From: Oscillospiraceae bacterium
GTDB taxonomy: Bacteria; Bacillota; Clostridia; Oscillospirales; Oscillospiraceae
Direction: 5' to 3'
NCBI GenBank assembly: GCA_009786445.1
Contig: WQTE01000009.1
Coordinates: 3,863 to 45,052, forward strand
Length of the DNA stretch: 41,190 nucleotides
Part shown: piece by piece, positions 1 through 41,190 of the stretch
How positions within the stretch are numbered: position 1 is the first letter of the stretch
Layout of the letters: every line of letters begins with the position of its first letter
The notes under the pieces: generated by a model
Told to the model about the DNA's origin: nothing
The model's database searches: none
Seen by the model: the letters and a program-made list of their open reading frames with translations, nothing else
Program-made: the position numbers and the translations under genes

Positions 1-44
1 GATTTGATAAAGCGGAGAAAATGAATTAGTATAGTTGCTTATGT

Positions 45-73
45 TTGACAAATCTTTTTATCTGTGATAGTAT
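45..73 (+). promoter_or_regulatory. rpsO promoter
   Basis: A perfect -35 box TTGACA (45-50) is separated by 17 bp from a -10 box TAGTAT (68-73). The predicted transcript start is near 80, which gives rpsO a leader of about 145 nt. No competing gene lies between the promoter and rpsO. Confidence 0.75.
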
Positions 74-80
74 CTCACGG

Positions 81-224
81 CTGGGACAGAGATGTCGTCT
101 GCGCAATCCATGCGCTTAGTTTCGGGATAAAGCCGATTTTTCCGGTTTCTTTTCCGCCCGATACCAGGCCACCGGATATCAGAATGTGGCTATTTGTGCC
201 GCAGAAGAAAAGAAAGGTATAAAA
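81..224 (+). promoter_or_regulatory. rpsO 5' leader, possible S15 autoregulatory RNA
   Basis: This untranslated stretch between the predicted start and rpsO contains a perfect 5-bp hairpin (GCGCA 101-105, loop, TGCGC 111-115). Self-complementary CCGG tracts lie nearer the gene. S15 is known in several bacterial groups to repress its own mRNA by binding a leader that mimics its 16S rRNA site. A leader of this length fits that scheme, but no specific published motif was matched, so function is inference. Confidence 0.35.
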
Positions 225-491
225 ATGATTACAAAAGATCAGAAAAACGCAGTTATTGAGGGCAATCGCACTCACGAGACAGACACAGGCTCTCCGGAGG
301 TACAAATCGCAATTCTCACTGAGCGAATTCGTCAGCTCACCGAGCACCTCAAGGTACATAAGAAGGATAAACATAGCGAACTTGGTCTACTCAAAATGGT
401 CGGTCGTCGCCGTAGCCTTCTTGATTACCTTATGAACAAAGATATTGAGCGTTACAGAGCTTGTATCGCAAAATTGGGTATCAGGAAATAG
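225..491 (+). CDS. rpsO: 30S ribosomal protein S15
   Basis: Primary 16S rRNA-binding protein of the small-subunit platform. The 88-residue product has the family's usual length and its diagnostic segments: the [20 protein letters not shown] stretch, then [14 protein letters not shown], and the basic [10 protein letters not shown] helix. The frame is open further upstream to 186, but the start at 225 is chosen because it has an AGAAAGG ribosome-binding site just before it and matches the conserved N-terminus (MI-T-K-D-Q-K). rpsO followed by pnp is a widely conserved gene order. A strong hairpin separates the two here, so pnp is probably transcribed at least partly by read-through. Confidence 0.97.
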
Positions 492-500
492 AAGTTTTTC

Positions 501-535
501 AAATCCGAGCTGCAAGCAAACAGCTCGGATTTGTT
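501..535 (+). terminator. rpsO-pnp intergenic hairpin terminator
   Basis: A perfect 12-bp stem (501-512 with 521-532) with an 8-nt loop lies 10 nt after the rpsO stop codon. The T tract after it is short (TTTGTTT), so it may be a partial terminator or a 3'-end stabiliser that lets some transcription reach pnp. Confidence 0.7.
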
Positions 536-555
536 TGGTAATTTAAGACTATAAA

Positions 556-669
556 TAATCGGAGCGCTGTCCCATAGCAGTTGAAAATGCATCTGTTATC
601 CTGCGGGAGTGTTTTCAAGTGCTAAGAGACCGGCTGCTCCGTAAAATTGAAAAGGAGCAATATACAATA
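556..669 (+). promoter_or_regulatory. Structured pnp leader
   Basis: The region before pnp can fold into nested stems. The outer stem pairs 560-565 (CGGAGC) with 636-641 (GCTCCG). The inner stem pairs 576-587 with 612-623 in 11 of 12 positions, broken by one G-G mismatch. In Escherichia coli, pnp is autoregulated through RNase III cleavage of a leader stem followed by PNPase degradation. A long double-stranded leader here suggests an analogous control, but that is inference. The pnp ribosome-binding site AGGAG (653-657) lies just outside the fold. Confidence 0.45.
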
Positions 670-2796
670 ATGATAATTTCAAAAAGAGATTTCACAACCA
701 ACAGGTACAACATGGAGTTTGCGGGAAGACCACTCACGCTTGAGACAGGTAAACTCGCAGAACTATGTAATGCCTCCGTGCTCGTGCGTTACGGTGAAAC
801 TGTAGTGCTTGTAGCCGTGACCGCTTCATCCAGGCCGCGCGATGGCATTGACTTCTTTCCGCTTTCAGTGGATTTTGAAGAAAAACTCTATGCTGTCGGC
901 AGAATTCCCGGTGGTTATTTGAGACGCGAGGGACGTCCTGCCGAGCGTGCCGTTCTCGCCGGACGTATGATTGACAGACCTATGCGCCCGCTTTTCCCTG
1001 ATGATTTACGAAACGATGTAGCCATCACCTGCACTATTTTAGCTGTTGACCATGACTGTTCACCTGAAATTGCTGCAATGGTCGGTGCTTCTGCGGCTGT
1101 TTCGATTTCTGATATTCCGTTTGACGGCCCCATAGGCGGTGTTGGTCTTGGCTTGATTGACGGCAAGTTCATCATAAATCCGACAACCGCCCAGCGCGAT
1201 GAAACAGATATGTACTGCACCATAGCATCTACCCGCAACAAGGTTGTAATGATTGAAGCAGCAGGTAACGAGATTCCCGACGATGTCATGCTCGATGGTA
1301 TCAAAGCTGCACACGAAGCTATCCAACCAGTTATTGACCTAATCGGTCAGATGGTTTCCGATATTGGCAAACCCAAGTTTGAATATGCAAAATCTTCGTT
1401 TAACGAGGAGCTCTTTGCTAAAATCTGCGAAAAGTATATGGATGATGTCAAACATTCTATGGATACTGATAATAAAAATGTCCGCGAGGAACGCTTTAAC
1501 GCCGTAACAGAGCGCATGATTGCCGAATTTGAGGGAGAATATCCCGAAATAACTGCGCAGCTTGAAGAAATTACATATAAAATTCAGAAAAAAGTTGTCA
1601 AGACTTGGCTTCTTGAAGGCAAAAGAGTTGACGGCAGAGCTATGAATGAGATTCGTCCGCTTGCTTCCGAAGTCGGCTTACTACCGCAAGTTCACGGTAG
1701 TGGTCTTTTCACACGTGGGCAGACACAGGTTCTCTCTATCGCTACACTCGGCACTGTTTCAAACGTGCAAAAACTCGATACTATTTACGAGGAAGAAACC
1801 AAACGCTATATGCACCACTACAATTTCCCCTCATTTTCCGTTGGCGAAGCGCGTGGTGTGCGCTCTACAACCCGCCGCGAGCAAGGGCATGGAGCTCTCG
1901 CCGAGAAAGCTCTTGAGCCTGTTTTGCCGGGCATTGATGAATTCCCGTACGCTATCCGTGTCGTCTCCGAAGTTCTCTCATCAAACGGCTCAACATCACA
2001 AGGCGCAATTTGCGGTTCTACACTGGCACTGATGGATGCGGGTGTTCCGATTAAGGCTCCTGTTGCAGGAATTTCCTGCGGACTTATTTCCGATGGCGAC
2101 GATTGGACCACTTTCATTGATATCCAAGGTGTTGAAGATTTCCACGGTGAGATGGACTTCAAAGTTGGTGGCACGAAAAAAGGCATAACCGCTATCCAAA
2201 TGGACTTAAAAAATGACGGTCTTACAATGGATATTATCAAATCTGCTTTTGATATGTGCCGTGAAGCCCGTATCCAAATGCTTGACGAAGTTATGTTACC
2301 TGTAATTTCCGAGCCACGTCAAGAGCTTGCCGCTACAGCTCCTAAGATGATTATGATGAAAATTGACCCTGACAAAATCAGAGAAGTCATCGGCAGCGGC
2401 GGCAAGGTTATTCAGAAAATCTGCGCCGACACAGGTGCAAAGGTTGATATTGAGGACGATGGAAGCATCTTCATTGCTTCTGCCGACATTGAGGCTTGCC
2501 GCACAGCCAAGAAGATAATCGACGACATTGTTTTTGTTCCTGAGATCGGCAAAATATATCATGGCAAAGTTGTTAGGATTATTCCCATTGGTGCGTTTGT
2601 TGAACTTGTCCCGGGGAAAGACGGCATGGTTCATATCTCCAAGCTCGAAAACCGCCGTGTTGAGAAGGTCGAAGATGTCCTCAATGAGGGAGACATGACT
2701 TGGGTTAAAGTTATGGAAATAGATGACCGCGGTCGCGTGAATCTTTCAAGAAAAGATGCGCTCAAAGAACGTCAGGCGATGGGTCTGAAAGATTAA
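670..2796 (+). CDS. pnp: Polyribonucleotide nucleotidyltransferase (PNPase)
   Basis: Phosphorolytic 3'-5' exoribonuclease of mRNA decay, trimeric in the cytoplasm. The 708-residue product shows the full family order: a first RNase PH domain (FAGRPLTLETGKLAELCNAS onward), an all-helical linker, the catalytic second RNase PH domain with the acidic MDFKVGGTKKGITAIQMDLK segment, a KH domain with the GSGG loop (IREVIGSGGKVIQKI), and a C-terminal S1 domain (GKIYHGKVVRIIPIGAFVEL). An in-frame ATG exists at 619. The start at 670 is preferred because AGGAG lies 12 nt upstream and the N-terminus then matches family length. A strong bidirectional terminator follows. Confidence 0.97.
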   Translation: MIISKRDFTTNRYNMEFAGRPLTLETGKLAELCNASVLVRYGETVVLVAVTASSRPRDGIDFFPLSVDFEEKLYAVGRIPGGYLRREGRPAERAVLAGRMIDRPMRPLFPDDLRNDVAITCTILAVDHDCSPEIAAMVGASAAVSISDIPFDGPIGGVGLGLIDGKFIINPTTAQRDETDMYCTIASTRNKVVMIEAAGNEIPDDVMLDGIKAAHEAIQPVIDLIGQMVSDIGKPKFEYAKSSFNEELFAKICEKYMDDVKHSMDTDNKNVREERFNAVTERMIAEFEGEYPEITAQLEEITYKIQKKVVKTWLLEGKRVDGRAMNEIRPLASEVGLLPQVHGSGLFTRGQTQVLSIATLGTVSNVQKLDTIYEEETKRYMHHYNFPSFSVGEARGVRSTTRREQGHGALAEKALEPVLPGIDEFPYAIRVVSEVLSSNGSTSQGAICGSTLALMDAGVPIKAPVAGISCGLISDGDDWTTFIDIQGVEDFHGEMDFKVGGTKKGITAIQMDLKNDGLTMDIIKSAFDMCREARIQMLDEVMLPVISEPRQELAATAPKMIMMKIDPDKIREVIGSGGKVIQKICADTGAKVDIEDDGSIFIASADIEACRTAKKIIDDIVFVPEIGKIYHGKVVRIIPIGAFVELVPGKDGMVHISKLENRRVEKVEDVLNEGDMTWVKVMEIDDRGRVNLSRKDALKERQAMGLKD

Positions 2797-2820
2797 TTTA
2801 TTAACACTGATTATATTCTC

Positions 2821-2858
2821 AAAAAAGACAGCGGGCGCATTGCCTGCTGTCTTTTTTT
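2821..2858. terminator. Bidirectional terminator between pnp and degV
   Basis: A-rich 5' side, a 10-bp GC-rich stem (2827-2836 with 2842-2851, one G-T pair), a 5-nt loop, then seven T residues. Because the flanks are A-tract and T-tract, it can act for pnp (+) and for the convergent degV gene (-). Confidence 0.9.
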
Positions 2859-2902
2859 GCATCGCAACGGGAGTCCGTGAACGGTCTCACCTACAGGTTT
2901 AA

Positions 2903-3811
2903 TTATAGCCCTTTTGCTTCGTAGGCCTCTCTCGTCATGTCTCCATCGAAAAACAGTGCTATGGTTCCGGGGCCGGAGTGTGCTCCTATTACCGGACCTA
3001 TTGTTACAATGTAAGATTTTTTTACGTCATATGCTGCTTTAACCAAATCAAGCGTGATCTTGGCATCTTCCTCGCAATCACCGTGACCAATGATAACGGC
3101 ATCCAGACTCTTTGTGGACGAATCAAGAGCGTTTTTCATTTGATTGGTTAAGTCGAGCAACGCCCCTTTGCGACCGCGTGCTTTGCCGGTTTTCTCAAGT
3201 TTTCCTATTGGCGATACGTTGAGAAGTGGCTTGACTCCAAGCATTGATCCTGCTACCGCTTGTAGCTTGCTAACCCTGCCGCCTCTATGGAGATGATGAA
3301 GGTCATCAACTGTAAATAAGGCAAAGCATGAGTTTTTCTTTTCTTCAAGGTACTTCGCAGCCTCTTCCAGTGTGGCTCCTTCATTGCGCTTTTTGACTGC
3401 AAGCAGGACTACAGACCAAATACCGCCCGATGCGTTGATACTATCGACAGAGCAGATATTGCAGTTCGGATATTTCTCCTTCACGTCTTCAATTGCGAGA
3501 ATTGAATTTTGATATGTGCCTGAAAGCGCACTGCTTAAGCTTATGTAAAGCACGGATTCGCTTCGCTCGGCGAATTCTGAAAACTTTTCTTTGAACCTCT
3601 CGGGGTTAATTAGTGTTGTACTTGTGGTGCTTCCGCCTCTGAGTTTGTTGTAGAATTCTGAGCTGGATATTTCCTGCCAACCGCCTTGGTCATGTGATGC
3701 TCCATCAAGTTGAAACGAAATCGGCATAACTGCCAAATTGTTTTCCTTGATGTAGTCCTCGGATATGTCGCATCCTGTGTCAATCATGATTGTGAATTCG
3801 CCCATTTGCAT
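2903..3811 (-). CDS. DegV family fatty-acid-binding protein
   Basis: Cytosolic lipid-binding protein. Members of this family bind fatty acids and hand them to the FakA kinase for phospholipid synthesis. The 302-residue product shows the N-terminal TIMIDTGCDIS strand, the G-G-S-T-T-S-T lipid-contact loop, the LHRGGRVSKLQA segment and the C-terminal HSGPGTIALFF motif. The frame opens at 3844, but the start at 3811 is favoured because AAAGGAA sits 5 nt upstream; the ATG at 3805 is a near alternative. The gene follows thrS in the same direction after 91 bp and may be cotranscribed with it. Which lipid it binds cannot be read from sequence, and no fakA lies nearby. Confidence 0.9.
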   Translation of the reverse strand: MQMGEFTIMIDTGCDISEDYIKENNLAVMPISFQLDGASHDQGGWQEISSSEFYNKLRGGSTTSTTLINPERFKEKFSEFAERSESVLYISLSSALSGTYQNSILAIEDVKEKYPNCNICSVDSINASGGIWSVVLLAVKKRNEGATLEEAAKYLEEKKNSCFALFTVDDLHHLHRGGRVSKLQAVAGSMLGVKPLLNVSPIGKLEKTGKARGRKGALLDLTNQMKNALDSSTKSLDAVIIGHGDCEEDAKITLDLVKAAYDVKKSYIVTIGPVIGAHSGPGTIALFFDGDMTREAYEAKGL

Positions 3812-3902
3812 AGTTCCTTTCAAAAAAATATAAGGGTTTCCCAAAAGTGTTTTCTATTATTACACTAATTCACCAAAAACGCAAGGCTTTTTATATGCAA
3901 AA

Positions 3903-5651
3903 TTACCTGCGATTTGCTGCTTCTTTCTTCAAATCATCTATAAATTTTTCCAGCGGCATGGCTCCGATATCACCTTCGGCGCGTTTTCTCACCGTTACTT
4001 CGCTGCTCTCGGCTTCCTTGTCGCCAAGCACGAGCATATATGGGATTTTTTGCATCTGGGCTTCGCGGATTTTAAAGCCTATTTTCTCACTGCGATAGTC
4101 TGTTTCTACTCTGAAGCCCGCATTCTCTAAGTTGACCGCTACGGTTTGTGCGTAGTCGCGAGTCCTGTCTGTGATTGGCATGACTATCACTTGCACAGGT
4201 GCGAGCCAAAGCGGAAAAGCCCCTGCGTAATGCTCTGTAAGCACTCCTATAAACCTTTCGAGCGAACCGAGTATTGTACGGTGTATCACTACAGGTCTGT
4301 GCTTTTCACCGTCCGGGCCGACATATTCAAGGTCAAACCGCTCAGGCATTTGGAAATCAAGCTGCAATGTTGCGCATTGCCACGAACGACCGAGACAGTC
4401 AAGAAGATGAAAGTCTATTTTCGGTCCGTAAAATGCGCCATCGCCGGGATTTATTTTGTAGTTTACATTCTTTTCAATAAGCACATCTTCCAGTGTTTTT
4501 TCCGCCATGTTCCATGTTTCTATTTCGCCCATAAAATTCTCGGGTCGTGTAGATAATTCAACACGATAACTGAACCCAAAAGTTTTGTATATCCTGTCGG
4601 CTAAGTCAATTACCGCGGCAATCTCTGCCGGGATATGCTCTGATGTCATATATATGTGCGCATCGTCCTGCGTAAAATACCTGACCCTCATAAGGCCGTG
4701 GAGCGTGCCGGAAGGCTCGTTTCTATGAACAACACCAAGCTCTGCAATACGCGAAGGAAAATCACGATAACTCCACATCTTTCGCTTATACGCAATCATT
4801 CCGCCCGGACAATTCATAGGCTTAATAGCAAATCCCACATCATCAATATTGGTGAAATACATATTATCTTTATAGTGGTCCCAGTGACCGCTACGGTGCC
4901 AAAGTTGCTCATTTAAAATCATAGGTGTACTGATTTCTTCATATCCGGCTTTTTTATGTTCTTCACGCCAGTAACTAACCAGCTCGTTTCTGACAACCAT
5001 TCCCTTAGGGAAGAAAAACGGGAATCCCGGGCCCTCTTCAAACGTTGCAAATAAATCAAGCTCACGCCCGAGTTTCCTGTGGTCGCGGAGTTTTGCTTCT
5101 TCTATGCGCTGCAAATGCTCATCAAGTTCGGGTTTTGACATAAAGCATGTGCCGTAGACACGTTGCAGCATCTTATTGTTAGCGTCACCTCGCCAGTATG
5201 CGCCTGTGCAACTTGTTAATTTAAGTGCATTTGCCTTTATCCTTGCAGTTGTATCCACATGCGGTCCTGCGCAGAGGTCAGTAAACTCGCCTTGCTTATA
5301 AAAGCTGATAATTTCATCTTCCGGCAGGTCGTTTATGAGTTCTTCTTTATATGTTTCTCCCTGCTCTTTCACAAATTCCAAAGCCTCTTGGCGAGATAAC
5401 TCAAAGCGTTCAATTGGGAGTTTTTCTTTGATTATCTTTTTCATTTCGGCTTCTATTTTTTCCACTGCTTCAGGCGTAAAGGTTTCGCTTGTGTCAAAAT
5501 CATAGTAAAACCCGTTTTCTATCGCCGGACCGATTGCAAGCTTAGTATCCGGGTAAAGCCGCTTTGCCGCTTGCGCCAGTATATGCGCCGCTGTGTGGCG
5601 GTAGGCGTGCTTATATTCTTCGTTTTCAAACGTGTACATATTTTCAGACAT
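3903..5651 (-). CDS. thrS: Threonine--tRNA ligase, TGS-less form
   Basis: Charges tRNA-Thr with threonine. The 582-residue product begins directly in the editing domain (HTAAH at 19-23, and the D-L-C-A-G-P-H-V segment). The class II catalytic core follows, with zinc ligands in NCPGG, DDAHIY and the late TEHYAG helix, and motif 2 (HRNEPSGTLHGLMRVR). The C-terminal anticodon-binding domain (LWLAPVQVIVMPI onward) completes it. Typical enzymes have about 640 residues with an N-terminal TGS domain; this one lacks it, a form known in some Clostridia. The start at 5651 is chosen over 5666 because GGAGG lies 8 nt upstream. No T-box leader fits in the 211-bp gap to ppdK. Confidence 0.95.
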   Translation of the reverse strand: MSENMYTFENEEYKHAYRHTAAHILAQAAKRLYPDTKLAIGPAIENGFYYDFDTSETFTPEAVEKIEAEMKKIIKEKLPIERFELSRQEALEFVKEQGETYKEELINDLPEDEIISFYKQGEFTDLCAGPHVDTTARIKANALKLTSCTGAYWRGDANNKMLQRVYGTCFMSKPELDEHLQRIEEAKLRDHRKLGRELDLFATFEEGPGFPFFFPKGMVVRNELVSYWREEHKKAGYEEISTPMILNEQLWHRSGHWDHYKDNMYFTNIDDVGFAIKPMNCPGGMIAYKRKMWSYRDFPSRIAELGVVHRNEPSGTLHGLMRVRYFTQDDAHIYMTSEHIPAEIAAVIDLADRIYKTFGFSYRVELSTRPENFMGEIETWNMAEKTLEDVLIEKNVNYKINPGDGAFYGPKIDFHLLDCLGRSWQCATLQLDFQMPERFDLEYVGPDGEKHRPVVIHRTILGSLERFIGVLTEHYAGAFPLWLAPVQVIVMPITDRTRDYAQTVAVNLENAGFRVETDYRSEKIGFKIREAQMQKIPYMLVLGDKEAESSEVTVRKRAEGDIGAMPLEKFIDDLKKEAANRR

Positions 5652-5683
5652 TACAAAACCCTCCAATGGCTACTTAATTTCAC

Positions 5684-5714
5684 ATAGTATGTCATGTGAG
5701 TGTATTATTGTCAA
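5684..5714 (-). promoter_or_regulatory. Probable thrS promoter
   Basis: On the minus strand a perfect TTGACA (5714-5709) is followed after 19 bp by TACTAT (5689-5684). The spacing is longer than ideal. The leader would be only about 30 nt, which argues against a T-box. Confidence 0.5.
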
Positions 5715-5780
5715 GTTTATCCTGACCTTTCTGTGACTAATGCTTCATAAGAATATTTTTAACTTTTTTATCATTTGCTA

Positions 5781-5808
5781 TTCACATTGCGGAAAAATGT
5801 GATAGAAT
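5781..5808 (+). promoter_or_regulatory. ppdK promoter
   Basis: TTCACA (5781-5786), 16 bp, then TAGAAT (5803-5808) preceded by an extended -10 TGA. The leader is about 50 nt and ends in a very strong AGGAGGG ribosome-binding site, consistent with high expression. Confidence 0.65.
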
Positions 5809-5862
5809 AGTAGAGCACGAAAATTTTGAAGGTCACTTCATAAAAATAACAGGAGGGTATCT

Positions 5863-8487
5863 ATGAGCAATAAGTACGTATATCTGTTTTCCGAAGGTAA
5901 CGGAAAAATGAAAGAGCTTCTCGGCGGAAAAGGCGCCAACCTCGCTGAGATGGTCAATCTCGGTCTGCCTGTACCGCAGGGCTTCACTGTCACGACGGAA
6001 GCATGTACAAAGTATTACGACGACGGCGAAGTCATCAACGACGAAGTTCAAAAAGAAATCATGCAATACATCGACAAACTGGAAGGCATTGCAGGAAAGA
6101 AATTCGGCGATGCACAAAACCCGCTTCTTGTCTCTGTCCGCTCCGGTTCACGCGCATCAATGCCCGGAATGATGGACACAATCCTCAACCTCGGCCTGAA
6201 CGACAGCGTAGTTCAAGCAATGGCAGACAAAAGCGGAAACCCGCGTTGGGCATATGACTGCTACAGAAGATTTATCCAGATGTATTCAGACGTGGTTATG
6301 GAAGTCGGAAAAAGCTACTTTGAAGAGCTCATCGATGAGATGAAAGAAAAGAAAGGCGTTAAAGAAGACCTTGAACTAAGTGCCGACGACCTAAAAAAAT
6401 TAGCACAAGAGTTCAAAGCTGAATACAAAGCTAAAATAGGGCAGGACTTCCCTGACGATGCTAAAGTTCAGCTCATGGGCGCAATTAAAGCCGTATTTCG
6501 TTCATGGAACAATGACCGTGCAGTTTCATATCGCCGCATGTATGATATCCCCGGCGATTGGGGCACAGCGGTTAACGTGCAGGAAATGGTATTCGGTAAC
6601 CTCGGCGACACATCAGGAACAGGCGTTGCATTTACGCGCGACCCTGCAACCGGCGAAAAGAATCTCGTTGGCGAATTCCTTATGAATGCTCAGGGAGAAG
6701 ATGTTGTTGCCGGAATCCGCACACCTAACAACATTGAAGAACTAAAAGGCATTATGCCCAGCGTATACGACGATTTTATAAAGATTACGCAAAAGCTGGA
6801 AAGCCATTACCGCGACATGCAAGACATGGAATTTACCATCGAAGACAAAAAATTATTCATGCTTCAGACACGTAGCGGCAAAAGAACAGCAGCCGCAGCA
6901 CTCAAGATTGCATGTGACTTAGTTGACGAAGGTGCAATCACCGATAAAGAAGCTGTGATGATGATTGACCCGAGACAGCTTGATGCACTACTTCACCCAC
7001 AATTTGACACAGCAGCACTCAAAGCTGCAACTCCGGTTGGAAAAGGTTTGGCAGCATCACCGGGCGCAGCTACAGGTAAACCTGCGTTCACAGCAGCAGA
7101 TGCCAAAAAGAGAGCAGATGCAGGCGAAAAAGTCATCCTTGTCCGTCTCGAAACAACACCTGAAGACATCGAAGGCATGGCGGCAGCACAGGGAATACTT
7201 ACAGCCCGCGGCGGCATGACATCACACGCCGCAGTTGTGGCACGTCAAATGGGAACCTGCTGCGTTGCAGGTTGCGGTGAACTCCGAATCGACGAAAAAG
7301 GTCAGACCTTTGAAGTCGGCGGCAAGAAGTTCGGTGCAAATGATTGGCTCAGCCTTGACGGTTCAACAGGTAACTTCTATGGCGAGCAAATAGCCACAAC
7401 TGAAGCAACAATCGGCGGTGAGTTCGGCAGAATCATGGATTGGGCTGACAAATACAGAAAACTCGAAGTCAGAACAAATGCAGATTCTCCGCATGATTCT
7501 AAAGAAGCACTTGGCTTTGGCGCACAAGGTATCGGTCTTACACGTACAGAACATATGTTCTTCGAGCACGACCGTATTCCGGCAATCCGTGAGATGATTT
7601 GTGCAGAGACAGTAGATCAACGCGAAAAAGCTCTTGCTAAGCTTGAGCCGATGCAGCAAGGCGACTTTGAAGGCATCTACGAAGCTATGGAAGGCAGACC
7701 TGTCACCATCCGCTTCCTCGACCCACCTCTCCACGAGTTCCTGCCCACAGAGGAAAAAGACATCGAAAAACTGGCAAAGGACACAGGCAAGTCAGTCACC
7801 GATATTAAAGCAATCATCACCAGACTCCATGAGTTCAACCCGATGATGGGTCACCGTGGCTGCCGTCTCGCTGTCACATATCCGGAAATCGCTGTGATGC
7901 AGACAAAAGCTGTCATCAAAGCCGCTATCAACGTTAAGAAAAAGCATCCGGATTGGGCCATTACTCCGGAAATCATGATTCCGCTGGTCGGAGAGGTCAA
8001 AGAGTTCGTATTCCTCAAAAACATCGTGAAAAAAGTAGCAGACGAACTAATCAAAGAAGCCGGAAGCGATCTCAAATATCTCGTCGGCACAATGATTGAG
8101 ATTCCGCGCGCATGTCTCACCGCAGATGCTATCGCAAAGGAAGCTGAATTCTTCTCATTTGGCACAAACGACCTCACACAAATGACATTCGGCTTCAGCC
8201 GCGACGATGCTGGCGGTTTCCTTGATGAATACTATCAGAAGAAGATTTTTGAATCAGACCCGTTTGCAAGAATCGACCAAATAGGCGTTGGCAAACTGAT
8301 GGAAATGGCAGTAGAGCTTGGAAAGAAAGCTCGCCCGAACATCAAGCTCGGAATCTGCGGCGAACACGGCGGAGACCCGTCATCCGTAGAGTTCTGCCAC
8401 AAAATCGGTCTGGGCTATGTCTCATGCTCACCATTTAGAGTACCGATAGCAAGACTAGCCGCCGCTCAAGCAGCACTCAAAGACTAG
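5863..8487 (+). CDS. ppdK: Pyruvate, phosphate dikinase
   Basis: Interconverts pyruvate + ATP + phosphate with phosphoenolpyruvate + AMP + pyrophosphate. In many clostridia this is a glycolytic or gluconeogenic step in place of, or beside, pyruvate kinase. The 874-residue length equals that of the characterised Clostridium symbiosum enzyme. Visible features are the N-terminal ATP-grasp region (GGKGANLAEM; SVRSGSRASMPGMMDTILNLG), the phosphohistidine at residue 455 in GGMTSHAAVVARQMG, and the C-terminal TIM-barrel with the catalytic Cys of ICGEHGGDP at residue 832. The start has AGGAGGG just upstream. Third codon positions are rich in C and A compared with neighbours, which suggests codon selection for high expression. 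Confidence 0.98.
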   Translation: MSNKYVYLFSEGNGKMKELLGGKGANLAEMVNLGLPVPQGFTVTTEACTKYYDDGEVINDEVQKEIMQYIDKLEGIAGKKFGDAQNPLLVSVRSGSRASMPGMMDTILNLGLNDSVVQAMADKSGNPRWAYDCYRRFIQMYSDVVMEVGKSYFEELIDEMKEKKGVKEDLELSADDLKKLAQEFKAEYKAKIGQDFPDDAKVQLMGAIKAVFRSWNNDRAVSYRRMYDIPGDWGTAVNVQEMVFGNLGDTSGTGVAFTRDPATGEKNLVGEFLMNAQGEDVVAGIRTPNNIEELKGIMPSVYDDFIKITQKLESHYRDMQDMEFTIEDKKLFMLQTRSGKRTAAAALKIACDLVDEGAITDKEAVMMIDPRQLDALLHPQFDTAALKAATPVGKGLAASPGAATGKPAFTAADAKKRADAGEKVILVRLETTPEDIEGMAAAQGILTARGGMTSHAAVVARQMGTCCVAGCGELRIDEKGQTFEVGGKKFGANDWLSLDGSTGNFYGEQIATTEATIGGEFGRIMDWADKYRKLEVRTNADSPHDSKEALGFGAQGIGLTRTEHMFFEHDRIPAIREMICAETVDQREKALAKLEPMQQGDFEGIYEAMEGRPVTIRFLDPPLHEFLPTEEKDIEKLAKDTGKSVTDIKAIITRLHEFNPMMGHRGCRLAVTYPEIAVMQTKAVIKAAINVKKKHPDWAITPEIMIPLVGEVKEFVFLKNIVKKVADELIKEAGSDLKYLVGTMIEIPRACLTADAIAKEAEFFSFGTNDLTQMTFGFSRDDAGGFLDEYYQKKIFESDPFARIDQIGVGKLMEMAVELGKKARPNIKLGICGEHGGDPSSVEFCHKIGLGYVSCSPFRVPIARLAAAQAALKD

Positions 8488-8503
8488 TAAACTAACTACC
8501 ACT

Positions 8504-8530
8504 AAGGGCGACCCGTTTGGGTCGCCCTTT
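8504..8530. terminator. Bidirectional terminator between ppdK and rubrerythrin
   Basis: A perfect 11-bp stem (8504-8514 with 8519-8529) closed by a GTTT tetraloop. It lies between the convergent ppdK (+) and rubrerythrin (-) genes and can serve both, although the T tract is short. Confidence 0.85.
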
Positions 8531-8542
8531 CGATTCAGATTC

Positions 8543-9085
8543 TTACTTAAAATATCTATCCAAAAATCCTTGGAAGGCTTTGCCGTGGCGAGCTTCATCA
8601 CGAGCCATTTCATGGACTGTGTCGTGGATTGCATCAAGATTGAGTTCTTTTGCGCGTTTCGCCAGATTAAACTTGCCCAGAGTTGCGCCGTTCTCGGCTT
8701 CAACACGCATTTCGAGATTTTTCTTGGTACTGGAAGTGAGAACCTCACCGAGAAGCTCTGCAAATTTGGCAGCATGTTCAGCTTCCTCATAAGCAGCTTT
8801 TTCCCAATACAGACCAATCTCCGGATAACCTTCACGATGAGCGACACGCCCCATCGCCAGATACATTCCGACTTCAGTACACTCTGCGTTGAAGTTGGCT
8901 CTGAGACCTTCGATAATATCCTCAGGTGAACCTTCCGCAACTCCTAAAACATGCTCAGCCGCCCAAGTCAAACCATCGCCTTGCTCCGAAAACTTTGATG
9001 CAGGGGCTTTACAAAGTGGGCAAACATCGGGAGGAGCCTCGCCCTCAGCTACATAACCACACACATCACATACAAACTTCTTCAT
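8543..9085 (-). CDS. Reverse rubrerythrin (rubredoxin domain first)
   Basis: Non-heme iron peroxidase or oxygen reductase that protects anaerobes from peroxide and oxygen. In this 180-residue protein the rubredoxin-like iron site (CDVCGY ... CPLC, residues 6-25) precedes the ferritin-like diiron four-helix domain. The diiron ligands are visible in [23 protein letters not shown], the VEAEN glutamate and [11 protein letters not shown]. That domain order is the reverse of classical rubrerythrin and is typical of clostridial oxidative-stress proteins. The gene is monocistronic, with its own near-consensus promoter and an AAAGGA ribosome-binding site. Confidence 0.93.
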
Positions 9086-9119
9086 AAATAAAATTTCCTT
9101 TCAAATTGAATATACACGC

Positions 9120-9148
9120 ATTATAAAGAATCAGTATGTATTAGTCAA
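9120..9148 (-). promoter_or_regulatory. Rubrerythrin promoter
   Basis: TTGACT (9148-9143), 17 bp, then a perfect TATAAT (9125-9120) on the minus strand. The leader is about 25-30 nt. A TTATAAT half-site resembling part of a PerR box overlaps the -10, but the second half is absent. Confidence 0.8.
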
Positions 9149-9236
9149 AGGCAAATTCGTGAATTATTTTGAAATTACAAGCCACGTTGAGTGTTAGCAA
9201 ATTAGGTTTTGAAAACAGTGCATCATCTTGCTTAAC

Positions 9237-10415
9237 TCACTCACTGGCGTAGTTCTTAAAATAATTCTGCACCAAGACAACAGGTGTGCCTCTGTCGCCG
9301 CTGCCTGACACCAAATCGCAAAGGCTGCCCACAAGATCCGGAATCCTGCGTGGGGTCGTACCCTCAGAAGCCATGTTTCCGACCAAGCTGCCTTTCTTAC
9401 TCTTAATGCGCTCACGTATGCTGTCTGTAAGCGCTTGACCCGAGAGGTCAGCGTAATCGTTGTCGGCAATATACTTTATTTTCAGTTCATTTGGAGTACC
9501 TGAAAGCCCCGATGTAAAAGCAGGGGATACGACAGGGTCAGCAAGTTCCCAAATTCCGCCCATAGGGTCTTTAAAGCAGCCATCGCCATAAACCATCACC
9601 TCTACAGTAACTCCGGTGCGGCTTTTAAGCTCGGCTTGAAGTTCATTTACGAATTTATCGGTATCGCGCGGAAAGAGCTTTACAGAATCATCCGTTGCCT
9701 TATTTGAGCCGAGCAGACCATACTCACTATAACCGCTGCCGTCAACGGGCTCGCACAAAATATCATCAAGGCAAAGGCATTTTTCAGCACCCGCACTCTC
9801 TATAAGTTTCTGCGTACGCTTTCTGGTATGAATATCGCAACAGAGCACATTTTTTGAATATTTTAGGATTTGTCTCGGGTCATTGCTGAAAATAATCTCA
9901 CAGTTGCCGCCAACTTCCTTATAGTACTCAATATAATCTACACCGGTAAATTTATGGACTGTCTCCATTCCGAAAATATCCCGAAACTCCTTTTCGGTGA
10001 AACTGTCATGGGTCGGGTCAACACCCTTTTCATCACAAGTCTGAAGTTCTACCAGTCTGTTGCCTACCTCATCGTGTGGATACGAAAGTTGGATTATGAG
10101 CTTATCACATCCACCCGCTATACCTTGAAGGACACTGGCAAAACGGTTACGTGAAAGTATAGGAAATACAATGCCAAGAGTACCTCCCCCGAACTTTGTA
10201 CGCACATCCTTTGAAATCTGCTTTAAGGATGCATAATTGCCCTGCACTCTCCCGACAACAGCCTCAGTAACACTGACAATATCACCGTCAGCGAGTTTGA
10301 AGCCTCCGTCCTTCGCCGCATCCATTAAACTACTATAAATAATTTTCACAATATCGTCGCCCTGCCGAAAAATGGGCGTAACTATACCTCTGGCAACAAC
10401 TCCGGTGTTCTTCAT
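9237..10415 (-). CDS. CofE-like (F420-0:gamma-glutamyl ligase family) protein
   Basis: The 392-residue product resembles the coenzyme F420-0:L-glutamate ligase fold, from VARGIVTPIFRQGDDIVKII through DGDIVSVTEAVVGRVQGNY to the C-terminal ADNDYADLSGQALTDSIRERI and ASEGTTPRRIPDLVG stretches. CofE adds glutamate to F420-0 using GTP. No other F420 gene is present, and most gut-type clostridia are not known to make F420, so it may ligate glutamate to a different substrate. The upstream open frame reaches 10505 inside nagB. The start at 10415 is preferred because it follows the nagB stop and has AAAGGG upstream. It forms a two-gene unit with nagB, 20 bp apart. Confidence 0.75.
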   Translation of the reverse strand: MKNTGVVARGIVTPIFRQGDDIVKIIYSSLMDAAKDGGFKLADGDIVSVTEAVVGRVQGNYASLKQISKDVRTKFGGGTLGIVFPILSRNRFASVLQGIAGGCDKLIIQLSYPHDEVGNRLVELQTCDEKGVDPTHDSFTEKEFRDIFGMETVHKFTGVDYIEYYKEVGGNCEIIFSNDPRQILKYSKNVLCCDIHTRKRTQKLIESAGAEKCLCLDDILCEPVDGSGYSEYGLLGSNKATDDSVKLFPRDTDKFVNELQAELKSRTGVTVEVMVYGDGCFKDPMGGIWELADPVVSPAFTSGLSGTPNELKIKYIADNDYADLSGQALTDSIRERIKSKKGSLVGNMASEGTTPRRIPDLVGSLCDLVSGSGDRGTPVVLVQNYFKNYASE

Positions 10416-10435
10416 TTGATTTTCAACCCTTTCAT

Positions 10436-11158
10436 TTATTTCATCCTTGCGGCGGCAGCCTCGTCCAAAATAACAGTTACATTCGGATGAAGCAGTAGAA
10501 AACATGCAGGTACATCGGTGTGCAGCACACCTCCAAAGAGCTTCTTAGTTATATCAGCCTTATCCTCTCCCGTTATTAAAAGCAAAATTTTCCGTGCCTT
10601 AAAAATAGGACCAATACCCATCGTGAGAGCCTGTGTAGGCTGAGTTTCATCATCGTCAAAAAATCGCGAATTAGCCTTTAATGTGCCCTCTGTGAGGTCA
10701 ACAAGATAAGACCCCATAGAATAGGACACAGCAGGTTCATTAAAACCTATATGACCGTTGCGGCCAATGCCCAGCAGTTGTAGGTCAATGCCACCTGCAA
10801 ACTCAATCTCGGCATCATATCTTGCACATTCCTCATACGGGTCTAAGGCTTCGCCGCTGAGCAGGTGTGTACTTGCAAAATTCACTTTACTGAAAAGATG
10901 CTTATCCATAAACGCACTGTAGCTCTGCCTGTGCTCAGCTTTTATCGGATAATACTCATCAAGATTAAACGTCCGCGCCTTTGAAAAATCAATCTTGCCC
11001 GCACTGCATCTTGATGCCAGTTCATTATAAAGACCTATTGGTGTGCTGCCTGTAGCAAGCCCAAGCACACTTTCAGGCTTTTCGTTTATTTGGCTTTCAA
11101 AAACATCTGCGGCAGCTTGTGCAGCCAAAACAGCATCCTTACATATAATTTTTTTCAT
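10436..11158 (-). CDS. nagB: Glucosamine-6-phosphate deaminase
   Basis: Converts glucosamine 6-phosphate to fructose 6-phosphate and ammonia, feeding amino sugars into glycolysis. The 240-residue product has the phosphate loop LGLATGSTPIGLY, the catalytic FNLDEYYP Asp, and GIGRNGHIGFNEP with the catalytic His and Glu. Asn replaces the Asp of the E. coli active-site triad, as in Bacillus-type enzymes. The start is supported by AAAGGA. No nagA or PTS gene adjoins it; instead a CofE-like ligase gene follows 20 bp downstream, an unusual pairing. Confidence 0.93.
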   Translation of the reverse strand: MKKIICKDAVLAAQAAADVFESQINEKPESVLGLATGSTPIGLYNELASRCSAGKIDFSKARTFNLDEYYPIKAEHRQSYSAFMDKHLFSKVNFASTHLLSGEALDPYEECARYDAEIEFAGGIDLQLLGIGRNGHIGFNEPAVSYSMGSYLVDLTEGTLKANSRFFDDDETQPTQALTMGIGPIFKARKILLLITGEDKADITKKLFGGVLHTDVPACFLLLHPNVTVILDEAAAARMK

Positions 11159-11213
11159 TTGACGGTCATCCTTTCAAGCTCCGCAAAACATCATCCTAAA
11201 GTAACACGAGCAT

Positions 11214-11245
11214 AGTATATCATATGTTTTTGGCGATTAAAAGCA
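11214..11245 (-). promoter_or_regulatory. Possible nagB promoter
   Basis: A good TATACT -10 (11219-11214) stands on the minus strand about 55 bp before nagB. The -35 is poor (a T-rich TTTAAT 16 bp further upstream), so an activator or the extended TGA before the -10 may compensate. Confidence 0.4.
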
Positions 11246-11277
11246 AAACAATTTTAGATACTATTTTCAAAATTAAG

Positions 11278-12111
11278 CTATCTACGCAGACTATCTGCCG
11301 TCTTTTCCCTGACAGAAATTAAAACACGCATGAGGTAGTGGTTATTATCCCTGACACATAATTCATTTAACGGATATTCCTCGTACGCATCACCACAAAC
11401 CTCGAAGCCATTCGCATCGATATAGTCAATCATTTTACTGTAAAGTTCAACGCCCTGTCCGTAGCCGCATATGGCATAACCTATTGCGTAAAGACCGGCC
11501 GGTCTCCTGTCGTGACCTTCCGGATTGTAGAAGTAGAACCTGTCAGGATACACCCAATCCCTATTTTTAATGCGCTCCTCAGAGAAATTTGACCAGAACA
11601 TATAGTCAAGATCCATATTCGGATATTTCATCTGCATCTTTTGATAAAACTCGAGCTCAACTGTATGGTTCTCCCTATTTTGCGTAAAATCGTTCAAGTC
11701 CCCCATAACGATTGCTTCTGCCGGTAAATACTGGATAGTTATATCAGTTATATCAGCATTGAGGACAGACGAAATGGTTGTCTTTAGCGTATAAAGCAAT
11801 TTACGTGCACGAATCCAATCGTCTATGTTGCTGTCAATCTTCTCTATTTGGAGTTCAAGTTGCTCCACGGTAAGCCTGGGAGTGCGCCTGTCATTTAGTT
11901 CCTTGATTTCCTCAAGGGACATTCCGAGCTTTTGAAGCAGCCGAATTACTTTTACAACCGGTAGCATATTGCTGGAGTAATAACGATAGTTATTCTCCCC
12001 GCGTGAAACAGGTTTGAGCAAACCTATTCTATCGTAATGCAGTAATGTGTCACGAGTTGTGCGTGAAAACTTGGCAAATTCACTGATAGAAAAACGTCCA
12101 TGATCGTTCAT
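11278..12111 (-). CDS. MerR-family regulator with GyrI-like effector domain (BmrR type)
   Basis: The 277-residue protein starts with a MerR winged helix-turn-helix (FSISEFAKFSRTTRDTLLHYDRIGLL, about residues 7-32). The Y-R-Y-Y wing, the LQKLGMSLEEIKEL helix and a dimerisation coiled coil (about 78-115) follow. The remaining 160 residues resemble a GyrI-like small-molecule-binding domain, as in BmrR multidrug sensors. Members twist a promoter with an over-long or sub-optimal spacer. The start has GGAGG 9 nt upstream. A perfect inverted repeat in its own promoter suggests autoregulation. No adjacent efflux pump was seen, so the target and ligand are unknown; the divergent toxin-antitoxin promoter shares a decamer with its dyad. 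Confidence 0.88.
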   Translation of the reverse strand: MNDHGRFSISEFAKFSRTTRDTLLHYDRIGLLKPVSRGENNYRYYSSNMLPVVKVIRLLQKLGMSLEEIKELNDRRTPRLTVEQLELQIEKIDSNIDDWIRARKLLYTLKTTISSVLNADITDITIQYLPAEAIVMGDLNDFTQNRENHTVELEFYQKMQMKYPNMDLDYMFWSNFSEERIKNRDWVYPDRFYFYNPEGHDRRPAGLYAIGYAICGYGQGVELYSKMIDYIDANGFEVCGDAYEEYPLNELCVRDNNHYLMRVLISVREKTADSLRR

Positions 12112-12143
12112 GATTTGTTAGCCTCCTGCTGCTTTATAAGCGC

Positions 12144-12178
12144 ATGATATCACAAACTATTGCTCAACACAATAGTTT
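12144..12178 (-). promoter_or_regulatory. MerR-gene promoter with 9-bp inverted-repeat operator
   Basis: Minus-strand TTGTGT (12172-12167), 17 bp, TATCAT (12149-12144). The -35 lies inside a perfect dyad, AAACTATTG (12154-12162) and CAATAGTTT (12170-12178), with a 7-nt centre. The location suggests an operator for the MerR protein or another regulator. Binding is inferred, not shown. Confidence 0.55.
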
Positions 12179-12278
12179 CTACGTAAATTATTCCGAATGT
12201 CGTATAATTATATGGATAAACGCTGTAAATTGAGGGTTTGCTGTTCAAAAAATGAATAAAAAATTTTCTATACTTCGC

Positions 12279-12317
12279 TTGACTCGCGGGTTACACAATA
12301 GTATATAAAAATTATAT
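12279..12317 (+). promoter_or_regulatory. Toxin-antitoxin promoter and dyad operator
   Basis: TTGACT (12279-12284), 17 bp, TATATA (12302-12307). The -10 is part of a small palindrome, ATATAA (12303-12308), AAA, TTATAT (12312-12317), flanked by CAATAG (12296-12301) and CTATTG (12322-12327). Type II antitoxins usually repress their own promoter at such dyads. The leader is about 130 nt. Confidence 0.55.
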
Positions 12318-12443
12318 CACGCTATTGAGCGAAAATACGGAGGATTATCTTCTAAGAAGTATTGCAAAAAAGATGTCGATACCTACGCTGTCAATATCGT
12401 GATAAAGTTCCAAAACAATTCTTTAGAAAGGTGGTGCTTTATT

Positions 12444-12716
12444 GTGCCAAACATCAGACCAATTTCCGACCTACGCAATAACTCAAATGAGATAAGTGAG
12501 TTTTGCAAGGCAACAAACGAACCTGTATTCATCACTAAAAATGGTGTTGGAGACATGGTTGTCTTGAGTATAGAAATGTACGAAAGACAAGAAGCACAGC
12601 TTGAGCTGTATGCCAAGTTGGCAGAAGCAGAAGCGGAAGTTTCTTCCGGGGCAAACAGTGCAGACTTTTTCGAGTATGCCAAGAAACTGAGGGTGGATAC
12701 CAATGCAAGAGTATGA
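12444..12716 (+). CDS. Type II antitoxin, Phd/YefM family
   Basis: The 90-residue product has the Phd/YefM N-terminal DNA-binding pattern: IRPISDLRNNSNEISEFC, then EPVFITKNGVGDMVVLSIEMYE. A Glu/Ala-rich C-terminal helix would wrap around the toxin. The frame is open from an ATG at 12399, but the GTG at 12444 is chosen because the family starts just before N-I-R-P-I-S and AAAGGTGG lies 9 nt upstream. It overlaps the toxin gene by 14 nt, which implies translational coupling. It probably neutralises the toxin and represses the operon. Confidence 0.88.
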   Translation: MPNIRPISDLRNNSNEISEFCKATNEPVFITKNGVGDMVVLSIEMYERQEAQLELYAKLAEAEAEVSSGANSADFFEYAKKLRVDTNARV

Positions 12717-13005
12717 AGTTAGAATTTTTCCTGCTGCACAACGTGATGGTCTGGGCATTGCGGGGCATCTAAGCGCTCTTGAGCCCGACGAAGCTTTATC
12801 GTACTACGAGTATCTTATGGATCGTATTAATGTCCTTAAAATCTCTCCTCAAAGTTGCCCTATTGCAAAAAATGCGCAACTCAGATACAGAGGCTACAGG
12901 ACTCTGGCTGTGAATGATTTTGTTTTCTTCTTTATAACAAACGGCAACAAGGTTGAAATCCGCAGAATCATCCACTCAAAACGACAATTTGAAAATTTAG
13001 CGTAG
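12703..13005 (+). CDS. Type II toxin, RelE/ParE superfamily
   Basis: The 100-residue protein has the compact RelE/ParE pattern: an N-terminal Y-E-V-R-I-F-P-A-A-Q strand, paired helices (DEALSYYEYLMDRINVLK), then RYRGYRTLAVNDFVFFF and a basic C-terminal strand (VEIRRIIHSKRQFENL). RelE members cleave mRNA on the ribosome and ParE members poison gyrase. The conserved R-x-L-x-V-x-x-F and H-S-K-R motifs do not settle which applies. The antitoxin overlaps and precedes it, and a GAGGG site inside the antitoxin gene provides its ribosome-binding site. Confidence 0.85.
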   Translation: MQEYEVRIFPAAQRDGLGIAGHLSALEPDEALSYYEYLMDRINVLKISPQSCPIAKNAQLRYRGYRTLAVNDFVFFFITNGNKVEIRRIIHSKRQFENLA

Positions 13006-13023
13006 TTTCTGCGAACAAAAAGG

Positions 13024-13058
13024 CAAGCAAGAAAACCGATAGGTATCTTGCTTGTTTT
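13024..13058. terminator. Terminator after the toxin-antitoxin operon
   Basis: A 9-bp stem (CAAGCAAGA 13024-13032 with TCTTGCTTG 13046-13054) is extended by an inner ACC/GGT pair and followed by TTTTCT. An A tract on the 5' side makes it usable in both directions, since the next gene is convergent. Confidence 0.75.
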
Positions 13059-13076
13059 CTGCTGTAATACTATAAA

Positions 13077-13895
13077 CTAATCTCTTCTCATCCTCACCGC
13101 CCTTACTATTGCGGCAATTAGGGTTATTAGCATTAGTAGCAGGGCAACACCGCTGATTATAACAGCTATGTTGCTCATCTGTTGCTGCTGCTCTATTATT
13201 TCATCCAGAGCAGGGCCGACTGTTCCGTCTCTGAGGTAATTTATTCTTGCTTCTATTTCAAACGCCGTTTGCTCCGTAAAGTCCATTAATATGAGCGTTT
13301 CTGCTCTTTTGTCCGTAATGCTTACCGGATGGGTTGTTTCTATTGATTCGCTTGCCGGAAGTGAAATGGAGATTAGCCCGTCGCCATCCGCTACTGCCCG
13401 ATTTAGTCTTTCTGTGAGCTCTGAAGTCATTTCTCCTATGCTTGACAGGCGCATGATTTGCGGTATATCTACCATAGCTCCGAACAGGTATCTGTCTTGT
13501 CTGTAGAATCTTTCAAAAGCAATGTCTACCTGCATAAATATGGACATCGTCTCATCGGTGAGCATTTCTTCAAGCGACGAAAAAGCCTGTTCCAGACTGT
13601 TGTTTTGAACCCTTCTTGTCAAAGCAAGTGTAAATGGAGGGTAGTCGGTGTGTATTGATGCGCTAAACCCCAGTTCTTCTTGGTAGTGCCACCCTATTTG
13701 ATTCAGTGCGTTTCTGAGTTGTGCTTCGTACTCAGCATCATGCTCGTCTATTTCTATAGTGATTTCATATGTAAGATAAGAAGTATAATCATCTTCTATA
13801 CCTATGCTGACATCTATCCGTATACATCCTGTCAGAAACACAGTGAGTGCTGCCGCTACGATTAACAAGATATATAGTTTTTTACTTCTTGTCAC
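13077..13895 (-). CDS. Lipoprotein with C-terminal membrane helix (LppM/DUF3153-like)
   Basis: No confident family name. From a GTG start at 13895 the 272-residue product has a textbook lipoprotein signal (K-K-L-Y-I-L-L-I-V then lipobox L-T-G-C, Cys24). The next segment, about 200 residues, begins CIRIDVSIGIEDDYTSYLTY, resembling LppM/DUF3153 beta-rich lipoproteins. A single C-terminal transmembrane helix ending in R-A-V-R-M-R-R-D closes it, so it would be anchored at both ends. The frame is open back to 13970 inside the upstream gene. GTG at 13895 is chosen because it lies 4 nt after that gene's stop with AGGGAG upstream. It forms a pair with the protease-like gene before it. Confidence 0.65.
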   Translation of the reverse strand: MTRSKKLYILLIVAAALTVFLTGCIRIDVSIGIEDDYTSYLTYEITIEIDEHDAEYEAQLRNALNQIGWHYQEELGFSASIHTDYPPFTLALTRRVQNNSLEQAFSSLEEMLTDETMSIFMQVDIAFERFYRQDRYLFGAMVDIPQIMRLSSIGEMTSELTERLNRAVADGDGLISISLPASESIETTHPVSITDKRAETLILMDFTEQTAFEIEARINYLRDGTVGPALDEIIEQQQQMSNIAVIISGVALLLMLITLIAAIVRAVRMRRD

Positions 13896-13899
13896 TACT

Positions 13900-15333
13900 C
13901 TAATCTCCCTGTGTATCTTCATCTTCTTCCTGCTCGTCTCCGTTTTCTTCTGTTTCTTCACCATTTTCACCGTCTTGCTGCGTTATCGGAGGTGCTATCG
14001 GCACGCCTGTAAAGGTATGTGTCAGTTTTTCTGATGCAAAAAATGTTCCGTCAGGCAGTAGCGCAATCACCATGAACACTCTTGTACCTACAGCTAGGTT
14101 GTCATTCATAAAACGAACTTGACCGTCATTTTCTATCACATACTCCCCGACAATTGCAGAAGGTGTGATGCCCGGGCGTACGGTTCTCACGGGAACACCC
14201 CATCCGACGTAGTTTGCCGGGTCGTAAGTTACAAGTGTGTATACGGCTCCATCGTATGGTGTGTTCCATGTGATTTCGTAAAACAAAAATGTTCTTTCTC
14301 CGGTAACAAGGTCAAATAATCTGGCATGTTGCGTTATCTCCAGCCTTATTTCTCGTTTTTGCTCAATCGGCCGTGGTGGTTCTCTGTTTATGAAACTGAA
14401 GAAATATTCCTTTAATCCGGGTACATCGTTTGCCAGCGGTATCATCAAATTCTCTTGCGGGAATGCATTTCTCGCTCCTAATGTGTTTGTCGGAGGCTCC
14501 GCTGTATTCAGTCTCTGCCGCACATCTACAAAATCTACCACTTGCCGCGTTGTCGGAGAACCCATTAGCTGAACAAAATCTTCGGCGGCTATTTCAAACA
14601 AGTATCTAAACCTTTGATCCCAATAGTCCTCGCCTCTGCCCGCACTAACTATAAAATCATGCCTTGATGCTTCTCTCAAACGTGCAAACTCTGTATTTGC
14701 AAGAGATTCCCCTGCTTGCAAAGCATCGTTGAACATATGGTAAAATGTAAACAGGTGACCATATTCATGGCTGAGACTTCCTGCCATACCCTCTATTGTC
14801 GTTATTGTATCTCCGCCGTAGAGATGGATTGTCCCGAAACTTCGTCCGAAATTGACACCAAAGTCGCTTGGAATTGCGGAGAACTCTATGGTGAACCTGT
14901 CTGTATCGCTTCCGATAACATATGATGCCAGTGCCCTCTCGTCTTCGTCTGCAAATACAATTACTTCATGCAAAAAGTGGATTTCCTCGCCGTGCTGATT
15001 TAACATGAGTTCCTCATATAAGGCAATCAGCATCTGAGTGTTCCACGCCGCTGAGTGACTGAGCATGGTAAATCCTTCGGGTGTCTCGAAGTAATATAGC
15101 GGCGGGACAGCTTCATCGTCATCTCTTGAAAATGGCGGTGCATCTGCCGCAGTGTTTCTAAACGGCTCTGCTACACGCATCATAAATACTGTTTCCGATT
15201 CGAGTGCTGAGAGTCTGTATGCGTTTGTCTCGCCCATGAAAAATTGCAAACCAAATACACCTGCGCCCATAATCAGCAGGCTGATGATAAACAACGTGAT
15301 AATAAATGCTCTACCGGCTTTTTTGTTGTACAT
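13900..15333 (-). CDS. Membrane-anchored putative zinc metalloprotease
   Basis: Unrecognised family. The 477-residue product has one N-terminal transmembrane helix (about residues 9-32) and then a large extracytoplasmic part. It carries an HExxH zinc signature, S-L-S-HEYGH-L-F-T-F (residues 189-193), and a candidate third ligand about 58 residues later (EIAAEDFVQL, Glu251), the arrangement of gluzincin peptidases. A beta-rich region follows (R-L-E-I-T-Q-H-A-R-L-F then F-L-F-Y-E-I-T-W-N). The tail after about 450 is very acidic and Glu/Asp/Gly-rich. Secretion and peptidase activity are inferred from the motif only. It sits 4 nt before the double-anchored lipoprotein gene, so the two products may act together at the cell surface. 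Confidence 0.6.
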   Translation of the reverse strand: MYNKKAGRAFIITLFIISLLIMGAGVFGLQFFMGETNAYRLSALESETVFMMRVAEPFRNTAADAPPFSRDDDEAVPPLYYFETPEGFTMLSHSAAWNTQMLIALYEELMLNQHGEEIHFLHEVIVFADEDERALASYVIGSDTDRFTIEFSAIPSDFGVNFGRSFGTIHLYGGDTITTIEGMAGSLSHEYGHLFTFYHMFNDALQAGESLANTEFARLREASRHDFIVSAGRGEDYWDQRFRYLFEIAAEDFVQLMGSPTTRQVVDFVDVRQRLNTAEPPTNTLGARNAFPQENLMIPLANDVPGLKEYFFSFINREPPRPIEQKREIRLEITQHARLFDLVTGERTFLFYEITWNTPYDGAVYTLVTYDPANYVGWGVPVRTVRPGITPSAIVGEYVIENDGQVRFMNDNLAVGTRVFMVIALLPDGTFFASEKLTHTFTGVPIAPPITQQDGENGEETEENGDEQEEDEDTQGD

Positions 15334-15344
15334 TGATTTTCCTC

Positions 15345-15373
15345 TTGGCAGTTTGGATTATTTACTCTATAAT
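15345..15373 (+). promoter_or_regulatory. Nitroreductase promoter
   Basis: TTGGCA (15345-15350), 17 bp, perfect TATAAT (15368-15373). It overlaps the upstream region of the divergent protease-like gene, so the two transcripts may interfere. Confidence 0.8.
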
Positions 15374-15414
15374 ATAGCATAAACAACTGCAAAAAAAAAG
15401 GGAGGTTTTCAAAA

Positions 15415-15942
15415 ATGAATACATTTGATGCTATTAAAGCCAGAACCAGCTATCGCGGAAAGTATAAAAACACCCATGTTCCAAAGGAAGATTTGGCAAA
15501 AATTATGGAAGCGGGTCTTGCCGCCCCTTCGGGGTGCAACACTCAGACAACGAGCCTTATCGCTGTTGATGACCCTGATGTTATGGCAAAACTCCGCGCC
15601 GTTATTGAACCCGATTTTATGGTGTCTGCTCCCACTATGATTTGTGTTTTGACTCAGTATATTAAGTCTTACAGAGATCGTTGTTTCAGCGTACAAGATT
15701 ACTCGGCGGCAATCGAAAATATGCTTATAGCCATCGTTGACCTCGGCTATCAGAGTTGCTGGGTTGAGGGGCAAATCACCGATGCCGATGCCTTAGGCAG
15801 AAAAATGGCTGACATTTTAGGTGTACCTGAGGACTATGAGCTTATATGTTTTCTTCCCGTTGGCGTTGCTGACGAGCCGATTCGGTTCCCTAAAAAGAAA
15901 GAGTTTAGCGAAAGAGCGTGGTTCAACGGATTTCGGAAGTAA
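15415..15942 (+). CDS. Nitroreductase family protein
   Basis: The 175-residue product belongs to the FMN-dependent nitroreductase superfamily. It has the N-terminal F-D-A-I-K-A-R-T-S-Y-R-G segment that contacts FMN, A-A-P-S-G-C-N-T-Q near residue 40, and the later DYSAAIENMLIAIVDLGYQSCWVEG helix. It is at the short end of the family and lacks an extra ferredoxin domain. The physiological substrate is unknown; quinone, nitro compound and flavin turnover are all possible. The start is well defined by AGGGAGG. It is monocistronic with a near-perfect promoter and a hairpin terminator. Confidence 0.88.
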   Translation: MNTFDAIKARTSYRGKYKNTHVPKEDLAKIMEAGLAAPSGCNTQTTSLIAVDDPDVMAKLRAVIEPDFMVSAPTMICVLTQYIKSYRDRCFSVQDYSAAIENMLIAIVDLGYQSCWVEGQITDADALGRKMADILGVPEDYELICFLPVGVADEPIRFPKKKEFSERAWFNGFRK

Positions 15943-15999
15943 GAATTAGCACTTATGAACAAGTTGCTTCGCACCGTCAATAACTTGTTTCTAGTAAAC

Positions 16000-16042
16000 A
16001 TGGCGCAATTGCTGAATTTTCGGCAATTGTGCCATATTTATT
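16000..16042 (+). terminator. Terminator downstream of the nitroreductase gene
   Basis: A 13-bp stem (16000-16012 with 16023-16035, one G-T pair) with a 10-nt loop precedes ATTTATT. A weaker hairpin (15958-15965 with 15982-15989) lies just before it. Confidence 0.7.
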
Positions 16043-16059
16043 GACTATTTTCACAATAG

Positions 16060-16359
16060 CTGGTAGAGTATTCTCATAGAGTAACTGCAAAATACGGGGA
16101 GTACATCACTCGTTTCAGTGCCGGGAGTCTTGTAAGTGGGGTTTTTCCCGGTCAAGCGGCGGGAAGATATGTTTTTGGTTCTGTTGATGAACTTCTTGCA
16201 AAAAATGACTTCACCCAACTTGTGTCGGATGATATAGAAAGATTTACAGACCGTTACGGCCGTCCCTTAGAAGCAGGAACAATCCCGCACCATTTCAACC
16301 ACCCCGGAATGGATGCAATGGAAACGGTGCTGGCACTGATAGCCGCAGGGGAGTATTGA
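16060..16359 (+). pseudogene. Start-less open frame, probable decayed gene fragment
   Basis: A 99-codon frame follows an in-frame TAG at 16057-16059 and ends at TGA 16357-16359. It has no plausible start codon near its beginning; its only in-frame ATGs are close to the end. The composition is protein-like, with segments such as SAGSLVSGVFPGQAAGRYVF and IPHHFNHPGMDAMETVLALI, so it looks like the C-terminal part of a real protein that lost its 5' end. I do not recognise the family. A weak promoter-like TTGACT (16041-16046) with TAGAGT (16064-16069) lies across its start. Confidence 0.45.
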
Positions 16360-16368
16360 TAAAAAAGT

Positions 16369-16489
16369 AGGGGCTGTTGCAAAATAAGCGGGCGGTCAAT
16401 GACCGCCCCTGCATATGCCTAATATTTGCATTTTTGATACGATATGTAAGGGTGCGCATTGCGTGTCCGCATGATTTGCAACAGCCCCT
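16369..16489. repeat. 121-bp inverted-repeat element (MITE-like)
   Basis: Perfect 15-bp terminal inverted repeats, beginning AGGGGCTGTTGC (16369-16383) and its complement at 16475-16489, bound a short non-coding core. The core holds its own palindrome (GGGCGGTCA ... TGACCGCCC, about 16390-16408). Such G-rich ends around a small palindromic core are typical of non-autonomous mobile elements or intergenic repeats. No clear target-site duplication was seen. It lies between a decayed gene and the end of the carboxypeptidase gene and could also terminate the latter. Confidence 0.65.
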
Positions 16490-16499
16490 TTATTGTGTA

Positions 16500-18017
16500 T
16501 TAGTTATTTACTGTTGATTTTAGGTATATCCCTGTGAATTTTTCTTTGAGATAATTCACATAATATTGCGGGTTGAACGTTTCGCCTGTGGCTCTCTTCA
16601 GCAGGTCTTCGGGGAGGTAGAGAGAACCTTGCCTGTGGATGTTCTCTTCCAGCCAGTTTGTTACGGGTGACAGGTCTTCTTTTCTTATAGCTGCATCTAC
16701 ATCAATACCTGCTGTTTCTTTGATTGTGTGCATCATTTGTGCCCCGTAAGCGGTGCCTATTGCATATGAAGGGAAGTAGCCAAACAGCCCTGCGCCCCAG
16801 TGAACATCTTGCAATACGCCCTCGGCGAGATTTTGCGGGCGGATTCCCAGTAATTCTTCATATTTATCAGCCCAGAGTGTTGGAAGTTCTGCCGCCTTAA
16901 TCTTGCCTTCCATCAAACCTTTTTCCAGCTCGTAACGCACCATAATGTGCAAGCTGTAAGTCAGCTCATCGGCTTCGATGCGGATAAGTGACGGTTTTGC
17001 TATGTTTACTGTGCGATAGAGTGCATCTGTATCCCAGTTTTTGAAAAACTCGAATTTTTCCTGAAGCTTCGGCAACAGTCTTTCTGCGTAGGGTCTGCTT
17101 CTGCCAATCATGTTTTCATATAGTCTGGACTGACTTTCGTGCATCCCCATTGATGCGCAATCTGCAAGAGCGTACGGCTCCAGTTCTTCGCTCATGTTTT
17201 GCTCATATATGCCGTGTCCGCTTTCGTGGATTATAGAATATATCGCTGATAGCAGGTTGTCTTCATGGTATTTTGTGGTTATTCTGACATCGTGCCTGTT
17301 AACCGTTAAGCAAAACGGATGTTCAACCTCATCTACCTTGCCTCTTGTACGATCAAAACCTGTAAAATCAGCGAGCCATGGCATAAGTTCTCTTTGTTTT
17401 TCTATGTCAAAATTTCCGGTGATTTCCTTTGGTTGCTCACCTGCATCGGTTATTTCTTTAAGCAGCGGCACAATTTCGCTTCGCAATGCAGAGAAGAATC
17501 TGTCCAGTGTCTCTACGTTTGCGCCTATTTCGTAATCGTCGAGCAGTGCATCGTACGGATGTTTTTCGTAGCCGTACCAGTCGCAGAGTTTGCGTTGATA
17601 TTCAAATATTTTTTCGTAGTAGGGGAGCATCATTTCGTAGTCACGTTTTTCTCGTGCCTTTTCCCAAACTTGATTTGACTCCGATACCAGTGCGCGAAAA
17701 GCTCCAAACTCCTCAGGCGGAACGGCTTTTGCTTTTCTGTATGAGCGGCCTGCCACGCGAGTCATGGCACGCTCTGTCTCGGTCAGTTCACTGTCATGTG
17801 CTTCGAGAGTTTCGATAGCTTGCAGTGTTTCGGGTGCCATCATTCTTTTGAAGGTTTCCATACTCAGCCAACCCTCTGCCTCTCCGCGTGCTGCATACGA
17901 CTTCTGCGGCACTCCTGAAACCATTGCATCCCAATGAATCAGTGCGAGTGCAAGGTGGAATGATTTGCTATCTTTGATTTTTCCAAGTAGTAAATCTAAT
18001 GCTGCCTGTTTTGTCAT
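16500..18017 (-). CDS. M32 family metallocarboxypeptidase (carboxypeptidase Taq type)
   Basis: Cytoplasmic zinc carboxypeptidase that removes C-terminal residues from peptides. The 505-residue length matches the family. Signatures are the zinc site HESGH (residues 264-268), the third-ligand segment HESQSRLYENMIG (Glu294), the upstream HPFCLTVNRHDVRITT strand, and the C-terminal HWGAGLFGYFPSYAIGTAYG. The start is supported by AAAGGA. It is monocistronic; the 231-bp gap to the divergent GPH symporter holds both promoters. Fairly common in clostridia, probably for peptide catabolism. Confidence 0.95.
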   Translation of the reverse strand: MTKQAALDLLLGKIKDSKSFHLALALIHWDAMVSGVPQKSYAARGEAEGWLSMETFKRMMAPETLQAIETLEAHDSELTETERAMTRVAGRSYRKAKAVPPEEFGAFRALVSESNQVWEKAREKRDYEMMLPYYEKIFEYQRKLCDWYGYEKHPYDALLDDYEIGANVETLDRFFSALRSEIVPLLKEITDAGEQPKEITGNFDIEKQRELMPWLADFTGFDRTRGKVDEVEHPFCLTVNRHDVRITTKYHEDNLLSAIYSIIHESGHGIYEQNMSEELEPYALADCASMGMHESQSRLYENMIGRSRPYAERLLPKLQEKFEFFKNWDTDALYRTVNIAKPSLIRIEADELTYSLHIMVRYELEKGLMEGKIKAAELPTLWADKYEELLGIRPQNLAEGVLQDVHWGAGLFGYFPSYAIGTAYGAQMMHTIKETAGIDVDAAIRKEDLSPVTNWLEENIHRQGSLYLPEDLLKRATGETFNPQYYVNYLKEKFTGIYLKSTVNN

Positions 18018-18069
18018 TTTGAAATATTCCTTTCTTTTTATCCTGCCTAACTCATTTTCTATTTTGAAT

Positions 18070-18097
18070 ATTGTATCACACTTTATCTTGTTTTAAA
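18070..18097 (-). promoter_or_regulatory. Carboxypeptidase gene promoter
   Basis: Minus-strand TACAAT (18075-18070) with an extended TGA before it and a weak TTTAAA -35 16 bp upstream. The rest of the 18018-18248 gap is AT-rich with small hairpins. The symporter's promoter could not be placed with confidence (TATCAT at 18222-18227 is a candidate -10 without a -35). Confidence 0.45.
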
Positions 18098-18248
18098 AGC
18101 AAAAAAGTGATAAACTGGTCTCATGCAGATAATGAGCAATTTGCTACGCTTTTTTTGCAAATCGGCAGCATCGCCGTCACTGCTTAAGCAAAAAATACCG
18201 CGTAAACTGCCACTAATCTGCTATCATATAACTTGAAAGGTGATGTAA

Positions 18249-19676
18249 ATGGAAAAAAGTCAGCGATTATCACTCGGCAGGATTCTTGCATTTGGTGTTG
18301 GAGATGTTTTTGGCGGCGGTTCATTTAATATATTCAATTTCCTCTACCCCGTGTATATCGTCCTTGCGGTTGGCTTGTCGCCTTTTTATGTTGCTGTAAT
18401 TATGTTTGTAGCCCGTGTTTTTGATGCACTTATTGACCCGATGCTCGGATTTTGGTCTGATAAGGTGCGTGTGAGATACGGTACTCGAAGGCGGACACTT
18501 TTTATCTCTGCGCCACTGCTTGTGCTTGCACTGTTTTTGGCTTTTTTCCCGTACAACATAGAGGGCAACAGTGAAATGTTCCGGTTTCTTGCCGCACTAT
18601 TTTCATATCTGTTTTATTGTCTTGTATCATCGTCCATCATGGTGCCCTATTGGTCGCTTGCCAGCGAGATTACGGACGACTACACCGAGCGCGGACGTAT
18701 GACTTCCTGGCGGATGGGCTTTTCAATTTTTGCTTCCATTGTTTGTGTCGCTCTGCCGGGGATGATTGTCGATGCATATGAAGGCAATCAAGGTTATATA
18801 GTGATGAGCCTTGTATTCGGTGTTATTTTCATGGTCTGCATTCTAGTGACAGCTATTTTTGCCAAGGAAGGTATACCGAGCGACACACGTCTTGACAAGT
18901 TCTCTCTCAAAGAGTTTATAAAGCCGTTTAAACTCAAATCATTCAGGCACTACCTGTATCTTTTGCTCGGCTGTCAGATTACAATGACCGTGATGAGCTC
19001 TCTGTTTTTCTTCTATGTCATGTTTTACTATCTGCGTGATGTTACTGCGGTCGGCGGCGACTCTTTCGCTGCATACATCGCCGCGGCTCTCATGTTTGCA
19101 GTTCAGATTGTCGCTTTGCCGTTTTATATGCATTTAATCAGGCGGGTTGGGAAAACAAAAGCATATATTGTTGGCTCTGTAATTTGGATTATAGTCGCAC
19201 TCAGCCTCCTTGTAATTCCCGCAAACTCTCCATATTGGGTTTTGTTCCTGCTTGCCGCATTGATGGGCTTTGGAATAAGCGGGCCGGGGCTGATACCTCA
19301 TGCCATGTTTGGCGATATTGTAGATGTCGGTCATTTAAAATTTGGTGTGCGTGATGCAGGAGCGTTTTCAGGTATCGGCAGTTTCGTCAATACCAGCGCT
19401 CAAGGCATCGGGCTTGCTATCGCTATGAGTATAATAGGGTTTGCGGGTTTTACAGAGCAACAGCCGGGTATGCCTCCTATTTACTCTCAACCTGAATCTG
19501 CGCAGACTGCAATCATTCTCCTCATGGCTCTCACCCCGCTGCTTCTTTTGTCCATCGGCATTTTCTATTGTACACGCTATCGCCTTGATAAAAAAAGACA
19601 TGCTATGGTTGTTTCCGCTATCGAGAGTGGTGATGAAAAAGAGCGTGAGCTTATTCTCCGTGAGTTGGAGGGATAG
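18249..19676 (+). CDS. MFS transporter, glycoside-pentoside-hexuronide (GPH) cation symporter type
   Basis: A polytopic membrane protein of 475 residues with about 12 hydrophobic helices. The N-terminal GVGDVFGGGSFNIFNFL segment and the D-P-M-L-G-F-W-S-D-K-V-R-V-R-Y-G-T-R-R-R loop after helix 2 are hallmarks of GPH (MelB/XynB-like) sodium- or proton-coupled sugar symporters. The PYWSLASEITDDYTERGRMTSWR segment also fits the family. The substrate cannot be told. AAAGGTGATG precedes the start. The next gene starts 5 bp after the stop, so it is probably the first gene of an operon with two PlsC-like acyltransferases. No glycosidase gene is linked. Confidence 0.88.
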   Translation: MEKSQRLSLGRILAFGVGDVFGGGSFNIFNFLYPVYIVLAVGLSPFYVAVIMFVARVFDALIDPMLGFWSDKVRVRYGTRRRTLFISAPLLVLALFLAFFPYNIEGNSEMFRFLAALFSYLFYCLVSSSIMVPYWSLASEITDDYTERGRMTSWRMGFSIFASIVCVALPGMIVDAYEGNQGYIVMSLVFGVIFMVCILVTAIFAKEGIPSDTRLDKFSLKEFIKPFKLKSFRHYLYLLLGCQITMTVMSSLFFFYVMFYYLRDVTAVGGDSFAAYIAAALMFAVQIVALPFYMHLIRRVGKTKAYIVGSVIWIIVALSLLVIPANSPYWVLFLLAALMGFGISGPGLIPHAMFGDIVDVGHLKFGVRDAGAFSGIGSFVNTSAQGIGLAIAMSIIGFAGFTEQQPGMPPIYSQPESAQTAIILLMALTPLLLLSIGIFYCTRYRLDKKRHAMVVSAIESGDEKERELILRELEG

Positions 19677-19681
19677 CTCGG

Positions 19682-20923
19682 ATGAAAATTAGACGCCCCA
19701 ACGCCGTGATATATTTTCTTATATTCATTTTTGTCTTTCCTTTGATGAAGTTTCTGTTTAGTTTGAAAGTTGACAAGTCAAGGTTTATCCCGCCTAATGG
19801 TCCGTTTATTGTCGTCTCCAATCATTCCTCGTTTGCGGATTTTCTAATTGTAATGCTTTCTCTTTATCCACACAGGATGAACTCTGTTGCGGCTCAAAAA
19901 TTCTTCCTATATAAGCCTCTTACTTGGTTTTTGCCTATGATGGGCGCAATTCCTAAGAACCTTTTTGACCCCGATGTGCGGTCTATTATCGGGATAAAAA
20001 CTGTTTTAAAACGCGGCGGTAAAATTCTTCTTTTTCCCGAAGGGCGTTGTGCTTGTGACGGTGTCTATGCCGGAATGCACAAATCAACAGGTAAGCTGAT
20101 TAAAAAGCTAAATGTACCTGTGGTGAGTTGCAGTATAGAGGGTGCTTACACATGTATGCCGTTTTGGCGCAAGGGTTTAAAGCGGGGGCGTGTCAGAATT
20201 ATCGTTTCCAATCTTTTTTCTGAGGATTGTCTAAAGTCCCTCTCAGTTAAACAAATCACCCATGCTCTTGATTTGCGCCTTTCTCGTGCCGAAGATCCAC
20301 CACCTGATAAGCCTTTTCAAACCTTTAGTTCTAAAAACCTTGCCGAAGGGCTTGAAAATATTCTCTACTGGTGTCCCAAGTGTGACAGCGAGTTTGCGCT
20401 GAGATCCGACAATTGCACTATCCGCTGCTCTGTCTGCGGTAATGCTGCGGTACTCGATAAGTTTACGAAGTTTGCTCCTCTTTCTGATGACTGTGTTATT
20501 TTTTCCGGTATTCACGAGTGGTATAGGGAGCAAGCCCGCTATGAAGGGCGCAAACTTCATCCTGATATGGAGCCTATCGGAGAAAATGTTTCTGTCGGAC
20601 TCCCTTCCGAAATTCCGGGAGAAGGCATGACTACTTGCGGCAATGGTGAAATTTCGATATCACCCGACGGCTGGCGATTTACCGGTACGGTCAAAGGCAA
20701 GGAAACATCTTTGTTTTTTCCTATTGATACTGTGCCCGCCGTACCCATTGACCCTAATGAAGTCTTTCAAATCTACGCAGGTGGGACATTTTATACTTTC
20801 ACCCCGCAGGATGCCAGAAAGTGTGTTCAATACTCAGTACTTGGGGAGGCGGCATATTGGCGGTTTGCTTCTAATTCCTTGATGACTCCCCGACGTGATG
20901 GCGGATTTTGTTATGAAAATTAA
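19682..20923 (+). CDS. PlsC-like acyltransferase with zinc-ribbon and novel C-terminal domain (copy 1)
   Basis: The 413-residue product begins with a hydrophobic anchor (about 8-27). An acyltransferase domain follows with the catalytic N-H-x4-D motif (NHSSFAD, His48/Asp53) and the FPEG acceptor-binding motif (118-121). After it comes a four-Cys zinc ribbon (C231-x2-C, C249-x2-C), then about 150 residues with no family I recognise, containing D-G-W-R-F and F-Q-I-Y-A-G-G. PlsC enzymes acylate lysophosphatidic acid and related lipids at the membrane. The extra zinc-ribbon and C-terminal domain are not usual for PlsC. Its start follows the symporter stop by 5 bp. The next gene is a paralogue overlapping it by 11 nt. 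Confidence 0.82.
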   Translation: MKIRRPNAVIYFLIFIFVFPLMKFLFSLKVDKSRFIPPNGPFIVVSNHSSFADFLIVMLSLYPHRMNSVAAQKFFLYKPLTWFLPMMGAIPKNLFDPDVRSIIGIKTVLKRGGKILLFPEGRCACDGVYAGMHKSTGKLIKKLNVPVVSCSIEGAYTCMPFWRKGLKRGRVRIIVSNLFSEDCLKSLSVKQITHALDLRLSRAEDPPPDKPFQTFSSKNLAEGLENILYWCPKCDSEFALRSDNCTIRCSVCGNAAVLDKFTKFAPLSDDCVIFSGIHEWYREQARYEGRKLHPDMEPIGENVSVGLPSEIPGEGMTTCGNGEISISPDGWRFTGTVKGKETSLFFPIDTVPAVPIDPNEVFQIYAGGTFYTFTPQDARKCVQYSVLGEAAYWRFASNSLMTPRRDGGFCYEN

Positions 20924-22160
20924 ACGTCCTAGCAGGCTGATTTACGCTATTTCCTATATACTTATTTATCCTCTCTTTAAAATACTTTTCCGATTTGAAG
21001 TCAATCGTGAATTTTTTGATATGCCAAAGGGAGCTTGTATCTTTTTGTCAAATCATATTACTTTGTTTGACTTTTTGTTTGTTATGCTACCGCTTTTTCC
21101 AAAAAGGCGTGTGAATACTGTCACGGCGCAGAAGTGGTACTATGTAAAGCCGCTTAACAAACTTTTGCCTATTATGGGGTGTATTCCCAAAAATATGTTT
21201 GACCCCGATGTGCGGTCTATTGTAAAAATAAAGACTGTCTTAAAGCGCGGGGATGCTGTTATGCTTTTCCCTGAAGGGCGGTGCAGCAGTTCCATGGCTT
21301 ATGTAGGTATGCATAAAGCCACGGGGAAGCTTATTAAGAAGCTGGGTGTCCCTGTTGTTACTTGCCTTATTGAGGGTGGGAATGTTTGTGTGCCACATTG
21401 GCGCAGTGGTTTTCGGTTGGGTAAAATCAGGGTAACTTATAGGAATCTCTTTTCTGAGGATGATTTGACATCTTTAAGCCCTTCGGAGATAAATGCGGCT
21501 GTTGATGCCCGACTCAGTGGTGTTGAGGGAGCAATTGCGCCTAAGAAGCCTTTTCAGACTTTGCGCTCAAATAAACTCGTCGAGGGGCTTAATCGGATTT
21601 TGTTCTTCTGCCCTAAGTGTGAGAACGAGTTCACAATGGAAACCTCGGGGAACTCTATTTCATGCAGTTCGTGTGGCTTTTCAGCCACTATGGATAGGCA
21701 GGGTTTATTGACGTCCTCCGATGGAAGTGCAGTCGGAGAACATATCTCTGTTTGGTATGACAAGCAGTCTCAGTTTATCACGCGTTCACTCAGCGATGAT
21801 ATGAAGCCTATTGTAGATAAGGTCACCGTCAGCACCCCTTCGCCTGTACCGGGCGGCGGCACGGTAGAGAGCGGCTCCGGAACCATGACTATTGACCGTA
21901 GCGGTTGGCGTTTTGAGGGAGAACTTCACGGCGAGGATTCAACGCTATTTTTCCCGGTTGACTCCATACCGGCACTTAATTATGATGAAGATAACAACTA
22001 TCAAATTTATTACGGCGGGGACTATTATATGTTTAAGTCCGGCGACCCAAAAACGTGCATAAAGTACGTGGTTTTAGCCGAGTGCTTGCACCGAAAATTC
22101 GCAAGCGACCCGTTACTTACCGCAGGGGTTAGTTTCGGGGCTGCGGAATTATGCACGTGA
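20913..22160 (+). CDS. PlsC-like acyltransferase with zinc-ribbon and novel C-terminal domain (copy 2)
   Basis: Tandem paralogue of the preceding gene, 415 residues, with the same architecture. It has N-H-x4-D (NHITLFD, His48/Asp53), FPEG (119-122), four zinc-ribbon cysteines (233, 236, 251, 254) and the same C-terminal region (D-R-S-G-W-R-F, Y-Q-I-Y-Y-G-G-D, F-A-S-D). The frame is open from 20895. ATG 20913 is preferred because both copies then begin M-K-I-(R/K)-R-P, and GGCGGA lies upstream. It overlaps the previous gene by 11 nt, implying coupled translation. Its 3' end overlaps the convergent phoR gene by 32 nt, and no terminator separates them. Confidence 0.82.
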   Translation: MKIKRPSRLIYAISYILIYPLFKILFRFEVNREFFDMPKGACIFLSNHITLFDFLFVMLPLFPKRRVNTVTAQKWYYVKPLNKLLPIMGCIPKNMFDPDVRSIVKIKTVLKRGDAVMLFPEGRCSSSMAYVGMHKATGKLIKKLGVPVVTCLIEGGNVCVPHWRSGFRLGKIRVTYRNLFSEDDLTSLSPSEINAAVDARLSGVEGAIAPKKPFQTLRSNKLVEGLNRILFFCPKCENEFTMETSGNSISCSSCGFSATMDRQGLLTSSDGSAVGEHISVWYDKQSQFITRSLSDDMKPIVDKVTVSTPSPVPGGGTVESGSGTMTIDRSGWRFEGELHGEDSTLFFPVDSIPALNYDEDNNYQIYYGGDYYMFKSGDPKTCIKYVVLAECLHRKFASDPLLTAGVSFGAAELCT

Positions 22161-23472
22161 CTGTTGTTCCTTGTTGCTGGCTGCTTTCCAGTTGCGCTGT
22201 GCCGCCGTGGTGTTCTGTTATATGCTTTACTATCGAGAGGCCCAGACCGGTTCCTCCCGTTTTTTTAGAGCGGGATTTATCCGCTCTGTAGAAACGCTCG
22301 AAGACCCTGTCTTGGTGTTCCCTTGCTATACCTATACCTGTGTCGGAAATGCTTATTTTGCAAAGTCCGGTTTCATCCTGCGAAAGCGAAACTGTCACTT
22401 TGCCATTATCATTATTATACTTTATGCCGTTGTCAATCAGGTTGTATAGGAGTTCGTCTATCATTCTATAGTTTGCAGAGATTTCAAAATCTTCACCAAT
22501 CAACTCAATCTCTATGCTTCCTGCATTGTCGCGGAGCGAGCTGATTACAGACTCTGCCAGATCTCTGAGGTTAAACGTTGAAAACTCCCTTTCTGTTGCG
22601 CCCTCGTCGAACTCAGACAGACGTATTATATCATCTATCAGCACAAGCAATCTGCCCGATTGCTCAGTTATCCTTTTTGCAAAGACCTCTATATCCTCGC
22701 TTTTTGCCATGCCCTGCGCTATCATTTCCGATAGTGCCGATATTGTGGTTAGGGGAGTTTTTAGTTCATGCGATACATTTGCGGAAAACTCACGGCGTTG
22801 TGTTTCTGCCCTATGCTGCTCTGTTACATCGTGAAACAGGATTACTGCACCTTTTATTTCTCTGCGCTCGTCTGAAAATACAGTGCTGAAAAACACGGTG
22901 TATACCCTGCCTTCACGCTTCATCAACATTTCTACGTTTGCGCCTTTGAGGCATTTTTTTACCGACTTTTGAAACCCTGCTTCTCTGTAAATATGCAGGA
23001 TATTTCTTCGCTCCAAATGCTCACCGAACACATCACTTGCGGTGCTGTTTGCCGAAAGAATAAGTCCTGTTTCGTCAACGAGTATCAAACCTTCCTGCAT
23101 ATTATCCGTTATTGTGTCTATCGTGTCTGAACGACCTGCAAGTTCTTCGATTTTCTCGTTTAGCTCATCTCGTTGCGTTTGTATTTTGGCAGCATACGGC
23201 ACCAGCTCGTGATAATCCGTAAAGGTCGTATCTTCAAAGCTGACTTTATCTATTGACTTTACAATCTTTTTAGTGAGTTCGCTTGCCATGCTGATTGCAT
23301 TTACTGCTGCAAAAACGAGAACTAAAGCTAACAGGATTGCCACAACGAGCAGGTAAATATCGGTTTCTGCATTCCACCTCCCGCTGGTAAACAAGAAAAC
23401 AACTATAGCGACAATCGCAAAAATGCTGATAACCGACGAAATAAATAATCTTTTGAAAATTTGTTTTTTCAC
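22129..23472 (-). CDS. phoR: Sensor histidine kinase PhoR (phosphate regulon)
   Basis: Membrane histidine kinase of the phosphate two-component system. The 447-residue protein has two transmembrane helices (about 9-29 and 39-60) separated by only about ten residues, so it has no real extracytoplasmic sensor. A PAS domain (about 115-220) follows, then the H-box FSANVSHELKTPLTT (His235), the N-box LLYNLIDNGIKYN, G1 DTGIGI, the F-box FERFYR and G2 GGTGLGLS. This layout fits PhoR, which senses the Pst transporter through PhoU. The start is GTG at 23472, because the two ATGs just upstream are out of frame or run into a stop; GAGG lies about 8 nt upstream. Last gene of the pst-pho operon. Confidence 0.92.
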   Translation of the reverse strand: MKKQIFKRLFISSVISIFAIVAIVVFLFTSGRWNAETDIYLLVVAILLALVLVFAAVNAISMASELTKKIVKSIDKVSFEDTTFTDYHELVPYAAKIQTQRDELNEKIEELAGRSDTIDTITDNMQEGLILVDETGLILSANSTASDVFGEHLERRNILHIYREAGFQKSVKKCLKGANVEMLMKREGRVYTVFFSTVFSDERREIKGAVILFHDVTEQHRAETQRREFSANVSHELKTPLTTISALSEMIAQGMAKSEDIEVFAKRITEQSGRLLVLIDDIIRLSEFDEGATEREFSTFNLRDLAESVISSLRDNAGSIEIELIGEDFEISANYRMIDELLYNLIDNGIKYNNDNGKVTVSLSQDETGLCKISISDTGIGIAREHQDRVFERFYRADKSRSKKTGGTGLGLSIVKHITEHHGGTAQLESSQQQGTTVTCIIPQPRN

Positions 23473-23502
23473 ATCATTGACCTCTGAGGTTAATAACTTG
23501 TA

Positions 23503-24183
23503 TTACTCTGTCGCCAGCTTGTAGCCTACGTTTCTTACTGTGGTTATCAGTTCGCCTGATTCTCCGAGTTTTTTTCGCAAGGTTTTTACATGCATATCGA
23601 CAGTTCTTGTTTCTCCTTCAAAGTCATAGCCCCAGACAGTTTCCATCAATTTGTCCCTGCTCATAACAATTCCAGCATTGAGCATCAAACAATGCAAAAG
23701 TTCGTACTCCTTGAACGTTAGCTTGACGGGATTACCGCCTGTATATACTTCCCTTCGGGCATTGTCAATTCTCAGCCCTGCAAGTTCAAGTTCACTTTTC
23801 TTTTTCTCATCTGTCTGACCTCTGCGCAGAACTGTCTTGACCCGAGCGATTAATTCCAGAACACTAAATGGCTTTGAAATATAGTCATCAGCTCCCATGT
23901 CGAGCCCTTTTACTTTATCAAACTCACTGTTTTTTGCCGTTAGCATTATGACGGGAAGACTCTTTGTCTTTTTTGTGTTTCGCAGATTTTTTAAGATTGA
24001 CAGACCATCCTCTTTTGGAAGCATAATATCCAAAATAACGAGCGATGGAAGTTCCTCACTTAATGCTGCCAGAAACTCCTCGCCCGTCTCGTATCCATAT
24101 GTCTCAAACCCCGCAGAATTGAGGGCATACAGCACAATCTCGCGAATGTCTTCATCGTCTTCTACGACAAAAATTTTATACAC
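23503..24183 (-). CDS. phoP: Phosphate regulon response regulator PhoP/PhoB
   Basis: OmpR/PhoB-type response regulator of 226 residues. The receiver domain has acidic pocket Asp9/Asp10, phosphoacceptor Asp52 (VILDIMLP) and Lys104 (SKPF). The C-terminal winged helix contains LTFKEYELLHCL and the recognition region RTVDMHVKTLRKKL. It probably activates the pst operon in phosphate starvation. Two promoters in this operon carry 11-bp-spaced TTTAC(A/C) repeats of the type bound by Firmicute PhoP. It overlaps phoU by 8 nt and precedes phoR by 30 bp. Confidence 0.94.
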   Translation of the reverse strand: MYKIFVVEDDEDIREIVLYALNSAGFETYGYETGEEFLAALSEELPSLVILDIMLPKEDGLSILKNLRNTKKTKSLPVIMLTAKNSEFDKVKGLDMGADDYISKPFSVLELIARVKTVLRRGQTDEKKKSELELAGLRIDNARREVYTGGNPVKLTFKEYELLHCLMLNAGIVMSRDKLMETVWGYDFEGETRTVDMHVKTLRKKLGESGELITTVRNVGYKLATE

Positions 24184-24835
24184 TTATCTCATCTCCTACA
24201 TGTTTACCGGTAATCGAAAATACAACCCACTCTGCAAGATTTGTCGCATGATCGCCTATGCGCTCGAAATACTTGCCAATCATAATATAGTCAACAGCTT
24301 GTTCACCGGATGCAGCATCGGTCTGAATTAGCTCAATGACATCAGCTCTGATTTTGTCAAACAAATCATCCACCACATCGTCATAGTCTATGACTTTTTG
24401 CGCAAGCTCCAAATCTTTTTTAACAAACGCATCTATGGCATCTGTCACCATTCTTGATGTTGCTTCCGCCATCAGCGGTATAGTTTCGAGGTCTATGAGT
24501 TGCTCTTTGCCTATGAGGAATCTGGCTATTTCAGAAATATCCGCAGCTTGGTCGCCTATGCGCTCCATGTCCGTAATCATTTTCATGGCTGCGGAGATAA
24601 GGCGCAAGTCTCTCGCCACCGGTTGCTGTCTGAGTAGGAGCTTTAGGCACAGTGCTTCTATGTCCTTTTCCTGCTGGTCTATCTCGCTGTCCATTGCTAT
24701 AGCTTTTTTTGCTCTTTTCTTCTCATGATCAACTATAGCGCGTGTGGCGTTTTTAATCGCTTTTTCAATCATCACGCCCATTTCTATGAGCATATCATTC
24801 AGCTCCAGCAATTGTCCGTCAAATCTGGTTCTCAT
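24176..24835 (-). CDS. phoU: Phosphate transport regulator PhoU
   Basis: The 219-residue all-helical protein has two PhoU repeats (residues about 5-100 and 105-215) with the metal-binding signature D-M-E-R-I-G-D-Q-A-A-D in the first and Y-F-E-R-I-G-D-H-A-T-N-L in the second. It links Pst transporter activity to PhoR, holding the kinase in check when phosphate is ample. It sits in the standard place between pstB and phoP. The start is preceded by AAAGGAG. Confidence 0.96.
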   Translation of the reverse strand: MRTRFDGQLLELNDMLIEMGVMIEKAIKNATRAIVDHEKKRAKKAIAMDSEIDQQEKDIEALCLKLLLRQQPVARDLRLISAAMKMITDMERIGDQAADISEIARFLIGKEQLIDLETIPLMAEATSRMVTDAIDAFVKKDLELAQKVIDYDDVVDDLFDKIRADVIELIQTDAASGEQAVDYIMIGKYFERIGDHATNLAEWVVFSITGKHVGDEISV

Positions 24836-24859
24836 GTGTTTACAGCTCCTTTCGCCTTT

Positions 24860-25606
24860 TTATCCGAATCTGCCTGTGATATAGTCTTCGCATCGTTTAT
24901 CTTTGGGCATCGTGAAAACCTGGTCTGTGTCACCGAACTCAACAACTTCGCCCAACAGAAAAAACCCGGTTTTGTCAGAGATTCGCGTTGCCTGCTGCAT
25001 ATTATGTGTCACTATTATAACTGTATATTTCTTTTTTAGTTCAAACACCAAATCCTCTATTTTGCCCGTGGATATGGGGTCAAGCGCACTTGTTGGCTCA
25101 TCCATCAATAAAACTTCGGGCGAAACTGCGAGAGCGCGGGCTATGCATAACCTTTGTTGCTGACCGCCGGAAAGAGCCAGAGCGCTCTTTCTGAGCCTGT
25201 CTTTGGTTTCTTCCCATATCGCCGCATCTCTGAGCGATTTTTCTACAATTTCATCAAGCTGTGATTTCTTTTTGATGCCGTGTGTACGCGGTCCGAAAGC
25301 GATGTTGTCATAGATGCTCATAGGAAAGGGGTTTGGTTTTTGAAAAACCATGCCGACACGTTTGCGCAGCAAGTTTACATCCATGTCTCCGTAGATATCT
25401 TCGTCATCCAGCAGCATCTTCCCGGTTATGCGGCAGCCTTCTATCAGGTCGTTCATTCTGTTGAGACTTTTGATAAGTGTCGATTTTCCGCACCCTGACG
25501 GACCTATAAATGCGGTCACTTCATTTGCCTCTATGTTCATCGATACGTTTTTTATCGCCTGAAAATCATTATACCACAAATTTACATCCGATAATACAAA
25601 TTTCAC
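24860..25606 (-). CDS. pstB: Phosphate ABC transporter ATP-binding protein PstB
   Basis: ATPase of the high-affinity phosphate importer. The 248-residue product has Walker A (GPSGCGKST), the Q-loop ([11 protein letters not shown]), the ABC signature LSGGQQQRL, Walker B ([13 protein letters not shown]) and the H-loop (VIIVTHNM). The [10 protein letters not shown] stretch is typical of PstB. It lies 13 bp after pstA, and phoU follows after 24 bp. Confidence 0.97.
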
Positions 25607-25619
25607 TATTTTTACCTCG

Positions 25620-26477
25620 CTATTGCAATCTTTGCCTGAAACGGCGTTCTATTGTTGTTGACAGTGCGTTTAACCCTAGGACCAGCGCAAGCAAAACGAC
25701 CGCTGTTGCATAGGCTTGATCCACAAACATACCTTCATTTGCAAGCGTGAAAACGTGGAGAGAAAGTGTTCTGCCGGGCGCCAGTAAACTATCGGGCATT
25801 CTTACGACATTGCCTATGGTGAAAATTAAAGCCGCGGTTTCGCCGACTATCCTGCCTACACCAAGGATTACCCCTGCGAAAATACCGGGCATGGCAGAAG
25901 GCAGTGTCACACGAAAGACAGTTCTGAGTCTGCCCGCTCCGAGACTGAATGCCCCCTCACGGTAGCTGTCGGGGATGGACTTTAAGCTCTCCTCTGTGGT
26001 TCTCATTATGATAGGCAATAACATTATTGCAAGCGTAAAACAGCCCGCAATAAGGGAAATCCCCCAGCCGAGCCAGATTGTAAAAAATATGTATCCGAAA
26101 AGGCCGTACACGATTGAAGGTATTCCCGCAAGTGTTTCGGTTGTCGTGCGAATGATGCGCACAACCTTGCTGCCTCTCGGTGCATACTCAACGAGATATA
26201 TTGCTGTAAACACGCCAAACGGCACGGCTATCGCAAGAGTCACAAGCACCATTACTATGGTTGTAAAAAGTGCGGGTAAAAGCGACTGGTTTGCCGTTGT
26301 CCATGTTGGCGAAAATATCGAAGGTGTAAGATGCGGCACTCCCCTAATCACTATAAAGCCGACCATGAAGAGCAAAATAAACACAGTTATTATCGCTGAT
26401 AGCCACATGACAAAAAAACGAATCCAGTCAGCCGGCTTTTTTTTGCGGATGAATTTTTTTATTTTTACCATGTCCAT
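25620..26477 (-). CDS. pstA: Phosphate ABC transporter permease PstA
   Basis: Inner-membrane permease of 285 residues with six predicted helices. It has the PstA-type cytoplasmic coupling loop ([20 protein letters not shown]) and the [17 protein letters not shown] segment. The start is preceded by AAAGGAG. It forms the channel with PstC. A 40-bp gap to pstC contains a small CGGC-AAA-GCCG palindrome. Confidence 0.96.
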
Positions 26478-26517
26478 GCGTGTTGCTCTCCTTTTCTCGC
26501 GACCGGCAAAGCCGTCC

Positions 26518-27444
26518 CTACGAGGTTGGTTCAGCGGCTGTTTCCGCCGCTTCCTTTTTCATGTCGTCTTTAATGTTTTTCTCTTTGTTGAGCATCGAAA
26601 ACAGTGTGTTGATAATTAAAACAAAAACAAACAAGACGACTCCCGTTGCAATCAGTGCGCCTTGATGTAAACTGCCTACTTGGGAGTATCCCATTTCCAT
26701 GACTATGTTTGCGGTCATAGTCCGAATACCTCTGAAAAGTTCATACGGCATACGCATAGCCGGCTGGTTGCCCGCCACCATAGTTACTGCCATTGTCTCG
26801 CCTATCGCCCTACCTACGCCAAGCACAACTGCCGCCATGACACCACTGCGTGCGGCGGGAAATATGACCTTAAACACGGCACGTTCGTGGCTGGCACCGA
26901 GTGCTACCGCACCTTCATAAAGCTCTTGCGGCACGGCTCTTAAATTTGTTTCAGCAATCGTAATTACTGTCGGCAGTATCATTATCCCCAATATTATGGA
27001 TGCGGCAAGCATACTTCGACCGTCTACCATATCAAATGTATCGAACAGTATCGGCACTACGACCATCATGCCAAAAAAGCCATAGACCACCGAGGGGATG
27101 CCCGCAAGCAGGTTTAGTGCCGGCTTAACAAAGCCATATATGCTTTTAGGACACATCTTTGCCATAAAAATTGCTGTGAAAATTCCAATCGGTACACCGA
27201 GGATTATTGCACCGACGGTAACATAGATGCTTCCGAGGATAAAAGGCAGCACGCCAAATACAGGGGTTTCACGGTGAAGCGGCTGCCATCTTTCGCCGAG
27301 CAGGAAATCAAGTATTCCTACTTCACCCATTGCAGGTAACCCCTGCGCAAACAGAAATACGCATATCAGCACTACTGCGGCGACCGATGCAAGCGCTGCA
27401 ATAAGGAAGACTATACGCATTGTAGTTTCTCTGAATTTAAGCAT
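26518..27444 (-). CDS. pstC: Phosphate ABC transporter permease PstC
   Basis: Second permease of the Pst importer, 308 residues, six predicted helices. It has the motifs LLAGIPSVVYGFFGM and the coupling loop NLRAVPQELYEGAVALGAS. The C-terminal tail after the last helix (K-E-K-N-I-K-D-D-M-K-K-E-A-A-E-T-A-A-E-P) is charged. The stop codon falls inside a short G-rich palindromic sequence (26503-26520) that looks like a fragment of an intergenic repeat. GGGAG precedes the start. It has its own Pho-type promoter in the 198-bp gap after pstS. Confidence 0.96.
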   Translation of the reverse strand: MLKFRETTMRIVFLIAALASVAAVVLICVFLFAQGLPAMGEVGILDFLLGERWQPLHRETPVFGVLPFILGSIYVTVGAIILGVPIGIFTAIFMAKMCPKSIYGFVKPALNLLAGIPSVVYGFFGMMVVVPILFDTFDMVDGRSMLAASIILGIMILPTVITIAETNLRAVPQELYEGAVALGASHERAVFKVIFPAARSGVMAAVVLGVGRAIGETMAVTMVAGNQPAMRMPYELFRGIRTMTANIVMEMGYSQVGSLHQGALIATGVVLFVFVLIINTLFSMLNKEKNIKDDMKKEAAETAAEPTS

Positions 27445-27513
27445 TTATGATTACTCCCGCAGAAAATCGGCAATTTACTCCGATTGACTTGCCACTGCTA
27501 AGAATAGTTGAAA

Positions 27514-27555
27514 ATTGTAAAATGTACATATCTCTTTATGTAAAATTTATGTAAA
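27514..27555 (-). promoter_or_regulatory. Pho-type promoter before pstC
   Basis: On the minus strand, TTTACA (27555-27550), 5 nt, TTTACA (27544-27539), an AGAGAT element, then -10 TACAAT (27519-27514). The 11-bp period is that of PhoP-bound repeats in Firmicutes. Box order, the AGAGAT element and the 19-nt box-to-TACAAT gap match the pstS promoter exactly. It probably gives phosphate-controlled transcription of pstCAB-phoU-phoPR independent of pstS. Confidence 0.7.
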
Positions 27556-27581
27556 ATCAATTTTTATGCATTTCGCACTAT

Positions 27582-27620
27582 GCGTGGCAAAACCGCCACG
27601 CATAAATGTGGCGGTTTTGC
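27582..27620 (-). terminator. pstS-pstC intergenic hairpin
   Basis: A perfect 13-bp stem (27587-27599 with 27608-27620, 8-nt loop) lies just after pstS. A second, mutually exclusive 7-bp stem (27582-27588 with 27595-27601) uses part of the same sequence. No T tract follows on the minus strand, so it may stabilise the pstS mRNA end or attenuate rather than fully terminate. Confidence 0.65.
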
Positions 27621-27642
27621 TTTATGAATGTATCGGAGGATG

Positions 27643-28608
27643 TTACGATACTACATCTGACCATCTGAGTGTGCCGGTTACAAATATCTCTCTGACTTGA
27701 TCCATTGTCAGGCCCTGTAGTGGGTTTTCTACGTTTACAATAACCGCAACTCCATCAAGCAACATAGCTATGTAATCGAGGTTTTCCAGTTCGCCTTCTC
27801 TAAGTTCACGGCTCGCCATTCCGATATCAGCTACGCCTGTCGCCGCTTGCTCAAGACCTGTGCCCGTACCTGTTGACATTACATCAATCTGTACGTTTTC
27901 ATTGAGTGCCATGTATGCTTCAGCAAGCAAGTCCATCGCAGGTGCCACTGATGTTGAACCGCTGATTGTGAGAGAGCCGCTCAAATCGCTTGGTGTAAAC
28001 GCAACGGGGTTTGCTACTGCCGGTGTCCAGCTTCCTGCCAAGAGTTCTTGTCCTTCTACCGAAAGTACGAAGTCAAGGAAGTCTTGAACCAGCGGGTCTG
28101 CAAAGCTTTCTTCTGTGAAAGCTAGGAGGAAACGACGTGAGAGTGGGAATGAGCCATCGCGGACTGTGTCGTGGGAAGGATATACGCCATCGATTGCAAT
28201 TGCTCTTACTTCGTCATTCAGTGATCCGACTGAAACATAGCTGATAGCGAGTTCATTCTCTGCTACTGCGGTACGGATTGCACCGGTTGAAGTGAGAACA
28301 CCTGCTTCTACTGACATATCATCGCCTACGCCTGTTGCATCTACAAATGCATCACGTGTGCCGCTGCCATCTTCGCGTGTGAATACTGCAATTGGGCGGT
28401 CAAAATCGAAATCACTCTCGTCTGAAGGGTTTGTTTCTTCTGCCGGAGGTGCTTCCGGTGTAGGGGTCGGGTCTGCTGCCGGTGCAGGGGTTGCTTCTGC
28501 TGCCGGTGCGGGGGTCGGGTCTGCTACTGTTGTTCCTTCGTCAGCACATGCTGCAAGCATGATGATTGCAAACGCACATACCAGAATTATTGATACTCTT
28601 TTTTTCAT
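27643..28608 (-). CDS. pstS: Phosphate-binding lipoprotein PstS, circularly permuted
   Basis: Extracytoplasmic phosphate receptor of the Pst importer, 321 residues. Lipobox L-A-A-C (Cys21), then a Pro/Ala/Thr linker (about 29-60). The domain halves are swapped compared with standard PstS. Residues 71-200 are the normally C-terminal half (IAVFTREDGSGTRDAF, AISYVSVGSL, DGVYPSHDTV, F-V-L-S-V-E-G-Q-E). Residues 209-321 are the normally N-terminal half (LTISGSTSVAP, STGTGTGLEQ, ADIGMASREL, DGVAVIVNVENPL, IFVTGTLRWSDV), and the protein ends there. Standard proteins join W-x-D-V directly to the P-I-x-V-x-x-R-x-x-G-S-G-T-R strand. All recognisable ligand-contact motifs are kept, so it is probably functional. 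First gene of the operon, with a Pho-type promoter. Confidence 0.9.
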   Translation of the reverse strand: MKKRVSIILVCAFAIIMLAACADEGTTVADPTPAPAAEATPAPAADPTPTPEAPPAEETNPSDESDFDFDRPIAVFTREDGSGTRDAFVDATGVGDDMSVEAGVLTSTGAIRTAVAENELAISYVSVGSLNDEVRAIAIDGVYPSHDTVRDGSFPLSRRFLLAFTEESFADPLVQDFLDFVLSVEGQELLAGSWTPAVANPVAFTPSDLSGSLTISGSTSVAPAMDLLAEAYMALNENVQIDVMSTGTGTGLEQAATGVADIGMASRELREGELENLDYIAMLLDGVAVIVNVENPLQGLTMDQVREIFVTGTLRWSDVVS

Positions 28609-28678
28609 TTTATTCTCCTCAGTCTCTTCAATTTTATTTTATTTAAACTATCTGACCATAGCATGAGGATAATGGAAC

Positions 28679-28720
28679 ATTGTAAAAAACAAACATCTCT
28701 GTGTGTAAAAATTTGGTAAA
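28679..28720 (-). promoter_or_regulatory. Pho-type promoter of pstS
   Basis: Minus-strand TTTACC (28720-28715), 5 nt, TTTACA (28709-28704), an AGAGAT element, then -10 TACAAT (28684-28679). An upstream TTGCTC continues the 11-bp period. Matches the PhoP-box pattern TT(A/C/T)A(C/T)A with 5-nt spacers known in Bacillus, and the companion promoter before pstC. Confidence 0.7.
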
Positions 28721-28756
28721 ATAACGAGCAAATACTTCCGAAAAGCAAACTTTCTC

Positions 28757-28792
28757 TTGACATTTTTACTCATTCTTAATAAAATCTTAATA
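28757..28792 (+). promoter_or_regulatory. Divergent promoter of the hybrid ABC operon with TTAATA repeats
   Basis: Perfect TTGACA (28757-28762), 17 bp, TAAAAT (28780-28785). Two direct TTAATA repeats with a 5-nt spacer (28776-28781 and 28787-28792) overlap the -10, again at 11-bp period. A PhoP-type regulator could bind here and repress or modulate the operon. The roughly 180-nt leader to 28972 is AT-rich and contains a small hairpin (28897-28902 with 28907-28912) followed by a T-rich tract. Confidence 0.6.
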
Positions 28793-28972
28793 TATATAGA
28801 TGCTAATTCTTAATTATTGTACTATATATTGTGCGAGTTGTGATGTTGGAGTTTTTTGTGAGTGAGGGGAACTTTTCAATTAATTCTACGTCTTAAACAA
28901 GTGGATACTTGTGTTTATTTTCGTCTATTTACTTTATCAAGCATCCGCATATTATGAAATGAGGTAATTGTT

Positions 28973-31330
28973 TTGAAAAAGGGATTTGTGCGTATTTGTG
29001 CTTTCTTTGCTTTGGCAGTCGTAATGATGGCACTTGTTTCTGCTTGCAGAAATGAGAGTGGTTCCGACAATGCTATGCCGGAGTTTGTCTATGTTCCCGA
29101 AGTTGTCTCTTTGCCTTCCGAAATTGAAGAGATTACAGGTGTTGCTGCAACCGATGATACCGTTTTCTTTGCGACTTCGCACTGGTCTGAAGATGGTGGT
29201 ATTAGGGTTGTCCAGTTGTTTGCACTTGATTTAGCTACAAATGAAATATCTGAACTCACGGGATATTCGCCGCATAAACCGCTGCCCGATGCACGGGGGT
29301 GGCTTCAGGTCTCCATGACTGTTGACAACGAAGGCAATCTATGGGTTTTAGAAACCGGAAATTTTTGGCATATAAATGTGCCTGAAGACTTTGAAGGCGG
29401 CGAGGATGAACATTATCAATTTTTTGAAGACCTCGGCAATGTAAACAGTATACGCAAACTGGATTCATCGGGTGCGGAAGCTACACTTCTCAGCCTTGAT
29501 GCAATATCACAGGGCACCCAGTGGTTTAATGTCATTTCTTTTGAAATTGACAGCAGTGGCAATTTCTACGTTATTGCCATGGGCGACACTCCTCTTTTTG
29601 GCGATCACGGGTCTGCGATTTTTGTCTTAGATGAAAGCGCAAATCTTCTGTCCACTATCCCCTCTGAAGAAGGGTGGGGGCAATTACTGCGTATAGCTGA
29701 TGGTTCTGTCGCTCACTTTGGCTGGTTTTTCGACTCAGAATTTGGCGGCAGACAAATGCTTCATCCCATAGACCTCCAAACTCAGAGCTTCGGTGATGCA
29801 TTTGAGCTTCCCGCTAATATTTGGACAATATTCCCCGGTAATGAGGATTTTGACTTACTCTTCATGGAAGGCAACACCGACCTTGCCGGCTTTAACTTTG
29901 GTGACGAGGAACCTGAATTTTTGCTCAATTGGATAGACAGCGATGTTTTGGCAGGTAGTTTTAATAATATCACACTACTCCCCGACGGGCGTATCTTCAC
30001 TGCCTTACAACAATGGGGAAGGGATGGTTCGACTTTCGAGATTATCCTTCTCACCAGAACTCGTTCTGCCGACCTGCCTGAGCGGTCTATTATCACTCTT
30101 GCCGCTTTATGGCTGGACACAAATTTACAAAATGCCATTGTAGAGTTTAACAGAACCAGCACTACCCACAGAATCAGGGTCACAGATTATTCCCAATTTA
30201 ACACCTCAGATGATGCCGGCGCAGGTCTTACAAGACTTACGACGGATTTAATCGCAGGCATAGTGCCTGATATTCTCAGCATACAAGGTCTGCCTGTCAG
30301 GCAGTATGTGGCAAGAGGGCTTCTTTTAGACTTATACGAATTTATTGATGCCGACCCTGAGTTTTCTCGCAATTCTTTTGTAGAGGGTGTCTTTGAAGCC
30401 GCCGAGATGGATGGGGGATTATATTATGTTTTTTCATCATTTAATTTGAGCACTTTAATTGGGCATCCGTCAGTTCTCGGCTCTCAGCCCGGATGGAATA
30501 TAGATGAGTTTACATCTGTTATCGCAGCGCATCCGAACGCTGATATGCCCTTAGGAAATTTTACAAGATCACAGTTTTTGACGGAATCTATCACCCTGGG
30601 TATAGATCAGTACGTTGACTGGGCTACAGGCGAAGTTCGCTTTGATACCGGCGAATTTGCTTCACTTTTAGAGTTCGCGGCTACATTTCCCGAGGAATTT
30701 GATCATGCTATGCACCGACGCACTGTTTCAGAAGCTGCTATCGCCATTCCGATGCCGGAGGGTGACGGTGAAACTTCTCTCATTGCACAAGGGCGGCAGA
30801 TAATGACTCAGACCTCTATTTGGGATTTTCAAACACTGCAAATGAATTTTGCCTCTTTCGGCGGAGAACTTGTTTTTAAGGGTTTCCCGACCGAAGGACG
30901 AAACGGTCACTCTATTAGGGCAAATGGGGGGCTTGCCATAACTACAGGTGCCTCAGACAGAGATGCTGCTTGGTCTTTCTTACGCACCTTTTTGAGTGAG
31001 AGCTCCCAACGTGATATTTGGGATTTTCCGACTAACAGAGCCGCATTTGATGCAGGTGCGGCAGAGGCTATGGCTCCGGTTCCTGAAGATTTTTCTCACG
31101 TATGGTGGGTGGATGGCGTGGCGGTTGAGCTTAGACCGCTCACACAGGCACAGATGGATTTGTTTATAGAAGCAATCCGACTAGCTCCCGGTGTTGCCGG
31201 TTGGGATCAGGTTATTCTTGACATAGTCACTGAAGGTGCAGATGACTTTTTCAGTGGCCGCGGCAGTGCGCAAGATGCCGCCCGTGTCATACAGAGCCGC
31301 GTATCAATTTATGTTGCGGAGCAAAGCTAG
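28973..31330 (+). CDS. Lipoprotein: propeller-like domain fused to ABC solute-binding domain
   Basis: The 785-residue product has a lipoprotein signal (lipobox L-V-S-A-C, Cys25). Residues about 45-365 contain repeated strand patterns typical of beta-propellers (D-N-E-G-N-L-W-V-L at 118-126, D-S-S-G-N-F-Y-V at 193-200, L-P-D-G-R-I-F-T at 336-343). Residues about 371-785 look like a family 1 extracellular solute-binding protein of CUT1-type sugar importers (IVEFNRTSTTHRIRVTDYSQ, D-L-I-A-G-I-V-P-D-I-L-S, late NRAAFDAG). The start is TTG with GAGGT upstream. It heads an operon with MalF/MalG-like permeases, an HlyD-like adaptor and a MacB-like protein. The ligand is unknown; the propeller could bind a surface glycan or another protein. 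Confidence 0.8.
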   Translation: MKKGFVRICAFFALAVVMMALVSACRNESGSDNAMPEFVYVPEVVSLPSEIEEITGVAATDDTVFFATSHWSEDGGIRVVQLFALDLATNEISELTGYSPHKPLPDARGWLQVSMTVDNEGNLWVLETGNFWHINVPEDFEGGEDEHYQFFEDLGNVNSIRKLDSSGAEATLLSLDAISQGTQWFNVISFEIDSSGNFYVIAMGDTPLFGDHGSAIFVLDESANLLSTIPSEEGWGQLLRIADGSVAHFGWFFDSEFGGRQMLHPIDLQTQSFGDAFELPANIWTIFPGNEDFDLLFMEGNTDLAGFNFGDEEPEFLLNWIDSDVLAGSFNNITLLPDGRIFTALQQWGRDGSTFEIILLTRTRSADLPERSIITLAALWLDTNLQNAIVEFNRTSTTHRIRVTDYSQFNTSDDAGAGLTRLTTDLIAGIVPDILSIQGLPVRQYVARGLLLDLYEFIDADPEFSRNSFVEGVFEAAEMDGGLYYVFSSFNLSTLIGHPSVLGSQPGWNIDEFTSVIAAHPNADMPLGNFTRSQFLTESITLGIDQYVDWATGEVRFDTGEFASLLEFAATFPEEFDHAMHRRTVSEAAIAIPMPEGDGETSLIAQGRQIMTQTSIWDFQTLQMNFASFGGELVFKGFPTEGRNGHSIRANGGLAITTGASDRDAAWSFLRTFLSESSQRDIWDFPTNRAAFDAGAAEAMAPVPEDFSHVWWVDGVAVELRPLTQAQMDLFIEAIRLAPGVAGWDQVILDIVTEGADDFFSGRGSAQDAARVIQSRVSIYVAEQS

Positions 31331-31332
31331 AT

Positions 31333-31377
31333 TTTGGTGTACAGGAGTTTGGTGTAGAGGAGTTTGGTGTGAAGGAG
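31333..31377 (+). repeat. Three 15-bp tandem repeats spanning the malF-like ribosome-binding site
   Basis: Units TTTGGTGTACAGGAG (31333-31347), TTTGGTGTAGAGGAG (31348-31362) and TTTGGTGTGAAGGAG (31363-31377). The AGGAG of unit 2 is the ribosome-binding site for the GTG start (31369) in unit 3; unit 1 carries a spare AGGAG. The period is a whole number of codons. Confidence 0.9.
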
Positions 31378-32259
31378 CTTTTGGGGCGTTTTGATAATTA
31401 CCGCTCACGGGACAGATTGAGCGGGTACATTTGGCTGGCACCGAGTTTACTCGGAGTTTCAGTGTTCTACGTCATTCCCTTTTTCATCATCACCTACTAC
31501 TCTGTGATAGACAGCCCTCTGCACGGCAACTTTGTATTTCTCGACAATTTCATTTCGCTGATTGATAATAGCGCATTTAGACTGGCTGCCAGGAACACAT
31601 TTTCTTTTTCTATGAGGGCTGTTCCTCTGGCAGTAATACTCAGCCTGTTAATTGCGCTTATGCTTGAATCCCGCATACCTCTAAAGAGTCAATTTCGCAC
31701 GTTTTTCCTCAGCCCTATGCTGGTTCCTGTTGCATCTATCGTGCTGATTTGGCAAGTGTTGTTCCACCCGAACGGGGCTGTCAATGAGCTTCTTATGATA
31801 CTCGGCTGGGCAGGGATTGACTGGATGCAGTCTGAGCATAATCAGCTTGTGGTCGTAATACTGTTCTTGTGGAAAAACCTTGGATTTAACATGATTTTGT
31901 TTATGGCATCACTCAGCAACATTCCGCGCGAACTTCTTGAAACTGCGGAAGTTGAAGGGGCGGGAGCCATTCAAAAATTCTTTGCCATAAAGATACGCTA
32001 TCTCTCGCCGACACTTCTCTTTGTTACGATTTTTTCTCTTATAAACTCTTTTAGGATTTTTAGGGAAGTGTACTTGCTCACCGGAGATTACCCTTATGAC
32101 GGACTCTACTTTATTCAACATTTTATGAATAACATTTTCAGGAGACTTGACTACCAAAGGCTTGCGGCTGCGGCTGTCCTTATGGCTATTGTCATGGTTA
32201 TTATCATTGCCACCCTTTTCATCGCTGAACACCGTTTTGGAAAGGATGTGGAAGGATGA
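31369..32259 (+). CDS. Carbohydrate-type ABC transporter permease, MalF/UgpA-like
   Basis: Polytopic permease of 296 residues with six predicted helices (SGYIWLAPSLLGVSVFYVIPF first). It has the EAA coupling loop IPRELLETAEVEGAGAIQKFFAIKI, where the ATPase would dock. The family imports sugars or related solutes with a partner MalG-like permease, a binding protein and an ATPase; the ATPase is missing from this operon. GTG start with AGGAG 6 nt upstream, produced by a 15-bp tandem repeat. It ends in an ATGA overlap with the next permease gene. Confidence 0.92.
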   Translation: MKELLGRFDNYRSRDRLSGYIWLAPSLLGVSVFYVIPFFIITYYSVIDSPLHGNFVFLDNFISLIDNSAFRLAARNTFSFSMRAVPLAVILSLLIALMLESRIPLKSQFRTFFLSPMLVPVASIVLIWQVLFHPNGAVNELLMILGWAGIDWMQSEHNQLVVVILFLWKNLGFNMILFMASLSNIPRELLETAEVEGAGAIQKFFAIKIRYLSPTLLFVTIFSLINSFRIFREVYLLTGDYPYDGLYFIQHFMNNIFRRLDYQRLAAAAVLMAIVMVIIIATLFIAEHRFGKDVEG

Positions 32260-33137
32260 GGCGACGTTACTTCGGCAGGACGACATTATTTGTTTTAGCT
32301 CTGCTATTTTCTGTGATTTTTCTGCTGCCCACAGTGCTCACCATTACTAATTCCTTTATGACACAAAGCGAGATTTTCGCAAATTACGGCATGATTTTTG
32401 ATGCTCTGCGACCGGGGGTCGGCACTTATGTCTCTGATTCGGTAACACTCAAGCTGATTCCCGACAGGGTGACTATCGACCAGTACCTGACTGTGCTTTT
32501 CCGTAGCCCTTTGTACCTTTCGATGATATGGAACTCTATCATTCTTGTCGTGCCGATAGTTACGCTGCAAGTCGGTTTTGCTGCATTTGCGGCATACAGC
32601 TTTACCAGATTTCAGAGTAAATTTAAAAATGCAGTCTTTTTCATGTACATAGTGCTCATGCTTATGCCCCATCAGGTGACTATTGTACCGAATTTCCTTG
32701 TGGCTGATTGGCTTGGTATATTGGGTACCCGGTGGGCGGTAATCTTTCCCGGTGTTTTTGCTCCATTTTCTGTATTTTTACTGACTAAGTTTATGCGCCG
32801 AATTCCGTCTGCACTGATTGAAGCTGCAAAGGTTGACGGTGCAAACGAGTGGCAGATTTTCACACGTGTCTGCCTACCTCAATGCCGCAGTGCTCTGTAT
32901 TCGATTGCTATTTTGGTATTTTTCGATTATTGGAACATGGTTGAGCTGCCTATAGTACTGCTCGATGACCCTGAAGCGCAACCGCTCCCTGTGTTCTTAT
33001 CAACGATAAATGCCAACGAGGCGGGGATTGCATTTGCTATAGCTGTCATATATATGATTCCGCCGCTACTTTTGTTCCTCCATGGTGAGGAAGCGTTGGT
33101 TGAGGGTATTACACACTCCGGTTCGGTGAAGGGGTAA
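32256..33137 (+). CDS. Carbohydrate-type ABC transporter permease, MalG/UgpE-like
   Basis: Second permease, 293 residues, six predicted helices. It has the EAA loop IPSALIEAAKVDGANEWQIFTRVCLPQCR and the typical M-P-H-Q-V-T-I-V-P-N-F motif before it. Residues about 35-75 form an extracytoplasmic loop somewhat longer than usual. It overlaps the malF-like gene by 4 nt (ATGA), so the two are translationally coupled. The stop codon lies within a short tandem repeat of GGGGTAAA. Confidence 0.92.
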   Translation: MRRRYFGRTTLFVLALLFSVIFLLPTVLTITNSFMTQSEIFANYGMIFDALRPGVGTYVSDSVTLKLIPDRVTIDQYLTVLFRSPLYLSMIWNSIILVVPIVTLQVGFAAFAAYSFTRFQSKFKNAVFFMYIVLMLMPHQVTIVPNFLVADWLGILGTRWAVIFPGVFAPFSVFLLTKFMRRIPSALIEAAKVDGANEWQIFTRVCLPQCRSALYSIAILVFFDYWNMVELPIVLLDDPEAQPLPVFLSTINANEAGIAFAIAVIYMIPPLLLFLHGEEALVEGITHSGSVKG

Positions 33138-33182
33138 AGGGGTAAAGCTGATTATTATGATTTTAAGTGAGGCACATTAAGT

Positions 33183-34730
33183 ATGAATGTAGATTCTGTC
33201 AGAAAAAGAGGCTGGGTAAAAAACGGCACAATCATATTTCTCATTATTCTGGTTGTGTTGCTGTTCTTATCAAACACAATTATGAATCATGGCTTGCCTG
33301 AAGTTGCTGCACAATTTACTACTTCGGGTACAATCACGGCTAGGGTAAGGGGCAATGGAATCGTGTCGGCTATTGAGAGCTACGAGGTTATAACTATGCA
33401 AACCCGAACTGTCAGCGCAGTCCTTGCGCGCCCCGGCGACGAGGTTGCTGTAGGTGATACTTTAATTGTACTTGCCGGTATGGGGAGCGAAGAACTCGAC
33501 AGAGCGCGAGATGAGTTGCATGAACTTGAGCTACGCTATGAAATAGAGCTAATAGAATCCCCGGGAGGCAGCGAAAGTGTCGCAAGTGCAGCAAGAAGTG
33601 TTCAAAGAGCACGCAATGCCCTCTCTGATGCACAGCGTGTGTTGGATGCAATCCACTTCAACGAGGGAGCTTTCTATGCGGCACAAGCTGCAAATAATGG
33701 TGCGCAAGCGATGTTAAGCGCAGCCAGAGCAACTGCAACTGCAAGAACTTATAACTTAGCTGTTGCGGAGGCGCATCTCGCTGCACTTGGCTCTTATCCT
33801 GACCCTAATGTGTATGCCGAGGCAGAGCAAAGAGTCACCGAAGCTGCATTTGCAAATTCAATAGCGCAGGCTGAACTAATGGTTGCCGAGTCAAGTGCCT
33901 CCACGGCAGCAGCAGATTTCAACCAACAAAATGACGACAGAATTGCTTTCACATCAGCGACCTCCAATGTGAGAGATGCGCAGCTTAGCCTTGACGAAGC
34001 AACTACTGCTCTAAATTTGGCGCAGAGAAGTGAAAACCTTGATACTTCGTTATCCGAAATTGACCTCCGTGAGCTTAGAAGGCAAATCGAAGAAAAGCGT
34101 GAAGAGGTGGAAAATTTGGAAGAAGAAGGCACATATTCTGAAATGACTTCTGCTGTCAACGGTGTAGTGGCTGCCGTAAATATCTCACCGGGAAATCAAA
34201 CACAAGTTGACACTCCGCTAATGGTCATAGAGGTTGTGGATAGAGGATATATCTTAAGTTTCTCTGTCACCAGAGAGCAGGCTGCCGGAGTAAATATTGG
34301 CGAGAACGCTGAGGTTGACAGAGGTTGGTGGAGCTGGGGAGAGCAAATCAGTGCTGTCCTCACAAGTATTAGAAATGACCCTCAAGACCCTGTAATGCGC
34401 AGACTTCTTGAGTTCACTATACGTGGTGACGTTGAGAGTGGCACTGAGCTGAATGTGACACTCAATCAGCGCAGTGAAAACTTTCAGACTATAGTACCAA
34501 ACTCTGCAATCAGGTCTGATACCAATGGTGATTTCGTACTTGTGGTTGTAGAGCGTTCAAATCCGCTCGGAAACCGCTTTTTTGCTACTCGTGCCGACAT
34601 TAACATTCTGGCGACCGATGACACACATTCGGCGATTGTCGGCGGGTTCACCGGCTGGGATTTTGTAATTACTCACTCTACTCGCCCAATCGAACCGGGT
34701 ATGCAAGTGCAGCTTGCCGACAACCCGTAA
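33183..34730 (+). CDS. HlyD/MacA-like membrane fusion (adaptor) protein
   Basis: The 515-residue protein has one N-terminal transmembrane helix (about 15-33). The first half of a barrel-sandwich (lipoyl-like) domain follows (GTITARVRGNGIVSAIESYE ... VLARPGDEVAVGDTL). A long Ala/Glu-rich coiled coil comes next (about 100-315), then the second lipoyl half (SAVNGVVAAVNISPGNQTQV) and a beta-barrel domain. Such adaptors normally join efflux ABC or RND pumps (MacAB, YknXYZ). Their presence beside importer-type permeases is atypical. GAGG lies about 10 nt before the start. It is separated from the next gene by a 146-bp palindromic element. Confidence 0.88.
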   Translation: MNVDSVRKRGWVKNGTIIFLIILVVLLFLSNTIMNHGLPEVAAQFTTSGTITARVRGNGIVSAIESYEVITMQTRTVSAVLARPGDEVAVGDTLIVLAGMGSEELDRARDELHELELRYEIELIESPGGSESVASAARSVQRARNALSDAQRVLDAIHFNEGAFYAAQAANNGAQAMLSAARATATARTYNLAVAEAHLAALGSYPDPNVYAEAEQRVTEAAFANSIAQAELMVAESSASTAAADFNQQNDDRIAFTSATSNVRDAQLSLDEATTALNLAQRSENLDTSLSEIDLRELRRQIEEKREEVENLEEEGTYSEMTSAVNGVVAAVNISPGNQTQVDTPLMVIEVVDRGYILSFSVTREQAAGVNIGENAEVDRGWWSWGEQISAVLTSIRNDPQDPVMRRLLEFTIRGDVESGTELNVTLNQRSENFQTIVPNSAIRSDTNGDFVLVVVERSNPLGNRFFATRADINILATDDTHSAIVGGFTGWDFVITHSTRPIEPGMQVQLADNP

Positions 34731-34735
34731 TGCAA

Positions 34736-34881
34736 GAGGTGAGGGTGCTTAAATTTTATTTCGCGGCTCAGTGCCAGTGAGGCCGGAAGCACATCGCGAG
34801 CCAGCGATAAAGTGATGGTACAGAGCTGAAGCCGACCTAGCACCTAAAAGCCGCAAAATAAAATTTAAGCACCCTCACCTC
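34736..34881. repeat. 146-bp long inverted-repeat element inside the hybrid operon
   Basis: Perfect 26-bp terminal inverted repeats (34736-34761 and 34856-34881) continue, after one mismatch, for six more pairs (34763-34768 with 34849-34854). The 80-bp core is GC-richer and non-coding. It starts 5 bp after the adaptor stop and ends 20 bp before the next gene. It could be a non-autonomous mobile element, a structured RNA or a transcription or processing signal. In RNA it would form a 33-position stem that could reduce expression of the last gene. Confidence 0.85.
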
Positions 34882-34901
34882 GCATATAGGAGTATTAGCT
34901 C

Positions 34902-36011
34902 GTGAAAAAAAGAATTATTTTGATTTCTGTAAATGTGCTGTTGGTGATTGGTTTTTTTGTCTGCATAGGCATTTCCAACAGGATTATTTCTCCGCTTCAC
35001 GCCCAGCAAGCGGCGGCGGCTTGGGGCGGGCAGAGTGGTGAGCGCTTTGCTCAAATTTCTGCTTTTTTCCCTGAAAATCACTCATTTACTCTTCAAAATA
35101 TTCGTGAGCTGCGTAACACAGTTGAAAATTCATTGATGGCTGTTTCGGTTGATACTAGCGGAGAACGAGAATTTTATACAGATGCATGGGTTGCCGAGGG
35201 CAGCGTTTTGGTCGTGGGTGAGCGCGGCAGAGGCTCTGCTTCCGTAATCGGCGTAGGCGGTAACTTTTTCATGTTTCACCCGCTCAGACTCAGAGATGGT
35301 GGATATATTTCTCCAAACGACTTAATGAGAGACCGTATTTTGCTTGACGAGGAACTTGCTTGGCGGCTTTTTGGCTCTGTACAAATTGCGGGACTCCAGG
35401 TTTTGATAAACAACCAGGCATTTACTATTGCCGGAGTCGTCGCTCGCGAGAGTGATTTTGCCAGCCGCAGGGCTTATGATGGTGGTGAGGGGCTATTTAT
35501 GTCGTTTGAGGCTCTGTACGCCATGACTGATGGCGGCGCAAGAATCATCAGCTACAAGATTGTTATGCCCGACCCTGTGACGAGTTTTGCCTACAGTACC
35601 ATCTCAGAATTTTTTGGTGATTCTGAGGTTCTATTAGTAGAAAATAATACACGCTTTTCGCTGCCCCGTGCATTTTCCGCTATCGCTTCTTTTGGTGAGC
35701 GCGGTATGCAAACTGTTGCAATACAGTTGCCTTATTGGGAAAATGCAGCGAGACTTGCCGAAGATATGCAGGCTTTACTTCTTGCAATCTCACTAGTGCT
35801 TATTATTACTCCGGTTGTTTTTACTATTATACTTCTCGTGAAGCTTATCCGGCAGCTCTTCAAAGGCGGTAAACGAAAGCTCCTCAAAGCTATTGAGGAG
35901 CATGATAGGCGTGAGTATGAAAAATATTTGGCAAAACACCATGGTAACACTGACCATGGCGGCTTCAGCGTTGATGAGATTATCCGTGAGGTAAATGGGG
36001 ATAATTTTTAG
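34902..36011 (+). CDS. MacB-periplasmic-core-like membrane protein without FtsX domain
   Basis: The 369-residue protein has an N-terminal membrane helix (about 5-27). An extracytoplasmic domain resembling the MacB periplasmic core follows (I-G-V-G-G-N-F-F-M-F-H-P-L, ILLDEELAWRLFGSVQIAGL, F-T-I-A-G-V-V). A single C-terminal helix (about 285-312) and a charged cytoplasmic tail end it. Full MacB-type permeases have three more helices (FtsX domain), which are absent here. It may pair with the adaptor encoded just upstream. The start at 34902 (GTG) has a TAGGAG site before it. Last gene of the operon; the next gene is convergent, only 9 bp away. Confidence 0.7.
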   Translation: MKKRIILISVNVLLVIGFFVCIGISNRIISPLHAQQAAAAWGGQSGERFAQISAFFPENHSFTLQNIRELRNTVENSLMAVSVDTSGEREFYTDAWVAEGSVLVVGERGRGSASVIGVGGNFFMFHPLRLRDGGYISPNDLMRDRILLDEELAWRLFGSVQIAGLQVLINNQAFTIAGVVARESDFASRRAYDGGEGLFMSFEALYAMTDGGARIISYKIVMPDPVTSFAYSTISEFFGDSEVLLVENNTRFSLPRAFSAIASFGERGMQTVAIQLPYWENAARLAEDMQALLLAISLVLIITPVVFTIILLVKLIRQLFKGGKRKLLKAIEEHDRREYEKYLAKHHGNTDHGGFSVDEIIREVNGDNF

Positions 36012-36020
36012 GCGAATCGG

Positions 36021-36428
36021 CTATTCCTTTTTCGCCGTTTTGCCCCTGCTATCGGCCAATGACTCACACGATATGGCTACTTCATCGAGCATATCTGCTG
36101 CCGTGTGCATTGCTGCTGCCTTTTTGTCAAGATTCTTTGCCGTTTCTATCAAGATAAGCGATGCATCTTTCAGCACATGTGTAAATTCGAGCATCTTGCT
36201 GAGCGGTACATCTACCAAGTCCTTTGTGCGGCGTGCAATTATCATTGCAGTGTATAGGCATGTAGCTATAACAAGTGGTATTGTTAGTACGATTGCTATC
36301 CACATTTCTCCGTAAAACAGGTAGATCCCAAGCAGAAGCAGACATGCTATTGCCGACGAGAATAAAAGCCTGACGAGTACATACTTAAAGAGTTTTTTGT
36401 TATGCGGCACTTTTAGATTGAAGTTCAT
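36021..36428 (-). CDS. Small membrane protein of unknown function
   Basis: I do not recognise this family. From ATG 36428 the product has 135 residues: a basic N-terminus, two adjacent hydrophobic helices (about 18-38 and 42-64), and a cytoplasmic amphipathic or coiled-coil region (VPLSKMLEFTHVLKDASLIL, then LDKKAAAMHTAADMLDEVAI). The layout recalls a truncated signalling protein or a HAMP-like linker, but this is only a resemblance. The frame is open to 36509. 36428 is chosen because AGGAGG lies upstream and the basic stretch before it is atypical. It lies downstream of ruvA in the same direction. Confidence 0.6.
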   Translation of the reverse strand: MNFNLKVPHNKKLFKYVLVRLLFSSAIACLLLLGIYLFYGEMWIAIVLTIPLVIATCLYTAMIIARRTKDLVDVPLSKMLEFTHVLKDASLILIETAKNLDKKAAAMHTAADMLDEVAISCESLADSRGKTAKKE

Positions 36429-36573
36429 GTCCCTATACCTCCTAAGACTACATCTGCACCGAAAAAGCCTCTCCTTGCCACCTTTCCGATGCAAGCTGTA
36501 TTTTATCATAATAATTATGAATATTTCTATAGCGTTTGCAAGTTTTTTCGCAAGTTCACATATTGTTTACAAC

Positions 36574-37179
36574 TTATTTTAAGCTGATTTTCAATACCTC
36601 TCTTACTATTTCTTCAACTGTCAAGTCCGCTACATCTATGTTGCGCATGGCTGTTGAAATTTCGCCTTGACTATAGCCGAGCACCGCAAGGGCTGCCGCT
36701 GCATCGCTTTGCTTTGTGCCGAGGCTTGCCTGCCCGCTGACAGCGGGGACATAACCCGATGCTTTAAGCGTTGGCATTTCTTTACTCACTTTGTCTTTTA
36801 GCTCTAAGATTATCCTCTGCGCCAGTTTTTTTCCGACCCCGGGTGCTCTTGTCAGCATGGTCTCGTCGTCACCTATGATTGCAAGCGCGAGCGCTTCGGG
36901 TGATGCTGATGAGAGTATTGAAAGTGCAGCTTTTGGCCCTACTCCCGATACGCTTAGAAGTTGCTCAAAGCATCTTTTTTCATTTGTGTCATAAAAACCG
37001 TATATGTCAAATGCATCTTCTTTTATGTTGCAGTATGTGTAGAGCTTTACTTTATTACCCTTTTCGAGATGTGACAGCGTGCTGAGCGTTGTCATGCAGG
37101 CATAACCCACCCCGTTTATGTCCAGCACGGCGAGATTTTGCGCGGTCACTGTAACTGTGCCTTCTAAATAGTAGAACAT
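36574..37179 (-). CDS. ruvA: Holliday junction DNA helicase subunit RuvA
   Basis: Binds four-way junctions as a tetramer and loads RuvB. The 201-residue product has the N-terminal OB fold (MFYYLEGTVTVTAQNLAVLD), two helix-hairpin-helix motifs (VSGVGPKAALSIL and APGVGKKLAQRIILEL) and the C-terminal RuvB-binding three-helix domain (AAAALAVLGYSQGEI). It overlaps the end of ruvC by 16 nt, so the two are coupled. RuvB is not downstream as usual but divergent, 800 bp away. Confidence 0.96.
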   Translation of the reverse strand: MFYYLEGTVTVTAQNLAVLDINGVGYACMTTLSTLSHLEKGNKVKLYTYCNIKEDAFDIYGFYDTNEKRCFEQLLSVSGVGPKAALSILSSASPEALALAIIGDDETMLTRAPGVGKKLAQRIILELKDKVSKEMPTLKASGYVPAVSGQASLGTKQSDAAAALAVLGYSQGEISTAMRNIDVADLTVEEIVREVLKISLK

Positions 37180-37676
37180 ACGTTTCCTCCTTCAATGGTT
37201 AGTAGTGAGCTTGAGGTTCTGGCGTGGCATATCGCTATTGCCAGTGCATCTGCTGCATCGTCGGGTTTTGGTATTGCTTCCAGCGCAAGCAGTCTTTGTA
37301 CCATCTCCATCACTTGCTTTTTATCTGCTCTCCCATAGCCTGTGACGGCTTTTTTTACTTGCAGGGGTGTGTATTCATACATTGGTATGCCGTGTTCTTC
37401 TCCTGCCAGTATCACCGCTGCCCTGCCTTGCGCTACGGATAGGGCTGTTTTTTGGTTTGTGTTAAAAAACAGTTCTTCGACTGCTATCGCATCGGGCTTG
37501 AATGTCTTTATCAGCTCCGCTACATCGTTGTTTATCTGCTTTAGTCTCAGCGCAAGCCTCATTTTCGCAGGTGTTGATATGACTCCGTACCTGCGCGGCT
37601 TTATCTCCCCGTTATTCGCACTTATTATCCCAAACCCCACTGTTGCTACTCCGGGGTCGATTCCCAGAACTATCAA
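37164..37676 (-). CDS. ruvC: Crossover junction endodeoxyribonuclease RuvC
   Basis: Resolves Holliday junctions. The 170-residue product has the RNase H-like active site: Asp7 (V-L-G-I-D-P-G-V-A-T), Glu in A-V-E-E-L-F-F, and the acidic pair in PDDAADALAIAICHA. The G-Y-G-R-A-D-K-K-Q-V motif is also present. The start is a TTG at 37676 with AGGAG about 10 nt upstream; no in-frame ATG is available nearby. Presence of RuvC rather than RecU points to Clostridia rather than Bacilli. Confidence 0.95.
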   Translation of the reverse strand: MIVLGIDPGVATVGFGIISANNGEIKPRRYGVISTPAKMRLALRLKQINNDVAELIKTFKPDAIAVEELFFNTNQKTALSVAQGRAAVILAGEEHGIPMYEYTPLQVKKAVTGYGRADKKQVMEMVQRLLALEAIPKPDDAADALAIAICHARTSSSLLTIEGGNVCSTI

Positions 37677-37706
37677 AATCGTCTTGCTCCTGTGTTTGTT
37701 TTTTAC

Positions 37707-37752
37707 AGTATATCATAATTTTTTGCCAAAGGCGAAAGATTTGTGATATACT
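37707..37752. promoter_or_regulatory. Divergent ruvC and ruvB promoters
   Basis: Plus strand (towards ruvB): TTGCCA (37723-37728), 18 bp, TATACT (37747-37752) with an extended TGA. Minus strand (towards ruvC): TATACT (37712-37707), also with an extended TGA but a poor -35. The two start regions overlap, so ruvCA and ruvB transcription may be coordinated. Confidence 0.6.
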
Positions 37753-37813
37753 ATGGAGCGTTATTTATTGTTTGTTGCTGTACACAGGCCGCCGGAAAAC
37801 GCCTCAATTACCT

Positions 37814-37925
37814 GTCATTCTGCGCGTAGTCGCAGAATCCATTGAGGAAATAAAACATAATTGAAACAATTTGAGCAATTTTGAAGGACTGGGTACTAGA
37901 TTCTGCGACTTACGCGCAGAATGAC
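37814..37925. repeat. 112-bp inverted-repeat element in the ruvB leader
   Basis: Terminal inverted repeats of 26 and 27 bp (37814-37839 and 37899-37925) differ by a single inserted base. They begin GTCATTCTGCGCG. The AT-rich core of about 60 bp is non-coding. The sequence resembles the widespread intergenic GTCATTCTGAGCG-type palindromes (recalled resemblance). It lies between the predicted ruvB promoter and ruvB, so it would be transcribed as a strong hairpin. Confidence 0.8.
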
Positions 37926-37976
37926 GAAGGGTTTGAGGTTGACCGTGAACAGTAACTATTGTTTGGAGTATTTCTG

Positions 37977-39032
37977 ATGTCGATTAACTTTAGTGATGAA
38001 CTTTTTCCTGAAGATGAGTCAGAAGCTGTTTTGCTTTCAGCGGGCTTCACGGCGGAGGATGCCAGTGAGGTTCGTCTTCGTCCGCAGACACTCTCTGAGT
38101 ATGTCGGGCAAACCAGAGTGAAGGATAATCTCGCTATTTTCCTTGAAGGCGCAAGGCGGCGAAATGAGCCGCTTGACCATGTTTTATTGCATGGTCCGCC
38201 CGGTCTTGGCAAAACCACTCTCGCCGCTATAATCGCTAACGAAATGGGAGCTTCACTCCGCAAGACTTCCGGCCCTGCTATCGAAAAGCCAAAAGATCTT
38301 GCCGCTCTTCTGACTAATCTCAATGAAAATGATGTCTTGTTCATCGACGAAATACACAGAATGAATCGCAGTGTCGAGGAAATTCTTTACCCGGCTATGG
38401 AAGATAAGCAGATTGACATCATTATAGGGCAAGGTCCTTCGGCGACCTCAATTTGCCTTGACCTTAAAAACTTCACATTGGTTGGTGCAACGACACGCTC
38501 GGGGCAGCTTTCTTCGCCTTTGCGTGACAGATTTGGCATAGATCTGAAGCTTGAGATGTACAGCACCGAAGAACTTATGGTTATTGTCGAGCGCAGCGCA
38601 AGGCTTTTGTCGATACCTATTGAGTCTGACGGCGCAGCAGAGATTGCTTCACGCAGCCGCGGCACCCCTCGCATTGCAAACAGGCTGCTGCGTAGAGTGC
38701 GGGATTTTGCAGAGGTCATAAGCGATGGTGTCATTTCCCTTGCTGTAGCGCAGGATTCTCTTACTCGCCTTGAGATTGACGAGACAGGGCTTGATGCAAA
38801 CGATAGGCGGTTTTTGCGGAGCATTATTGAAAACTACAGCGGCGGACCTGTCGGGCTTGAAACTATTGCCGCCACTATAAATGAAGAGGCAATAACCATT
38901 GAAGATGTCTATGAACCGTTTTTAATGCAACAGGGATTTTTGACCAGAACCCCGCGCGGCCGTTGTGTTACCCGACGTGCATATGAGCACCTTGATTTGC
39001 TATATCCCGGGCACGAACAATTAACTTTATAG
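37977..39032 (+). CDS. ruvB: Holliday junction branch-migration ATPase RuvB
   Basis: Hexameric motor that drives branch migration with RuvA. The 351-residue product has Walker A ([11 protein letters not shown]), Walker B ([10 protein letters not shown]), sensor 1 ([19 protein letters not shown], including the Arg finger), sensor 2 ([17 protein letters not shown]) and the C-terminal winged helix ([16 protein letters not shown]). The frame opens at a TTG (37959), but ATG 37977 is preferred because GGAG lies 8 nt upstream. It is divergent from ruvC-ruvA, unlike the usual ruvAB order. glmM follows after 20 bp. Confidence 0.97.
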
Positions 39033-39052
39033 AGAGAGGAATGGTCATTAAA

Positions 39053-40426
39053 ATGGGGAAGTACTTTGGAACTGATGGAATTCGAGGTGTTGCAGGAGAA
39101 GACCTCGATGCAGAGCTTGCTTTTAAAATTGGTAGAGCTGCTGCAACTGTTTTAACACGTGCGGCAAAGCAGAGTAAGCCGCCGGCTTTTGGGGATAAGC
39201 CTCGTGTGATGATTGGGCGCGATACGCGTGTCTCATGTGATATGCTTGAATCTGCACTTTCTGCGGGGCTTTGCAGTGCAGGGGCTGATGTCACTGCACT
39301 GGGAGTTTTGCCAACTCCTGCTGTAGCGTATTTGACCATAAAAACTCAGTCTGATATGGGAATTGTCATCTCGGCTTCACACAATCCTTTTGAGCACAAT
39401 GGGATTAAAATCTTTGGCTGCGACGGATATAAGCTGAGTGACGAGCTTGAGGAGCTCATTGAAAAGCTCATTGACGATGACAGCAACGTAAAAAAAGTTA
39501 CGGGTGGAGATTTAGGCAGGATTATCGTTGACCATGGTGAGTGGGTGGGCGAATATGTTAAATACTTAGCTACCGCATCCACAGCAGGCAGGTTTCCCGG
39601 AAGAGTTGCCATTGACTGTGCAAACGGCGCTGCCTCTGAAACTGCACGTATGCTTTTTAGACTGCTTCATGCTGAGTTTGAGATTGTCGCCGATGAACCT
39701 GACGGCATCAATATAAATGTTGGCTGCGGTTCAACGCATCTCGATTATATTAGGGATATGATGAAAACCGGAAGGTTTGATATTGGAATTGCTTTTGACG
39801 GAGATGCCGATAGGTGTCTTATTGTCGATGAAAACGGGAAAACTGTTGACGGAGATGTTATGCTCACCGTCCTTGCAAATGATATGAAAAACTCAGGCAC
39901 GCTCAAAGGCGACGGTTTTGTCGGCACTGTTGTCTCAAATGCCGGGATGGAAATTTTTGCCGGTGAAAATGGCTTTAAATTCCACCGTGCCGATGTTGGA
40001 GACAGAAATGTTCTGGAAATGATGAAGGAGCTCGGCTGTAATCTGGGTGGTGAATCGTCGGGTCATGTAATTTTTTCTGACTTTATGACAACAGGTGATG
40101 GGCAACTCACTGCACTAAAATTTCTCAATGTGCTAACAAAATCGGAAAAAACTGTCTCGGAGCTTGTAAAAGGAGTGCCCCGTTTGCCTCAAGTTATGCC
40201 AAGTTTTAAACTCACAGACGGGCAACGTCAGCGCGACAGAATTCTTTCGAGTTCTAAGCTGACAGAGGAAATTAAAAAACAGGAAAAACTCTTAGAGGGA
40301 AGCGGACGTATATTCATCAGGCCGTCGGGTACCGAACCAATTATCCGTGTATTGGTAGAGGCAAAAACCGAAGAACTTTCGGCGCAAATTGCAGAAAATA
40401 TACTCGATTTTATGCAAGAAATTTGA
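39053..40426 (+). CDS. glmM: Phosphoglucosamine mutase
   Basis: Interconverts glucosamine 6-phosphate and glucosamine 1-phosphate for UDP-GlcNAc and peptidoglycan synthesis. The 457-residue product has the N-terminal GKYFGTDGIRG, the catalytic phosphoserine loop ISASHNPFEHNGIK, the metal loop DGDADRC, the sugar-binding loop GGESSGHVIF and the phosphate-binding RPSGTEPIIRV. The frame opens at an ATG at 39041. 39053 is preferred because the family starts M-G-K-Y-F-G-T-D-G and GAGAGGA then has a workable spacing. Probably cotranscribed with ruvB. nagB at 10.4 kb acts on the same substrate pool. Confidence 0.96.
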   Translation: MGKYFGTDGIRGVAGEDLDAELAFKIGRAAATVLTRAAKQSKPPAFGDKPRVMIGRDTRVSCDMLESALSAGLCSAGADVTALGVLPTPAVAYLTIKTQSDMGIVISASHNPFEHNGIKIFGCDGYKLSDELEELIEKLIDDDSNVKKVTGGDLGRIIVDHGEWVGEYVKYLATASTAGRFPGRVAIDCANGAASETARMLFRLLHAEFEIVADEPDGININVGCGSTHLDYIRDMMKTGRFDIGIAFDGDADRCLIVDENGKTVDGDVMLTVLANDMKNSGTLKGDGFVGTVVSNAGMEIFAGENGFKFHRADVGDRNVLEMMKELGCNLGGESSGHVIFSDFMTTGDGQLTALKFLNVLTKSEKTVSELVKGVPRLPQVMPSFKLTDGQRQRDRILSSSKLTEEIKKQEKLLEGSGRIFIRPSGTEPIIRVLVEAKTEELSAQIAENILDFMQEI

Positions 40427-40465
40427 GGTTACAATGCATAATTATTATTTTTTCTTGAAAAAGTC

Positions 40466-40494
40466 TTGACTTTGCAAGCAGTATAGAATATACT
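40466..40494 (+). promoter_or_regulatory. sigH-like gene promoter
   Basis: TTGACT (40466-40471), 17 bp, TATACT (40489-40494). The predicted start near 40501 leaves only 3-4 nt before the ATG at 40505, or about 36 nt before the alternative TTG at 40538. Confidence 0.75.
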
Positions 40495-40504
40495 ATCACC
40501 TGCA

Positions 40505-41092
40505 ATGAGTTGTACTGATGACATTAAGGGTAATAATTTGATCGAAAAAATGGCTGATTGCGACCCGGAATCCGAAGAAATGCTGGTGCGCGAGTACGCA
40601 TGGCTGGTTAGAATGTGTGCTCGACCCTACTTTCTCGCAGGAGGCGACAGTGAGGATCTTTTTCAAGAGGGAATGCTTGGATTGCTGTCTGCCATAAGAA
40701 CCTTTGATTCCAACAGAGGCGTGAAATTTTCAACATATGCTGAGTTTTGCGTCAGAAGAAGAATATATAGTGCAATCAAATCAGCATCCGGCAACAAACA
40801 TACTCCGCTAAACACCTATATTTCACTTGAATCTCTGCATAATGACGAGAACTCTACCCAAAGCGTGTCTTTTCTGCGTGCTCCTGAGGAAATTCTAGTA
40901 GCGCGAGAGCAAGTTGGCGAAATTGAGAAACTGCTCTACGGAGCATTATCCCGATTTGAATCCGGAGTGTTGGAATTGTATCTGGAAGGAATGTCATACA
41001 AGGTTATGGCGGTTCTTCTAAGCAAATCGGAGAAGTCAATCGACAATGCCGTGCAACGAATCAGGAGAAAGCTATCACAAGTTCTGACTTAG
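40505..41092 (+). CDS. sigH: RNA polymerase sigma factor, SigH (Spo0H)-like
   Basis: Alternative sigma-70 factor of 195 residues. Region 2 is clear (LVREYAWLVRMCARPYFLAG, GDSEDLFQEGMLGLLSAIRTF, then FSTYAEFCVRRRIYSAIKSA and the N-K-H-T-P-L-N-T-Y-I-S-L motif typical of SigH). Region 4 follows (FESGVLELYLEGMSYKVMAV, SEKSIDNAVQRIRRKL). In Bacillus and clostridia SigH controls early sporulation and transition-phase genes. Two starts are possible: ATG 40505, nearly leaderless and without a ribosome-binding site, or TTG 40538, with AAGGG 7 nt upstream (184 residues). The latter has better translation signals. SigH assignment rather than another small sigma factor rests on the motifs named. Confidence 0.85.
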   Translation: MSCTDDIKGNNLIEKMADCDPESEEMLVREYAWLVRMCARPYFLAGGDSEDLFQEGMLGLLSAIRTFDSNRGVKFSTYAEFCVRRRIYSAIKSASGNKHTPLNTYISLESLHNDENSTQSVSFLRAPEEILVAREQVGEIEKLLYGALSRFESGVLELYLEGMSYKVMAVLLSKSEKSIDNAVQRIRRKLSQVLT

Positions 41093-41178
41093 GTTGCGAA
41101 TTCATTAGGCGATAATCAGTGAAAGCTGAACGCAAAATACAGCCCAAAAGGGTACGATGTCAAAAGAGAGGTTTCAAA

Positions 41179-41190
41179 ATGTACGAAGAC
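41179..41190 (+). CDS. Start of a truncated gene, possibly a zinc-ribbon protein
   Basis: An ATG with GAGAGG upstream opens a frame reading M-Y-E-D before the window ends. Many clostridia have a small zinc-ribbon protein that begins M-(Y/F)-(E/Q)-D-K-T-L-x-C. Four residues are too few for a real assignment. The 86 bp between sigH and this start hold no other feature I could identify. Confidence 0.35.

Follow-up and report, generated by a model that had tools for sequence, protein, structure and literature searches.

The gene at positions 27643-28608 of the window (the whole 41,190-nucleotide stretch of Oscillospiraceae DNA analysed here) encodes a natural circular permutant of PstS, in which the canonical second half of the protein (B) precedes the canonical first half (A). 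We are highly confident that the product is a functional, naturally permuted PstS lipoprotein, which would bind substrate for the pst transporter whose genes lie directly downstream and which most likely descends from one tandem duplication. The first-pass annotation left open whether the protein is an isolated case; the order is in fact common to about 150 distinct proteins and to a solved structure, 4H1X of S. pneumoniae.

Swapped halves and predicted fold

The permuted frame lies on the minus strand and is open in translation, giving a lipoprotein of 321 aa; the same frame of 27643-28608 read on the plus strand has many stops and no open protein. Residues 1-21 are the signal peptide and lipobox (28546..28608; assigned from the translation), and all 30 rows of alignment A1 keep Cys21. 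They are followed by a Pro/Ala/Thr-rich linker (residues 22-70, 28399..28545) that is recognised from the sequence and varies in length among relatives. The B half occupies residues 71-200 (28009..28398), runs from RPIAVFTREDGSGTRDAF to VEGQELLAGSWTPAVAN and has the pattern PI.V.TREDGSGTRDAF ... EGQ... A short linker (residues 201-208, 27985..28008) bridges the former C- and N-termini, and the A half (residues 209-321, 27646..27984) extends from LSGSLTISGSTSVAP to RWSDVVS (pattern SG.LTISGSTSV ... RWSDVVS), directly before the stop codon at 27643-27645. All of these features are on the minus strand, and the boundaries of the two halves given in the first-pass annotation were right when the numbering was checked. 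Thus, after its linker the chain starts with PIAVFTREDGSGTRDAF, a strand and loop usually found mid-protein, and the normal C-terminus of PstS (..VEGQELLAGSWTPAV) is followed by the normal mature N-terminus SGSLTISGSTSVAP inside one chain. Judged from the sequence, the Pro/Ala/Thr linker serves as a tether between the lipid anchor and the new N-terminus.

Four further frames of the same genome (G000: C158, C42, C47, C1) contain stretches with 47-59% identity to the signal peptide and linker (28420-28608, minus strand), and the one such frame inspected (in L002) has the shared stretch near its N-terminus. The lipoproteins of this genome look, from these sequences, as if they shared an export-and-tether cassette.

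Comparison with a canonical PstS recovers the swapped order claimed in the first-pass annotation, and not the normal one. With phmmer, residues 211-318 of the query match residues 4-112 of the canonical chain 4q8r (i-Evalue 9.7e-18) and residues 70-192 match residues 117-239 (i-Evalue 1.1e-21), both well beyond what chance would give. The Pfam family PBP_like_2 (PF12849) matches at 110.7 bits in two stretches whose order is swapped. NCBIfam TIGR02136 likewise matches in two stretches (2e-51), with a whole-protein score of 175 bits that is below the curated cut-off of 206.6. Both halves are therefore homologous to PstS, and the canonical succession of A (SGSTSV..WxxV) and then B (GSGTR..EGQ) is absent.

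The cut that created the new ends falls in the loop that links the W-x-x-V helix, in the first half, to the hinge strand leading to GSGTR, which agrees with an initial placement of the ends at a hinge crossing. The canonical counterpart at this point usually reads W-x-x-V-G-G-x-D-A; in a canonical alignment of 30 rows (A3), G-G-x-D-A and the hinge strand follow the cut point in most rows and both glycines are invariant. Canonical PstS of Bacillota (TIGR02136/PF12849; C. perfringens 4GD5 and 4Q8R) are homologous in both halves, share the site residues and are also encoded before pstC, but differ in the order of the halves and in having the G-G-x-D-A turn, which is lost in the permuted form. At the join of the old ends, the spacing between HMM ends has a median of 12 and a range of 10-25 residues across 151 permuted rows.

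A structure with the same order already exists. In a PDB search, S. pneumoniae SP_2084 (4H1X), released in 2012 as 'phosphate-binding protein pstS 2', matches query residues 72-317 in a single stretch (5.5e-46). A profile built from 46 permuted proteins, including that of the window, matched 38 PDB sequences at E values up to 0.001; 4H1X ranked first (3.8e-104) and was the only one matched end to end, in one stretch across the whole profile, the remaining chains being matched in two stretches or partially. Conversely, a canonical profile matches 4H1X in two stretches, the better of which aligns the profile's second half with the N-terminal part of the chain. The AlphaFold2 model of the window protein superposes on 4H1X at 1.4 A (TM 0.92, 39-40% identity), and canonical PstS structures align with its fold over one half only. 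The predicted fold of the window protein, chain order included, is thus that of 4H1X. The aligned domain starts at residue 35 in 4H1X numbering and at about residue 71 in the window protein, corresponding to a longer tether in the latter.

Distribution and descent of the permuted form

About 150 distinct B-A PstS proteins were found, mostly in Bacillota; the counts from genome searches are lower bounds. In the taxonomic order of the window, long matches in one piece, at 3e-36 or better, come from 31 of 147 genomes, and two with weaker matches (G034 and G077) are permuted on inspection, for a minimum of 33. Full-length permuted matches occur in at least 14 of 398 genomes sampled from the phylum of the window (two A-B-A-B genomes left out) and in at least 29 of 118 genomes of the order of Granulicatella, or 30 with G644, in which the gene is split over two contigs. 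Half-domain HMMs found the B-A order in all 80 of the best 80 named loci among 514 relatives in an independent genome collection, and complete chromosomes with a B-A PstS include those of Aedoeadaptatus ivorii NCTC13079 and Chakrabartyella piscis. These searches and 4H1X rule out an order unique to the genome of the window. By record title, Bacillota account for 75 of the best 80 loci; the other five are assigned to Fibrobacter, Helicobacteraceae (two), Accumulibacter and Treponema, are located among Bacillota rows in the PstS tree, and are probably mis-binned.

Permuted and canonical forms coexist within families and genomes. Among the genomes listed, which leave out 38 without a match, 10 belong to the family of the window; two are permuted (that of the window and G098), seven are canonical and one has no match. 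Both forms occur together in, for example, G026, G128, G133, G540, G541 and G544. Two loci (L075:5827-8011 and L099:6001-7951, plus strand) have two consecutive permuted pstS genes heading one pst operon. At L242:2257-4082 (minus strand), a pstC-like gene is preceded by a tandem of two adjacent canonical PstS-like genes, of which the outer one runs off the contig. In the genome of the window, a protein of ~800 aa has an N-terminal PstS-like domain (G000:C6:21696-22424, locus L007) with a WG repeat (PF14903) behind it.

Half-domain HMMs, for which only permuted proteins supplied the sequences, were run over 239 loci and found 177 B-A, 61 A-B and 4 A-B-A-B frames, several loci repeating a gene, and no layout beyond these three. 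The unique proteins number 152 B-A, 60 A-B and 2 A-B-A-B. The main tree has 214 rows, 151 permuted and 63 canonical (59 unique proteins and four tandem halves), after exclusion of the G644 fragment (L219 = L239) and the divergent L007, in which a part is too short; canonical rows were picked from listings and are not an exhaustive sample. Because the halves were aligned separately, their order cannot influence the trees, which are unrooted and do not include 4H1X among their rows.

In these order-blind trees the window protein groups with other permuted proteins, and all permuted rows are on one side of one branch, with SH-aLRT support of 100 for both halves together, 98 for B and 40 for A. 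The homologue search proposed at first pass, which was to ask whether proteins of the same order define a clade, therefore ends at a single branch. The same branch appears in an earlier tree of 174 rows (support 92) and in a mixture-model tree of 30 permuted and 30 canonical rows (support 100/99; 200 of 200 bootstrap trees, although the bootstrap had not settled). We suggest that the permutation probably arose once, since all permuted rows lie behind one branch, and we take the permuted order to be the derived one because the other PstS chains matched in the PDB are canonical.

The transporter subunits carry a related signal. The PstC tree splits by type of PstS at one branch (142 permuted-type and 51 canonical-type rows, support 99), as does the PstA tree (89 and 40 rows, support 97). 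The PstB tree (87 and 39 rows) requires five changes, at least two of them forced, so strict co-inheritance of the whole operon is unsupported. The shared split means that the binding protein and both permeases travel together, which fits operon inheritance and transfer but would also fit co-adaptation; these trees do not tell one from the other. Tentatively, and at somewhat less than even probability in our judgement, permuted PstS may mark a separate, single-origin lineage of phosphate ABC transporters of Bacillota in which PstS, PstC and PstA have co-evolved since the permutation, unexchanged with canonical counterparts, because relocating the anchor and chain ends to the hinge altered docking or opening of the binding protein. 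Two divergent permuted PstS with longer linkers (L240:1437-3254, minus strand; L241:3667-5496, plus strand) each precede one open frame, 606 aa long in L240, with matches to PstC as well as PstA, which is probably a fused permease.

An alternative is that this loop was permuted independently more than once. Adding L240, L241 and two divergent canonical proteins lowers the support of the branch to 53, and the two forms are mixed within families. However, even that tree needs one change, as does every PstS tree built; in none is a starred branch forced that mixes part of the permuted rows with part of the canonical ones, and a single split is also what the PstC and PstA trees show. We consider repeated permutation improbable. 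Fusion of half-domains from different genes, or convergence, could be entertained because the A-half and B-half trees each contain many unresolved forks, but a fusion of unrelated halves is expected to place A and B among different canonical relatives, whereas each half alone puts the permuted rows on the same side of one branch. This explanation is very improbable.

The most likely route to a single permuted form is that a tandem duplication was fused and then trimmed at either end. In the pst operon of a Bacillota ancestor, pstS would have been duplicated once, in frame and in tandem, giving A-B-A-B; removal of the leading A and the trailing B would have left B-A behind the original signal peptide, and the rearranged gene would then have been inherited or transferred along with its own pstC and pstA. 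The A-B-A-B layout required by this route, which contains B-A as its middle, occurs in living proteins. In two genomes of one family, not that of the window, a tandem PstS is encoded as one in-frame protein of 527 aa upstream of pstC (L134:1105-2685 and L135:1105-2685, both minus strand; L134 = L183 in G455, L135 = L184 in G496). Unlike the permuted form, these proteins have two full canonical domains, and their position among the canonical rows of the tree leaves direct ancestry unsupported. The tandem proteins are an independent case, which shows that the layout occurs and not that it was ancestral here.

The pst operon and the phosphate site

Consistent with the first-pass annotation, the permuted gene heads an intact pst operon, all on the minus strand. 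Downstream are genes for the permease subunits PstC (26518..27444; TIGR02138, 296.1 bits, cut-off 196.45) and PstA (25620..26477; TIGR00974, 265.9 bits, cut-off 193.45), the ATPase PstB (24860..25606; TIGR00972, 412.2 bits, cut-off 343.2) and PhoU (24176..24835; TIGR02135, 213.5 bits, cut-off 130.25). These are followed by genes for a PhoB-type response regulator (23503..24183; best match TIGR02154 PhoB, 234.6 bits, below the cut-off of 296.2) and a PhoR/PnpS-type histidine kinase (22129..23472; best match NF046044 PnpS, 288.2 bits, below the cut-off of 400). Like a canonical pstS, the window gene is encoded with pstC, pstA and pstB. Across relatives with at least 1300 nt downstream, pstC is the next pst gene within 1400 nt for 142 of 147 unique permuted genes, and by the same distances for 50 of 57 canonical and both tandem genes. 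The order pstC-pstA-pstB is found behind 80 of 83 permuted genes with at least 4500 nt downstream.

Upstream of pstS, an exact TTAAGA-N5-TTAAGA repeat (28774-28790, minus strand) resembles a Pho box and is the sole match in the window at up to one mismatch, but it is not significant, as 28 of 100 shuffles also had at least one match. Among regions upstream of permuted genes, 3 of 143 contain a looser form of the box (0.68 expected from shuffles; two on the reverse strand); among those upstream of canonical genes, 8 of 61 do (0.32 expected; three on the reverse strand). Because shuffles match it and it is not conserved in permuted relatives, we do not claim a Pho box before the permuted gene. 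A divergently transcribed gene (28973-31330, plus strand) encodes a 785-aa lipoprotein with a binding-protein match in its C-terminal part (SBP_bac_8, residues 420-697) and no Pfam family at E 0.001 in its ~390 N-terminal residues; behind it are two sugar-type permease genes whose best NCBIfam matches fall below cut-off.

The residues that we take to be the phosphate contacts of E. coli PstS (R135, S139, G140, T141, T10 and F11) correspond, in an alignment by eye, to R78, S82, G83, T84, T219 and S220 of the window protein. All 151 permuted rows keep R78, S82, G83, T84, S218 and S220; at position 219, 93 of them have serine and 58 threonine. At the position of E. coli D56, S266 is serine in all 151 permuted and in 49 of 63 canonical rows. 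The early impression that the phosphate-contact motifs survive was thus sound, and because the aligned residues are kept, the permuted PstS very likely functions as a phosphate-binding protein. The chain would fold into the usual two-lobed Venus-flytrap, hold phosphate between the conserved R/S/G/T loop and the SGSTS loop, and hand it to PstC-PstA, with the lipid tether predicted to enter at the hinge rather than at strand 1 of the first lobe. Permutation could alter hinge dynamics, and the protein might have left phosphate uptake, perhaps to act as a sensor or to bind a different ligand. Against such a change are the conserved site, the near-constant neighbourhood of pstC, pstA and pstB, and the place of the window gene at the head of a pst-phoU operon, and we regard it as highly unlikely.

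Least credible is an assembly artefact, in which reads of two pstS copies were misjoined: the genome of the window is a draft of 201 contigs, but it is 90% complete with no canonical pst-type PstS seen to misjoin, and the order in 4H1X, in the 80 collection loci (complete chromosomes among them) and in relatives at large speaks so clearly against misassembly at 28010 that its probability is negligible, in keeping with the initial view that the order is genuine.

Known permutants and significance

Natural permutation is known in other ABC binding proteins. TpMglB-2 of Treponema pallidum is described, in the available text of its report, as a naturally permuted ABC binding lipoprotein, a proposed 'Type Ic', that still binds ligand and changes conformation on binding (PMC4990184). 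According to the same text, it differs from permuted PstS as a Type I / Cluster B glucose binder with another cut site and a fourth inter-lobe crossing (PMC4990184). Circular permutation among glycine-betaine binding proteins, including OpuAC, is likewise covered in the available text on CPSARST (PMC2395249). Those proteins bind another ligand and are 8-12% identical to the window protein. Two papers on PstS structures draw on PstS1 of S. pneumoniae as a comparison, and their available text contains neither 'permut' nor '4H1X' (PMC5439949, PMC12421899).

The first-pass annotation knew of no described permuted PstS. This stands in so far as no such description was found in the literature searched; subscription papers, PDB remarks and structure-classification databases may mention the permutation. 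The same literature gave no paper naming 4H1X. A large subfamily of permuted PstS thus seems to have gone undescribed.

Among binding proteins PstS is a textbook case, and biosensors are commonly built on its scaffold. Family searches give two domain matches and so hide the swap, and permuted PstS are consequently likely to be misaligned, or to lose one half, in routine annotation, phylogenies and model building. A natural permutant that is broadly distributed, probably of one origin, present in S. pneumoniae and represented by one solved structure offers a large experiment of nature in which the effects of chain order and tether position on hinge closure and docking can be studied. With A-B-A-B PstS proteins still extant, the route to permutation through duplication is open to direct test.
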